Below are positions 1-64,000 of a DNA stretch of 64,000 nt, one piece after another (position 1 is the stretch's first letter; each line of letters opens with the position of its first letter). This DNA comes from Lyophyllum atratum (Eukaryota > Basidiomycota > Agaricomycetes > Agaricales > Lyophyllaceae), in assembly GCA_014905825.1 (NCBI GenBank), contig JACGCN010000007.1, positions 1,860,001-1,924,000 of the forward strand, read 5' to 3'. The position numbers and the translations under genes were made by a program. Below the pieces are notes generated by a model. It did no database searches and was not told the DNA's origin. It worked only from the letters and a program-made list of their open reading frames with translations.

Positions 1-2
1 GA

Positions 3-1268
3 AAGTCGTCGTGCAGCAGCGATATCGTCGAGCGCCGGCCAAAGAAGGGCGACGAGGACTATATTAAGCGACCCGAGAACGCGTTCATCCTGTTCCGTCG
101 CAAGTGCTGCGAAGATCGGCAAGCCGCTCAGGAAGAGGCTGCCGCCGACGGTCCCACCAAGAAGCAACGGCAGGCCGACCTGTCGAAAACGATAAGTCAG
201 CAATGGAAAGGTCTGGGCGCGGAGGAGAGACAGTACTGGGAGCAGTTGGCAAAGGAGAAGAAGAAGGAGCACGAACAGATGTACCCCAACTACGTTTATC
301 GACCACAACGCGCCAAGGACAAGGATGGCCGGTCGAAGAGCAGGAAGCCCAAGGGTCGCCGGGGTGATATCGACGAGGACGATGCCGACAGCGTTTCGTT
401 TGTCGTCCCTGTGGTACAGCATCACCGACACCACGGCCGCTCCGCCTCTGCACCAACTCCTCCTCCATATCAGTCCATTCAAATCCCCAACGTCTACCAG
501 ATGACCCCATCCTGCCCGACCTCGCCTTCGTTGCTCCCCATGATCAGCCGTCGGTCGTCGCACCCCGACCATGCCGAAGACTCCATGTCCAACTTCGACT
601 TCCATCCCAGCGAAAACTTTATGACGCCTTCGGCGTTCGGACAATTTGAAGCTAGCCTTCAGGTGCGTTCGCATGTCGTCTTTCTTTGCTTTTAAATCTA
701 ACGCGTCGAATCCCAGTCGTCCGAGTTCCTACGAAGCATGTTCAGCATGGACAGCATTCCTCAAAGAGAAGGGCTTCACCCACTCGACGTCTCACACGAG
801 ACTATGCTCCTCCCGCCCCACCAACTCATCTCCCCATCGTCCTCCGCCGGGTCCGGCTCCTCAGGTCCCTCTTCGCCCTGTTCCGGCCCTTTCACGCCCA
901 ACTCCGCTGTCCTCTCCCAGTCCTTCTCCCGCCTCACCACCTCCAACGAGCCATCGCATCCCGAGCCCAGAAGCCAGGCCGAGATGGACCTCCAGATGGA
1001 GATGCAGCTGCAGCAAGAATACGCGCAGTATTCCTGGGAGACCAACCAGCTCTGGTCCAACACGAACTCGGAGCTGCTCCTTGGCGACGACTTCGATCTG
1101 AGCGCAATCCCGCCCATCGAGCTCGGTGTGCCGAAGTACCAGGACGTGATGCACATGGGCCACGGAATGGAGTACAGCCAGGAGTACGCCCCGCATATGG
1201 ACGGTCGTCATTTCTCGGAAGACGGTGTTCTTGCCTTCGACGAGATGATGGCCGGACATGGCTTCTAA
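3..1268 (+). CDS. HMG-box transcription factor, 5' end outside window
   Basis: The frame is open from the window edge. Exons are 3-662 and 717-1268, separated by a 54-bp intron (gtgcgt...cccag) that joins in phase, giving 403 visible residues. An HMG box starts near visible residue 20 with the motif YIKRPENAFILF, continues through helix 2 (SKTISQQWKGL) and ends at YPNYVYRPQR. A short Ala/Lys-rich insert lies between helices 1 and 2. The basic stretch that follows could serve nuclear import. The rest is Ser/Pro/His-rich and low in complexity, ending in acidic Glu/Asp/Leu-rich sequence that could be an activation region. HMG boxes of this fungal type bind the DNA minor groove in regulators of mating and development. 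The family is certain; the target genes are unknown. A paralogue in the opposite orientation lies at 33-34.8 kb. Confidence 0.9.
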
Positions 1269-4199
1269 AAAGTCAACAGATGCTGGGCGTCGTTGGCTTG
1301 ATTGGTTGGATATGTGTATCTTCACGCACCGTTTTTCCACCCGCACCCACACAACTCGCGGGGGACGGAGCGCTTTGTATGTTCTTGAACTTTCCTTTTT
1401 TTTCGCTGCATCTCTCCACTTGCATTGTCTGTTGTAATCATAGTTGCTTCACAGCCCCCCACCCCCACCACTTGCATTTCCAGAGGATGTGTCGTCTGAG
1501 GCGTACTGGTACCGTCAACGGCCTTCCTCCATAGGATGCGCCTCGATGGCCATCCTCCCATTTCACCATCTTCATGTGCGACACGTTGATTACGACCCCT
1601 ACCCACATTTACTTCACGAACTCTCACATATCCATACCACCCCCCCTTCTCGCGTTATACCCCAGTCTCGGTAACACTTATTACGTCCACCAGCGGCTTG
1701 TCCGCCTTATTGTTGTGTCACTCTCCACTCTCCCCATCGTCTATCTCCGCGAAATCCACATTTCTGACACCACAAAACCACCGCGTTCTGCGAAGCTCGC
1801 CATGAAGTCGCAAGACAATAAGAAATTCGCAAGCGGGGAAATAATCCATGAATTTTAACTGATGGAAACCAGGGAAGTTCGATTAGGAACCGGGCCTAAT
1901 GCGGCGTGGTGATAAGGATTGAGTTGGGCCAGATATTCATCGCCCGGACTGGAGTCGGTGGGAGGGTCGCCCTAAAGGGGAACGGAAACAGGGTTCGCCA
2001 ACTCGGCATCATGGGAAGACGGCACGAATGGGGTCCGCGTGACCACCGCGTCGTGCATGGCGTGAACACAAAGTTTGAACACGAGGTTATGATTAACATG
2101 AATGTTCATCAGTCGGCGGACATGAATCTCTCGCGTTAAATGAACTGGGCAGTGGGTATGGCTGATATCGGCCCTTGCCCATCGCTGGTGGCGCAGGGCT
2201 CGTGGCAGATGAGGCAGGGCCATGGGGAGTGGCGGGGGGGCATGGCCGAACCATATGGTCGGGAAGCAGAAGACGTGCCGGGATGAAGACGTGCGGAATG
2301 TGCGTGGTCGCGTGGGGAAGTTGGGTGATGGCTCTAGACCAGGTCAGGGTGGGAGAATGTGAGCGTGTCGGCCGCGTGAATTGGATGATGACCAAGCGGG
2401 AAGCGGGGAGAGGGAACTTGAGCGATGACGTTCCGCTTCGTCGTGAACGTTCCGATCCGATGTTGGAGAAAAGTCCCCAGAAGTCTTGATTCATATACCA
2501 ATGGCAGCGAGGTAGGACATAACAGGGCACCCCTTTGATTGAAAACCATGAGCACGACGTAGTGAGACGAATTGAAAGGAACCGACCCGAGGTTGTGAAT
2601 TGAGTTCAAGAGGACTTGAGAGGGAATACCGAAGGCAAAAAGCCAATTCGAAGACTAGGAAAAGGCTTTATTCAATAGCTGAGAAGCGAACGATGAATTG
2701 ACTTGCCTAGTGGCTAGGAAGTGCGCAGGTGGCGGAGTCCAGAACGAGACTAGATACTTTTTCCTGTATGGCGTATATGTAAGGCTTGATAACAACGAGG
2801 GCAATGTTGTGAGTCCATAGCCGCTAAATAAAAAGTATGCAATTATTTGCGTCAAGAGCAGAACCTGGGGAAAGGGCAGGTAAGAGACGAGGTGAAAGCA
2901 ATTGTCCAACGCACCTACCCTTATAGTGGCATGGACACACAAGCAACTTGCATCAACATGCGTCTGCAAGGCGTCAAAGGAACCTGCGATCAGACGGCGA
3001 TAGGACGTGAATCGTGACGGCCAAGAGGGTGTCAGCAACGGAAAAGGTCGCTTCCCCCTATTCCAGTTGAAAGTAGTATCTTGAGAGCTACAATGGTGAG
3101 CAAAGAAGAATCAATGCGGCGAGAGCCATCTTTTGCCAAAGGTTGAGCCCCTTCAATATCCTTTCGGACGAGGTGGGCCTGATGTCCGCCGCGTGGCAGC
3201 AACGCGTTTCCGGTGCTATCCCGGGTAGCCGCGCGATAGACATAGTCTCAGCACATTCACCAAGTATGTCGCCCTGTTGCTAATGAGCGAGCTGACGTTC
3301 TCAATATATCCTTGAAGCTTCGACGCGAAGTCATGACCAGTATTGCAAACGTTTAAATGTTGTGGTCACGAAACAGATAATCTACAAATTGTACATCTAC
3401 AAATTATACTAAGCAGCAAGTTAGGGGCAGGATATCGAAGCAGTCTCGGGAGTCACACACCAGTAAATTGTAGAAATAAAGCGCCCTTTCGCCTCGTGGC
3501 CGTCCTCTCCGCAGGGCCCATTGCTTCGCGCCGACGCCCGCATGACAGTCACACGCTTGGCTCTCTGGTTTGGCAGCAAAGTTTCTGTATCTTTGGAATT
3601 CTGAATTCAAAGATAATTGAGGTATACTGGCGCGAAGAGAGTCTCGAGGGAAGAGCGATGAGTCCGAGTCGTTGCTGGCAAGTCGCAAGAACTCGTCGCC
3701 TGGCGACGGAAAGTGGCGGACACCCACGTGATCGTAGCTGCAACCGCCGCTTCCGACGTTGGACGGGCCGACTCATCCCCTGCTCCCTCCCACCACCTTC
3801 CAGAATAGACGATACGCCAACTGCTTCAATTTTTTCGAGAACATGCGCAGCCTTGGTACACTGCAGACACCGTAAGACTACTGCCACGCCAACGGATTAT
3901 TAGACTATCAACTAAGATAAAATTGAAACCGAAGAGAAAAAACCCACAGAAAAGCACGTCGTTACAACTCGTACGTCTGATGCTACTTCCACTCTTCCAC
4001 GTTCCGCATCGATCATGGAAATATAAACCGCGTACATCCTAGGCTGATAGTGCTACTCCTTGTTGAACAATTTATAAAGGGCAGACAGTCGTCCTTAACC
4101 CTGTCTGGGTTTCAAGCATATCTCCAGTCCCGTTGGATTGACTACAACGTTTCTCCCGCAATTTTCCACCCATAACGCACCGAAGCAGCCTATTTGACG
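1269..4199. other. long intergenic region, no gene recognised
   Basis: The first few hundred bases are pyrimidine-rich and probably 3' UTR of the HMG gene. Beyond that there are only short unsupported reading frames on both strands (for example 2093-2530 minus and 3343-3903 plus) with no recognisable domain and no convincing splice chain. I see no tRNA or repeat here. Confidence 0.5.
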
Positions 4200-5400
4200 C
4201 CATATCTAAACGCAGGATTCCCCTCGTCGATAAATCCCCACACAGCCCTCTCCTTCAATCCTTTTGCCTTCCACGAACTGAGCTTGGCCGGGTTCTTCTC
4301 GACGTGGGAGACCAAAGCTGCGTCGTGCGCAATCATGAGGAATATATCGTCGTTTGCATCGAATGCTCCCGTTTTTGGATCGATCTACGCGCCATCTGGG
4401 GATCCTCGTAGAAGCTAACTTCAGGGACTTGCAGCAGCGGCTCTTGGCGGTCTTACAAGTCGAAACTCCCATCTCCATGTGTCGGGGTGAACTACGCTTA
4501 AACCGTGTGTCGGCTCTTTGCAAGGAGCTCGCCTGGGCATGGGTGATGTCGGTGGAGCTTCTCTATGGGACGGAACTGGCCAGCGTGATGACATGTATCG
4601 CCGCCGAGGAAGAGAACATTCGTATGCGTGACTCGCGCGGGCGCTGCTATGTGCCCGGAGATATGCTAAGAGGGTAAATAAGGGCAAGCATTGATCAGCG
4701 ATGGGCTTACGTGCTCAGGACAGCAACACACACCGGGCAGTCCAGAAGATACAAGCTACTGTCGCCGAGGAAAATCCTGCCGCGGAATCCTCCGAGCGCC
4801 AGGTCGGATCCGTCGAACATTACTTACGTGACTTTACGCCCGCGGACGATCTATGTGAGCCAAAGACCGAACGGAACATATGATTTTTGACTGACCTGAA
4901 ATCACTTTCGAGCAGTGTGCTTGTTGGATCAGATGGGTAGACCTCTCTAACCGTACCCTATCCTACCACGAACTCTGTTGTGGATGGAAACTTGGAGTTG
5001 TCGCCAACATGATCGAAACGAGTGTGACTACCCGTTGGAAGCAGGTAAGCATTTAGTATAAGCAGACGAGCAGTGGAATTCTCACCTCCGAACGACAGTA
5101 TCAATGCTCTCCAGTGGTATACCCCCTTCAACGAGCTGCTCAGTGATATCTTTCTCAATGGTTACCGAGAAGAGTGCCTCCTGGAACCAAACCGATATCG
5201 CTAGTGCAGAGTTCTCGAGGTCTTTACGCGGTCCAAGATCGATCATGACCTGCCTCCCTGTAGCACTATGCTCGATGTGGAACGCGTACGTCGGACAGGT
5301 CCAAGTCTCATTCCCGGGGAGCACAGGTAGCATAAATGTGGCCGCGGGGCCTACCGCGCCCGTCGATGTGACGTCAGAATACCATCACATCGACCGTTGA
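4200..5400 (-). pseudogene. decayed metallo-beta-lactamase-fold hydrolase (lactonase-like)
   Basis: Read from about 5400 down to 4200, successive frames give recognisable blocks of a fungal MBL-fold hydrolase: GNETWTCPTYAFHIEH and VMIDLG (N-terminal strand region), the metal-binding segment near 5020, GDSSLYLLDCP near 4770, VLFLGGDTCHHAGQFRP near 4590, and FDANDDIFLMIAHDAA near 4330. The metal motif reads HTRFDH where the family has HxHxDH, so one metal-ligand His is Arg. In-frame stops follow (a TAG just after EFVVG near 4955), and the blocks lie in different frames, so the gene is broken several times. Intact relatives hydrolyse lactones or similar esters using two metal ions. The family assignment is by remembered motif pattern. 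Confidence 0.75.
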
Positions 5401-6489
5401 GGTCGAAGCTGGTATACCTAGACTGTTATAGGAAGGCATAGTAGAAGATCTACTCCCTGGTGAAGTGCACTGCGAATTGTCTCTGCCTCCGCCCTGTTGA
5501 ATACTTGGCCCTAGGTTTAATCTCGATTGCTGAAACAAGAGGGGGTTGACGAATCCTGCCATGAGCGAGGTAGTATGTGTATCCATTCCCCGTGCATCAC
5601 CGCTCTATTCATTTCCTTCAACACCTCTTGCGTAGATCGCGGAAGGTGGTCTAATTCGGGTTGTCACCACGCTTTCGCCTGCTGTGGAAAGGAGTCCTAC
5701 GAAGATATGGCCACGTAACGGTCTCGCATCTTCACCTTGGATACAGCTTGGATGCTCCTCAAAGCCTTCTGTACTCTTATCAGGCTTATGTTGCTGCTCC
5801 CCTCCCATAACCATTGCACAAGCGTTGCCGCTGTCGAATCAGACGCCACCTGCCCGCGGTCGAAGGCTGAGGTATATATTTCTGGGTCGGCATGATAAAT
5901 ATCTTCTGAGGATCGTCAACTCAGCCAAGTAATCATAATACATCTGAGGTAAGTACGCTCATCTGAGTCATCTCCGTACCATTTCATTTTAAAACCTCGA
6001 ACGTATAGGCAACTGGAAGTCCACCGATGACAGTGAGTCACCCCTGGCACGGTCGTCTGCTTGTTTCATATCCGTTTGTTAGATGAAGGATGCGAGTTGA
6101 AAACGATTGAACACGCCGACCACTTGTTCAAGCAGAGCGCTGATATGTGGCTAGTGCATTGGGAAGTATTGTATCTCCAAACCTACTGCGCTAAATTCGG
6201 TCATTGACTTTTCAATGGCGTTGACCCGGTCCCGATCCCCAAAGACTCCGGCCACGCGGGAGCGCTGCAGTAGGATGAACCGTCGATGTGGAAAACTCGC
6301 GCTCGTATGTCAGTGCCTGCCCTTTTCACGCTCCTTGTCGAATTCACAGTTTTAGTGTCTGGCTGGCTGGGTTATTATATGCACGAGGTGTTTGTCACCC
6401 ATAAGCGTTACGCGATAGATCTACCATGACCGTCTCTCGCCGGTCCTCCTGTTGAACCATAGCCTGATATCTCTCAACCCTTTCTCCTT
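5401..6489. other. intergenic region between two hydrolase pseudogenes
   Basis: No gene is recognised. The short open frames here have no domain and I could not align them to the flanking hydrolase copies, although highly decayed remnants cannot be excluded by eye. Confidence 0.4.
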
Positions 6490-6870
6490 CTATGAGTCAA
6501 GCGCGGCCGGGCACTTCTTGATCATATGAACCAAGTTTGCGTTGTGCGCAATCAGCACGAAGACCTCGTCGTTCGAATCGAAATCTTCCATTTTTCGGAT
6601 CAAGTATCGCGCTGTCTCGAAATCCTCATAGAAGGCACCCTCGAGAAGCTGCCGTCCTCGTTGGTCGCTTTGAACTGAGACGGTAAGCCATGCTTCTACG
6701 AGGAGCTCGCCTGAACATGGGTGCGGTGGAGATGGAACTGTTTCGTAGGGCGGAACTGGCCTGTGTCGTGCCATGTATTCCCTCCAGGAAGACAAAAGTT
6801 ATACGCGTACCAGTTTGACATGAGGCTGCAGCCTGCCAGAATAACGGATATACGTTTATGTAATTGCTCT
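6490..6870 (-). pseudogene. fragment of a second MBL-fold hydrolase copy
   Basis: Reading down from about 6870, one frame gives LPGGNTWHDTGQFRPTKQF, the counterpart of the LGGDTCHHAGQFRP block in the copy at 4.2-5.4 kb. The reading then passes to another frame with GELLVEAWL, FYEDFETARYLI and VFVLIAHNANLVHMIKKCP before a stop. The expected GGDxxHH metal motif is GGNTWHD here, so metal residues are also lost. The N-terminal half is not recognisable upstream. The same orientation and close spacing (about 1.1 kb) suggest an old tandem duplication in which both copies then decayed. Confidence 0.7.
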
Positions 6871-7529
6871 TGGATTGCTCGCTGGTTGCACGCCCCCAAC
6901 ACGTCTTCACGCCTAGGCCAGACACTACACCGTGACTTTATTTGACTTCGGCATGAACTCAAATTTGAAATAGAGAAGTCGGTCGTGGTCCGCCACAGCC
7001 TCCGCGAAACCCAAAAATATGATGGGGGCTGTGCAACCTCCCGCCAACCCTCCCCGACAACCTTGACGTTGCTGTACCCAAAGCGCCGGCGCCAACGTGA
7101 CATGGAACCTCGTTCTGAGCCTTTGTTCTGAGCTCCTCCCCACTGCTATGTGTATGACACCACTGTCTTGCGTCGCCCTTCACCACAGCCTTGCCACTGG
7201 AAGACTCATCTCTACAAGCATCTAGGTTCAATTCTAACCCTGAAGGCCCGGTCATTCCCTTGCCATTTACGTGTCCAATATAGGGGACTTTCCTACAAAC
7301 CAACGTTTCGATCAATGTTCTTTTAGACGAATTGAAGGTGTATGCTGTGCCGAGTCATGTTGATGACTATCGCATCCAGCGGATTCTCGAAGTAGGCTGA
7401 AGCCATTATCCGAGTCGAAACCAGTGTCCGTCACATGTGGCACCACACCCAATGCAATGCTCCCTGGATTTTGAAATGCTTAAAGGTCCGCAACATGGCG
7501 CATTCCCAAGCATTACACCAGTCCAACAC
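6871..7529. other. intergenic region upstream of glycine-rich gene
   Basis: No gene recognised. It should contain the promoter of the gene starting at 7530. A minus-strand frame of about 118 codons (6959-7315) resembles nothing I know. Confidence 0.4.
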
Positions 7530-8576
7530 ATGTTGATTCCTTTCTTCGCTCGATCCGCGCAGAAGAGCACCAAGAGCTTACTTCGCCGAAAGGGTGGTGG
7601 TGGCGGTGGTGGCGGAGGTGGTGGTGGCGGTGGACGAGGCGGCTCAAGCGGAGGTGGGACTCGGGGTGGGACTAACAACTCTGGCACGAAGAGCTCGCCA
7701 GGAGGGAAAAGCGGATCGTCCTTTCCTATAAACTCGGCAGGCAAGCCCTTCAAAGCAAGCCCCTCCAGCAACGGTGGCGGCCCTAAATCTGTCATACCCG
7801 CTAACCAACCGTTTGCCGGCCGTGAGGTCGGCGGAGGCACACGAGGTCAGGTATACGGTACATCGTGAGTTGTAGAACTGGTTGTGAAGACAATAAACTT
7901 ATAGTGTCGCGGTTGTAGAGCTTATGGGAGCGGTTACCCTGGCGTAGCTGGTCGTGGAGTTCAGGGTAGAGGTTTTCCCTTCGTGTTCTATCCAATTGTC
8001 TTCACTGCTCCAGTGGGGGCTGGAGGCTATTATTTGTACCGTGAAGAAGAGGTAAACGACATTCCTTCTTTTTCTAAGCGGCATCCTGACTGTTCAATTT
8101 TCTAGTATGGCAAAGCAGACAATTCTACTCGTCCTGGAGGACCTCTTCGCCAAGTCGCTTTTTCAGGATCCAACTCCACGTTCCATATCGTCTCGGACAA
8201 TACTACAGTCACTTGGCTTCAAACTGCCATCAATGACACTTGCCGCAGCATTAACAGCTTCACTGTATCTCCTCTTCTACCGTATAACTCGTCACAGTCC
8301 CCCTATCCCAGGCCGGAGGAGGCGATTCAGTATTATCGCGCAAGTAGTGTTGTGCTCATGTTGGATGGCTACAATAACACCGCCGCATTTGGGACGGACG
8401 AGACTACTACTCCTGTTCCTCTTCCTCCAAATATCGACATGAAGCTTCTGGCTTGTATCAACCAGACTATCGGCGCTAGCGTTCCCTTAGTGGGCGCCGC
8501 GACATCCTTCTACAATCCATCCCCCTTCCTGTTGCTTTTCGTCGCCTGGATGATTTGGTCTGTGAATTCGCTATAA
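7530..8576 (+). CDS. glycine-rich membrane/surface protein, copy A
   Basis: Exons 7530-7864, 7919-8051 and 8106-8576 splice in phase to 312 aa. The start was chosen because MLIPFF matches MFVPFF of the paralogue at 17.1 kb; an earlier in-frame ATG exists. Order of features: a short basic N-terminus (LLRRK), an uninterrupted run of about 14 glycines followed by Gly/Ser-rich sequence, the conserved block YGSGYPGVAGRG and GRGFPFVF running into a hydrophobic segment, then an ectodomain-like region with several Asn-X-Ser/Thr sites, two cysteines and the block EAIQYYRASS...LDGYNNT, ending in a hydrophobic tail of about 20 residues that could be a GPI signal or membrane anchor. I recognise the pattern as a recurrent Agaricomycete hypothetical family; its function is unknown. 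Confidence 0.85.
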
Positions 8577-9696
8577 CCGGACTTTACGGCCTCGATATCA
8601 ACCCCTCCCGCACTGACAACTTCAAGCACCCGAGGACTGGCACGTTCAACACCTATGATCGATATATTTATACTCTAGACTTGATAATTCTGGTGATATC
8701 TCCTATCTTACCGCATCATTTATTCGCCCGTAGACACCAAGCCCATACCCACATATCTGTGTAATACCCCTAGATCCATATACCCAAATATATGTTCGAT
8801 TAGTAGTCTGGTGCCGAGCGAATGTGCTTGGCTGGAAGTCGGAAAATCGTCGCTTTGAAAGATGGGTCCAGCAGAAGTCCGATGACTGTGGTCCGTAGTG
8901 GATACCATCCCCGGATAAGCTACGCAGCCGTTATTCAATCCGAGATGTCTTGAGAGGGCGGAAATCCTGATGTGATCATGTAATATGTTTTATCGAAATT
9001 TCCATTTTTTCTGTAGTTCCTATGACAGTTTGCCTTTCGACGCTTTGCGACCACACAAGCTGAGTGACAACGGGTGATCACACTCTGACAGAAAATTCTG
9101 ACGGTGGACGAGATCACAACTAGTCATGTGAAGCCGGTAAGTACTGAATCTCTGAAGTACCTGAAGTCCGAATTCTTGAGGGCTGAAAGATTGGCGGCTT
9201 GGAAGGATGAAATGAAAACGTTCTGAGCACAAAGAATATGTAGGTCATTTTGGACCGTATTTCGGCGAAGGGGAATCCGAACTGTCCCAAATGCTGGAAG
9301 CATCACGAAGAAGGCACGGGTGGGAGGGTGGCAGGGGAAAATGAAACGATAACTGCTTGTTGAGTGAGCTGAGGGTGCTAGATACGCTAGTAGTAGCTTA
9401 TCAACAAGCACGATAGTGAATTTTGACGGCGGGAAGCCTGCCTTCTGACATTTTGTTTTGTTTCGAACGCCTTTTCTCGTGGGCCGTGCACGGGCTTCTC
9501 TCGTCAACCACTTTCAGATCTCCTGCCTCATCCTACGATAATCATAAGCCGCTCATTCCTCACGTCAACGGTCAAAGTTTTCTCGGACCTACACCTTCAC
9601 ATTGAACTTGATACTCGAAGCTTGAATAGTGGAGCGCACATGGGGTAAGAAGAACATAGATGACAAAATGACAAAAATCGACACTCATTTGCAGAG
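8577..9696. other. intergenic region, no gene recognised
   Basis: It contains 3' flank of the glycine-rich gene. Open frames such as 9124-9507 minus carry no known motif, and no clear repeat is visible. Confidence 0.4.
9673..9677 (-). terminator. RNA polymerase III terminator of tRNA-Tyr
   Basis: A run of five T on the minus strand starts about 20 nt after the discriminator base of the tRNA, the usual pol III stop signal. Confidence 0.6.
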
Positions 9697-9786
9697 TCCG
9701 ACCTGCCTGGCTCGAACAGGCGACATCAAGATGAAAGTTGGTATATCCGTTACAGTCTTGCGCTCTTCCAGCTGAGCTAAGGTCGG
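9697..9786 (-). tRNA. tRNA-Tyr(GTA) with 17-nt intron
   Basis: On the minus strand the acceptor halves CCGACCT and AGGTCGG pair fully with discriminator A. The D-stem GCTC/GAGC, anticodon stem CAAGA/TCTTG and T-stem GCCTG/CAGGC with loop TTCGAGC are all perfect. The anticodon loop is C-T-G-T-A-A-[intron]-A, so the anticodon is GTA (tyrosine). The intron lies at the canonical 37/38 position and is cggatataccaactttc. C1-G72 is typical of eukaryotic tRNA-Tyr. The mature length is 73 nt before CCA addition. Confidence 0.95.
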
Positions 9787-10883
9787 ATGTTTGATGGAGT
9801 GCTGTGAATTGATTCCGTTGTTAGTTCCGCCACCTGAGCATCTTGCCTATCGGGAAATTCGGCTGGTGTTTCCAGGCGGATTAACAATGCATCTTTCGAA
9901 TCGACGGGTGAAGGCTTTCAGGGCGGTGCAAGGTTCCGATACGTCCACGTGGCAGCGCAATTATCTCTGCCGGATTAGAAAGCCCATGAGAATGTATGAA
10001 GAGTAACCCTCAGGGCCAATGTGTCGTCGACATTTAAGGATATGTACCTCATTCGTATAGACAACGAGTGTCTAGATGCAGAGTGCCACTAAATTTCTCC
10101 GCTACCGCTTCGGGATCTACGATAAGAATATCAGTGTAATGGGAGGTCGCATTGTACTGTCAAGGTTTTAAGATGCCGTCTTCTACTCGCCTTCCGACGC
10201 TTCTGGATTGCAGTGCCTGTCAAAGAATGGATGCGGGGTTCTTGTCTAGTCGACGGGCGGCCCTGATCAAAAGAAACAAGAATAAGTACTTGCGTGAAGA
10301 CTTGAATTCTACAGGCTGGCTCACGACAAAATCATCTCGGAAGTACACACCCAGAACGAGGCTAAACGATATGTGCTACTTGTAAGCTCATGCTTACGAG
10401 TGCGTCAGAGACCGGATGACTGAATCATGTGGCAACTTGGAGGAGCGCTCAGCACGTACCTGGGCATGCGTCTACAACAGGGAGGCTGTGTTCCAGCTGA
10501 AGCCTAAGCAATAGCTATAGTTGGAACCACGATTTCAATCTCCTATGTCTGCGGCGGTGAACGGGTCCCAAATTAGGCTCTTTAAGAAAAGGAGTAGTTT
10601 TCATGGCGGTGACTGTGTGCCCCGTGGGTTTCGAAGTATTGGTTTCGCCGTAGATACCTAGTCACACAAGGAGACCCACGGTAGATCGGCTGTTCCAATT
10701 GGGGGCTGTCTCAGTATAATAGCTCCTCCTCCATTGAGATCGCGTTGATATTTACCTCCTCACTGGGCGCCACGAGCTCCTTCAAAGTTGACTCCATCGA
10801 CGTCACTCGTAAACGCTGAGGCATCGGAGTAGAAGATATCCAGTACCGAGATTGGATACTAAGGGGTAAAAAAAAGCAAATTT
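9787..10883. other. intergenic region upstream of retrotransposon
   Basis: No gene recognised. The last five bases (AATTT, 10879-10883) are the left target-site duplication of the copia element. Confidence 0.5.
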
Positions 10884-11246
10884 TGTTAGAATCCTATACC
10901 GTAGGATAATAGACAGTTAATATGTCTAAGTGATAAGAGAGAAGATAGACCTCAGTCTCTTGTATAATTGACTATATTGATCAGCGTACCTAAGTGATAA
11001 GAGAGAAGATAGACTAAGGTACGTCAGTAATGATAAATATGGTAAGTAAGTAAGTGGCTCACCCTCAGTCTCTTGTATAATTGACTGAGGGTGTAACGAC
11101 GAGTAGCTATAGGTATATATACTGTAAGTATGATAAAGGTCCTTTGTATGTGAGTGGCCGTTTGTCAAGTATGAGATAAAGAAACCGGACCGTGATCTGA
11201 TCGGCCCTCGACACAAAGCGTCTCGGTGCCGGATCAAATCCTAACA
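10884..11246 (-). repeat. 3' LTR of copia element
   Basis: 363 bp, with terminal inverted repeat TGTTAG/CTAACA. By eye it is identical to the other LTR. It contains tandem internal motifs such as AGTGATAAGAGAGAAGATAG, present twice. A 103-codon minus-strand frame inside it is present identically in the other LTR and is not a gene. Confidence 0.95.
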
Positions 11247-11260
11247 CTCCTCCTCACCGT
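11247..11260 (-). other. polypurine tract of copia element
   Basis: On the minus strand the bases just before the 3' LTR read GGTGAGGAGGAG, the expected primer for plus-strand DNA synthesis. Confidence 0.7.
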
Positions 11261-11291
11261 AGACGCTCCTCCTCGTATGGAATCGTGGCGA

Positions 11292-14200
11292 TTATCGCAG
11301 GCCTAGAAGATCACGGAAGCGGTTGAATGGATCGCGAGGGAGTGGTTTTGTAAAGACGTCGGCGACGTTGTACTTGGTGTTGACATAGCGTATATGGATC
11401 TCGTTAGATTGGACGCGTTCACGAAGGAAATGATATTTGATGTCCACATGTTTGACGCGTGCGTGAAGTAGTGGATCCTCGGAGAGGTTGATCGCGGCGT
11501 TGTTGTCGCATAGGATAGTGGTAGGATCTTTTGAGACGTCATGATCGATTCCTTTGAGTAGGGCGCGCAGCCAGATGCATTCTTGCGCGGCTTCGAACGC
11601 GGCCATGTATTCAGCTTCGCAGGATGAAGCTGCGACTGTCTTCTGCTTCCTCGCCGCCCATGAAACGGCCCCAGAACCTAAGCTCCATACAAAACCACCT
11701 ATACTCCTCCTGGTGTCAAGACAGCTGGCCCAGTCCGAGTCCGTGAAGCCGAGTAGCGAGGTTGAGATATTACCGCCGAGATGTAGCTTTAGTTCGCGTG
11801 TCCCCTTTAGATAACGGACTAATCGTATGGCGGCGTTCCAATGGATGGATGAGTATGAATCGACATATTGGGTGAGTTGTTGCACGGCATAAGAGATATC
11901 GGGGTGCGTGGAGATCGCGAGGTAGAGGAGGCACCCGACGAGAGATCGATAAGGTATCTTGGCGAGTGTGTCCTGCTCCTCCTTAGGTAGAGATGTGCGA
12001 TCAACGCGTCGTAGTTTTAATCCCGGATCCATTGGGAGGGAGATGGGTGCCGCGTCTTTCTGACCGAATTGGTGTATGATCTTATCGATTAGTGCTGTCT
12101 GAGAGAGTTTCACAGACCGATTGGGGAGGTCCCATTCGACGGCGATGCCGACGACGAATCGTGGGGTTCCGAGATCGGAAATAGTCCATACAGTGCGCAT
12201 TTGAGCTTTGAAGCGATCATTCTCGGCTTTGGAACTTGCGATGGAGAGGAAGTCGTCCACATGAACGGCGGCTACAATGGTACCTGAGTCAGCTTTCCGG
12301 TAATAGATGCAGGACTCGCACGCGAGACGCGTGAACCCCCAAGTCAGCATATTGTCGTTGAGCGTTTTGTTCCAGATGCGGCCGCTTTGCTTCATCCCAT
12401 ATAATCCCCTCACTAGACACCATACCCAGTCTTCCTTCCCTGATTCCTCAAATCCTTCCGGTTGTTCCATATATTGGATCTCGTCCTCTGGTAGAAGACC
12501 GTAGAGGAAAGCGGTTTTCACGTCAATCTGTGTCGCGTCCCATCCCTGAGAGGCCGCAAGATGTAAGAGGATTCGCCATGACTCCATACGCGCTGTAGGT
12601 GAGGTGGTCTTCGTGTAATCTCGCCCGTAGACTTGTTCATATCCCTTGAAGACTAGACGGACCTTAAACCGTACAGCCTTCCCATTTTCGTCGCGTTTAA
12701 TTTTGAATATAGGACGGCCTTTGCGTACTTTCTGGCCTTGCGGGACGTCCGATCGAGGGACGAGTTTGTAAACCCCCATTTCCTTCAGCGAGTTGAGTTC
12801 CTCTCTATATCCCTCAGCCCATTTGGCTGCATCTGCGGATGCCTTAGCCTCCGCCCATGTTTTCGGCTCATCCTCAAACTCTATATCCGCCGGATCAATG
12901 CCCCCTGAGTCAATAATAGCTGCAAGGAGTCGATCATGATCGACGTCGAGCCCTAGATCAGGCACGTTCAGCAGATCACGGAGTTCGGAATCCGCTCTGA
13001 CGTCAGGTTCCTCGGCCTGCACGCGTCGTTCCGCTCGCGCTGCCTTCACGCGTTCCGCGCTTTCCTTCGACTCCTGAACTGCACGTTGAGTACGCGTTGG
13101 TGGAGGATTGTCGGGGTTGCTCTTTTCGGTTGGCGTGATTGTTCGGTTAGATCGACGTAAGGGTTCGGGAGCGGGAGGCGCGTTAAGCGGTGGCTCGACG
13201 GGGTCGATGGGTTCCATTGCAGGTGGAATGTTTGGATCATCAACGATGGGTGGTGGTAAGAGGTTGTCGTCATCATTTGCTATGATAGGGATATCGGTCG
13301 AGCCTGTGCGAATTTCTTCGAGGGTCGACGGTTCCGAAACGGTGACGTTGGGGAGAGGAATTTCTGGAGGTAAATGACCATCATGGCTCTCGAGGAATCG
13401 AACATGGTACGATTGGTAGATTTTCTGTGTTTTTCGCTCGTAGCATCGGTAGGTTTTCGAGTTGTGTCCATATCCGATGAGAATACATTCTGTCGAGCGC
13501 TCGAAGAGTTTCGGGTTGTGTTTGTTGATGAGGACAAATGCGCGACACCCTATTTCCCTCATATAGGAGTAGTCAGGCTTACGTTCGTACCAGAGTTCGA
13601 AGGGGGTGAGCCCCTTGAGCGATTTAGTTGCGGTCTTTTCATGAAGGTGCGCCGCAGTGAGATACAGTTCATCCCACAGATTGGGGGGGCATCCCATCGC
13701 AATTCGCATTGTTCGCGCTTTTCCCATGAGCGTGCGATGCATGCGTTCGACGCGCCCCATGTGAGCTGATGTGTAAGGTGCACCCAGTTCCTGTGAAGTC
13801 CCTCGAGATTGTAGCCATTTGTCCATCTCGTGTCCTTTGAGTTCGCCATCAAAGCCGGTGCGATAAATGCCGACTTTGAGTCCCGTTTCCGTTTCCCTAG
13901 CCAGCTCCCATGCTTTTAGGGCTGGAAGGGCGTCCGATTTGAGTCTCATGGGTACTGACCACGCTTTACTGGAATAGTCATCGACAATGTTCATGACATA
14001 TCTATTTCCAGTGCGCGATTCTACAGTCATTGGTCCGGAAAGATCTATCCAGACTTTCTCCAGCTTCCGAGTTGCTCTATGCCCCTTCCCTTCTTCCCGC
14101 ACCTTAGGTACCGGTGTCTTGGTCTGTTTTCCAAGAATACACGCGTCACACTTGGGCGGTTTGGAAGAAAGGAGATTTGGCGTACCTGCGGTACCCGCAA

Positions 14201-15224
14201 GCATGCCTGCCTTCGTCATGTCTATGAGAGTCTGGAAATTGGCATGCCCGAGACGGCGATGCCAAGTTTCGAGATTGACGGCGTGTTGGGTAGTGTAGGC
14301 ATGTTCAGCGAAGGTTGTGAGGACATTGAGCGAATAGAGTCGTTGGTTTGGAAGGAGCGATCCCTCGGCGATGAGAGCGCCGGAGGTGCGATCAATGATC
14401 TTAACTGACTCGTGATCGAAGTGGGCTGCGACGCCGGAGGTGGCTGAGAGAGAGCTGATGGAGATGAGACGGACGGTGGAATTGGGGATGTAGAGCGCGT
14501 CCTTGAGGATGATAGACGCGCCATGATCGAGATTGAGGCGAATGTTGCCGATGCCGACGGCTGCGACTGCTGAGCCGCCGACCCCGCGGATCTGACGAGG
14601 TGGGATATCGCGAAGACTGAGGAAATCTTCACGATTAGGGGATATATGAACCGTTGCGCCGGTGTCGACAAAGAACGGTTGGGCGGTTGTGCTCCTCCTC
14701 TGTTGGAGCGTCATGGTGTCGGCCGTCGCGAGAACAGTTTCCTCGACAGTGGCGACCGGATTCTCGAAGGCGAGGAAGCCATGGTATTCGACTTCCTCAA
14801 TGGACGCGATGCCGGAGTCAGATGCGAGGGAGTCAGATGCGAGGCCGGCGAATTCGGCGGACTTCGCGTCGGTCTGGAGTTTGGTGAGGTGCGCGGGATC
14901 GACGAAGAATGCCTGGCCGTCGCTACCTTTGACGGCTATGTAGGCCTTCGCGTTGCTCCCCTTCTTCTGTTCCTTCCCTTTTCCAACTGGACCGCCGCGC
15001 GCTGCGATCGATTCCGAGATCGTCTTTCCCTCCATTCCTCCTCCTTTCTGAACGCACCACTTCTGTGAGTGACCCCGACACGGCCGTCCCTTCGACTGAC
15101 AAAGAGTGCAGCAGATCGCTCCCGCGCCATGATTGTGGCCCGGGAGGTCGTTCGGATAGGAGCCTTTGGCAACGAGTGCGGTGTCGGACGAGTGGTGGGT
15201 AGATTTGGAATTAGGCAATAGCAT
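11292..15224 (-). CDS. copia pol: zinc knuckle, protease, integrase, RT, RNase H
   Basis: A 1,310-aa frame without interruption. The apparent ATG at 15224 lies inside the nested MITE, so this start is an artefact of the insertion; residues from about 5 on belong to the element. Features: an atypical Cys/His cluster at 38-57 (CCTLC...C...GH...C), aspartic protease site DTGA at 187-190, GAG-pre-integrase HHCC-type zinc region about 322-362 (H...H...CDAC), integrase core with acidic residues at about D394, D459 and E493, reverse transcriptase about 835-1080 with catalytic HVDD at 988-991 (YVDD in many relatives), and RNase H with TDSDWA, SSCEAEY and DNNAAI. All catalytic residues seem present. 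Translation of this half in the current copy is doubtful because the promoter-proximal gag frame stops in the MITE. Confidence 0.93.
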   Translation of the reverse strand: MLLPNSKSTHHSSDTALVAKGSYPNDLPGHNHGAGAICCTLCQSKGRPCRGHSQKWCVQKGGGMEGKTISESIAARGGPVGKGKEQKKGSNAKAYIAVKGSDGQAFFVDPAHLTKLQTDAKSAEFAGLASDSLASDSGIASIEEVEYHGFLAFENPVATVEETVLATADTMTLQQRRSTTAQPFFVDTGATVHISPNREDFLSLRDIPPRQIRGVGGSAVAAVGIGNIRLNLDHGASIILKDALYIPNSTVRLISISSLSATSGVAAHFDHESVKIIDRTSGALIAEGSLLPNQRLYSLNVLTTFAEHAYTTQHAVNLETWHRRLGHANFQTLIDMTKAGMLAGTAGTPNLLSSKPPKCDACILGKQTKTPVPKVREEGKGHRATRKLEKVWIDLSGPMTVESRTGNRYVMNIVDDYSSKAWSVPMRLKSDALPALKAWELARETETGLKVGIYRTGFDGELKGHEMDKWLQSRGTSQELGAPYTSAHMGRVERMHRTLMGKARTMRIAMGCPPNLWDELYLTAAHLHEKTATKSLKGLTPFELWYERKPDYSYMREIGCRAFVLINKHNPKLFERSTECILIGYGHNSKTYRCYERKTQKIYQSYHVRFLESHDGHLPPEIPLPNVTVSEPSTLEEIRTGSTDIPIIANDDDNLLPPPIVDDPNIPPAMEPIDPVEPPLNAPPAPEPLRRSNRTITPTEKSNPDNPPPTRTQRAVQESKESAERVKAARAERRVQAEEPDVRADSELRDLLNVPDLGLDVDHDRLLAAIIDSGGIDPADIEFEDEPKTWAEAKASADAAKWAEGYREELNSLKEMGVYKLVPRSDVPQGQKVRKGRPIFKIKRDENGKAVRFKVRLVFKGYEQVYGRDYTKTTSPTARMESWRILLHLAASQGWDATQIDVKTAFLYGLLPEDEIQYMEQPEGFEESGKEDWVWCLVRGLYGMKQSGRIWNKTLNDNMLTWGFTRLACESCIYYRKADSGTIVAAVHVDDFLSIASSKAENDRFKAQMRTVWTISDLGTPRFVVGIAVEWDLPNRSVKLSQTALIDKIIHQFGQKDAAPISLPMDPGLKLRRVDRTSLPKEEQDTLAKIPYRSLVGCLLYLAISTHPDISYAVQQLTQYVDSYSSIHWNAAIRLVRYLKGTRELKLHLGGNISTSLLGFTDSDWASCLDTRRSIGGFVWSLGSGAVSWAARKQKTVAASSCEAEYMAAFEAAQECIWLRALLKGIDHDVSKDPTTILCDNNAAINLSEDPLLHARVKHVDIKYHFLRERVQSNEIHIRYVNTKYNVADVFTKPLPRDPFNRFRDLLGLR

Positions 15225-15541
15225 GGGTAACCCCTGGGTATTTCAGCACCGACCCATACCCATACCCATGGACACCCATACCCATAACCCATGTGGGTTT
15301 ACCCATAAATCTGAGCCTTGATTGGCTCAAATAGGTCAGGTAGTGCCAAAGATATGATCAAAACGATGAGTTTTGATGTTCTTGATCATGTCCTAGCTAG
15401 TATCCGTCTATTTGACCAATCCTAGGCCTGTCTAAGGCTTATGTGCAAGCTCATGGGTACAGCAATGCCAACCCATACCCATACCCACATGTACCCATAC
15501 CCACGACCCACCATGGGTTTGAAAACCCATGCTATTCCCTA
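15212..15541. mobile_element. hAT-like MITE nested in copia gag-pol
   Basis: A 330-bp element. Its 17-bp terminal inverted repeats are TAGGCAATAGCATGGGT at the left and, in complement, TAGGGAATAGCATGGGT at the right (16 of 17 match). It is flanked by an exact 8-bp duplication TTTGGAAT at 15204-15211 and 15542-15549. An 8-bp duplication and TAGGG-type ends are the hallmark of hAT transposons. Both subterminal regions contain many copies of ACCCAT/CCCATA hexamers, which may be transposase binding sites. No coding capacity is seen. The first three bases of the right inverted repeat, read on the minus strand, supply the TAG that ends gag, and 338 bp (element plus one duplication) shifts the frame. 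Confidence 0.9.
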
Positions 15542-16243
15542 TTTGGAATTGATGATGGTTTGCTGATTCTCCATGAGACGACGAATATCAGCGGAGGTGT
15601 ATGGTTTATCCTTTGTCGAGTCGGCGAGGCCGCGAGACACGGACGCCTGTAAAGATTCGTAGGAATTCCCATTGAGGCTGTTGAGGAGCGCGATGCATGT
15701 GAAGAGGTCGACCGTAATGGTGCCCATATCGAACGCGCGACGGACAGTGTCGACAATCTTCTTTGCCGTGGTAGGGAGCGGCTCCGATGGGGAGCAGTAA
15801 GTTGCGAGAGCCTCTCTAAGGAGGGAGACCTGTTTGACGGGTCCTTCGCGTTGCGCTCGGCGCTTCAGGTCGTCGTAGCATGTCTGTGCCGTGCCGTCCG
15901 CTTTGAGATCAGGGATTTCCGTTTCTGCGACGGCAGAGCGGATAAAGGCGATGGCGAGCTTGTTATTTCTCTTCCAGTTGGCGTGGGCACGGGGTTCTGT
16001 GATTTCAGAGGGAACCTTGACTGGATCAATAACGTACTCATCGAGTCCGTTCATGATGAGTGCATCCTCGAGAAGCTGCGACCACTGATTGAAGTCGCCA
16101 TTCATGCGGTCGAATCTGGTGCCTGACCAGATAGTGCATATGGTGAGACGAGGGATGGATGGGTTAGCCGCATCGGAGGGTAGACTAGCCATGGTAGAGC
16201 TATGAGAGGTAGCAGCAGGGGGAGCAGCAGGGGGAACAGTCAT
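15539..16243 (-). CDS. copia gag (UBN2-type), truncated by MITE
   Basis: A 234-aa frame with the features of the copia-type gag polypeptide (UBN2 family): LTICTIWSGTRFDRMNGDF, then FNQWSQLLEDALIMNGLDEY, a Trp-rich N-terminal half and a helical C-terminal half ending SADIRRLMENQQTIINSK. It forms the virus-like particle shell in related elements. The stop codon is created by the terminal TAG of the nested MITE. The residues before it (INSK) recur right after the MITE in the pol frame, because the 8-bp target duplication is repeated there. In the ancestral element this frame ran on into pol. Confidence 0.9.
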   Translation of the reverse strand: MTVPPAAPPAATSHSSTMASLPSDAANPSIPRLTICTIWSGTRFDRMNGDFNQWSQLLEDALIMNGLDEYVIDPVKVPSEITEPRAHANWKRNNKLAIAFIRSAVAETEIPDLKADGTAQTCYDDLKRRAQREGPVKQVSLLREALATYCSPSEPLPTTAKKIVDTVRRAFDMGTITVDLFTCIALLNSLNGNSYESLQASVSRGLADSTKDKPYTSADIRRLMENQQTIINSK

Positions 16244-16407
16244 CTAGCAACGACAAAGGATTTCGCGTGAGTGGCGAGGCGCGTGTCGATAAGATCGCGA
16301 CGCGCTGATAAGATCGGGACAACTGGGCCCGGAGATAAGTTGATCGGAACGAGGGTTCCGGGATCACGGTAGGGATTCGAAAGCTCGTCACTGTTAAAGT
16401 GTACGGC

Positions 16408-16421
16408 TTATGCCCATAACC
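16408..16421 (-). other. candidate primer binding site of copia element
   Basis: Directly after the 5' LTR the minus strand reads GGTTATGGGC. GGTTATG is complementary to CATAACC, the anticodon-loop region of methionine tRNAs, as in copia elements primed by a half-tRNA. The match is short, so this is an inference. Confidence 0.45.
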
Positions 16422-16784
16422 TGTTAGAATCCTATACCGTAGGATAATAGACAGTTAATATGTCTAAGTGATAAGAGAGAAGATAGACCTCAGTCTCTTG
16501 TATAATTGACTATATTGATCAGCGTACCTAAGTGATAAGAGAGAAGATAGACTAAGGTACGTCAGTAATGATAAATATGGTAAGTAAGTAAGTGGCTCAC
16601 CCTCAGTCTCTTGTATAATTGACTGAGGGTGTAACGACGAGTAGCTATAGGTATATATACTGTAAGTATGATAAAGGTCCTTTGTATGTGAGTGGCCGTT
16701 TGTCAAGTATGAGATAAAGAAACCGGACCGTGATCTGATCGGCCCTCGACACAAAGCGTCTCGGTGCCGGATCAAATCCTAACA
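16422..16784 (-). repeat. 5' LTR of copia element
   Basis: 363 bp, apparently identical to the LTR at 10884-11246. In element orientation this is the promoter copy. It is followed at 16785-16789 by AATTT, the right target duplication. Confidence 0.95.
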
Positions 16785-17101
16785 AATTTCTCATCCTTCC
16801 ATGAAGCTGCGTGCTCCTTTCGGCGTCGGTTTGGGATAATAGGTCAGGGAAACAAGAAGAACGTCACTGACGAAGCAGTGATCTACTAAAATCAGATCTA
16901 ATCGAACCGTGGGAAATGCGGGGCTGTGCGATTTTAACTCCATCGATTACTGCCAAGCTTGATATAAGTAGTCGCTGTAAAATCGGATGGCTGACAATAC
17001 CAAGCATTCCCTTCCTTCGACCCAGTCCATTCATAGGGTATGTCCTGCCATAATACATTTTTCGACATTCCCAACCCGTTTGCCAGGTATAAGACTCGGA
17101 A
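16785..17101. other. upstream region of glycine-rich copy B
   Basis: 317 bp between the copia target duplication and the start of copy B. It should contain at least part of the promoter of copy B, so the retrotransposon landed just upstream of this gene. Nothing else is seen. Confidence 0.5.
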
Positions 17102-18118
17102 ATGTTCGTTCCCTTCTTCTCAGTACGATCCGACAAAAAGGCAAGGAAACTATATCGAAGAAAGGGCGGTGGAGGAGGTGGGAAAGGAGGTGGAGGAGGT
17201 GGGAAGTCAGGCGGCTCAACTGGTGGAACAGGCTCAAGCGGTGCTGGCCGATCTACTCCTATAAGTTCAGGTGGTTCCTCCAAGAGCGCGACGTCGTTTG
17301 GACCGGGGGGCGGAAAGTCTGCGCCCATTCCGGCTGGTCAGCCATTTGCAGGTCGTGACTCCGGCGGCGCTACGAGAGGTCAGGTTTATGGAAACCAGTA
17401 TGTTTGGTATCCTTCTGAGGTGGAACTACGAACTCACCCCCGTTATTCTAGGCAGTACGGTAGCGGGTACCCAGGAGTTGCCGGCCGGGGCGTTGCTGGA
17501 CGCGGATTCCCCTTCGTATTCTGGCCTCTTGCTTGGGGAGGAGTGGGTGGCATTGGTGCCGCTGCGTACTTGCACAATTCAGAGGTGAAACAGAAATACT
17601 CCGCTCCGTCGAAATACTAATGTTCCTCATTTCTTCAGTATGGTCGACCTAACAATAGCAGTCGACCAGGAGGCCCTATGGCTGCTGCAGCTTTCGTTTC
17701 AAGCACAGGCAACACGACGTATCGCATTCTCTCGGACAACACAACCATTATTGCATTGATTAGTCATATCAAGGACGCCTGCTCTTCCAATTTGAACAAT
17801 GGCTCTAGCTCCTCAGCCCCATCACCCTACCAGGACTCGTTCTCTGCCATTCCCCAACCGGAACAGACTATCCAATATTATCGAGCAAGCTCGATTGCAC
17901 TGACTCTCGATGGCTACAATAACACCGGCGCCCTCGGACCTGACGGAACGGCCGACACTCCCCTGCCCAATAATATTGACACGAATCTTCTGACCTGTCT
18001 TAACCAAACAATCGGAGATGCAGCTCCTCTCATCGGCGGCGTACCTGGTCTCTCTGTGCCGAGCATGGGCCTTTTGGGCCTGCTCTGGGTCCTGTGGTCT
18101 TTCTCGTCCTTGTTCTAA
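17102..18118 (+). CDS. glycine-rich membrane/surface protein, copy B
   Basis: Exons 17102-17397, 17452-17584 and 17639-18118 splice to 302 aa. The middle exon is 133 nt in both copies A and B, and both introns are at the same positions. Intron 1 is 54 bp without a stop, so retention would add 18 residues; homology to copy A supports splicing. The protein has a basic start (KLYRRK), a Gly/Lys/Ser-rich stretch, then YGSGYPGVAGRG, GRGFPFVFW and a hydrophobic glycine-rich segment, SRPGGPM, several Asn-X-Thr sites, TIQYYRASS, LDGYNNTG, a second cysteine and a hydrophobic C-terminal tail (about 18 residues) that could be a GPI signal. No classical N-terminal signal peptide is seen. Function unknown; probably a membrane or wall-associated protein. 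Confidence 0.87.
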
Positions 18119-19247
18119 TCCCTCAATCAGCATCTATCCACCCTTCCTTGTACCCTCATGTACGTTATGCTTTATTTCGCGGTGACGACTATAGCCAGGT
18201 ATGTCTTGTTACCTTCATCACGTCGCTCCCGCGGTTGACCATATACATTTAGATGTTCTAACACGAACTAGCCTTTGGCTTCTTAATGATATACCCGTCG
18301 TTTCGTACCCTCGATGACATACTGGTGCTTGTACACGAAATAATGAAGGCACTCTATCTACTGTATTGCTCAATATCATATACCTTTTGTTTTGTCAAGG
18401 TGACTGTTCTATGCATTGCGGTCGTCCGTCAGTCAACAACTGAAATGCGCTGTTGCCCGTTCTACAAGTCTTCGAGGTTGCCCGTTTCAATACAAGATCG
18501 AGCGACTCAAGAACAGAAATTTTCACGTATTCGGTAATCCATGAGTACTTTGGCATCAACGTCACGCATTACCTCGTGTAGTAAGCATGCACTGGCGGGC
18601 GTTGTTTCCGGGCGAGCGCCGAGCATGCAGTGCTGGCCAACCTGGTTACGATGCCGAGTTTGGTATGCGATTCGCTCTTCCTGGAGTTGACGAATCTGTT
18701 CTCCGATGTCATTGAGCAAGGCCCGGAACAGAATTCCAACCTGAGCGTCTGTAGGTCCTAGCGTGGCGATGTGTGGTCACATTCGACCTATTGTTTATTT
18801 CTGATCACGCCTCGCGCCCCTAAAAACAGTACACATTCGTTATCCACAGTCGACCCATGGATCCTTGAACCTGTTTGCCCAAGTTCTGCTTCGTCCTCCG
18901 AAGGGAGTCCATCTGGACCTCTCGGCGCTGACGCTGACCTTGTTTCATTGAGCGTAGGATAAGCCATATTGCTCTGCTAGTCCGCGGCATTGCTCAGCGG
19001 GCTGTCTTATCTCGATCTACTTTGTCTTCCGCATCTCGATGGTCTCTTGCTATATTTTGGTTCAGTTGGCCACGCGACACGCCCCGGAATGTTCGACGCA
19101 GCTAATACACCTAACCATTCTTCAGCCATCGCCTTCTTTCATGCTTCCCTGACCATAGGGGGGGTCGAAGGTCATGGTAAGCAAAAATTCAACCTTGCCC
19201 CCACCGCCACCACCCGCGTTTAACATGTCCCTTAGCACCCGCAGAAG
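18119..19247. other. intergenic region with possible minus-strand coding fragment
   Basis: Mostly without a recognisable gene. On the minus strand 18508-18740 and 18820-18966 give coding-like peptides (GEQIRQLQEERIAYQTRH; an ATG start MAYPTLNETRSAS) that might be two exons of a small helical protein, but I found no splice pair that joins them cleanly and no known family. Confidence 0.3.
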
Positions 19248-20167
19248 ATGTACTTATCATTCTTCTCGAAGCGCGCCCCGTCCCAAGAAGCGGAGGTCGT
19301 TGAGGGAGTAGCGGATCTACAGGCGGCCAAGGCGGCAAGTCCACAGGCAAATCCCCTTCTCTGGCACTCCGATTCCCGCTTCGTGGAAGGGAAAGGAGGT
19401 GGTAAGGAAGTCCTTACCTCGTTCGGTTTTCCCATTGCTGGCCATCCATGGGTTGTTCCAGAGCTGATGTTTTCGGGAATGGGCGAGACGGTTTTCTGTG
19501 CGCTTTGAATTTACCCATTCTAATTTCATTCAAGACATCACAACGGCGGTTATCCAAGGTCTTCGGCGGCAGGCGTGAAGGCCACAACCATCCCTTCAGT
19601 TTCTGGCTCATATTGTTGGTGGGTTTCCGCCTGATATCTATCCCAACATCTACCTCGCCCCAGAGAAGCAGATTAATACCCGGCTCATGGGATCACCAAG
19701 CCAATGTTGTATTTGTTCTACTGCGAACTAGTATGGACTCCCATGGAACAGATAGGCCTGGTGACCCAATGGCTATTGCAACTTCCACTTCTCCAAGCAT
19801 CAACTACCGCTTCGTGTCGGACCGGACTAAGCGACTGTGGCGGCAGAAGCTAACATGGACTGTTCGCCAAGCATCAACGTTTCAACTATGTACCGCTTCG
19901 TACCATCGGACCGGACCAAGCGATTGTCCTAGTCCCAGAAGTGAACGCGGACTGTTCCGAGGTCGTAGCTTGGTCGTAGCCTGTCGTAGCACCTTCAAGT
20001 TCGGCGCCTGTTACATTTACTAGAAGCAATCAAGCAGGCCTCTGCCTGAGCATGCCATCCAATATTATCGGAGCTCTTCTGCGGTTCTGGTACTAGGTAG
20101 GCACGATGACAAAGCAAATACGAGTAGTGCGTCGTCTCTGTCATACCCTCGATTCTTGGCTGGTTAG
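19248..20167 (+). pseudogene. decayed third copy of the glycine-rich protein gene
   Basis: Blocks of copies A and B recur in order but in different frames. These are a start MYLSFFSKR like MFVPFFSVR, a Gly-rich stretch containing a stop (RSGGR, stop, GSSGSTGGQGGKS), GGYPRSSAAGVKA opposite GSGYPGVAGRGVAG near 19555, TDRPGDPMA opposite SSRPGGPMA near 19750, and HAIQYYRSSSAVLVL opposite TIQYYRASS near 20060. Near 19820-19930 a segment around CGGACCGGAC is partly duplicated. Stops and frame shifts make an intact product impossible. The order A-B-C over 12.6 kb on one strand indicates tandem duplication, with the copia element later inserted between A and B. Confidence 0.8.
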
Positions 20168-20579
20168 TTTCTGTGACGGTGTTTGCTGTGTATGCTTTCA
20201 TTTCGTATTCAACTTGCCCTTACATATTTATGATCGTCGACCTCTATAGATCTTGATACGCTGCGAGTATCCTTAGGATATACATTTTCCGTACTCTCTA
20301 TTTTAGTATCTATCTAATTCGACGACACGTCAAGGAATAGTACTCTTGAAACAAAATTTCCGGAGAGGCGATCTAATCTTATCTCTTGTGTGCGAACACG
20401 ATCGGGCCGGCCTGACCGTATAATTGAATTGAATTTGCATCATATGCTCCTGCTCTTGACCCCATCAGCTCCAATAACCATGCAATCAAATTTCACCTCG
20501 ACATTTTCAACCGCTTCTGCTTCTCTTAAAGCTGCTCTTCTCAAGACGACGGATCTCGCGTCCCTCCTTCTCTGTAACT
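20168..20579. other. promoter-side region of inositol oxygenase gene
   Basis: 412 bp, no gene seen. It is pyrimidine-rich close to the start codon at 20580. Confidence 0.45.
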
Positions 20580-21975
20580 ATGCGTATACCTGACTCGCCC
20601 AAGCTCGAAGCCGTGTCGGATGATATTGACAAAGGTATTCTTGAAAATCCAAGCATAAACACGGTGCTAACCCACCGCAGTCAATGTTTTGAAGGGAAAG
20701 CTCTACAGCGAGCAGCCTGTATTCGACTCCGAAAAGGATAAAACCAAATTTCGTCAATACGAGGAGGCCTGCGACAGAGTGAAGGATTTTTACAAGGAGC
20801 AACATGGTAACCCCTTTTCGATCGCTTCTCCTGTATTCTTACTCACTGTTGGATCCAAAAATAGAGAAACAGACCATGCAATTCAACATTGACGCCCGAG
20901 TCAAATTCAGGAAGTCAGTGCGTGCTCGGATGGGTATGTATCACATTGCGACGCAGACCTTCGCTATACTGAAGACGCGCTTTTTTAGGCATATGGGAGG
21001 CAATGGAGAAATTGAACACCCTGGTGGACGACTCCGATCCTGACGTCAGTGATCTCCACAACCCCGGACTCGACTCGACCTATCAGAGCTGACCCCTGTC
21101 ATGGAATGTAGACCGATGTCTCCCAAATTGAACACCTCCTCCAAACTGCCGAAGCCATGCGCAGGGACGGAAAGCCTGAATGGATGCAAGTCATCGGGTT
21201 GGTCCATGACCTCGGGAAATTGTTGTACATTTTTGGCTCGCAGTATGTTCTTGCCCCCTATCCTATCCGAGGTTCATACTTATGTACACTTTTGTTTCTT
21301 AGAGGTCAATGGGACGTTGTTGGGGTAAGTCTAAGCTTTCACAGCTGTCTTACTATGCAAGCTAAATCTCGATGCTTATCAGGACACGTTTGGTAAGCCA
21401 GAAGCATGTTCCTCTCGTCGTCAACGCACGACTTATGCTCAAATAGTCGTGGGATGCGAATTTTCCGACAAGATCATCTACCCCGACACCTTTGCTGGAA
21501 ACCCAGATTCCAAAGACGCTCTGTATTCAACGGCATATGGGATATACCAGCCTAACTGTGGCTTAGAGAACATAATGTTGTCATGGGGTCACGACGAGGT
21601 TCTTTTCTATCTACTTCCCCTGCTTGAGAATGCCTAACGTTCTTAATCAAGTATCTTTATCTTGTCCTGAAGAACCAGTGCACACTGCCTCCTGAAGGCC
21701 TGGCCATGATCCGATACCACAGCTTTTACCCGTAGGTCAATGGAATGCCTCAGGTAGTGTCGGTTCTGAATACCTTCCCCTTCTACAGGTGGCATCGCGA
21801 AGGGGCATATCAACACTTGACATGTCCTGCTGATAAGGCAGCGCTTGATGCGGTTCGAGCATTCAATCCCTATGACTTATATAGTAAGAGCGATGATCCT
21901 GTCGACCCGGAGGCGCTCAAACCCTACTATATGGCCCTCATCGACAAGTTCTTCCCGGAGATCATTGAATGGTGA
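20580..21975 (+). CDS. MIOX: inositol oxygenase (myo-inositol to glucuronate)
   Basis: Ten exons: 20580-20634, 20681-20806, 20865-20933, 20989-21044, 21112-21242, 21303-21324, 21383-21392, 21447-21598, 21652-21731 and 21789-21975. They total 888 nt and 295 aa, close to the usual 285-300 of the family. All joins are in phase at GT-AG sites, and exon 7 is only 10 nt. Diagnostic sequence: FYKEQHEKQTMQFN near the start, LVHDLGK with the HD iron pair, GQWDVVG, DTFVVGCEFS, MLSWGHDEY (second HD-type His/Asp), IRYHSFYPWHR and a C-terminal YMALIDKFFPEIIEW. The enzyme is a cytosolic di-iron monooxygenase-like fold that cleaves myo-inositol with O2 to D-glucuronate. No genes for later steps are adjacent. 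Confidence 0.95.
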
Positions 21976-22183
21976 ACGAGCTTTGACCTTCCGGACATTT
22001 ACCTTCCTTGCTACTTCATCCCAAAGACAATCCTCCAGACGATTCGATATACCTAGTTGTCTGATACATGAGCGTAAGTAATACATGAGAGACGGCTATG
22101 ATGACAAGTAACAAACGGGAGCGCGGTATCCGATATGTCAAATGGGGTATATGTAAGGAAGGTATCAGGGGTGAGGACTGAGT

Positions 22184-23647
22184 TCATGCTAGCACGCCTG
22201 AATCCGCGAGACAGCGATGATGATGGTGGCCACTGGATTGGCCGCGGAAACGCGTGGAATGTGAACAACGTCCCTCGGAGGATGCCTTTTCGGCAAGGGC
22301 GTCTGATCGAAGCGTATCGCTGATACTCTTCTCACTCTCAATCGACATCGGCACAGTGTCGTGGAAGGTGGTGAGGACTATCTCCTCGGGTGGTAGTTCG
22401 TTCCCTTCGTACGCAAAGCCAAGTCCGACGCGGACCACTATCAAAGCGGGGGCTATGGCCTGGGAAAAGCAATTCGAATAAGCATATGAAGAGACTGGAC
22501 GTAGGGATAGAGAAATGCGTACGCTTAGTTGGGCGAGCATCAGTTCAAGGATCACGCCGGCGTTCATCGTCAGCAGGTAGGTGACCAACTGTACAAGCGC
22601 GGCCGAGGTGTATATCGCCCCGGATTCGACGACCACCCACATAAGAGATTGAAAGTACGGTCCGTTCCGGGAGCCCGTTCCTGAGAGATTGGAGGCATTG
22701 TAGATCCTGCTTGCGAGGAGAAATGTTGCAGTAACTTGTGTCGCGATATTTAATACAAAGGTCGAGGTGACCCAAGACAGGATGTCCGAGGTGAATACAG
22801 AGTGGCCTGAAGAAGTTGCGTTGGTAACGATGGTTTTTATGCCACATACTATAGCTAGTCAGCGCGAAGGTTTAGGGCTCAAGGAAGAAGAGACGCACTC
22901 GTGGTGCCCAAAAGGAGTAGCGCCTAATCACATCATTGATACAAGCCGGTGAACCATAGGCATGAGTGACTCACAGGCAGGGCACATATTTTCCAGCTTC
23001 GTCCCCAAATAATATACACGCGCCATATCTAAAGTGGGCATCAGTGATAAGAACGTCAGCAGGAGCTGCTTTGTCCGAGTCACGCACGAGGAGCGAGTCG
23101 CCAAGTAGAGTCTAGTCAAAATAAAATCAGGCGTTTGTGACATTTAGAGCAGCAGTAGTGGCGTACATTGATGATATAAATAGCCTTGCGACTGGGAAAG
23201 ATGTTGTGGTGGAAAAACGCTTCAGGTCCTCCTTCAAGATTCCGTTGAAAAATGAAGCCTTGCAAGAGTTGGTGGAGCGCGAGAGCGACGTGAGCTGTCG
23301 AGAGGATGAACATGCAGGTGCTCAAGGCTAGTAGGCTCCTGATAATATCGTCATGAAATTAATGACCAGACTCCCTCACTAATACGAGTGACTCACGCAG
23401 ACGCGATCTCTCGACCTCTCCTATAAGATTTGCCCAAGAAGATGCTGCAGACTACTCCGAACACAATGACGCTGAGGTGAACGTGAGCTTCTAAGGGATA
23501 GAGGTCTTCAGGAATGCCACCCACTGGATCCCTGTAGATAAATCAGTTGGGGAATTTCTCGTGGGGTAGCCACGCCATACCATACAGCACTCCTTCACAC
23601 CATACCCCTCCAATGTACGCGACATCGGCGGGGATGTCTGATGGCAT
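22184..23647 (-). CDS. multispan (about seven helices) fungal membrane protein
   Basis: Eight exons on the minus strand: 23581-23647, 23397-23490, 23167-23338, 23088-23111, 22975-23028, 22899-22923, 22523-22854 and 22184-22459. They total 1,044 nt, 347 aa. The start MPSDIPADVAYIGGVWCEG matches a large Agaricomycete family of polytopic membrane proteins. The following hydrophobic spans include HVHLSVIVFGVVCSIFLG, LLALSTCMFILSTAHVALAL, SLLIWRVYIIWGRSWKICAL, a region with an Asn-rich loop, SGAIYTSAALVQLVTYLL and APALIVVRVGLG. The tail is polar, with acidic and His-rich stretches, and is probably cytoplasmic. I place the first intron (90 bp) by fit to family spacing; an alternative 42-bp intron adds residues. 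No ligand or function is known to me; a receptor-like role is only a guess. Confidence 0.75.
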
Positions 23648-24409
23648 GGGTGCTCAGCAGGACGCGCCAAGTCCTAGCAGTGAGTCTTCAACTTCAAGGA
23701 AAAGAAGGGCGCTTCAAGGAGGGCATGCCAAGGATGCCGGAGTAATGGTGGATGAGAGAAAAGGGAGGAAAAGGGGGGCGGCATCGCCCAGATTGATGAG
23801 ATCAACGTAAAAATGAAATGGGGTTAAAAAAACACCCGGTTGTGTCATTCGTTATTATGACGACAAATTGAAAATCGCTGAAATCGTGAAGGTTTGGTAG
23901 GTTTTCTGTCAACATACCTTGTGAGTTATTCTACGCTTTGGCCCTGTCCAGCCCAGGATATTCCAAGGCAGCATCTTAGTTATAGAGCGATAAACCAACC
24001 CTAGCTTTACGTAGTGACTTCCACCAACCAGATATGATGTCGTACTATTGGCGGATGAAAAAGCTGGATTCTGAGATATTCCGAGGTGCTAAGAACAAGA
24101 GATTCGCCAGGTTTTTGAAGATTAGGAACACGACATGCAAAGGTCCACGGAGAGAGATAACGAGGTGGAATGTGAGAAATCGTAGAGCCGTCAACCCTGA
24201 TCTCTGGTTCCTGGCGTGTCTCCGCATCTCGAGGTGTCATCGCCGACTTCCAAGTCGTTACATAGGAAGTCCAAAGACGACCAATCCAGAATGGAAGAGG
24301 ATGGCAATGTGTAGATAGTACTAGATGAAGGTGGAAGGCGACAGCAGAGCTGTGGGCTGCAGACTCAAACAAAGGCAAATTTGATCTCTTCCGTTCCGAC
24401 CGTCACAGC
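23648..24409. other. divergent intergenic region
   Basis: It lies between the starts of the membrane-protein gene (minus) and the dihydrofolate synthase gene (plus), so it probably holds both promoters. No gene is recognised. Confidence 0.5.
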
Positions 24410-25864
24410 ATGTCTATTGACCTCAGTTTAGACAGACTTCAGCGTCTGGTGCAACACTTACCGCCATATACGCGTCCAACCTTTCATATCGCAGGCACGA
24501 ACGGCAAAGGCAGTGTCTCTGCGATCCTCACGTCCATCTTGCGAAATTCGTCACCTCCTCTATCCGTTGGACGGTACAATAGCCCACATCTCGTGTCTAT
24601 TTATGACTGCATCGTGATCAATGGCCAGCCAGTCGAGCCAGATGTTTACGCCACCGCGAGAGCGTATATCGAACGCGTCGATAAAGAACAAGGCACGCGA
24701 CTCAGCAGTTTTGAGCTACTCACGTTGACAGCATTCTTCGTGTTCGAGGAGGCGAAGCTGGATTTTGTCGTGCTCGAGGTGGGCATGGGAGGTCGTTTGG
24801 ACGCAACGAATATCATATCGGACGAGTCAGTGCTTGTTTCGGCATTAACAGCGGTTGACCTTGACCATCAAACGTTGTTGGGGAATACTGTGGTCGATAT
24901 CGGGAAGGAGAAGGCTGGGATTGCTAGGAAAGGACGCCCATTTGTCCTCGGCCCTCAGAAGCACGCTGAGGTAGAAGGCGCAGTCAAGGAAGTGGTAGGG
25001 AGGATAGACGGGGATCTTGTATCTTCCCTGCGGGTGGAGAAGCGCGACTGGGATTATGCAACTGATGGCCCTCAGGAGTCAGCCTTCACTTTGAAATCGG
25101 GGTCTCGTTTCATGGGACCGCCTCCCCAGCCTGTAAAGGTCTATATGCCCTGCTTCTCTCAAGACCTGCATGCCCTACTTCCGCTTTACGGTGATCACCA
25201 AACCGATAATTTGGGGGTCGCTGTCACTGCAATTTCCCTGCTTTTGACGCATCCCTCGTGCGCGCACCATGACCTATGCGCTCGGATAACACCTGAGACC
25301 GTCGTTCGAGGGATTAGGTCTGTACATTGGCCAGGACGGCTTTCGTTCCACGCGATTCCAGCTGAACCCTCGAATCGAATACTCCGGCCGCTCGCGGTAC
25401 TTGCAGACGGTGCTCACAACCCTGCCTCTTCGACCACCTTGGGAGCATACATTAGCCACCTCCTCTCCCTCATCGATCATGATACGCCCATCAACCTCAC
25501 CTATATCGTGTCCCTCTCGCACTCCCCCCCAAAAACACCTCTCCAGACGCTGTCGCCGATCCTTTCACCCGCATTACCGTCAGGGTCTACCTTGAAAGTC
25601 AACGTCAACGTTGCCTGTCTGAGATTTACCCCACCAGAGGGAATGCCATGGGTGAAGTCTGTGGCGCCTTCAGATCTCCGTGAAGTGGTGAGCGCACTCG
25701 TCCCGCACGCGGGAGTTTGGGTCGCCGATGAAGGGTCTCCTGATCAACTGGCAAAGGCACTGCAATGGGCGGCCGAAAGGGAAGGAGACGGACTGGTCAT
25801 CGTCGCGGGAAGTCTATACCTAGTCGCCGATTTCTACCGATTTCTGGGACAAGTAGCGGTCTAG
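24410..25864 (+). CDS. FOL3: dihydrofolate synthase (FOL3-like Mur ligase family)
   Basis: A single-exon frame of 484 aa, unusual in this intron-rich region. The ATP-binding P-loop GTNGKGS is at residues 29-35 in IAGTNGKGSVSA. It is followed by YNSPHLVSIYDCI, the family motif LEVGMGGRLDATNI near 125-140, DHQTLLGNTVVDIGKEKAGI (the lysine likely carbamylated in relatives) and ADGAHNPASS in the C-terminal domain. The short N-terminus without a presequence (MSIDLSLDRL) resembles yeast Fol3 rather than folylpolyglutamate synthase Met7. The enzyme ligates dihydropteroate and glutamate with ATP to make dihydrofolate in the cytosol. Folylpolyglutamate synthase is the alternative, less likely, assignment. 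Confidence 0.88.
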   Translation: MSIDLSLDRLQRLVQHLPPYTRPTFHIAGTNGKGSVSAILTSILRNSSPPLSVGRYNSPHLVSIYDCIVINGQPVEPDVYATARAYIERVDKEQGTRLSSFELLTLTAFFVFEEAKLDFVVLEVGMGGRLDATNIISDESVLVSALTAVDLDHQTLLGNTVVDIGKEKAGIARKGRPFVLGPQKHAEVEGAVKEVVGRIDGDLVSSLRVEKRDWDYATDGPQESAFTLKSGSRFMGPPPQPVKVYMPCFSQDLHALLPLYGDHQTDNLGVAVTAISLLLTHPSCAHHDLCARITPETVVRGIRSVHWPGRLSFHAIPAEPSNRILRPLAVLADGAHNPASSTTLGAYISHLLSLIDHDTPINLTYIVSLSHSPPKTPLQTLSPILSPALPSGSTLKVNVNVACLRFTPPEGMPWVKSVAPSDLREVVSALVPHAGVWVADEGSPDQLAKALQWAAEREGDGLVIVAGSLYLVADFYRFLGQVAV

Positions 25865-27944
25865 ATCCCAGGGTATATCTTTTCGTGTGGCCGGGTCGGG
25901 ATGTGAATATGTAGCAGGTATGGCCTTTCATGATCTCCTGTGAGCTTCGATAATTCCTTACTCGCTACCACATCTAGTAAGGAAAAAGGACTGATGGGCC
26001 AAAGTACACTTGCCATTTTCTTCCGGTATACATGTCAGGATATAGAACCCAATTAGTGGATGCTGTGATCGACTGATGTCTACATGGTGGTCGCGTGCAC
26101 AACACAATCTAGAGTTTGATACCATCTATGGTATTCCTGTCATCCGCCCACCTAAAAAGAGGCGTTTTGGCCCACGGCATGTAAATTCTTTCAATTCGTT
26201 CTTCATCTTGTGCTCATGATATTTCGTCACAGCATCTCTATTCTGGATAGAGCTCCACCCCACACTGCTCGTCGTGTTCACCGGTGCTCATACCGGGCCG
26301 CGATAGCGACGTTTATTTCCAGATACCATTCCGCAGATGCGGCACCGGGCATCCCAGAGTCTGAGAAGTAAATTAATGACCACCGTGCAAATCAGAAGAT
26401 GTGATCATGGTATGGATGTTCCAAGCCCCTTCTCCTTTTGATAGAATTCGCGGCCCGATCCTCCTCGGAATCTAAGCTACGGATTGTCAAGAATTACATG
26501 AAAACTGCAGGGTCCATGAAATCAAGCATGCAGTTATTCGCGTCTCCGTGGCTATTGGTCTGCAGGGAGCGCCTTTCCTGGGCGATAGGCCTTCTTCCAT
26601 CCGTCAGAACGAGAGCTCTGAGTCGCTCAAGTGCGGTCTCTTCAAGTGCTTTTGAGTCCCACTCATAAGGCCGTGGAACGTCTAGACGGTTCGGTCAGTT
26701 TTTGACGACCGCGTGGTCATAGATAGACATCTTGACCGTCTTATTGGCAGAGTGGTTGTACTTATCGTTATGCCCCAACGTACGAAATCATGTCCGCCTC
26801 TCGCTACATTCCTGCCGACCTTAACATAAATTCGGCATGCCGAGAGTCCTTCAATACACCTCCGACATGTGATGGATCACCACACCTCGACATTCTTCCG
26901 AGTATACAAGTCTGATCTCTTGCTATCGACTTGCCTCCTTATTTTCAAGAACCTGCCAGGCACGTTCTCTCAGCGCTGTCGAATCTACGAGTTCTACCGT
27001 CCATCTCTATCTCCACCTCTCCACCGGTTAGTCACGGCTTCCGACAGCTCGTGTGCAGACCATGCGTTTTCGTCCGGTCGTTCGCTCCAGATTGTGGCTC
27101 TGGAATAAATAATGGTTCAACATTTACATGCCTGTCGGATTTGCGTGGCTGGCATCCTGAGACTCTCGGCATCGGACATTGAGCTAAGTCTGCTGCTTCA
27201 TGAAGTTACACTTCGACCGTTTGGAAAGTAGAGACCACGGGTATTCGTGTGCTCGGGCTTTCAATAGGCGACTACAGTATACGTAGGGGCTGAAACCTTG
27301 GATCACGGTCACCTCAAATCCTACGGGGTATCAGTGTTTTCGGAATCCGTCCACATGTTCTGATGTTAAGAATCCATTGACATTCATGGAGATGATGGAT
27401 GTGATGTCCTGTCATGTAGCCACCCGCTTGACATGATGGAGATGATAAAGATAGCGTACGATCTTCGAGACGGAAGACCGCTCAGGATCATATTCAGTCT
27501 TGTCATTGGGCGCTCCGGATCCTCTCTCCCCAGCTTGCTCCGAGCTCCTCGCCGAGACATACGAAAGGGATCGGACCCAAGATCATTTCGGCGTCACCCA
27601 CGGGGCATTGCTGATTATCCGTGTAAACAGAGAGTCCCGAACAGGATGTCTAAGGCATGTCGTCCTGTGATGTGCTGACCACATTGGGGGTGGTGCAATC
27701 CTCCTGCCACGGCATTTGGCGACATTCGCACAGATGATGATGCCCACTAATTATAAATGCGATTCGAGGGAACCTGTATGATACAACAACGCTAGAACCA
27801 AAAAATACTAACGTAAACGACAGAGCATGTGCCAATGGAACGTTTTTGAGTAAAGGAAAGGAATTCGTAATAATCCTGCCTCTGCAAATGGAACTGGTGA
27901 CCCTCTTCCTACCCTCACCGGAACGACGCCGCGATGACTCCCAC
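25865..27944. other. intergenic region, no gene recognised
   Basis: About 2.1 kb with only short frames lacking known motifs, between the 3' ends of the dihydrofolate synthase (plus) and the repeat-peptide gene (minus). Confidence 0.5.
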
Positions 27945-28530
27945 CTACTTCCACGGAGGTGCGTCGGTGGCATCGTCAGCACGTTTCCACGTCGGGGCGT
28001 CGATGGCAGGGTCAGTACGCCTCCACGTTGGTGCATCGACGGCATCGTTGGTACGCCTCCACGTTGGTGCATCGACGGCATCGTTGGTACGCTTCCACCC
28101 AGGTGCGTCGGTGGCACCGTCAGCACGTTTCCACCCAGGTGCGTCTGTGGCATCCTCAGCACGTTTCCAGGGAGGTGCGTCGGTGGCATCGTTGGTACGC
28201 TTCCAGGGAGGTGCGTCGGTGGCATCGTCAGTACGCTTCCAGGGAGGTGCGTCAGTGGCATCGCCACCACGCTTCCACGTAGGCGCATCGATAGCATCGC
28301 CGGTACGCTTCCATGGAGGAGCGGGGCTGACCTGAATAGGAAGGGTACGTTAGATAAGGTCGCGATATGCGAAACCAGATTGCATACGTGGGATGTGACA
28401 TCCTAGGGGATAGCTCAGGTCAGCGCAAAGCTCTATCAATGTAACGTGGCAGACTACTCACAGCGACAGGTGCAGCGCTAACAGCGACGAAGAGGGAGGC
28501 GAAGATGCAGATAAGGGTATCAGTGCGCAT
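27945..28530 (-). CDS. secreted Kex2-processed repeat peptide precursor (KEP-like)
   Basis: Three exons on the minus strand: 28462-28530, 28388-28402 (15 nt) and 27945-28331. The introns are 59 and 56 bp, with gtgagt/gtatgc donors and CTGAC/CTAAC branch-like sites. They encode 156 aa. If the 15-nt exon is skipped the frame is kept (151 aa). The N-terminus is a clear signal peptide (hydrophobic core LICIFASLFVAV, cleavage likely after AVSA). The rest is APPWKR followed by ten 12-residue units of pattern [T/A/G]-x-x-A-[T/I/V]-D-A-P-[T/P/G]-W-[K/R]-R, the last ending WK and stop. Each unit ends in a dibasic site cut by Kex2 in the Golgi, so the product would be about ten related decapeptides such as TDDATDAPPW and TNDAVDAPTW. 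The underlying DNA is a 36-bp minisatellite. There is no CAAX end, so it is not a basidiomycete lipopeptide pheromone. Confidence 0.85.
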
Positions 28531-28594
28531 CGTGGGTGAAGCTCGGAGGGGTGGGACTTGGAGTTGATGACTTCCGCTGGTTAGATGATCATGT

Positions 28595-28600
28595 TATATA
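28595..28600 (-). promoter_or_regulatory. TATA box of repeat-peptide gene
   Basis: TATATA on the minus strand about 65 bp before the ATG at 28530, a spacing that allows a transcription start with a short leader. It supports the minus-strand model over the open plus-strand frames. Confidence 0.6.
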
Positions 28601-31595
28601 GTAAGGGGAACATAACCCAAACGGACCCTCCGGAAATTTGTGTGCCTATCAACGATGCCCGAGCTTCAGGATCACTGTGGTGCTGCATCCCCATAAGGAT
28701 GGAAGCACCTGGCCAATTCTGATTTGAAGTGTAAATAGTCGTGACGGGTGTATCAATGTAAACCCGTAAAGAATGAGTTTATGCGAGCGCGGATAAGATG
28801 GTACACTGTCGTTGGCCGATTCCCGTCAGCAAGTCACACCCAGACAAGATGCTCAAGATCATCTTCCCTTCCCCGAAAGCCCATATCAGATATGTCGCGA
28901 TGCCCTACAGCCAGATATCGTCATCTGCTGTATATTTATTTCGCCCATATACGTACGTCTGCCAGAACGAATGTCAAACGGAGCATAGGGGCCCGGTGAC
29001 GAGAATGCGACACATGACCAAGTGATCAGAATAAACAGCGGTGCGCATGCAACCAAAACGCTTTGAAATTTGAAGATCAGCTACATCAAGGACTTAGATC
29101 AGTCACGGAAAGGACACAAGTAACGACGGTCCATGTATGCTTCACGGCATGAAGAAGTTCAAGGAACCCTACCAAGCACTCTGGGTCTCAATCGACTCGG
29201 AACCTGATCCCCGGTCTAAGGGAGGGAATAGTGAACGTCAAACGAGTGTAATCAGAAAAGTGTATTAGATGGTGGGACGAGTTCCTTGGTGTGCCTGGGG
29301 AAATGACCCCAATGGTGCCTCACAAGACGACGCCGAGAAGCAGCGACTGCCAAACTGGTATCCAGGTAGGAGGATTGATCCCATGCTTTTGCCGAGAAAT
29401 TTGCGCGTGATTTTACGCCCAGTATTTTTGGCCGCTCTCGTCATAAATGTACCGAGACAAGCGATTGATGACGTCGATCTCCTTGATCACAGGGTTCTTC
29501 CCGGGATGCAAGCAACATGATCGCGGTTGGCCGCGACGAGCAGACTTTAGCAGAGCACTCGGAAACTCCTTTGACGTAGAACCGGCGGAAATTCGCAGGG
29601 ATAGAGTCAGATCCCGAGAGGATAAGGAAGAAGGATAGCCTGAACATGAAAGTGGTGCCCGAAACACTCCTCGGACGATGTAACATCCACAGGAACCCGA
29701 CTTTTTGGGTCTTCGAGACCGGCGCAAGAGCTGAAGACCCTCGCTTAAGAGTGATAAGGGCACGGAGACGACAAAGTCCTTTGAACGCGAGTGTGACGGG
29801 AACATTCGCACCGGACCCACAGTGGGCTCCAAGAATTCCTAGCCCAAGCTGAAAGTCATGAGGCGATCATTCAAACCGTATTGAGAGGCTGGGCGACGTA
29901 CCGACACGGGAAGTGCTCACACGACTTGCGATCACCGCCCTTCCTTATCAGCCCAAAACGGTCCATCCCAGTGGTAATCGCCAATATCGTTCAACCCACC
30001 GTAGCAGAGTGTCGATATCTTCTTTGCTTCTCGGGCAAACACAGAGCGGGTGATGAACGTGAGTGTGAGATGTTGATTGACATAGTGATAGCGAATGGGC
30101 CCCCCATCATGGACATGAAGGAATGCATTGGTCGATTGCGCTTGTTGCCATTTCACGGCCCTCGTAACTCTTGGCAGTCAGGTCGCGCCCTCCTAGCAAC
30201 TTCAATCGCCTCGGAGAGTGCAGGCACACCTATCCACAGAACCTCGAGTGGCCTATCATTATCTACTTCGAAAATCGAAGTGAGCTAGCGTCTCCGTTCG
30301 CCTCGTACCACGTACCCTTCCCAAAGAAGGTCCGAGAGACGATCACCTGGTCCGGCGCCTTATGGGGCCTGGCCAGCGCACAGTGCGCCGTGCATCGCTC
30401 GGGCTCTCCGCCGGGTGCCCCGACTTCGGTGATGGGTGGTTCTTGTGCCTCGCAGGTGCATGTGCCCATGCGTCGCCCCACGCCGGCAACACGTCCACAT
30501 GAATCCCCTCCCCTCGTCCATCAATCTACAATCGCATTTGTACAAAAAGCGCACAAGACTTCGATGTCATTCTGTCGGTGTTTTATGTCGCGTGTCGGTG
30601 GCGTGCAGCGCCGGGCGGTGTCGCATATCCCGCGCAGTGCGACTTAGATAGAGCCGGTTTCGGATATGGGAATTGCTCCAAGACGATACCCTCGGGCGTA
30701 CGATATGCCGTGGAGAGACAGCTCGATGCTTGATACAAGACGTAAGTGCCCCGCAACTATCTCTGGTCGCCGTTCCATTTCGAAGAGTCCAAGATCTGGA
30801 GCGCTGGATTAGCAGCGTCACGCTCGGTCGGCGAACTAGAATGCGGTAGACAGGTCTCAAGCTTCAAGTTGGTGGTAGTGGATGTTCGATGGATATCGAT
30901 ACCAGGTTGCCAGGGGTGGAAGGCGGGATATCATGGACTTGAACATGAGCGTGGCACGACGGAGGGGGAGAAAGCGAGGAAATGGCAATCTGACTGCTAC
31001 GTGAGCAGAGGGTGGAAGTCTGGAAGGAGGAGGACTCGGAGAGTCGAACTAGTGGAGGTTGGTGTAGTCACGGTTTAGTCAGAACTTCGCATCAGAAGCT
31101 GCTGCAAAGCTGCTGTTCAACGTTGTGTTTGTTGTGGTCCAACATCGACGTTGTGCAGGACCCGTTAATACTCTCGACCGAGCAGGTGCATATGGTGCGC
31201 TAGCGGTATGAGTGCACTGTGCCACAGGCATGTGTGTCTAGTATGGGCGCAATTGAGAAATGTGTCACTTGCACATCGATGACTGATGTGAAGGGTACCA
31301 AAACGCCGTTCATAGCAGTCATAACCCCGCTCCGCTTTCCTTCATTCGCTGGTGAGTTGATCCTACCGCCACACTGTCAAGCCCGTTTACATTGTATCAC
31401 GAAGAAATTGTCGCGACATGCTTGAACAGGTTACAGAAGTCGATCGCTCCGCATCGAGCGACACGGAGGCTGGCTACATCCACTCTGTGGCGCCTGATCC
31501 ACGGCGTCCTGATCCTCTTGATAATCCTGTACGCCGCCTCGTACCCGAGCATCGTTAATGGTCTTGACGCCCCCTTAGCGTATCGAGGAGGAGGG
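28601..31595. other. long intergenic region, no gene recognised
   Basis: About 3 kb. Several frames of 70-160 codons overlap on both strands (for example 29413-29832 minus, 29881-30288 plus, 30171-30647 plus), but none shows a domain or spliced continuation. I looked for a DUF3328/UstY-like partner of the peptide gene (HxxHC motifs) and saw none. Confidence 0.4.
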
Positions 31596-32277
31596 ATGTC
31601 TTGCCATTACGGAGCAGAAGAAATACTACGAGTTTGTGAACACGAATGGTTTCGTGTCATCAAGCGAAACGTCACACCGTCCGAATACCTCGTTACTCAA
31701 GCGGGGAATCTGATCCTTCCTTACATGATTATGGAGAGGATGAAGAACGAGGTCGCCGCCATCAGGTACATCCAGAGCAAACCACCATTCCCACTCCGAA
31801 CATCCGCTGCGCCTTCGAAGACCACGGGCGCTACTACATCATCACCGACCTGGTTCCGGGTGTGGCCCTGGTACAGCTTCCCGAGGACAAGAAAGCTCAG
31901 TTATCAAGGAGCTCGAGGGATACGTTGCGCAAATGCACACGATAAAGTCGAAGTCTATGGGCAGCTTTCTGGGTGACGTGATTCTGCCCTGTCGTGTTAG
32001 CAAGACCTTGCCTCACGCCGGCCGCGATGCGGTTTTCAAACTTCGCGAGGCGCCCACGCCGGAGTTCGTTCTATGCCATGATGATATCTCATATAACGTC
32101 ATGGTCGACGAGACGACGCTGAAGATAACCGCCATCTTGGACTGGGAGTACGCCGGCTACTACCCTGCAGAGTTCGATGGTGCCTTTTACCTCCGCCCTG
32201 GACCATCAGCTGCGCTTGAAGGGGAAGAAGACGATGTCCCGAAGTTGTTGGAGGTGCTTGACAGTCGGAGGGCGTAA
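31596..32277 (+). pseudogene. APH-family phosphotransferase pseudogene, two frameshifts
   Basis: The segment reads FRVIKRNVTPSEYLV, MKNEVAAIRYIQS, then after a frame change near 31778 TTIPTPNIRCAFEDHGRYYI and VPGVALVQLPEDKKAQ, then after a second change at about 31900 VIKELEGYVAQMHTI, and on to CHDDISYNVMVD and LDWEYAGYYPAEFD. The last two are the Brenner motif (HxDxxxxN) and the DxE/D metal motif of aminoglycoside/choline kinase-like phosphotransferases. The order and spacing fit the fungal APH family. Both shifts are single-site indels with no splice signals to remove them, so it is probably a recent pseudogene, or a sequence with errors. An upstream ATG (31392) adds a hydrophobic segment that is not part of the family. 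Confidence 0.75.
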
Positions 32278-33072
32278 TGCTATCACGCAATTTCAACCTC
32301 GAACACCGTTTCATGTTAATGCCTACATATACCTTTGTCCGATAGCTATGTATCGACCCATTGCCGACCAGCCTGTCAGGACTAATCGGGTACATATGGT
32401 GCGCTATCGGTACTACAAAGCATGCATGTCCAGGGGCTTGAATTGAGAAAGGGGGGACGACTTGCACCTGCTCCGTCGACCATTTGTCATGCCCAGTGGC
32501 GACGGGTAAGTCTTTGTTTTGGAAAATCTGGTGGAAGAGGGTAGCCCTCGGAATATGCGTGCTAGGGCACCAAGTCACTAAATGGACCAAGATGAATCTT
32601 CGTCAATACGAAACAGATCTAGAACGACATAACTGTCACCTCACTTGCTCGAACGTATAGCACTCGTTGGCGGATTCTAAGCCTCCTCATCCACCCCTCT
32701 ATGCAAACAAGTGCTTTTATTGAATACGAGCAACAGAAAATGTAAAAATACAATAGTAATAGATACCACACAGCACGCGACGAGAGGACAGGGAGGGGAA
32801 GAAGGGGGGAGTGGGTGTAAGATATAGAAACAGCAACGAACACAAACGAACACAAACGGGGGTCACAAAAAGGCTACAGAGGTATATATCACGCGATAAG
32901 GCTACAGTTGGGTGGGGGGATGGGATGCGATATCAAGACGGGGAACGATGAACGATGATTAAAAAAGACAAGAGGCACGCTGTGCGTTGGGGTAGGATAG
33001 TATAGGCAGAAGCCGAGAGTCTGAGTCGTGAAGCGCAAACGCAAAAAGCAAACGGAAGAGGGACGCGAGAGC
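32278..33072. other. convergent 3' region
   Basis: It lies between the APH pseudogene and the 3' end of the HMG gene, and no gene is recognised. A short segment around 32390 (CATATGGTGCGCTA) repeats one near 31190, giving loose direct repeats on both sides of the APH pseudogene. Confidence 0.4.
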
Positions 33073-34765
33073 CTACGCACGCATCATCCCCGCCATATCA
33101 TAATGCTCCCCCCCAAACCCCTCCCCAAACATCCCGCTCGGCTGGAACAAGCTCTCCAAGCCCTGCCCCTGGCCCTGAAGCTGACACCCCATCCCCAGCT
33201 CCACCTCCTGCGCCGCCATCGGGTCAAAGTCCAGCCCCAGCCCCGCCTCAACCGCGAACCCCTGATGCGGATCACTGGTGAACGACCCGCTCCCGAACTC
33301 CTTCCACATGTCCGTGAACACCGTGTTGGTGCCCGGTGCGGACTGCGGCTGGGGCGCGTGGAGGATGGGGGCGTCGGAGGGGGTGGGGGAGCCGGAGTAC
33401 GCTGTGGAGGGGTGGGAGGACTGGTCATTCGGCTGGGACTGCGAAGGATATGTGGAGTCGGCGTGCATCCAGGAGGAGAGCGGGTCGAGCTCGGGTAGGG
33501 AGGAGGAGGCGGAGGCGGTGGAGTACATGTTGTGGTTTTGGTGGAACGTTTCGTGGGGGGCGATGTTGTCTAGAGGTCCGAATGCGTTTTGGTCGTGATG
33601 ATGCTGTTGGTGGGTCATGTTCATGTTCATGTTCATATTCGGGTTGAAGTGGTCGTCGTTGTACATGCCAGGGAAGGAGAAGCTGGAGCCCGCGCCTTCT
33701 AGGAAGCTCGGGTTGAAGAGGGACGTATCGACCTCGAGGAGGGGGGATTCGTCGCGTTGAAGCATGGACGGCATGGGCATCGTCCAGGAACGGTTGAGCA
33801 TGGCCGGGCGGGCGCTGGAGGCGCGGCGGTTGCCGAGCATCATGCGCTGCTGTTGCCACGCCAGGGAGTTTCTCTGGGACGGGGGAAGCGACGACATAAA
33901 CGGGGCAGTCGGAAGAGCGATGTCGCCGAAATGGTGGGGGTAGAAGTCGTTCGGAAGGGGGACGGACGAGGAACGGCGGTGTTGGAAGAGTGGGGCGCGG
34001 ACCGGTGTGTCCGCGCGCATGAGGTCGAGGCTGCGGACGGCGGCGGCGAGCTCGTCACCCTTCTTGCCTTCGAGTAGGAGCTGTGCGACCTCTTCGCAGC
34101 GTCGTTCGTCCTCTACGGTCGTGACGGGCTTCTCCTTCTTCTTCTCCTTGTTCTTGTTGTGCACGGGGCGGAAACGATACTCGGGATACCGCGCCTTGTG
34201 CTCCGCCTTTGCGTGCTTCGCCTTGACTTCCCACACCTTTTTCTCCTCCAGAGGCAGTGCTCGCCAGCAGTTGCCTGGGTACGGGTAAGCACGGCGATAC
34301 AAGGTGATGAAGAGAACAGTGCACACCAATAATTTTGGAGAGCGATCCATGGTTGGTCTCTATCGTCCCCGGGACATGCTTCTGACGCACAAAATCGGCG
34401 CGGAAGAGCATGAAGGCGTTCGGCGGTCTCGGAATGTAACCCATCGAACGGCGCTTCCCCGGCGGTACCCGTCTCCGCGTTGGCGGCGGCGCCGGTGTCT
34501 CTGAGGGTGGAAATATGGCGGAAGTGGGCGAGCCAGGCTCGGGTGTGGATGAGGATGAGCAGGCGTCGGGGTCGACGAACGACACGGGCGTCACGTTGGG
34601 CGCGAACGTCACTGGACGTCCAATTCCATAAATCCCAGCTCTGACGGGGTTGAACGAGGTCACTGGGGGTAAGTGTCAATCCTATACACAAGCCTCCTGT
34701 TCTGATCGCGACTCACAGATGGCTAACGATGAACGTCTCCTACGCGAAAGACGTACAGCAGGCAT
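33073..34765 (-). CDS. HMG-box transcription factor
   Basis: Three exons: 34717-34765, 34327-34662 and 33073-34274. The introns are 54 and 52 bp, with joins in phase, for 528 aa. I chose the ATG at 34765 because exon 2 has no in-frame ATG before the HMG box and the gtgagt/cccccag pair restores a clean N-terminus (MPAVRLSRRRRSSLAI). The HMG box lies at about residues 90-160: YIPRPPNAFMLFRADF, SLSKIIGNCWRAL, EKKVWEVKAKHAKAEHK, YPEYRFRP. The second intron falls inside the box, between SKIIG and NCW. The C-terminal region is Ser/Pro/His/Asn-rich with short Met-Asn repeats (MNMNMNMT), as in activation regions. It is a nuclear DNA-binding regulator related to the one at the window start; the targets are unknown. 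Confidence 0.9.
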
Positions 34766-36790
34766 GACAAGGTCGTATATAAGTTCCTGTGAAAATCAAA
34801 CAAAAAACGTGGATGGCGGGATGGGTGACAGAGACCCGTGGTTTCCCTAAAGCAGGAGGACAAAAGGAGGGTAAGCGGACGGGGAAGGGCCTTATTGTTC
34901 TCGCTGGTTTATATATCACACCCTCCTCGGTCAATCATCAGGGCATCTTCGCACCCTCAGGGACCCCGATCACCCATCTCTGATGCGAAATCCCACTTCT
35001 CCCCCTTCCTCTCCCCCGACCCTCTGCACCTAGAAACCATCTGGTGAGCTCGTTCTCCATCTACGTTGCCTAAAAAAGCACTCGTACATCACAGGTGTCT
35101 CCAACGAGCAGGAGGATGTTGGGAGATGGAGAGCTGTTGATGGGGTCTCGGGCGAACCCTGTTTCTGCTTTCGTCCACTACCTTGTGGACTGATTTGGAA
35201 CTTTGTTTATCTTCGCTCCTCCGATGAAGGCCTTGTTCTCTTGGAAAATTCTGACTGCCTGCTCGCCCCTACGTGGCTGTAAGACCATCAGATGATCGTC
35301 CGCCGGCGCAGAGTCCCATGATCGCCAATGATCCGGAGGTCTTTGCACAGTGTCACTTGTCTGCAGTCGAAGAGCCTGAAGATTCCTCATCCTCCTCCTC
35401 TAATTCATTATCCACAAGTTGGCCCTCCTTTCCAACAACCCGAGTTCTTCTCCATCTACGACCTAACCATACAGCCCAAACCACCCCTCATACTTAACGA
35501 AACCGAGCACCTGCCACATCCCGGAGAACCTGGCTGCCATGTGAGAAAACTGATGAGCTCAAGCGTCAATCTGATTATAATTCGCCAACTCCGGCGCCTT
35601 ACTCGCGACCCCACCTCCGCCGGACGCTTACTCGATCCAGCGAAGCGCGGCCTTCCAAGTTCCGGGTCTGTGTCAAGCGCCCTCCAGAAAGACTCCATCC
35701 GACCACGCGCCCCGAAATTTGGCCTTGTTCCGCAAATTGCACCTTTGGCTCTCCAAGGCTCAAGCACCCTCGTACTCTAGTCGTCGCTTGGAGACGTGCA
35801 CAGCGTACACTGTGGGTCCATGATTATGACTCGTTGGGGAATAATTGCGACCTCAGGCTTTACGCTGTGTTATCATCAACAAGGACAGAACAAGAAACGG
35901 TAGGCGGTGGGCCTGTGGTTCTCCTCCATACCTATCACCCTGACTGATATGGAGCTCCTGCGTCGGCTTGGCATCTCTTGATAACTTTGATGTCCACCAA
36001 AATCATGTACGCACAGCTTTCTAGATCTTCAAACGATAGTTCTTTCTCAACTCTAATAGTGGTAGTTGTACTACGAATAGTACTACAGTCTCTAGTGGCT
36101 ATGCGTGCGTGCCTATCCACGTCCTCACTCGAGCCAACGCGTTCCCAAATCTCAACTTCACGATCCATCGTCACCGTGTCTGCCCTATTCCCGTTCCCAT
36201 TCCGAATCTATCACCTGCCGCGATATCGTGATACTACCACGTCTCTGCCTCCATCCAAAACACCATATCCGAGTCAGGCAACATGAAACCGCGGATCCCA
36301 ACGATCATGATCGAATTCGAGGATCATCACTACCTGCATCGCCTCCTGAGTGCCTGGGCTTGGGTCGTCTCCGTCCCCTTACAATGCGCACAAGGGCTTG
36401 GACCCACTTTCACGACGCGAGCCTTATAGTCTTACTTCGTTTGTGCCGCGCGCAGGTTCTCGTTCTCTGTCTTCCACGTTGGCTTCTTGTGCTTTGAGAA
36501 CGGTAGTCACCACCATCATCCCCCCTCCATCTGGTATATTACAAAACAAGAGGGTGCGAAGGCTATAGCATCAGCATCCGGCGCATTCTTCGCCGGATCT
36601 TGGAAGCATCAGGACTCGCTGGTGTGCCAGGATATGGGTGTGATCATGTTGCCCCCTCAAACATCGCTGAGTCATGTTTTCCGTGTCGCCATGCGCCGTC
36701 CCATTCATTCATTCCCTGATGATGAGGGCGAGGGCGAGGGAGGGGATGACGGGTTGACCCCACGACTCTCTCAACTTGAAGGTTTGCATG
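34766..36790. other. upstream region of HMG gene, no other gene recognised
   Basis: About 2 kb. The part near 34.9 kb is the HMG promoter. The frames 35328-35780 and 36105-36497 have no known motif. Confidence 0.45.
34908..34915 (-). promoter_or_regulatory. TATA box of HMG gene
   Basis: The minus strand reads TATATAAA about 143 bp before the proposed ATG at 34765, consistent with a leader of roughly 110 nt. Confidence 0.5.
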
Positions 36791-36975
36791 TGGAGTGTCG
36801 TCGGACGACGCTCCAGTTTGGGCAGCCATGTTTGGTCATGTTTGGCTAGACCTTCGGGCGCGTAGACAGTATGTACCGTTTCGGGCGTTCACTACCACAA
36901 CACATTGCATTCGCTGCTCGCACTGCGTCTGCACACTGCGCATCTCAGGGCTTTGTGGCAGATCGGGCCGCTCCA
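36791..36975 (+). repeat. left LTR of short element
   Basis: 185 bp, TG...CA ends, identical by eye to 38346-38530. Confidence 0.9.
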
Positions 36976-36977
36976 TC

Positions 36978-36991
36978 TGGTGACAACTGCG
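36978..36991 (+). other. candidate primer binding site of short LTR element
   Basis: TGGTGACAACTGCG, starting two bases after the LTR with the TGG expected opposite a tRNA CCA end. The priming tRNA cannot be named by eye. Confidence 0.5.
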
Positions 36992-37147
36992 CGATTCGAC
37001 TCACGGTGTCATCGTTTTCTCGCTTTCCTGCTTTCCGTGACTGTGCTACTCTGCTTTCGTGTTTTCGCGCTCTCTGGCCTGTGTTTCGTGTTTTCCGTGT
37101 TTACTGTGTTCCCCCCTCCGAGATCTAGCCACTGAGACTGTCCCGTT

Positions 37148-38263
37148 ATGGCACCAGGAAATGGGAAGAAGCATAAAGGTTCAAAAACGAAGAAAGCCAT
37201 GGTAACTGCCACATCACCAGAGCCGCAGCCACCAGCTCCAACGACTCAGCACGCACCCGTTGTACCAGCGAACCGAACGGCGAATCCGGCCGATACCTTC
37301 ATCGCCGCAGCCAGGAATTTTTCGAATGCAGATTGCCGGCCCCTGACGCCCGACGGCTTCATCGCTTTGAATGAGCTATGGAATTTGGCGCTCGAGATCG
37401 GGAGGAGGGCAGGCACCGAAGAAGTGGTGAACGCAGGGGAGAAAGAGGCGTGGAATCGTGGATACGAGACAGGGAGGCAGTGGGGGAAAGATGAGATGGA
37501 GGAGCGGCTTGAAGAGAGGTGGTACGATGGATACCGCAACGGGGAGCAGGCTGGACAAGGAGAAGAGAGGGACGAATGGGTCATAGCAGGACATTCTCTG
37601 ACACAGGCGAAGTGCACATACCTCGGAACGACGAGCGACGCTGGGATACAGATGAAGTCGACACCACCAGCAAACACCTTCGAAATTGCGATTCAGACAC
37701 CATACACCCCTGTAACGACCTGCGACGCGGGGATTCAGGCGAACTCGACATCACCGGGGAACACCTTCGAAATCGCGGTTCAGACATCAGCTCCCCCGGT
37801 CACGGCTCCTATGATTGCTCTCGTCAATACAGAGACGCCGGTTGAACCCACGGCACCCGTGAATTGGGCGGACGATGCCGACACAGAGCTCCCAGTACCA
37901 CTCGCACTGACACCAGCACTGACACCGAGACCACGCGACTTTTCTGTTCTTTTGGCGGGATCTGCAGCACCATTTAACACTCTTCAGCATCGTATTCGAC
38001 GATTACATCGAGGACAACGAGTACCACAGCGACGACGATTTATACCCCGTGTCAACTACAGTCAGGAACCTATCATTACCTACCGATACCCATCCGGAAT
38101 TGCACAGGGAAAACCTGTCTACACCATACAGTCATCGCCGCCACCGCTAATCCCGCCGCCGGCGCCAGTGACTACTCCTCAGGTCGAGTTGGACTGGGAT
38201 AGAGACCCGCGACTATCGAACCTTCGTAACGCGCTTCACAGCTTGGGATGGATTCGAGTTTGA
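37148..38263 (+). CDS. gag-like protein of short LTR element
   Basis: A single-exon frame of 371 aa starting 172 bp after the LTR. It has a basic, Lys/Pro-rich N-terminus, then a conserved-looking helical region (RPLTPDGFIALNELWNLALE, followed by Gly/Glu/Arg-rich EAWNRGYETGRQWGKDE). Next are two copies of a motif of about 24 residues (DAGIQ...FEIAIQT and DAGIQ...FEIAVQT), Pro/Thr-rich linkers, a basic region, IAQGKPVYTIQS and a C-terminal block WDRDPRLSNLRNALHSLGW. I recognise the ending (WDxDPRLxxLxxALxxLGW) and GKPVYTIQ as recurrent in Agaricomycete hypothetical proteins. No zinc knuckle or enzyme motif is seen. By location it is probably the structural protein of the element; that is inference. 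Confidence 0.75.
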   Translation: MAPGNGKKHKGSKTKKAMVTATSPEPQPPAPTTQHAPVVPANRTANPADTFIAAARNFSNADCRPLTPDGFIALNELWNLALEIGRRAGTEEVVNAGEKEAWNRGYETGRQWGKDEMEERLEERWYDGYRNGEQAGQGEERDEWVIAGHSLTQAKCTYLGTTSDAGIQMKSTPPANTFEIAIQTPYTPVTTCDAGIQANSTSPGNTFEIAVQTSAPPVTAPMIALVNTETPVEPTAPVNWADDADTELPVPLALTPALTPRPRDFSVLLAGSAAPFNTLQHRIRRLHRGQRVPQRRRFIPRVNYSQEPIITYRYPSGIAQGKPVYTIQSSPPPLIPPPAPVTTPQVELDWDRDPRLSNLRNALHSLGWIRV

Positions 38264-38332
38264 GAGGTTAGGCTTTGTGGCAGTCAGGTTTGGAGAGATG
38301 AGTCGACGATCGCGACGAGGACGTCGCTATGT

Positions 38333-38345
38333 AAAGGGGGGCACA
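38333..38345 (+). other. polypurine tract of short LTR element
   Basis: AAAGGGGGGCACA directly before the right LTR, at the expected place for plus-strand priming. Confidence 0.6.
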
Positions 38346-38530
38346 TGGAGTGTCGTCGGACGACGCTCCAGTTTGGGCAGCCATGTTTGGTCATGTTTGG
38401 CTAGACCTTCGGGCGCGTAGACAGTATGTACCGTTTCGGGCGTTCACTACCACAACACATTGCATTCGCTGCTCGCACTGCGTCTGCACACTGCGCATCT
38501 CAGGGCTTTGTGGCAGATCGGGCCGCTCCA
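38346..38530 (+). repeat. right LTR of short element
   Basis: 185 bp, identical by eye to 36791-36975. The sequence that follows (CCTGG) does not match the bases before the left LTR. Confidence 0.9.
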
Positions 38531-39921
38531 CCTGGACACGGGGAGGCGGAGCGTCGACCCACAATCAGTGGATACTGCGACGGTTATGATTTCCGGTTAG
38601 GAGTGATCATCATAGTCATCCTCGTCGTCATACCAGAAGCATGACCTCCGTCTTCATTGGTCGCGAAGGGCCTGTCGAGCGAAGGCTCTATCAGTGGTGG
38701 CGAATTTGGATTGTGGATCGTGGACAACGATGATGATGAGGTCGATGTGAGGCTGACGATGTATGTCGTCGATGGATCCGTGCATAACTAATACGAGATG
38801 ATCTGCAGTGCTCCTGCCGACGCAGATGAGGACCGGGCGGTGGTCTCAGTTTGTTGGAGCCTGTTTCGCGATGCGACGAGAGGGAGTACGATGCCTGCCA
38901 TTGAGTATATATGTGAGTGGACATGCGCAATATCATCATGCAGATAGCACGAAAAAAAGCATGATAATCCGAGTCATGGTGGGCCTACGATGGTACCTAA
39001 TCTGGGGTCGCTGGTGCGCCGAGATATGTTAGCGCCGATAGTATGCGATTACCCACAGTTGTAGCGGAGCGGGGCTGAATGGCAGAAGCATTATATTAGG
39101 GAGATTGGAACACCGGTGGGTGGTATTACTATCAGGTCATGATGTGTAAGTCATGACGAACCTCATGCGAGATGCGTTCGCGCTCTCGACCTCATCAGTC
39201 GGCCGGAAACTTTCTCCTGCCGTTTTCCGTTTTTGAACCGGACGAAACGTTGCTAAATTTAAGTGCCCTCCATATCGGTATACGGTGACCTTGGGTCATG
39301 ATCTATGGCTTGAGTCGAGGCGCGGCGACTCATGTCTTTAAGATGATTGCAACATGGTATTGATATTATCGGATACACCTGTGAGCGCTCGTAGTGCCTG
39401 ATACGAAGGGACTCATCCCGGGTGGCCGAAATTCGGACCGCAAGGGCTTTTACAATTTCCTGAAGGGATCTTCTGGAAGAAGTATTGAGGACTATGCTGT
39501 CGGTTATTACACTCCAACACATTTTCATTTTTAGACGGCCCATTGGGTTTCATGACCATGCCTTTTCCCGCAAATATAACGCCCTCCGATTGCCACCCCA
39601 CATAAAGTCAGCTGTCAAAAGCCACGAATGGGCCCATATAACCCTTCACACTACGTACTCGACCATAACCGCCCAGAACCGCCCTGAGCTTGAACAACCC
39701 AACCCATGGCCAACCAGCCAACGGTATATCAAGCGCACCCCTTCCACGGCCTCGTTGACGTATGCGAATTTGCTGAGCCCAAAGCGTCCGTCATAGATCC
39801 ATATGGCACCGATAAGGGATGGGCGGCAGCCCTAGTGCCCTTAGCAGCGCATACCATGCCGGTGTTCATGGAAAGTATCATACAAGGTGTTCGGATGGGA
39901 GGAAGGAAAGCCAAGATGTAT
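38531..39921. other. intergenic region with one small unexplained ORF
   Basis: No known gene. A 76-codon ATG frame at 39706-39936 (MANQPTVYQAHPFHGLVDV start) looks protein-like, but its stop codon lies inside the tRNA-Val gene and I know no relative. Confidence 0.35.
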
Positions 39922-40017
39922 GGGTCGATGGCGTAGCTGGTTATCGCATCTGTCTAACATTAGTGGTGAGCCCTAACGCTTCACAGAAGGTCCTCAGTTC
40001 GAACCTGGGTCGACTCA
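39922..40017 (+). tRNA. tRNA-Val(AAC) with 22-nt intron, copy 1
   Basis: Acceptor stem GGGTCGA/TCGACTC with one G-T pair, D-arm GCG...CGC, anticodon stem TCTGT/ACAGA, T-arm CTCAG/CTGGG with loop TTCGAAC and discriminator A. The loop C-T-A-A-C-A-[intron]-C gives anticodon AAC (valine). The intron (ttagtg...acgctt, 22 nt) lies at 37/38. A TTTT run at 40020 is the likely pol III terminator. Mature length 74 nt. Confidence 0.92.
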
Positions 40018-40123
40018 TATTTTGCTTCGTGTGTGCGTCGTGAACGATGCACGAGCTCGCTGCTCGCCAATACCATGGTGGCATGGCCCCTCTCACTGCT
40101 GGCGGTATGGCAGATTTGGGAAC

Positions 40124-40470
40124 AAACACGGTTTAGCTAACACGCTTTCGTACTTACAAGAGAATTTTTTGACAAACACTTAGAAGGTTTGTTAATAAAC
40201 AGTCAGAAAACACGTAACGTGTTTTTTGGAGGTTTGTACCAAAACAGGAAAAAGATTTCCTGTTGTGTTTTTTGACAAACACGCATTCCTTTGTTTGAAA
40301 CAAAGGAATGCCTGTTCTTCAAGAAACACAAGAAGAAAAAGGTTATTTTATTGGCAGCAAACCTATAAAAAACAGGTTACATGTTTTCCGACAGTTTCTC
40401 AAGAAATCTGTTAGGTGTTTGTCAAAATATTTATTTTTAAGTAAGAAAACATGTTTGTTAAACCGTGTTT
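40124..40470. mobile_element. AT-rich foldback element with multiple hairpins
   Basis: A 347-bp segment, much more AT-rich than its surroundings. Its ends are long imperfect inverted repeats beginning AAACACGGTTTA on both strands and matching over about 60 bp, including TTTTGACAAACAC. Inside are further stem-loops: AACACGTAACGTGTT, AACAGGAAA...TTTCCTGTT, and GCATTCCTTTGTTT/AAACAAAGGAATGC. The motif TTTGACAAACAC recurs in both orientations. It has no coding capacity and I see no clear target duplication. It resembles a MITE or foldback element; the superfamily cannot be assigned. Confidence 0.75.
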
Positions 40471-41137
40471 ATCGCCAAACTCTCGATGACGCCAGCAGTG
40501 TCTGGATTCTGAAGACTGACATCATATTCACTGAAATTTGAAATTTGATTAAAGTACAAGCTGTGCTTGCAATGCCTTGCATGCATACAGGACATGAGCA
40601 TGCACGTCGCACCAGCAGTGATAAAAATGGCGAACATCCAAGGTCTGCTCAAGGAAGGAGGAAGGAATAATTATAATAGCGGCGAAAAGCCGTATAATTC
40701 CTGCGCAACACTTAGCGGCAAGTCGTTCTTCTTCAGCACATCAAGTATGCTCAAGGACTATACGATAAATGTTCAAGGGACTCCATATGAATTTGGATGG
40801 GCTTGGTTGCTCAATCGCCGCTCCAGGACAGCGCATAGGCAATCGAGATCTTGAACATTGCTGTCGTCGAGTTATCCACTCGTACGTCAGGCCTTCAGGG
40901 ATGGTCAGACAATTCTTTCGGACAAAAATCCACTCAGGACTTGGAGTGTCGTGCTTTGACAAGGTTCCCCGATGACGACGGCAGCCAGCGTGGATCTGTA
41001 AAATGCCGTCGTTGTCGAGAGTGTTGATTCTTCCTCGGTAAGAGGCTTGTACGGTCAAAGATTCTGCAGAACTGTAGCCGCTAAACGGTAGGAAAGGTAA
41101 CATTGTACTAGAGCAACCGTCTCGCCTACGATCCGCG
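40471..41137. other. intergenic region between foldback element and second tRNA-Val
   Basis: No gene recognised; a 120-codon minus frame (40741-41103) has no known motif. Confidence 0.35.
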
Positions 41138-41231
41138 GGGTCGATGGCGTAGCTGGTTATCGCATCTGTCTAACATAGTAAGGGACATAGTTGTGCACAG
41201 AAGGTCCTCAGTTCGAACCTGGGTCGACTCA
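41138..41231 (+). tRNA. tRNA-Val(AAC) with 20-nt intron, copy 2
   Basis: The mature part is identical to the copy at 39922-40017, with the same arms and anticodon AAC. The intron differs in sequence and length (tagtaagggacatagttgtg, 20 nt) at the same 37/38 position. A TTTT run begins at 41234. Same strand as copy 1, 1.12 kb downstream, with the foldback element between them. Confidence 0.92.
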
Positions 41232-42842
41232 TCTTTTACCTTTTGTGCATCCAGGAAACGATACAAATACTTATGTTATTACTCGCAAGAACTCCAAAGA
41301 TAGGGCTTTAGCCTTTGTGCCAAAAGGACGAAGAGTCGAAGTCGGAACAAGTGTCCACAAAGTGGTACTACAGTACTCAACACAGTATAATGTAGAGGAT
41401 GCATGTAGGTCTGGGCGAAAAATCACAGCATGGATCGGAAGCAGGCAAGGAGAAATGAAGGCGAGGAAAGTAATAAGGCCGAGTTCGCATCAAAGTACGC
41501 GTCGGGGGACTAGTGAGAGCAATTACTTTGATTCATTTCAAGCCTCATCAGTGACAGGAGTGAGTATTCGGGTTACAATACTCCGAAATCCGTCGTCACC
41601 GCCCCCGGTGCACCGGGGCTCGCAAAGTTGACACTAAGAATGTTCGCATTCGTAAGATCCTGCACCGCCTACAACACGTAATCCGGCGCTCTGTGTGGAC
41701 TTGGGGCAGGGAGTGCCGCTGCCGCCGTTCTGCGCGACGCTGGATCTGGTGTCATCACAATATGATGACTTTTGCTACTTATGTCTATGTCAGATTCATG
41801 CTGGAGTGACGGAAGAAGATCTCGAGACATAAGTTGTGCTGAGACGACAGCATACAGAGAGAACGCTGAAGGTGGCTTTCCCGACGATTGTATTACCCAA
41901 ACTCAAGACGTTAAGGTAGTAAAGCTGAGTCATATGACGACGCGCGTCTCATCGAGAACTCGGAGTGGTTAACATTGCTCTAGAAGCTAGGTATTGAGAC
42001 GCGGGGCCAGAGTCAGACTGAGGTCCAGGATCGAGCATACAGATGAGCGTTATCCATGTCAAGAGACGATGATGCAAGTGGGACCAACTAGAAATCGGAG
42101 GATTGATGCCGGCAAGTCGATTCCTGGTGATACCATTCGGTTCTCCTTCGTACCCAAGTTACCTGTCGTGGCCAACATATATCTGGTGCAGTCGTCTTCG
42201 AAAAGCGTCGGCTTAGGAGGTGTCATTCCGATGAATTGGGGCACTTGAGACCGCGAAAGTCGGCAGAGCTTTTTTCGGCGCCTCTTGTTGCAGCGTCCTA
42301 GCAGGGTGAGGTAATAATCAATTTCCATCAGCCTTCGTGTCTGTTTGGACGCACGAATGATGAATCCTTGTTTCCAATTGCGGGAAGCAATGGCCAGGGG
42401 ACTCCAGGGGAAGGTAAAGGTCGACAGACCCTAAGAGCTCGAAGTTCAATCAGAGAGGCCCTCCAGGATTTGCACGTGGAGGTTTACATGTACTGTGTAC
42501 ATCGCAACGTCAGGAAAAATTTAGAGAAGTCCTGGCAATGGTGATTGCCGTCAGAGAACTGTACGGAGGAATTGTCAACGTCACCTCTATTATCGGATCG
42601 AAGAGTTCGTTGAGTACAGTTGGTTCCTCCATTTACCACCCACCATGCCACTGTTCAATCGCGCCAAACTCCCGCCCCTTCCGATATCCATACGGGTTGA
42701 AACAGAAACGCAAGTTAACGTGGAAGACTCCGGCCGAAATTCACACGGCCCGTCAACTGTCACCACTGTGTTGTCACCATCACAGTCACAGCACCCATTT
42801 CCCTCATCGCCGCAGCCGACGACGACGAGGCTCTTCCCAACA
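41232..42842. other. intergenic region, no gene recognised
   Basis: Short frames only (for example 41191-41631 plus, 42059-42328 minus). The last 200 bp are probably leader and promoter of the gene starting at 42843. Confidence 0.4.
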
Positions 42843-43506
42843 ATGTCGCTGCCACGAGCAAACTACGATCCCCGCAGGGTCTGCTTGAACCCCTTCCCTG
42901 AGATTTCGCTTGGGAAGCACCGTCGAACGGTCGGTGTTTACCTGGCCGGCGCGCTGGTGAGTCTCGCCGAAACCATGAGTGACTGCTCAGAACTGACGAC
43001 GAGCTCGAAGTTCGCGCTAGCAAATTGGACATTTTTGGACGCTGCTGTACTATCAGCGCATGCACGTTCGCCATGGGGGCAGCCGGACACTCCGCCCCCT
43101 GTTCACGTATCCTTCGTGGACTGGATACCTGGCATCTGTTCGCTTCTGGGATATCTGGTCATCACCATCATCGACAAGGACCGAGTTCGCGGAGACGAAG
43201 GTTTTGGAGACTCTAGGGCGGTGTGGAGGGCGAGATTGAGCCTGTTCATCGGATTCGCACTTATGGCTGGCGGGCTTGCCGGGAGCGTGGTATGTGGACA
43301 GAAGTCTTCATATGGACTTTATACTCATCACACCAACTCCACAGACCGTCTTGATCCTCAAATATATCCTCAACGGATATCCCGAACAATTCACATACTA
43401 CGGTTACGCGAACGTTTCGCAAAACATCGCGCTCATGCTCTCAGCCATTGTACTTTGGATTGCCCAGAGTGGCGGCAATGAGTACGAGTATAACCTTACG
43501 CTCTGA
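42843..43506 (+). CDS. VPS68: TMEM50/UPF0220 membrane protein (Vps68-like)
   Basis: Exons 42843-42956, 43011-43289 and 43345-43506 splice in phase to 184 aa. Family landmarks: GKHRRTVGVYLAGALFALANWTFLDA (first span), VDWIPGICSLLGYLVITIID (second span), RARLSLFIGFALMAGGLAGSV (third span) and ANVSQNIALMLSAIVLWIAQ (fourth span). The length and four-helix layout fit the TMEM50 family, whose yeast member Vps68 works in the endosome-to-vacuole pathway. I start at MSLPRANYDP rather than the upstream ATG at 42645 because the family starts here and the upstream extension is low-complexity. Function in this fungus is inferred from the family. Confidence 0.9.
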
Positions 43507-43851
43507 GACTGGGTGGGCCTTGTCATTTCCCTGTACTTATCTATTGCGCAGTGTAACGAACTGTAATCAAACGGGCTTATTCCCCAGGATTTTCGTTGTA
43601 GAGCGCTCGACTTTGTCCCTAGTTCTTCGTTGTTTGATCATTTCTTGACTCTTTTATTGTTGAAAGGCTCGCATAGATTCTCAAACATCAACCTATCGAG
43701 TCACTGGCAACAAAGACAACAATGCCATTGAACCCAAGACATGGGGTTACCTGGGAAATAGGTGCAACTGCTCTGGTGAGAAATACCATTATCGACATTG
43801 AGACGCCCTCGGGTATCTAAACTTAGGCATCCTCAGTCGATTGACCTCGCG
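43507..43851. other. convergent 3' flank
   Basis: 345 bp between the TMEM50 gene and the first GNAT copy; nothing recognised. Confidence 0.5.
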
Positions 43852-44977
43852 CTATCGCCAACTAGAGTTACTTATAACACCTCTCATACAGGCAGAGGCG
43901 AACTTGGCTCGTATCATCTGATGTCCGTAGTTCAGCGAACGATACCACGTACTTGGAAGAAGACCCACAATACTAACGACCACAGGCTTCTCGTGCCATG
44001 TCGTATTCTGCTCCCCCAGAAGCACAGTCTCTGTCACCTCAAACCCGCGCTCCTCATAGAACGACGTGTTTACGAAGTTGGAGGATTACAACCATGTTGC
44101 CTGCCCAGCTAAGTCCGCCTGAAAACAAGGGTAGAGTTATTGGCGCATCAGAGTCGATGTAGGAAAGACAGGGCAACTTCTCGCTCTCACCAATACGACC
44201 ATAGCATCCAACAGGGCGCCTCCATATCCATGACCCTGGTGCGCAGGCTCAGTCCATAGGTCCCCAACCATCCACATCTTGTCGACGCGGTCGCCGAGCG
44301 CTCGTTTTTGGGCATCGCTTAGCTTGTCGTCGACTTCCTTGCGACGCTGAGAATGTTTAACAGACGAGTACTCCTGATATCGGAACATGTTGTGACTTAC
44401 TCCCTTGGCCTCTGGGTCCCACATCATCTCCTTACGCTTCTCGGTGAACACTTTCAGAAACCGTTCTGCAATCCTCGTGATCAGGCCTTTTGTAGGCCCG
44501 CCTGTAGTGTCCTTCGGTGGCGAACTATCCAATTAGGAGATATTGATGAGTGCTGGAGAGCTCTCTGTCCGTCACCTGCCTCACTTACGCTGTGACATTA
44601 GCAGTCGGGCCTGCATCAACGGTCAAGGCGATGCCCGCGCGTATAGCGCAGAACAGATATATGACGACTAACAAGCGTTCCATGACCATTTCGGCACGAT
44701 TTTGCTCACGATCCTGGAAGCATTCGGGAACGTCGTGAGCAAGGCAGCCAATGTACATCGGGATACCTACATTTCGAACGTAACGCATCATGGGATCCCG
44801 CGCAAATGTTATTTGGAACGTCTTCACTGCTCGAAGGATGTCTCCTGATTGAAGCGGCATCAGTACTATGCGACTTAGGAAGGGTAGGATTTCCTTGCTA
44901 TATTCGAGTTGCGCCACACTGACGTGCGCTACATTGGTATGTGAAGGGAGTGTAGGCGACTTGAAGTCTTCGACCAT
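43852..44977 (-). pseudogene. GNAT acetyltransferase copy 1, nonsense mutation
   Basis: Exons 44771-44977, 44589-44713, 44401-44524, 44191-44346 and from 44118 down. The five-exon structure is shared with the next three copies; exon 4 is 156 nt in all of them. The acetyl-CoA motif Q-G-H-G-Y-G is intact in EPAHQGHGYGGALLDA. In the last exon a TAA at 44086-44088 replaces the expected glutamine or lysine codon in TWL-x-SSN. The sequence after it (SSNFVNTSFYEERGFEV, NTTWHEKP) is still well preserved. A product would stop at 214 aa and lose the last strands of the fold. Recent loss is likely; a shortened protein is possible. Confidence 0.8.
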
Positions 44978-45523
44978 CTTAACGGCCAGCTGTAACTCTA
45001 AGTAAAGCGGTCTTTTTATTGCCCATCGGCTCGTAAAAGGATCAGGCTTTAAACTGATATACGCTGCGAGTTGACTGAGACTGCGCAACAGGTGGCAGAG
45101 CCTACAGCGAGCTCGACTTGCCGCTTGCTGATCAGCATTACTTACTTCTGGGCGTTGAGGCACCTCGACGTAAGTCACCTGGGCTTCCGCTGCGGGGAGA
45201 TGCAGTACCGCAGTAAGCTGAGGACCTATCACGGAAGGAGGAGAGGTAACGCCTCCGCAGCACTTCCACATGTCATCATTCTTCTGACTCCATCAAGTAG
45301 CGCCGTTCATACACCCACACCGGCGACCAGGAGGCATTTTTGGCAGATCAACATGTAGATGTTGTTTAATTGAAACAGGCGGTCTACTACCGCACTTGCT
45401 GCCCCTACTCATACAACATACGGGTACTCTCTGCCTTCTAGTCATGCCGGATATCTCTTCAACTTGATGGCAAGTCTACAGACGGGGGCCACCTTGGCGC
45501 CCGTGTCATCTAATTCCCGCACG
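44978..45523. other. spacer between GNAT copies 1 and 2
   Basis: No gene recognised; it should contain the promoter of copy 1. Confidence 0.45.
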
Positions 45524-46558
45524 TTAAGAGACAAGACCACACGAAAACCCAATACGACGTACAATGCTTATAGGAATGGGTTTCTTTTGCCACGTTGGAT
45601 TATCGTCGCCCAATAGCATCGTATGGATGGTCTCGAACCCATGCTTGTTATAGAACGCTGTATTTTCCAAATTGGAGGACTTAAGCCACGTCGTATGCCC
45701 AGTCCTGTCGGCCTGAAGACAATTCGGGAAGAACTTTAGTGCATTGCTCTCCGGAGCAGAAAGCGCAACCGGGGGATCCCCTTTGCCTTACGAGCATAGT
45801 CACAGCGCCGACCAACGCGCCGCCATACCCCTGACCTTGGCTTGCAGGATCAATCCAAATGCCGTCAAGCAACCACATCCTGTCAATACGGTCGCCTATC
45901 GCTTGCCGCACAGCTTCCCGTGTTTTGTCTCTAAGCTCCTGTTGTCGCTGAGAAATGTCGGTAATGCTAAAAGATGAGAGAGTAGTCCTCAGGAATACCT
46001 TCTTGGCTTCCGGGTCTCGCACCATCCGGTCGCGCTTTTGGACAAGATTTTTGGTAAGCCAGTGAGCCAGCTTGACGACAGGATCTCTTTCGGGCTTGTC
46101 TGAACCATACTTCGGCGGTACGCTATGGTGGTAAGCATTCAAGAGAATGCCTTTTTATACGCTGCACTTACGCTTTGACAGTGGCGATCCCGGCGTCCAC
46201 TGTCAAAGTCACACCAGTGCGTATGCTGATGATGAGGGAAATAGAAACAAGGAGGCGTTCCATGATTTTTTGTGCACGGGTCTGTTCGCGATCCTAAAGC
46301 ATTGGATTCATTAATAGATCAGGGTTATCCAAGGCGACACGATACGTACATTCCGTATGTATCGGAACATAGGGTCCCGCGCAAAAGAGATTCGGTACAT
46401 GTTCGCCGCCCGAAAAATGTCCACTGTTTTCAACCGTCCCAAAAGCTTCAGTACCAAAATGACTCGGAGCTGAGGATTTATGCACCGTATCTTAGTTGCG
46501 TCACTGTCGCAGGAACTGCATGGAAGGGGATTGTAGGTGAAGCAAGGTCTTCGGGCAT
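45524..46558 (-). pseudogene. GNAT acetyltransferase copy 2, damaged first exon
   Basis: Exons 46350-46558, 46172-46293, 45999-46122, 45792-45947 and 45524-45712. Exons 2-5 are intact: the motif ASQGQGYGGALVGA carries the CoA-binding Q-G-Q-G-Y-G, and the end reads TTWLKSSNLENTAFYNKHGF and DDNPTWQKKP. Exon 1 starts MPEDLASPTIPF like copy 1 but meets a TAA after 26 codons. The conserved sequence RVILVLKLLG...FARDPMFRYIRN then continues in another frame, so there is a stop plus a frameshift with no splice site to remove them. Unless a different first exon is used, it is a pseudogene. Confidence 0.75.
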
Positions 46559-47083
46559 GTTGACTCTTGAGGGCTTGAGATACGCGACCATTTGACGGGT
46601 TACTTTATGTGAAAAAGGCTGATTGCCAGGCGCAGCGGGACTTTTGATGCAGGGAATTCAAGAAATGGACTGCGCATATTGGCCATCAGCCTTGAACGAC
46701 TGCGGCAGATCGTTGACTGAACTCCATAGGTTCTGCGCAATAAGACGACTGCATACGATTGTTTATCTTGGTCAACAAGCGGAAGTTGACGCGTGGAAAG
46801 TATACTCGAGGGATTCTTACCATGCTGAAGTTGAAGGCAAACCAAGGCACTGTTCAAAAGATGACTCTATCTGATACGTCACATGTCCAAATAAGCGAAC
46901 AAGAGATGGCTGATCAAGTCGCTGTATCCAGAAAGCAAGAAATACACTCTGGAGCAGCCTCCCCCCATCTCCCTGGATGTCCAGGCAGAACCGGGATGAT
47001 AATTGCGCTCATACTAATGAGGTATCAGGAACCGCGCCAGCGGCCTTGCAGTCCAAGTATCTTGGTTCTCGAACCATCTAGCA
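46559..47083. other. spacer between GNAT copies 2 and 3
   Basis: 525 bp with no recognised gene; the small plus-strand frames here have no known motif. Confidence 0.45.
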
Positions 47084-48153
47084 TCACTCAGCAGAGGGCA
47101 GTCGACAAGTCTGCTGAGAACTCACGATGTTGACGATGACAGGCTTCTCATGCCACGTCGGATTCTGGTCGCCCAGTACTACCTCCTCGACTGTCTTGAA
47201 TCCATGCTCGTTGTAGAATGCGGTGTTTACGATGTTCGAGGACTTGAGCCACGTTCTTTGCCCTGCAGCGTCAGCCTTGTAGCCAACGAACAGTCAGTAT
47301 ACTTCTTTGCATGCTAACAAATCATGTCGAGAATAATGGCTTGGCCTTACCAGCTTGGTAACTGCATCCAACAAAGCGCCGCCATATCCACGTCCTTGAT
47401 ATTCAGCAGCAGTCCATATGCCTTCTAGTAACCACATCTTGTCCGCGCAGTCGCCCAGAGCGCGTTCCAATGCTTTCTGCATCTTGTCATCGAGTTCCAA
47501 CTGACGCTGGGGATATTTGTTGGGTAAATAACCATACCGACACTGCACGCCGGTCTTTTAAATTACCTTCTTAGCCTCTGGATCACGAATCATCCTTTTG
47601 TGTATCTTGGTCTGTACTTTCATAAGCCATTCCAAGAGCATCGCGACAGGGTCCAATTTAGGATAGTCAGGGTCTTTTGGTGGGCGTCTATTGATCCAAG
47701 CGACTAGTGGTGAGGACTAGTTAGGGCTGGACGCTCTAATCCCTACTTACGCTGTGACATTGGCCACCCCTGCATTTATCGTCAGAGCTACGTGAGTTTC
47801 TATCATGGAAGCCACATATGTGGAAACTGCGAAGAGCTCCATGGTCTTCTGCGCGCGAGTAATTTCGCGATTCTAATAGGGCAAGGGTTTCGATCAGCTT
47901 TAGGATAGCTGTTTCAATGCATCCTCTGCGAGTTACTTACATTACGGATATAACGAAACATGGGATCCCCCGCGAATGTTGTTTGGAATAACTTAGCCGC
48001 CCTTGGAACGTCCGCTGAAATAGTAACCCTCAGTGCGTTGGAGCATGACGCAGGTAGGAGAGTGTGCAGACCATATTTCATCTTCGTCACTGCGACGGTG
48101 GGTTCACACGAAGGGCTGGCCCTTAACTCGCCTTTCCGCCCGCTACTAAGCAT
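47084..48153 (-). CDS. GNAT family N-acetyltransferase, copy 3 (intact)
   Basis: Exons 47941-48153, 47751-47872, 47567-47687, 47351-47506 and 47084-47275, with introns of 60-75 bp, splice to 267 aa without a stop. The N-terminal part has the GNAT entry pattern (AAKLFQTTFAGDPMFRYIRN), then NREITRAQKTMELF, a short hydrophobic strand region, DKMWLLEGIWTAAEYQGRGYGGALLDAV with the acetyl-CoA loop Q-G-R-G-Y-G, and TWLKSSNIVNTAFYNEHGF followed by DQNPTWHEKPVIVNI. Such enzymes move an acetyl group from acetyl-CoA to an amine; the substrate is unknown. It is the only copy of the four that reads through cleanly. Confidence 0.85.
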
Positions 48154-49039
48154 CGTCGTACCAGAATCTTCGGGCGGTTAGCCTGTTTAGCCTGCTGTTC
48201 ATGGAATGCTAAATTCATTGACAAGAAAGTCGACAAACCCAAATCAAGCGAGGTTGCAAAAGGCAGTGTGCACAGAGACGACTGGAAGTGATATCGCCTT
48301 GCAAGGAATGAGTTCCCGTTGACGATTATAGAGAGAATGCCTTACTGTCTTCCTCTGTACCAGCGTGTATGCCCTGTAGTTCAGAAGAAAGGTATGATGA
48401 AGGTGAGAAACAGCGTGTATGGCCCACGCCGCAGCACGAACCGGGGTATGCCCCGGGGGCCACTGATTCGTGGTAATGTTCCCATCACTGTCTACTTATC
48501 GCCATCTTGAAGCCACATGCACAGACAGACATAAGTCTGATGCTGTAACAGATCATAGTCTTCAAGTCTATGCCTGGCTCCCGAGATGAGGTAAGGAGAA
48601 AGAGGAGGGAGAAGAGCAGTCAGATGTCGCGGGGTCCAAGCCTTGCGATTGAAGGCACGGGTGGATCCATGAAGTTTGTGAGCAAATGGATTTATTCGAT
48701 CGCACAAGCTCTTTCGCACGGACTCCGGGATGGAAGACCGAACTCAAGCCGGCACGGGCGGGCCTTCGCCTCCTCCCACTCCAGTTTCGACTTCTCCCCA
48801 CGTTCCACCACTCTCAAACCCACCCCCCGGACAGCGAAGCAGGATTCAGACCTGCCGAAAAATAGGAACTGATGCTAAAGCTCAAAAACCCAGCCATCCC
48901 TGTCCTCGTTCCAAGCTTACGTTCTCGCAGGTAAAATTCAAGCAACAGGCACCGCAGGACCAGACTTCATATCTACCGGCTTTGGTTCCCTTACCATCTG
49001 CAGAACTTTGAGCAAAGCGCCTTTCAGAGAAGCCAGCAC
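48154..49039. other. spacer between GNAT copies 3 and 4
   Basis: Nearly 900 bp, no gene recognised. Confidence 0.45.
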
Positions 49040-50033
49040 TTACAACACTGATCGGGACAGGCTCTCCGTGCCACTTTGGATTCTGATCTCCAACAACGAC
49101 CGTGTGAACCCGTGCTGGTTATAAAACCTCGTATTCTCCATGTTGGACGACCCCACCCACGTCGGCTGACCGGCCTGGTCGGCCTGCAAGCCACCAATCG
49201 TCATATTTTCAGCGATTGTTTTACACAGGGTAAGAAACGACGCACGAGAGTGGTGACAGCATCAAGGACCGCGCCGCCGTATCCTCGCCCTTGGAAGGAG
49301 GGATCGGTACATAGGCCCTCGATATACCACATTTTCTCGACGCGGTCCCCGATTGAACGCTTCACCGCTTCGCCAACCTTCTCATCGAATTCTTTCCTTC
49401 GCTACAGAATCTTGGTCGTCAGCTGTTGCTTACGAATGGAGGAAATAAGATGTTGTCCCAGCCGTTCCTCACCCTTTGCTCTTCCGGATCTGTCGCCATC
49501 CTGTCGCGGCTCCAACGCAAAATCCAAGTGAGGAATTCGGCGAACCTGGCGACCAGATCCTTCTTATCCGAAGGATTGCTGGGCGGTACGCTGCAGTTGA
49601 AGGTACCAGCGTTAGCTACCGTCGGAGTGCCTAGAAGTCCACCCACCCTACCACATTGGATATGCCCTTGTCAACAGTCAAGGTTACCTTCGTGCGAATA
49701 CAAATCAAGAGGTAGAGCATGATGCGCAGACGTTCCGATATCTTTTCAAAGAGGGTTGATTTGCGTCCCTGCGTCATGCCGGGGCTTGAGAAATGCGATG
49801 GGGAAGGAAGGTGTGATACTGACGTTGCGAATGTACCGCACAAACGGATCTGGGGCACCACTTACCACGAACGTTCTGGCAGCCCTCATGACATGCCCTG
49901 TATGAGGACCATTGGCGATCAGCAAGGTCGGAGCTGAATAGAAGAAGACAGAGTGCGCACAGTACTTTAGTGGTGTTACAGTGACAGGTGTACGATCTAA
50001 CGGGCTAGTCCTTGACTCTTCTTCCACTTGCAT
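49040..50033 (-). pseudogene. GNAT acetyltransferase copy 4, frameshift near C-terminus
   Basis: Exons 49824-50033, 49647-49768, 49473-49590, 49246-49401 and 49040-49183 join in phase. The core is intact: EKMWYIEGLCTDPSFQGRGYGGAVLDAV with Q-G-R-G-Y-G. In the last exon, after SSNMENTRFYNQHGF, the frame runs into RSLLEIRIQSG and a stop. The expected TVVVGDQNPKWHGEPVP is present in the next frame, so one small indel lies near 49105. The resulting protein would have an altered last 25 residues. It may be an early pseudogene, or the indel could be a sequence error. Confidence 0.75.
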
Positions 50034-50446
50034 GGACGCTTTGAGAAACCTATGAGAAGATGGCAGTTGCTGTATGAGACGCTTTGTCCAAGGTGGACCA
50101 CGAAGCGAAGAAGCTAAACATGTACCTCAACTGTCTTACTTGCTCTCGCAGGGATCGTGGACGGGTATGATGAAGGAGAAGGAAGGGCACTTGTCGGACA
50201 CTTCTGTGAACATGATGCTGTTCCATAACCCCATCGAGTGAACTCTGACGTTGAACCGCATGGATTCGAGGAACGCGAGGTCGAAATGCTCTCAGGGTGG
50301 ATGATAGCGATCTTCGAGGTGGCAACGTCATAAGCATAGGATGCAAGAAGGAGCAACGTCGACTGGTCTTGTAAAAGTTATTCTATAATAAATACAAATA
50401 CACATTTGTCGTACTTTCGACAGCAGCAGCAGCGGCGCTCAACGTT
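50034..50446. other. spacer between GNAT array and GFA pair
   Basis: 413 bp, no gene recognised. Confidence 0.45.
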
Positions 50447-51073
50447 TTAAACCATGGCAGCAATCTGTTTTGCATGGGGGAGGGGCGGAATTCCGGCCCA
50501 GCGATCCTTCGTGAACACTACGATAACGTCCGGTCAGTATACAGCACGTCACCGAGGTTTCTAACAGAATCAACAACTCACGCTCGCTATGGAACGGAAC
50601 CCGAGAATACGCAGTGAAATTCCCCGTCTGAATCGCCTGTGCATCGCCGAATGCTTGCGACTTGTGGGAGATCGCGCTCCCGCATTTGCTGCAGAAGATG
50701 CGCGACACTGGTGCGCTCTCTCAGTTGATGGGACAAAAGGTATAGTAGGAAGGGAGGGGGAAGGAAGGGAACGCACCGGTATTGCCGGTGGGGCCTTTCG
50801 TGTCGTAGGTCTTGATGGGCCCCTTGATCGTAACCTCCCGCTGGAGGACGAGGGCGTTGGTGCTGAATGCGCTCCCGCTGGTCCGTTTGCAGTCCTGGCA
50901 GTGGCATGCGACCTACACATCCAAAGACGGTGTGAGAACGCGCACAGAGCGGAATAGTCCAAGGCGAATGTAATGATGCGTACCTGCTCCCCCGTATCCT
51001 CAGTATCAAGGATAATGGTAGTATCACCACAGAGACAATGCCCCGTCAGTGGGTGTGTATGGTTGGTGGTCAT
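50447..51073 (-). CDS. GFA-domain protein (glutathione-dependent formaldehyde-activating type), copy 1
   Basis: Exons 50984-51073, 50777-50912, 50582-50707 and 50447-50517 give 140 aa. I start at MTTNHTHPLTGHCLCG, the usual beginning of the family; an upstream in-frame ATG would add 31 residues. Zinc-binding cysteines are in HCLCG, in VACHCQDCKRTSGSAF and in IFCSKCGSAISHKS; the C-terminal part has AIQTGNF and KDRWAGIPPL. Members of this CENP-V/GFA fold bind zinc and include enzymes that combine formaldehyde with glutathione; most fungal members are untested. The exon layout matches copy 2 (exons 2 and 3 are 136 and 126 nt in both). Confidence 0.9.
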
Positions 51074-51682
51074 GTTGAGCGTGAGTGGGGCTAGAGCTAG
51101 AGATGCAGCAAGAGCAGCAGAGAAATCGGGATGAGAGGCAGAACGTCGGCGGGGGGCCCGGAACATGTTTTATATTGCCCAGCACGGGGTGACAAACCGA
51201 CTGAGTCGTTCAATTTGAATCTGCCGCTTTGGATGGCGCGTTCTGAAACATATTCTTGAATTGAATGGAATCTGTATTTTTAGAATCTTAGTTAGGAAGG
51301 GAGTGACGTGGGTTGCTAGAACTTACGATTCGTAACCTAAATGGTGTCGTCGATCGCGTATATCGAAGGGCCACAAGATCTGATCGCTAAGGAGAGCCTA
51401 GTGTACCGTGTCGGCCGCGAACAGAAGACGGAGAAGACGGTCAAGTTGCATGATCTTGTTTACGATAGAAGGTAAGCACGGTCTACAGCGCGTCGCAGCG
51501 GGACCACGCTGGAACATCTTAGAAAACGCTTATAGAAACCTTGACTGGTCGCTCGCGGGCTTAGCTGCACCGATAGTCGAAAGGTTTCTTGAGCCGAAAT
51601 GTCGGAGCAACATATAATTCCGCCTTTACAAACACATCATACTATACAAACGTCCATCGGTATTGACAACGAGTAAGCCCTT
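51074..51682. other. spacer between the two GFA genes
   Basis: About 600 bp including the promoter of copy 1; nothing else recognised. Confidence 0.45.
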
Positions 51683-52273
51683 CTAAGGAGGCATGGCCTG
51701 GCACTGCCCCGCATTCCTGATAGGATCAAGGCCACTCCATCGGTCCTTTACAAACACTAGCACGGACGAGCGTCAGTCAACCGAGGCCTTACGATACGGA
51801 GGTGAAATGAACTCACATTCAGTGCTGATGGGGATCTCAGCAAATGCGTCAAAGTTCCCAGTCTGGATAGCCTGTGCCTCGCCGAACACGGCGGACTTGT
51901 GGGAGATCGCGCTTCCGCAGTTGCCACAAAAGATTCGGGTCACTACAGGACGCAATCGTCGGTCAGTTAGGTATAGAAGTGATGAAAGTCGAGGGGCGGG
52001 AACGTACCGGTGTTACCGCTAGCAGCCTTCATGTCGAAGGTCTTGGTAGGGCCGGTGATGGTGACCATGTTCTGGGGAGCAAGGATATTGGTGCTAAAGG
52101 CGCTGCCGCTTGTCCGTTTGCAGTCCGTGCAGTGACACAAGATCTCAAGAGGTGAATATTTAAGTTGGCATACGGAGGAGCAGGAGAGGCTGGATGCATA
52201 CCTGATCTTCGTGGGTGGAGCCAACAGTAATTTGGGTTTGACCACAGAGGCACTTTCCGGTGAGAGGAGGCAT
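51683..52273 (-). CDS. GFA-domain protein (glutathione-dependent formaldehyde-activating type), copy 2
   Basis: Exons 52202-52273, 52008-52143, 51817-51942 and 51683-51756 give 135 aa. It begins MPPLTGKCLCGQTQI, followed by LCHCTDCKRTSGSAFSTNIL, FDMKAASGNT, IFCGNCGSAISHKSAVFGEA, AIQTGNFDAFAEIP and KDRWSGLDPI. All cysteine pairs expected to hold the zinc ions are present. The gene has the same four-exon structure and orientation as copy 1, 0.6 kb away, so this is a tandem duplication. Both appear functional, unlike the neighbouring GNAT array. Confidence 0.9.
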
Positions 52274-53304
52274 TGTGAGTTCAAAGGTCGACTGATTGGT
52301 CTAGTGAGAGAGCGATATGATGGTGTGAGTAACTGAGGAATCCGCTGGGAGTCCGCTGATGCTGCTTTAATACCATCTCGGTCGCAGCGTGAGTAATCAG
52401 ATGTGCCTGGGATGAAGTGACCTGTTGGAGTGGGCTGGTGGAAGTCGGAATTTGACAATGGGCTTCGGCCTGAGAAGATGGCACCAAAATGACATCGGAG
52501 CAGCGCCGAATTCATCATCTGACGAGAGTGGTAGAGAGCGTATTTTCGTGGTTGTTGTGGGATAATCTGAGTCGTACATCGGTTGATTCAAGTTTACGGT
52601 GTGAAGACATATCGAGGGATCGATTCCGAGACAGGATTGGGACCTTGACGGCTGGGATGACGTTCTCAGAGGGCACTTCCAAACGACCCATATAAGAGGT
52701 GGGCTTTGGCCTAGATTATTCCAGAGGACGCGTGCGACCGCCTTGGTACGATGATGAGGTCCAGGAAATACGAAGGTCGAGCTGAGGCACATGCCCTTCT
52801 CGCCGCGGACTTCTATCCGGACATCCTTCAATGGTCAGAGGGTCATCCCCGGTCCTCTGACAATCCAACCAACCTACACATCACCTGCCAATTTCGATCG
52901 ATAATCAGTGCAAGAAGGCGGAGACGTGGTGCCAGCGCACCTGACTTCTCCGAATTCACCAAGTTTACACATTCGCAACTCCTCAGAATCCGATCACGAT
53001 ATACCAGCAAAGAGATCTCAGTCTCGCAATGTGAGCCTGGTATAATCATGCATGTTGTCGTTGAGTCCTGCGTCCAAGAAGAAGATGGACAGAGATGAAC
53101 CTTGATGAACCACGGGTGTTGTTATCGCTGGGCTCAGCCAGAACGAATCATTTGAGGTGTGCTTGGCGGACTCGAAGTGCAAAAACGGAAGCCCGAGGCT
53201 GTCGCAGCCGTCAGGGCAGCTGGTGACCGGAGTGGCGTGGTCGTCGTGGTTAACGTCGAACACTGTGACCACTGTCACACAGCCACAGCCTTCCTCCAAC
53301 CACC
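52274..53304. other. divergent intergenic region
   Basis: It lies between the GFA copy 2 start (minus) and the debranching enzyme start (plus). A 115-codon plus frame at 52751-53098 has no known motif. Confidence 0.45.
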
Positions 53305-55301
53305 ATGAAGGTCAGTCCTCCATATAACGTCGGGCCTATCTCGCTTATTTCTCTTCAGATTGCAGTAGAAGGATGCTGCCACGGCGATCTCGACGCGATC
53401 TATGCGCACGTCGCCCAGCTCGAGGCCAGAAACGGGTACAAGGTCGACCTCTTGCTCATTTGCGGGGATTTCCAAGCTATGCGTAACTGGCCAGACCTCC
53501 AGGTCATGGCGGCGCCGGACAAGTATAAGGAGCTGAAGGACTTCCACAAGTAGGTGGGATGGCTTTTTTTCTCCAATACAGTATCCGAGAACCGACTTCT
53601 TGTTTGTTTTTCCGTAAAGATACTATTCGGGAGAGAAGACGGCGCCGATTTTGACTATCGTCATTGGGGGGAACCATGAAGCGTCGAACTACCTATGGGA
53701 ACTGTGCGTAGCGTTAGAACCCGCATGCCGATCCTTGCTGACATTTTTCGTTGACTCGGGCAGATACCATGGCGGATGGCTTGCACCGAACATCTACTTC
53801 ATCGGCCATGCCGGCAGCGTTCTCGTCAACGGAATTCGTATCTCTGGTGCCTCCGGCATATTCAAAGCCCAAGATTTCCGTCAAGGTGCATGGCAAGCGT
53901 CGATTCAGCTCCTGGAGAGAAGTCTAACTATTTTCCCGACAGGCCACCATGAAAGGCTACCCTACGACAAAGGCACCATGCGTAGCATATACCACATCCG
54001 CGAATACTGCGTTCGAAAGCTCTCTCTGGTGAATGATCCCCTCTTCTCATCTTCGAGTAACCCTAACCCCAAATCACAACCTGTATAGCTCCCCTCCCCG
54101 GACATTTTCATCTCGCACGACTGGCCTCAAGGAATCGAACACCACGGTGACCTCCACGGGCTTCTCAGAAACAAAAAATACCTCAAGCCCGACATCGACT
54201 CGGGGCGCCTCGGGTCACCGCCTCTCATGGGCCTCCTAACGACGCTCAAGCCGAAGTGGTGGTTCGCAGCACACATGCACACGCGATTCGAAGCTACCGT
54301 AGCGCACTACGGTGCGGATGGGGCTGTAGCTGTAGCTGAGGCGGTTGCGGTTGCGGTTGCGGTGGTGAACCCTGATGAGATTGTGATAGACGATGATTTG
54401 GACGAGGTGGACGAGGTTGCCGTTGAGGCGTTGGTTACTCCGAAGACCGCTGACCTGCTCCGCAATCCCGATGAGATCATGCTTTCGGATGAGGAAGATA
54501 ATGTGGCTTTATCACTGCCTCCAATACCGGTTCCGGTGCTGCCCGTTCTGCTGCCCGCCTCTGTGACGCACTTCCTTGCCCTAGACAAATGTCTCCCAAG
54601 ACGGCACTTCCTCGAGGTACGTCTTCCTACGCGCGACACTCCCCCTCCTTAGCTCATGTCCCTTCCACCCCAGGTTCTCGACATCCCCACTCCCGACCCA
54701 CTCCCCGCCCAAACCCCAACATCAACCGACGCCGCCCCACCCTCCTCAACCACCAGCACCAGCACCAGCACCCCGACCCCAATTCCAACCCTCTCCTACG
54801 ACCCCGCCTGGCTCGCCATAACCCGCGCCTTCCACCCCAACCTCTCCCTCACCCGCACCCAATCCGCCTTCCCCGACGAAACCCACGCCCGCGCCCTCGT
54901 CGCCCGCGAGCTCGAGTGGGTCCACGAACACGTACCCCCGAAGCTCGATGGGAGTTGGGCGGTGGGGGAGTGTCAGAGCTTTGTGATGACGGCGCCGCCG
55001 ATCAGGGAAGGGCAGGGCGAGGGGGGGAGGAAGCCGGCGGGGAGGGTGCAGCAACGTCAGTCTTTTTTCTGTTTCTCTCCCCCCCCTTTCTTTCCTTTCT
55101 TTCCGTTTTTTTTGATGTGTGCTGATGTGGGTGGTTTTTTGGGTGGTTGTAGCGTCGTGGTATACGAATCCGCAGACGGAGGCGTTTTGCAAGATGTTGG
55201 AGATACCGAACAAGATTAATCCGCCGCCGAAGGGCGTTTCTGCTCCGGCTCCCACTACGGTTTCGGTGACGGCAGAGGTAGCGGCAACGTCATCTGCGTA
55301 G
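53305..55301 (+). CDS. DBR1: RNA lariat debranching enzyme
   Basis: Eight exons: 53305-53310 (ATG AAG only), 53359-53549, 53620-53703, 53764-53885, 53943-54028, 54089-54616, 54674-55055 and 55153-55301, for 515 aa. Metallophosphoesterase motifs in order: [63 protein letters not shown] and [12 protein letters not shown], all as in Dbr1. The C-terminal half has the family block [13 protein letters not shown] and the ending [22 protein letters not shown]. The enzyme cuts the 2'-5' bond of excised intron lariats in the nucleus, a needed activity in such an intron-rich genome. Between the catalytic core and the C-terminal block lie low-complexity inserts: an Ala-Val run from (GCGGTT)n near 54330 and Ser/Thr/Pro runs near 54750. 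Confidence 0.96.
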
Positions 55302-56126
55302 TCTGTCTGTTCATTTTTTGTATAATGTATCAATGCTCATGGTGTACGCTGTTTGCTGAAAATTCGAAATCGGTAGATGACATATCGGGGCAGTCCTTGA
55401 CGATATCACTATGGGTAATGTAAGGACCGCACTTTTTGGTATGGATGGGACGGAGATGGTGGCGGGCCCGGTGAACAACGTGGAAGGGGGCCGGGGCGGA
55501 CGAAGTACCTGAGGTCAAAGTATACACATGCTGAGCCCTGGGCCTGAGGCTTGATGTCAGCTGATCGTGATTGATATCATGTTTCGACTGTCTCTTGACG
55601 CTCGTTCCTGTACAGATCTGTCACTGCGACGAAGTTCGAGTAATGATTTTTTTGAGCTGAGCGCAGGCCATCAACAAGATTCTCCTCTGAGATTCGTATG
55701 GCGGTGTTAGGTTATTCATCTGGATTCCGATGCGATGGTGAGCATTTGATTGAGCTGCTTTGTATCTAGAATTGACTGTAATTTCTCGCGCTAGACGCGG
55801 TGCAAGATAGTGCCTTAGAGTTCAGGGTGGATGTAATTATACCTATGCTGTGACGGACACACGATGATCACAGGCGAGTCGAGACCGTGTCCAAGCACCC
55901 ACAGTACCAGCATGCACATATCTCGATGGCAGTGGGCGCAAGACATGCCGTCATCTGGTAGCCGAATGCGTCAAAGTTTCTCAAGACCCGTAGAAGAGGA
56001 ACAGGGTCATTGGCCCCTAGTTTTTGGTGATAGATTCCATCATATCCCGAGTCAGTGAGTACGAAATATGTATCCTGTCACTTTTTAGCCTCACATTGCA
56101 CACTCTAGGGCAGTTTGAATCCTAAC
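55302..56126. other. intergenic region, no gene recognised
   Basis: About 800 bp with no supported frame. The end should hold the methyltransferase promoter. Confidence 0.45.
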
Positions 56127-58078
56127 ATGACTTCCCCTATCCACCAGTTACTGCGTCTCATCACAGACTCTATCGCCAAACTCGACGCTGTTTCTGCTGC
56201 TTCAGGGTGTCCTCTTCCCGACCTCTACACGCCGTTCTCTCCGTCGTCCGAGGCATTTCGCGCCGATCCCGAAGTATCCCAAGCAACGGCCATAATATCA
56301 GCAGCTGCCCTACAACTAGATGCTATCTTGGCGCCTCCGCAAGTGACATTATGTCGTGTAGTTGGTGGTGTACGTATACACATCGACTTTCGCTTTCAAG
56401 GCTGCTAATCACCATCCCTAGCATCTCAAATCGGCAGCGCTGCGCATATGTCTCGAGTCCAATGTCACCGAGATTCTGCGCGAGGCGGGACCACAGGTAA
56501 TAAAATTCATTTACACATGTGCCCCTGACTTATATCGGTTCATAGGGCCTTCATGTTGACGAGATTGCTTCCAAGAACGGACAGGATCCTCGCAAACTAG
56601 GTAATACGAATATCACATCTCATGCGTCATGATGAGTCTAATGACCTTATTCTCATCAGCTCGCTTTCTACGTATCCTCGCCACTCAGCACATCTATCAT
56701 GAAGTTCAGCCCGATGTATTTGCTAACACCCGCATCTCAAGCCTGATGGACACTTTGAAGCCTAGCCAAGAAGTGATTGACTGGTGCGTACTACGATGAG
56801 CTGTCAAGGACGATACCTCTAATTTAAATCTTCCACAGTCCAGAAATCAAGTGCGACAACACGCTTGGTTTCACTGCATTACTTTCGCATAAGTAAGTCA
56901 ATCACGATATCCCGAAGTCTGTTTAATAACATATGTACGGCGGGAATCTTCATTTCAGTCTCGACGAAGTCTTCAAGGGATCCGCCTATGCGTGGGAGAC
57001 ACTGTGCGACCCAGTAACTGCGAAGTCGGGAGATCCAGAAGCAGCGCCTGTGGTCAAAGCACTCAATCGCGAGGGGACACTCTGGGATCTCTACTCCCAG
57101 GATGAACATCGGGGCCGCCGCTTCAACGTCGCGATGCAAGGCGTTCATTCTTTAGAGAAAGCAGACTCAGTCTTAGGCGGTAAGCCATCGTGACAACATC
57201 ACGACCTCTGCACGCATATTGAATCTGAACCTTTATCATATGTAGCGTTCAACTGGAAAGATCTTCTGAATGAATCGGTTGTCGTCGATGTTGGAGGGGG
57301 CGTTGGAGCCACGTCTCTTGTATTGGCGCAAGAGTTGCCTCACCTCAAACTAGTCGTTCAAGACCTCCCCAAGGTCATCGAGAATGCGGAACAAGTAAGT
57401 TTGGCTTGCAAACCCGCTCGACCATCTGCTAAATGATTACGGTCTATAGTTTTGGAAGAAAAGTATGCCCAATTCGAAAGTGACACTTGAAGGTAAATTT
57501 ACCGTGCATGATACTAGCGACCCGGCGCCACCTGACTCACTTATCTTCTTTTCTCTAGTTCAAGACTTTTTCACGCCTCAATCTGAGCCTCGCAGTGTAT
57601 CAGTCTTCATGCTGAAGCAGATCCTTCACGATTGGTCCGACGAATATTGCGTCAAGATCCTCACCCAGCTTCGCGCTGCTGCCGGACCTGCCACAAAACT
57701 TTTGCTCATTGAGAACCTTATTCAGTATGGTTGTCACGATACAAGCGGCGACGACAAGAACGGTATTCCAGGCTCGGTTCCTCACGAGGCCCCAGCCCCG
57801 CTGTTGGCCAACTACGGTGCGGTCAATGAATTGGCGTATCATGCTGATCTCTGCGTATGTCCGACTCACATGTCCGTTCCTTCGAGCAATGAAACTAACC
57901 CAAGCCGTTTCAGATGTTCATTCTCTGCAATAGCCAGGAACGCACCGTTCGCCACTTCGACAAACTCCTTCTGAGTACGGGTTGGAAGATGCAGCTTATT
58001 CGTCGTCAGCAGGGAGGTGGGGATAAAAGGCTTTTCCAGGCGGTTGAGGCAGTCCCCATCGAAGTACCGAGTCTGTAG
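56127..58078 (+). CDS. SAM-dependent O-methyltransferase
   Basis: Ten exons: 56127-56369, 56422-56496, 56546-56600, 56660-56783, 56839-56892, 56959-57179, 57246-57394, 57450-57492, 57559-57854 and 57914-58078. They total 1,425 nt, 474 aa, all in phase. The N-terminal half is the dimerisation/winged-helix part (HLKSAALRICLESNVTEILRE, ARFLRILATQHIYHEV). The C-terminal half is the methyltransferase domain with glycine-rich motif I VVDVGGGVGATSLVLA, the acidic VVQDLPKVIENA, and the catalytic-region motif LKQILHDWSDE. The plan is that of COMT-like enzymes that methylate hydroxyl groups of small aromatic or polyketide molecules. The substrate is unknown, and there is no synthase next to it, so a secondary-metabolite role is unsupported. 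Confidence 0.92.
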
Positions 58079-58581
58079 GATGCCTCGCCAGGTTCTACGA
58101 AAGTCTATGTATGCCTTAGGTTGCGGGTTTTGGGATTTGAAATATAGTCGATTATCACAACCCCGCTTTGAGCAAGAGCCGGGGCCTATCAAAATTTGTC
58201 TGAAAGACTGCCAAATGTTCTCACACTGCTCCCTTATCAACTTTCACATCATATTCAACTCGTCGTTGCCTCTGTAGTCACTCGAACCGCCTTGGAACGC
58301 ATTTCGTTACGTTTATATCAACATCTGAAGTTATCCCAGGCCCTCTCAGTTAGTTTGGTTTTCCCTATTCACTGGCACCGGCCAGCCTTAGCTACCCCAC
58401 CTCTAACGGTGCACCGACGCGACGAGGAAGCGCATAGATCCTACGACTCAAGTGCCTCCTTGGCGCTCCCCATCACCCTCCGGTCTCGCGATTGTACGCC
58501 CATCGGAACATATCCCTTTTGCCAATCTCATAATCAACGATAAACGGCCAGCTCTCCCGACATAACCATCTTCTCGCTTTC
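58079..58581. other. intergenic region before F-box gene
   Basis: 503 bp, no gene recognised; pyrimidine-rich near the next start codon. Confidence 0.45.
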
Positions 58582-59820
58582 ATGACGACACTGTGGAGTC
58601 CACGACTCGCTTTTCCTCAGGAAATCATTGACATCATTATCGACGAGCTTGCTGGGGATAATAGGGCCCTGCTGAAGTGTAGTCTCGTGTCCTCGTGTTT
58701 TCGAGAGCCATCCCAGAAATCGCTTTTCCGTTCGTTGTACATCCACCTCAAACCTGATAGGGAAGCGACCAATTCGCTCCTTCATCGTGTCCTCGAAAGC
58801 AATCAGTACATTTCTTCCTTCGTCACATCGATGTGCTTCCGTTTTTACGACAACTCTTCTGAAGAGGACATAGAACTAGGGCTCTCAGAAGAAGTGAACC
58901 CGATGGGTTTCTGTGGCGCGCCCCTGACGCTACCCAGGCTGCAAGCCCTCAAATTGGATGCTCTTAATAGCTATGTTGAATGGGTGGACGTCACGATCCC
59001 ACTCCAGACAGATTTCCTCCACCTCATGCGCTCACCCGTGCTTGCATGTCTTTCCATAATAGAGATAGATGTACCCTTCCATTTATGCACCGTCGTCACG
59101 CAGTTAAAATATCTAGAGATTCGGAACCCGGACGACAACCTCCAGTATGACCCTCCATCAGAAATGCCTCATCCGATTCGACCGTCTAGTAACCCTGGGT
59201 ACCTTGACGTTCTTATCCTTCGCGACAACGTGCCAAACAGCAAACTCTTTCGAGATTTCACCTCTCATCTTTCTTTAACACGCTTGCGCGGCTTTTCGGG
59301 TACAATATACCATCAAGGTGACCTCGAATTCTGTCAGCAGATACTCAATCTGTCCGCAGCCACGTTGAATTCACTATCTCTGAGCGTAGACTGTTGTGAG
59401 TTCAACCTACCACTTGCAGTCCAATTACACTAAAATCTGCTGTTCTTCTATGCAGATCCGCTCGGGGAACAACATCCCGATTTGCGATCTCTTCTAAGCC
59501 TTGAATGGCTGGAGATTAAACTGTGCAGGCTAGCGATGAACTCCGGATCCTGGATGGCCGACGCTCTCCGGACAATCCCTCCGACGAATAACATTCGGAC
59601 TATCATCATCGGGCCCGACCACTGGGATATCGATATCACGACCCTAAAAGAGAATTGGGCGCAGATAGACGAAATCTTAGCCCGAGGGCCTCATTTCTTG
59701 CCATTACAACGTGTTCTCGTTTCCCTTCCCTCAAGCCAATTGCCTCTAACGCTTCCCCGGCTCTACTCCAAAGGTATCCTCTTCGAATATCGGCGACCAT
59801 CAGACCAAATGCGATCGTGA
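58582..59820 (+). CDS. F-box-like protein
   Basis: Exons 58582-59395 and 59456-59820, joined by a 60-bp intron (gtgagt...tgcag), give 392 aa. Without splicing the frame ends 13 codons into the intron, at 59431-59433. The N-terminus has the Agaricomycete F-box pattern: FPQEIIDIIIDEL, LLKCSLVSSCFREPSQKSLFRSL at about residues 11-54. The remainder is leucine-rich with irregular repeats (LPRLQALKLDAL, LACLSIIEIDV, LKYLEIRNPD, LDVLILRDN), as in proteins that present substrates to an SCF ubiquitin ligase. Such genes form large fast-changing families in mushrooms. The substrate is unknown. Confidence 0.85.
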
Positions 59821-59828
59821 AGAAACGC

Positions 59829-60026
59829 CAGGGTGATATCAAGCAGCTGAGAGGGAAAGCTCCATCTGCGAGCCCTACGCACACCCGCTCCCTTAGTTAT
59901 CGGACATAGGTTGCGTCAATACCACGTCAGGGCGATATCAAGCAGCTGAAAATGAAAACTCCATCTGCGAGCCCTGCACACACCCATTCCCTTAGTTATC
60001 GGACATAGGTTGCGTCAATACCACGT
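59829..60026. repeat. two tandem copies of a 99-bp unit
   Basis: Unit 1 is 59829-59927 and unit 2 is 59928-60026. Both run from CAGGGYGATATCAAGCAGCT to GCGTCAATACCACGT with only a few differences (for example GAGAGGGAAAG against AAAATGAAAAC). It lies just after the stop of the F-box gene, so it may be in its 3' UTR. Confidence 0.85.
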
Positions 60027-63000
60027 CGAATTCTACTTTCGTTCGTCAGTGCGAGAGATATTTGAGGGCAGTCTTGGCAGCATGGGACCATGAGGTCGTT
60101 ACATGTCCCTACGTGGGTTAAGTATGGTAAGGTAAGGTACCTTGGGCCTTGGTATGAGGATTTAGTATACTAGCCACAGATCAGGACTGGGTTAGTTGAA
60201 TGTTTCTTGGTCGAGCACGGTCACTTTGTTTTGCATACCTTTCTCACGTTGAATTGAGTATTGAGGATCGTAAATGGTTGCGAACTTCGGGTAAAGGGCC
60301 GTCCTTGTACAGGTCAGGTTATGACAGACTCCCTGATGAACTCGTACTTCAGGTCCACGGGCCGGGCAGATGATATCAAACAGTATCCAGGTCAAGATAT
60401 ACAGATAGGAATCCTTTATTGATTGATATTACACATACAAATACGCAGACAGTTCCAATAGTGGTGGATGGTGTCTCCCCAGCGGTAATGTTCAATAAGG
60501 ATCGCGGTTTCCGATTTAAAGATGGTGGTACTCAGCGCCGCAGATTCGCCGAGCGTGGAATGAAAACTGAATTCCTGGCCGCCATTCACCCGAAATGTTA
60601 ACTGCAGGTTATGTATCGAAATCGGACTCGCATTTCATCCATGGACGCGTAGTCAGCAGCTTGTGGAGGTGGAAGAAGTGGTATAAAGCAGTATTGAGCT
60701 ATGTATGGCACCAGAACATGCTTCGTGTGGAAACTGATGCGAAATGAGACGGGACGCCAACAGGAGGAAGGGAACCCAGAGTCACCCATTGACGTCAGGG
60801 CTGCGCATCCAGGCTTTCCTCGCTGCTGAACTCATAGTGCCTGAAGAGTTGTGGGTGATGGCAAAGCTGAGTCTTATGGCTGTGAGATCGCGAGTCAGCA
60901 GGGGATGACGAGAAACGTAGAGAAGAACGGAAGGAAAAGAGAACGCCGGGAACAACAATAGCAAAGAGAGGCGGGAGAAAGAGGACAACGAACTGAACTA
61001 GTCGTGAACGCAGATGGGGTGGGAATGGGGAGTAAAAACGAGCAGATGTAAACATGACTCACGGGTTGCTACGCATTTCGCGTCCTGCGTCTCCTGACTG
61101 GTTACTCAAGGCCTACAACCTGACCACTTCCTCATAGTCGGCGTCTCCCTTTCAACTCAATTGCTTGTGCTGGCTAGAGCGACAGGTCGAGAGCAGTATT
61201 GTCCGTCGACGGGAAGGAGTTCGACACGGCTGTCCTTGCCGCAGCTGATCCGACAGACGTGTCTCTTCTAGTCGTAGTCGAGCGGTGCAGCATACACTTC
61301 GTCGTCCCATTTTCATGTAGTATGCAGCTGAAGTAGGGGGCCAGCTCAAGCCAGTATATTATTAGTGGTGGGTGGCACTGTAAAGCCAATGAAATCGCAG
61401 GGCATCTCCTGTGCGATTACTTGGGGTGAACACCACGGCTGAGCGCTGAAGCGCTGAGGTCTTAACATCAGTTTGTGGATAGACATCGGAAAATTTGAAC
61501 GCACCACCACCTCATCTCTTTCGAGATTGCTACGAGCGGTTACGAGTACTGGTGGCCGGGTCTGAGGTGTCCGACGTGGACGAAGGTTGGCAAGGAATTC
61601 ACGATGGCTGTACAAACACACAATGTCGGTGTCCACGAGTTTCTCCGGTCATGGGAAGGGCCTTTTGTGGGAAAGAAAGAGTAGGAAAGAGTGCCAAAAC
61701 CGTGACTGCTATCCAACCGCAAATCGGGCCGGAATTTTCCGATCTTGGAAGTTGCTGTTATGGAATCAACGACAACCTCCACGTACCGTTACGCCTCTCA
61801 AATCAGAAGACACCGTTTGAAGATGAGTGTCACGGGTATATTGTTGGTGGACTTGTAATATTCAATGTTCATGATGGCCTCCAGAATTATTACGCGTCGT
61901 TAGACGTCGAGACCAACCAGTACATGCACGTCCAGAGTTACGATCCCGACCGTAGTCCACCGGGGAGGGAGCGTCGGAGCCCAGACATATGGGAGTGAGC
62001 ATGCACTACTGTTAGTCTGTTGTCACTCACATCGGTAACTTGTCTCTTCCAGATGATTTTTAAAACTATGTTCGTTGCTCTGGTATTTTAGGCTTCGATT
62101 TTAGGCTTCGATTTTTTCAACCGTTCTTCCTCCGCTCTTCTTCAAGACTTTGGCGCCAAAGACATCTGCCGGATTCGTTTTGCGAACGCCGACGTACCAT
62201 CCTTCGAAATTGCTTGCTCAGGCTGGGGAAAGGAACCAACTCGCGGCGCCCCCTGGTCATCGATCCTCGCGATTTTGAGGTCATCAAGAGCACAATAAGG
62301 AATTTTCTTGATCGACCGTACTCTCCTCTTTGACGCTTCTGACTCCCCACTCTCATATCTTACTCGCCTCCGGACTCTCGGTACTACTTTCCCGCAATTT
62401 TACTCGCTATGGTTCGGCGCGCCATCGCTGAATCCATCCTAAAGGGCAGTGATATTAGCGGACATCGCACGCCATCTATAGGAGTTCAGTATCGTAAGGC
62501 TACTCTTAGCTGGTACGTTCATCGTCCTTTCTAGGTTGACTAGACATTCACCCACACGGGTAGAATGCACGCTATATCCAGCTGAGGCCCTGTCTACGCT
62601 CATCGCAAGGGGGGTCACTGATATGCACCCCTATGTTATCGCCTCCTTATCTCATGGAGCTCCAGCTTGGGCTCATGGTTAAAGGGCTGAAATAGCGTTA
62701 TTAGGATAAGGGCATGTGTCTATGCCCCTCTCTGATATTTACGTTGACCTTCCCGCCTTTTCAACGACTGGAAGTCAGTTGGCCGCCCGTTTTCGCCAGG
62801 ATAAATCGTGTCACAATCGGGCGTACGGTTCCTATTAGAATCAATTTGGGGCATACTCGACATCTTTAACATGCGGCTATGGCGTCTTAACTGTGATGGA
62901 CGCCTGATAACTTTCGCAACTATGAAGTATGCTGTGGTTGAACTTGTCTTTCCTGCTTCAAGCGCGAACTGCAACTGCATTCCGGAATACGGTGGATGTT

Positions 63001-63261
63001 TCTATCACCTGTGGTGAATAATGTGCCATGACTGATTTAATAACTGACGGAGAAGGTGTGATGTGCGAGAATTCTGATTCCTGCTCATGGTGCGATGGTA
63101 CAGGCGCTCGTTATGGCTTTGGCGTCTATGTTACTGTACATATTACAGCCTTGAGATCAGCTGACCGCGAGCATATGCCACGCATTCGGGGTCAGACTGA
63201 TTCGAGCCTCCACCCAGTCTCACCGACTCTCGTCCATTCTCTTCCATTATCCTGCTCATCG
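60027..63261. other. long intergenic region, no gene recognised
   Basis: About 3.2 kb. Frames such as 61495-61998 plus (167 codons) and 60795-61055 minus have no domain that I recognise. The stretch just before 63262 is probably the promoter of the NACHT gene. Confidence 0.4.
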
Positions 63262-64000
63262 ATGGCTTTCGCTTACGGACAGAATATAAATGTCTACGGC
63301 GGTGCATTCGCAGACATCAGTGGCGATCATAATTATGTTGAGAATGTATCGAATGTATCGATTTGCTGGAATGTATCCAATGTGTCGATCAGCGAATCTG
63401 AACCAGGTGCGTGTCCTAAGCTGTGCACATGCATAGTCGGGATCTCACACAACTCCAGGGCTTCTGCCTCTCTTCAACGTGACCTCCTCCGGAGCGGCGT
63501 TCAATTCACATGAGCGCTATCCACCTGCCAAGTGTCATCCTGGAACACGCGAGGATTTAATTGAAGAAGTCACCAAGTGGATTGATCGGAAGACTATCGG
63601 GCAAGACGACCGAGTCCTCTGGCTTCACGGGCCCGCAGGCGCAGGGAAATCCGCGATTGCGCAAACAATAGCCGAGAACAGCGCTGAATGTAAAATTCTA
63701 GCCGCTAGCTTTTTCTTTTCTCGAGGGCGGCCAGGCCGCGACTCCCTTGACCGCCTCTTCACGACGATTGCTTACCAGCTTGCTATCTCTATTCCGAATC
63801 TACGGCCCGCAATTCAACAAGTCCTCATCGACGACCCCTCTATCGTCCATCAGGTCATCACGGTTCAAATTCAGAAACTGATCATCGAGCCGCTTGAACT
63901 CCTGACGTCGTTAAAGAATGTTAAAGTACCTACAAAGCCGACTTTCCCGTTCCTCATCATCATCGACGGTCTTGATGAATGCTCCGGCACTGACGATCAA
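63262..64000 (+). CDS. NACHT-domain NTPase (NLR-like), 3' end outside window
   Basis: Exon 1 63262-63406, intron 63407-63458, exon 2 from 63459 to the edge. The N-terminus (YGQNINVYGGAFADISGDHNY) is the short Gly/Asn-rich lead often found before fungal NACHT domains. It is followed by NSHERYPPAKCHPGTRED, a Walker A motif GPAGAGKSAIAQ, the segment FFFSRGRPGRDSLDRLF and TTIAYQLA, and a Walker B-like FLIIIDGLDEC. These are STAND-class NTPases that act as signalling switches in fungal self/non-self recognition and possibly immunity. The effector and repeat domains at the C-terminus lie beyond the window, so the subtype cannot be given. Confidence 0.9.

Follow-up and report, generated by a model that had tools for sequence, protein, structure and literature searches.

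Two surveys of Kex2-processed repeat proteins (KEPs) cover basidiomycetes (Le Marquer et al., 2019, PMC6339444; Umemura, 2020, PMC7329392). STE13 motifs and an XSDW motif were described in basidiomycete KEPs in the former, where receptors for such KEPs were also raised (PMC6339444); in the latter, DUF3328 neighbours were reported for only 103 of 1680 basidiomycete KEPs (PMC7329392). KEPs of C. cinerea were expressed in Pichia, and mushrooms were searched by mass spectrometry, by Vogt et al., 2022 (PMC9769878). KEP 490115 yielded QYKAPSW and QMRPPSW in Pichia, KEP 447393 yielded GPPAPSW and DDDPEGPPAPSW in C. cinerea supernatant, and peptides of shiitake and oyster mushroom were found by mass spectrometry to end in AADW (e.g., SGTGEASAADW, SGVAADW) (PMC9769878). 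STE13 motifs were stated to occur in many basidiomycete KEPs, as were cores whose last residue is tryptophan, and the mushroom KEP peptides detected were concluded to be linear, with minimal modification (PMC9769878). That report suggests that they take part in biotic interactions; it describes six C. cinerea KEP knockouts (including 490115) as having no phenotype and the tested peptides as having no antibacterial activity (PMC9769878).

The gene described here lies in the window, by which is meant the whole 64,000-nucleotide stretch analysed (contig C119 of a 64.8-Mb fungal assembly, C119:1860001-1924000). Like C. cinerea KEPs 490115 and 447393 as reported (PMC9769878), it is predicted to encode a secreted precursor with dibasic sites and P-x-W ends, the free C-terminal Trp having been seen by mass spectrometry for the C. 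cinerea peptides. Compared by description, it differs from the published C. cinerea KEPs in its uniform, ten-fold acidic decapeptides, its DAPxW end and its lack of a STE13 motif, and a paralog in the same genome fits the reported C-terminal-Trp KEPs of C. cinerea more closely than the window gene does. The peptides of KEP 2599 (shiitake) and KEP 1091723 (oyster mushroom) resemble its predicted products as repeated, linear, Trp-ended Kex2 peptides (PMC9769878), but their ends are AADW, not P-x-W, and the Pleurotus precursors are reported to carry STE13 motifs; KEP 2599 is described with no mention of one (PMC9769878). Because C-terminal-tryptophan KEPs have been described in mushrooms by Vogt et al. 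(PMC9769878), the window gene belongs to a known kind, of which, as judged from its sequence, it is a STE13-less variant; the STE13 motif is reported for many members of this kind but does not define it.

Two further published groups were compared and set aside as the family of the window gene. Umemura type G-1 (49 genera, mostly mushrooms; PMC7329392) was rejected, being described as Tyr-rich where none of the ten window units contains Tyr; the XSDW motif of Le Marquer et al. (PMC6339444), as given there, marks a neighbouring kind with a different core. Ascomycete alpha-factor precursors, as generally known and as described in part by Le Marquer et al. (PMC6339444), hold tandem peptides between dibasic sites, and the paralog likewise has EAEA spacers behind its dibasic sites; their core, however, is unrelated, and the window gene has no STE13 motif. 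Dikaritin (ustiloxin-type) precursors have Kex2 repeats in common with the window gene and a signal peptide such as is predicted for it; the window gene by contrast has no Tyr in its units and no UstYa match on the contigs that carry it. As whole words, DAPPW, DAPTW and GPPEW occurred in none of the papers listed by a literature search. When the literature was searched for DAPPW, DAPTW, DAPGW, GPPEW and GTPAW, none of the matches listed concerned KEPs or mushroom peptides as judged by title, a result to be read with the proviso that supplements and figures may hold the core. The DAPxW core appears to be new.

Predicted gene structure and surroundings

A three-exon gene with a product of 156 residues was predicted on the minus strand at 28530-27945 from the sequence and a splice model. 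Exon 1 (28462-28530) contains the ATG and a signal peptide, MRTDTLICIFASLFVAVSAAPVA, predicted from the splice model and hydropathy; the start of the protein is hydrophobic (LICIFASLFV; best 10-residue hydropathy 2.99), as is that of the paralog. It is followed by predicted intron 1 (28403-28461; 59 nt, GTGAGT..CTGAC..TAG), exon 2 (28388-28402; 15 nt, encoding DVTSH) and intron 2 (28332-28387; 56 nt, GTATGC..CTAAC..CAG), both introns being of the GT..AG type with a CTGAC or CTAAC branch-like site. Exon 3 (27945-28331) encodes a partial unit, VSPAPPWKR, ten 12-residue units and the stop codon TAG. All of these features are on the minus strand, as is a TATA-like box (28595-28600) about 70 nt upstream of the ATG; the paralog has one 57 nt upstream.

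A model with a single 130-nt intron (151 aa) is a possible alternative that fits less well and leaves the repeats unaffected. The two-intron model was preferred because its introns are short (59 and 56 nt) and have branch-like sites of their own, because the paralog has the same layout, and because APVAD, which spans the predicted exon junction, recurs in a Volvariella relative (P0003). The 15-nt exon that the earlier note had proposed was thus retained in the better of the two splice models. The 151-aa form was used as query in the first homology search of proteins, and the 156-aa form in later comparisons. Pfam searches of the window protein, the paralog and eight relatives returned sub-threshold matches only (best, RDM3_C at 19.9 and 22.1 bits against a cut-off of 35).

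Several other features were recorded in the window. Two similar ORF pairs on the plus strand (7401-8576 and 17093-18118) share QPFAGRxxGGxTRGQVYG and IQYYRASSxxLxLDGYNNT, and three of their four ORFs were searched against Pfam with no match. The pairs flank a Copia-type retroelement polyprotein on the minus strand (11292-15242; open frame of 1316 aa, RVT_2 and other pol domains). An open frame of 511 aa on the plus strand (24329-25864) had no Pfam match at E 0.001, although its start, TNGKGSVSA, resembles folylpolyglutamate synthases. On the minus strand at 33073-34675, about 4.5 kb from the peptide gene, lies an HMG-box-like gene, in which the second half of the HMG_box domain was matched at 24.7 bits (cut-off 25.4) and is apparently split by an intron.

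Repeat array and coding constraint

Tandem Repeats Finder reported a 36-nt unit in 10.4 copies at 27948-28323. Read in the minus frame, the array consists of ten 36-nt units (27945-28304), each encoding a decapeptide and a dibasic Kex2 site of the form xxxA[TIV]DAP[TPG]W-[KR]R. W-[KR]-R closes nine of the units, and W-K-stop closes the tenth. The array, strand and coordinates given in the earlier note were thereby borne out; its count of ten 12-residue units stands, and its statement that every one ends in W-[K/R]-R applies to nine of them. With the partial unit that precedes the array, there are 11 Trp-ended segments in total. Ten KR or RR sites are found beyond residue 20 of the protein, each of them preceded by P-x-W. 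The protein ends in APPWK and, in agreement with the same note, has no C-terminal CAAX box.

Residues A4, D6, A7, P8 and W10 are invariant across units, while the codons for A, D and P vary. Pairwise comparison of core codons between units gave 70 synonymous and 0 non-synonymous differences; at the variable positions (1, 2, 3, 5 and 9) pN/pS was 1.06. This is the distribution of a near-fixed A-x-D-A-P-x-W core and variable remaining positions that had been noticed beforehand. Whole columns were then shuffled over codon positions in the nine distinct units, and 35 of 5000 shuffles reached as few amino-acid differences as were observed (112, against a mean of 155), fewer than chance would give. 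These statistics are descriptive, since the core positions were picked post hoc and the units are related by duplication and are not independent. Coding constraint is visible in the minus frame, and the same frame is common to the paralog and the relatives.

Comparison of the two genome copies

We treated a second copy of the gene, on contig C93, as belonging to the other haplotype; its flank shows about 94% identity along 1291 bases. This copy encodes the window protein with one residue change, S to G, close to the end of the signal peptide, and its decapeptides are identical to those of C119. No difference was found in the 387 nt of exon 3, the 15 nt of exon 2 or the 59 nt of intron 1; exon 1 differs at 3/69 positions (one of the three substitutions being S to G) and intron 2 at 4/56. 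Flanks of about 1 kb differ at 20 and 47 positions, gaps aside. Between the copies no difference occurs from 28339 to 27944, a stretch that starts 8 nt before exon 3 and stops one base past the stop codon, and the nearest differences on either side are at 28340 (9 nt before exon 3) and 27943 (2 nt after the stop codon).

Flanks and introns together differ at 71 of 2070 ungapped positions, a rate that predicts 13 changes for exon 3 (Fisher P 7.4e-6; 7.7e-6 if a rounder total of 2115 positions is used). At silent sites of exon 3, 0 changes were observed and 3.1 expected (P about 0.04). Most of the identity of exon 3 between the copies is explained by coding constraint. Gene conversion or chance may lie behind part of it, since the silent sites are identical too and intron 1 is likewise free of differences.

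A STE13-type paralog in the same genome

The genome was searched with the repeat exon, which gave three matches (the window copy, the C93 copy and a locus on C141), and with the pattern W[KR]R followed by PxW[KR]R, which matched at 57 places against 7 for the reversed control pattern. Runs of the pattern were confined to the window gene (C119, C93) and a paralog (C141, C98). Further copies may exist, since the repeat-exon search missed the C98 copy that the pattern search caught. The paralog copies are at C141:1409191 and C98:53552 and have the three-exon layout of the window gene, with both introns in phase 0 (57 and 53/56 nt) and an exon 2 of 54 nt. The encoded protein runs from MRITSLIL..ATPA (exon 1) through THAVIARHTEEARELAAA (exon 2) to REPGPPTWKR. 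Units like EAEAGPPEWKR and EAGAGTPAWRR come next, and the last residues before the stop codon are PPGW. The two copies (181 and 159 residues) are two 11-residue units apart and have several residue changes besides; the window array is identical between its copies. Among window ORFs of at least 70 aa at 15-42 kb, which were compared with the 30 kb around the paralog for local duplication, the repeat exon alone matched. The promoters of the two genes share, possibly by chance, three overlapping 9-mers and one more within 500 bases.

The 11-residue units of the paralog (EAEA-GPPEW-KR) carry an alpha-factor-like STE13 motif, with X-Ala present twice at 11 of 12 unit starts in the C141 copy. X-Ala or X-Pro starts none of the ten window units. 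Ala is at residue 4 in all ten, which is the position of the second X-Ala of the paralog. The third residue of the paralog cores is Pro in the C141 copy, and the C98 copy has one GTSGW. Pro as third residue would block further trimming by dipeptidyl peptidase.

Relatives in other fungi

Three protein searches with E up to 1 gave 4, 7 and 15 hits, or 19 distinct proteins; in the last two, scoring was limited to the 7999 and 7993 candidates sharing most words. When only searches with a query free of the protein in question are counted, twelve of the 19 reach E <= 1e-3; seven are weaker (P0004, P0009, P0010 and P0016-P0019). Proteins of Mycena (9e-7) and Volvariella (2e-5) were hit directly by the window protein; the paralog and profile searches added Termitomyces, Lyophyllum, Favolaschia and others. 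Species names are attached to 12 of the 19: Mycena (4 proteins, 3 names), Volvariella volvacea, Termitomyces, Lyophyllum shimeji, Pholiota molesta, Arthromyces matolae, Favolaschia claudopus, Leucocoprinus birnbaumii and Candolleomyces efflorescens. All 12 are Agaricales (by taxonomy, Mycena via one species; Termitomyces belongs to this order), and the Agaricomycete origin assumed at the outset fits these names.

Taken over the 19 relatives, the window protein and the paralog, Trp stands immediately before 107 of the 129 dibasic sites located beyond residue 20, and P-x-W before 102; 11 of the 21 proteins end exactly at Trp, and four more end within 3 residues of it. The Trp and P-x-W shares are inflated because the searches were seeded with such words, and the Trp ending is less affected. 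Against the paralog the window protein reached up to 59 bits, and against two relatives 54 and 50 bits; 60 queries with permuted unit positions, run to control for repeat composition, stayed at or below 27 bits against the relatives and paralog. Eight of 20 targets (the paralog and seven relatives) exceed this control, and the remaining relatives are linked to the window gene via the paralog or the profile. STE13-type starts among the relatives range from none to all units.

Processing and modification enzymes

Enzymes and receptors in the genome were counted as exon-level matches. The kexin-type P domain gave four matches, as adjacent pairs on two contigs, and DPPIV-type enzymes gave six on two contigs; S10 peptidases, OPT and STE3 gave 45, 98 and 41 matches, respectively. 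A genome search for STE2 gave no match, and neither did its controls. Together with the array, the paralog and the relatives, the processing-enzyme matches support the reading of the gene as a putative secreted Kex2-type repeat precursor, which had been advanced on the array and signal peptide.

UstYa (PF11807) gave 13 exon-level matches, on C94, C68, C130, C1 and C65. In this six-frame, exon-by-exon search, in which best candidates only were taken, 0 of 13 matches were on C119, C93, C141 or C98. The comparison with cyclic dikaritins drawn in the earlier note therefore gains no support for the window gene.

Two loci elsewhere in the genome were noted in passing. Three of the UstYa matches (L001-L003) lie within 10 kb on C94 (C94:209306-219253), a possible RiPP cluster, and no KEP-like repeat was found within 30 kb by a simple, crude dibasic scan. 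At C1:2006292-2006338 (L055) there is a possible short gene of the ADW kind, whose hydrophobic start, MLLSTRSFAILSLIFAVAVSALPG, lies a short distance upstream of DWKR-SEDLGNGPADWKR; it resembles shiitake and oyster-mushroom peptides of the AADW type, has two sites only, and was found with a pattern that gave 11 matches against 8 for the reversed control.

Alternative readings

The array might be a minisatellite that is open in several frames through its 36-nt period and has no protein product. Since 36 is divisible by 3, the period keeps four of the six frames free of internal stops across exon 3, so that an open frame by itself is no proof of coding, and plus frame 1 shares its wobble positions with the minus frame, which it almost equals in self-similarity (0.63-0.74 against 0.66-0.74). 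The signal-peptide exon, splice sites, paralog and relatives nevertheless agree with the minus frame, the core codon changes are silent only, and the stretch without allelic change coincides with exon boundaries, which together make this reading highly improbable. We regard it as unlikely that the gene is a source of structural or surface peptides like Ustilago Rep1, with repeats that assemble on hyphae and do not signal: the Kex2-repeat layout is common to both and the high copy number per precursor suits bulk material, but the units are short and acidic with Pro near the end, and related peptides were reported free in culture supernatant (PMC9769878).

A dikaritin-type precursor, from which the units would be excised and then cyclised through Trp by UstYa-family oxidases, would share the layout of the window precursor, and the genome does hold the 13 UstYa matches, three of them close together on C94. 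None of these best-candidate matches is on a contig of the window gene or its paralog, however, the units have no Tyr, DUF3328 neighbours were reported to be rare for basidiomycete KEPs (103/1680; PMC7329392), and the mushroom KEP peptides detected were described as linear and minimally modified (PMC9769878). Cyclisation of the window peptides is unlikely, and a dikaritin-type origin as a whole is judged very unlikely. The precursor layout, with the EAEA STE13 motif at 11 of 12 unit starts of the paralog, would also suit a hidden alpha-type mating pheromone of basidiomycetes that is sensed by a STE2-like receptor. STE3 is the usual basidiomycete receptor for lipopeptide pheromones, and 41 STE3 matches were found in the genome. 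Given also that the STE13 motif is in 0/10 window units and that both genome copies encode the same decapeptides, unlike a mating-type signal, hardly any probability is assigned to such a pheromone, even though receptors for such KEPs were raised by Le Marquer et al. (PMC6339444).

Discussion

It is probable, in our assessment, that the window gene encodes a secreted precursor, cut by Kex2 and Kex1, of about ten linear acidic decapeptides that end in Pro-x-Trp and serve as extracellular signals. Sequence, repeats, constraint, paralog and relatives were computed, and from these we infer splicing, secretion, cleavage, linearity and role. By its predicted signal peptide the precursor would enter the secretory pathway, where it would be cut by Kex2 behind every KR or RR, and a Kex1-type carboxypeptidase would remove the basic pair to leave a free C-terminal Trp. 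Because no window unit begins with X-Ala or X-Pro, trimming by STE13 is not expected, and the products would be untrimmed decapeptides such as TDDATDAPPW; the EAEA spacers of the paralog would be trimmed to give pentapeptides such as GPPEW. Calculated [M+H]+ values of the linear forms are 1088.453 (TDDATDAPPW), 1087.469 (TNDATDAPPW), 1089.485 (TNDAVDAPTW), 1046.479 (TGDAIDAPTW), 1086.510 (TDPAIDAPTW) and 1032.427 (AEDATDAPGW) for the window gene, and 585.267 (GPPEW) and 531.256 (GTPAW) for the paralog; cyclised forms would be lighter by 2.016 or 18.011. The released peptides, probably unmodified, would act in signalling or biotic interaction.

A possible model of action is the quorum-sensing peptide Qsp1 of Cryptococcus, which ends in Trp and is not known to be made as a Kex2 repeat array. 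Qsp1 is likewise described as a short secreted basidiomycete peptide with proteolytic maturation, but the protease responsible, Pqp1, acts on it extracellularly (PMC7537855); the likeness is one of description. A role as linear extracellular signalling or biotic-interaction peptides is most likely for the window products. Signalling stays unproven because the C. cinerea KEP knockouts were reported to lack a phenotype and the tested peptides to lack antibacterial activity (PMC9769878).

More speculatively, and with considerable doubt, the two genes may represent a two-branch peptide-hormone family of the Agaricales, in which a free Pro-x-Trp C-terminus would be the shared address, read by a yet-unfound receptor or importer. 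The STE13-type branch would release pentapeptides, and the STE13-less branch of the window gene would release acidic decapeptides in which the fixed DAPxW end carries the signal and is kept the same in the two nuclei of the dikaryon, with the first three residues left free.

To the C-terminal-Trp KEPs described so far, this locus adds a DAPxW core, a paralog of the STE13 type, a splice model that includes an exon of 15 nt, and exact masses for the predicted peptides. The C-terminal Pro-x-Trp end is likely to be the active part. The paralog and the calculated masses make the question of what Trp-ended KEPs do a testable one.
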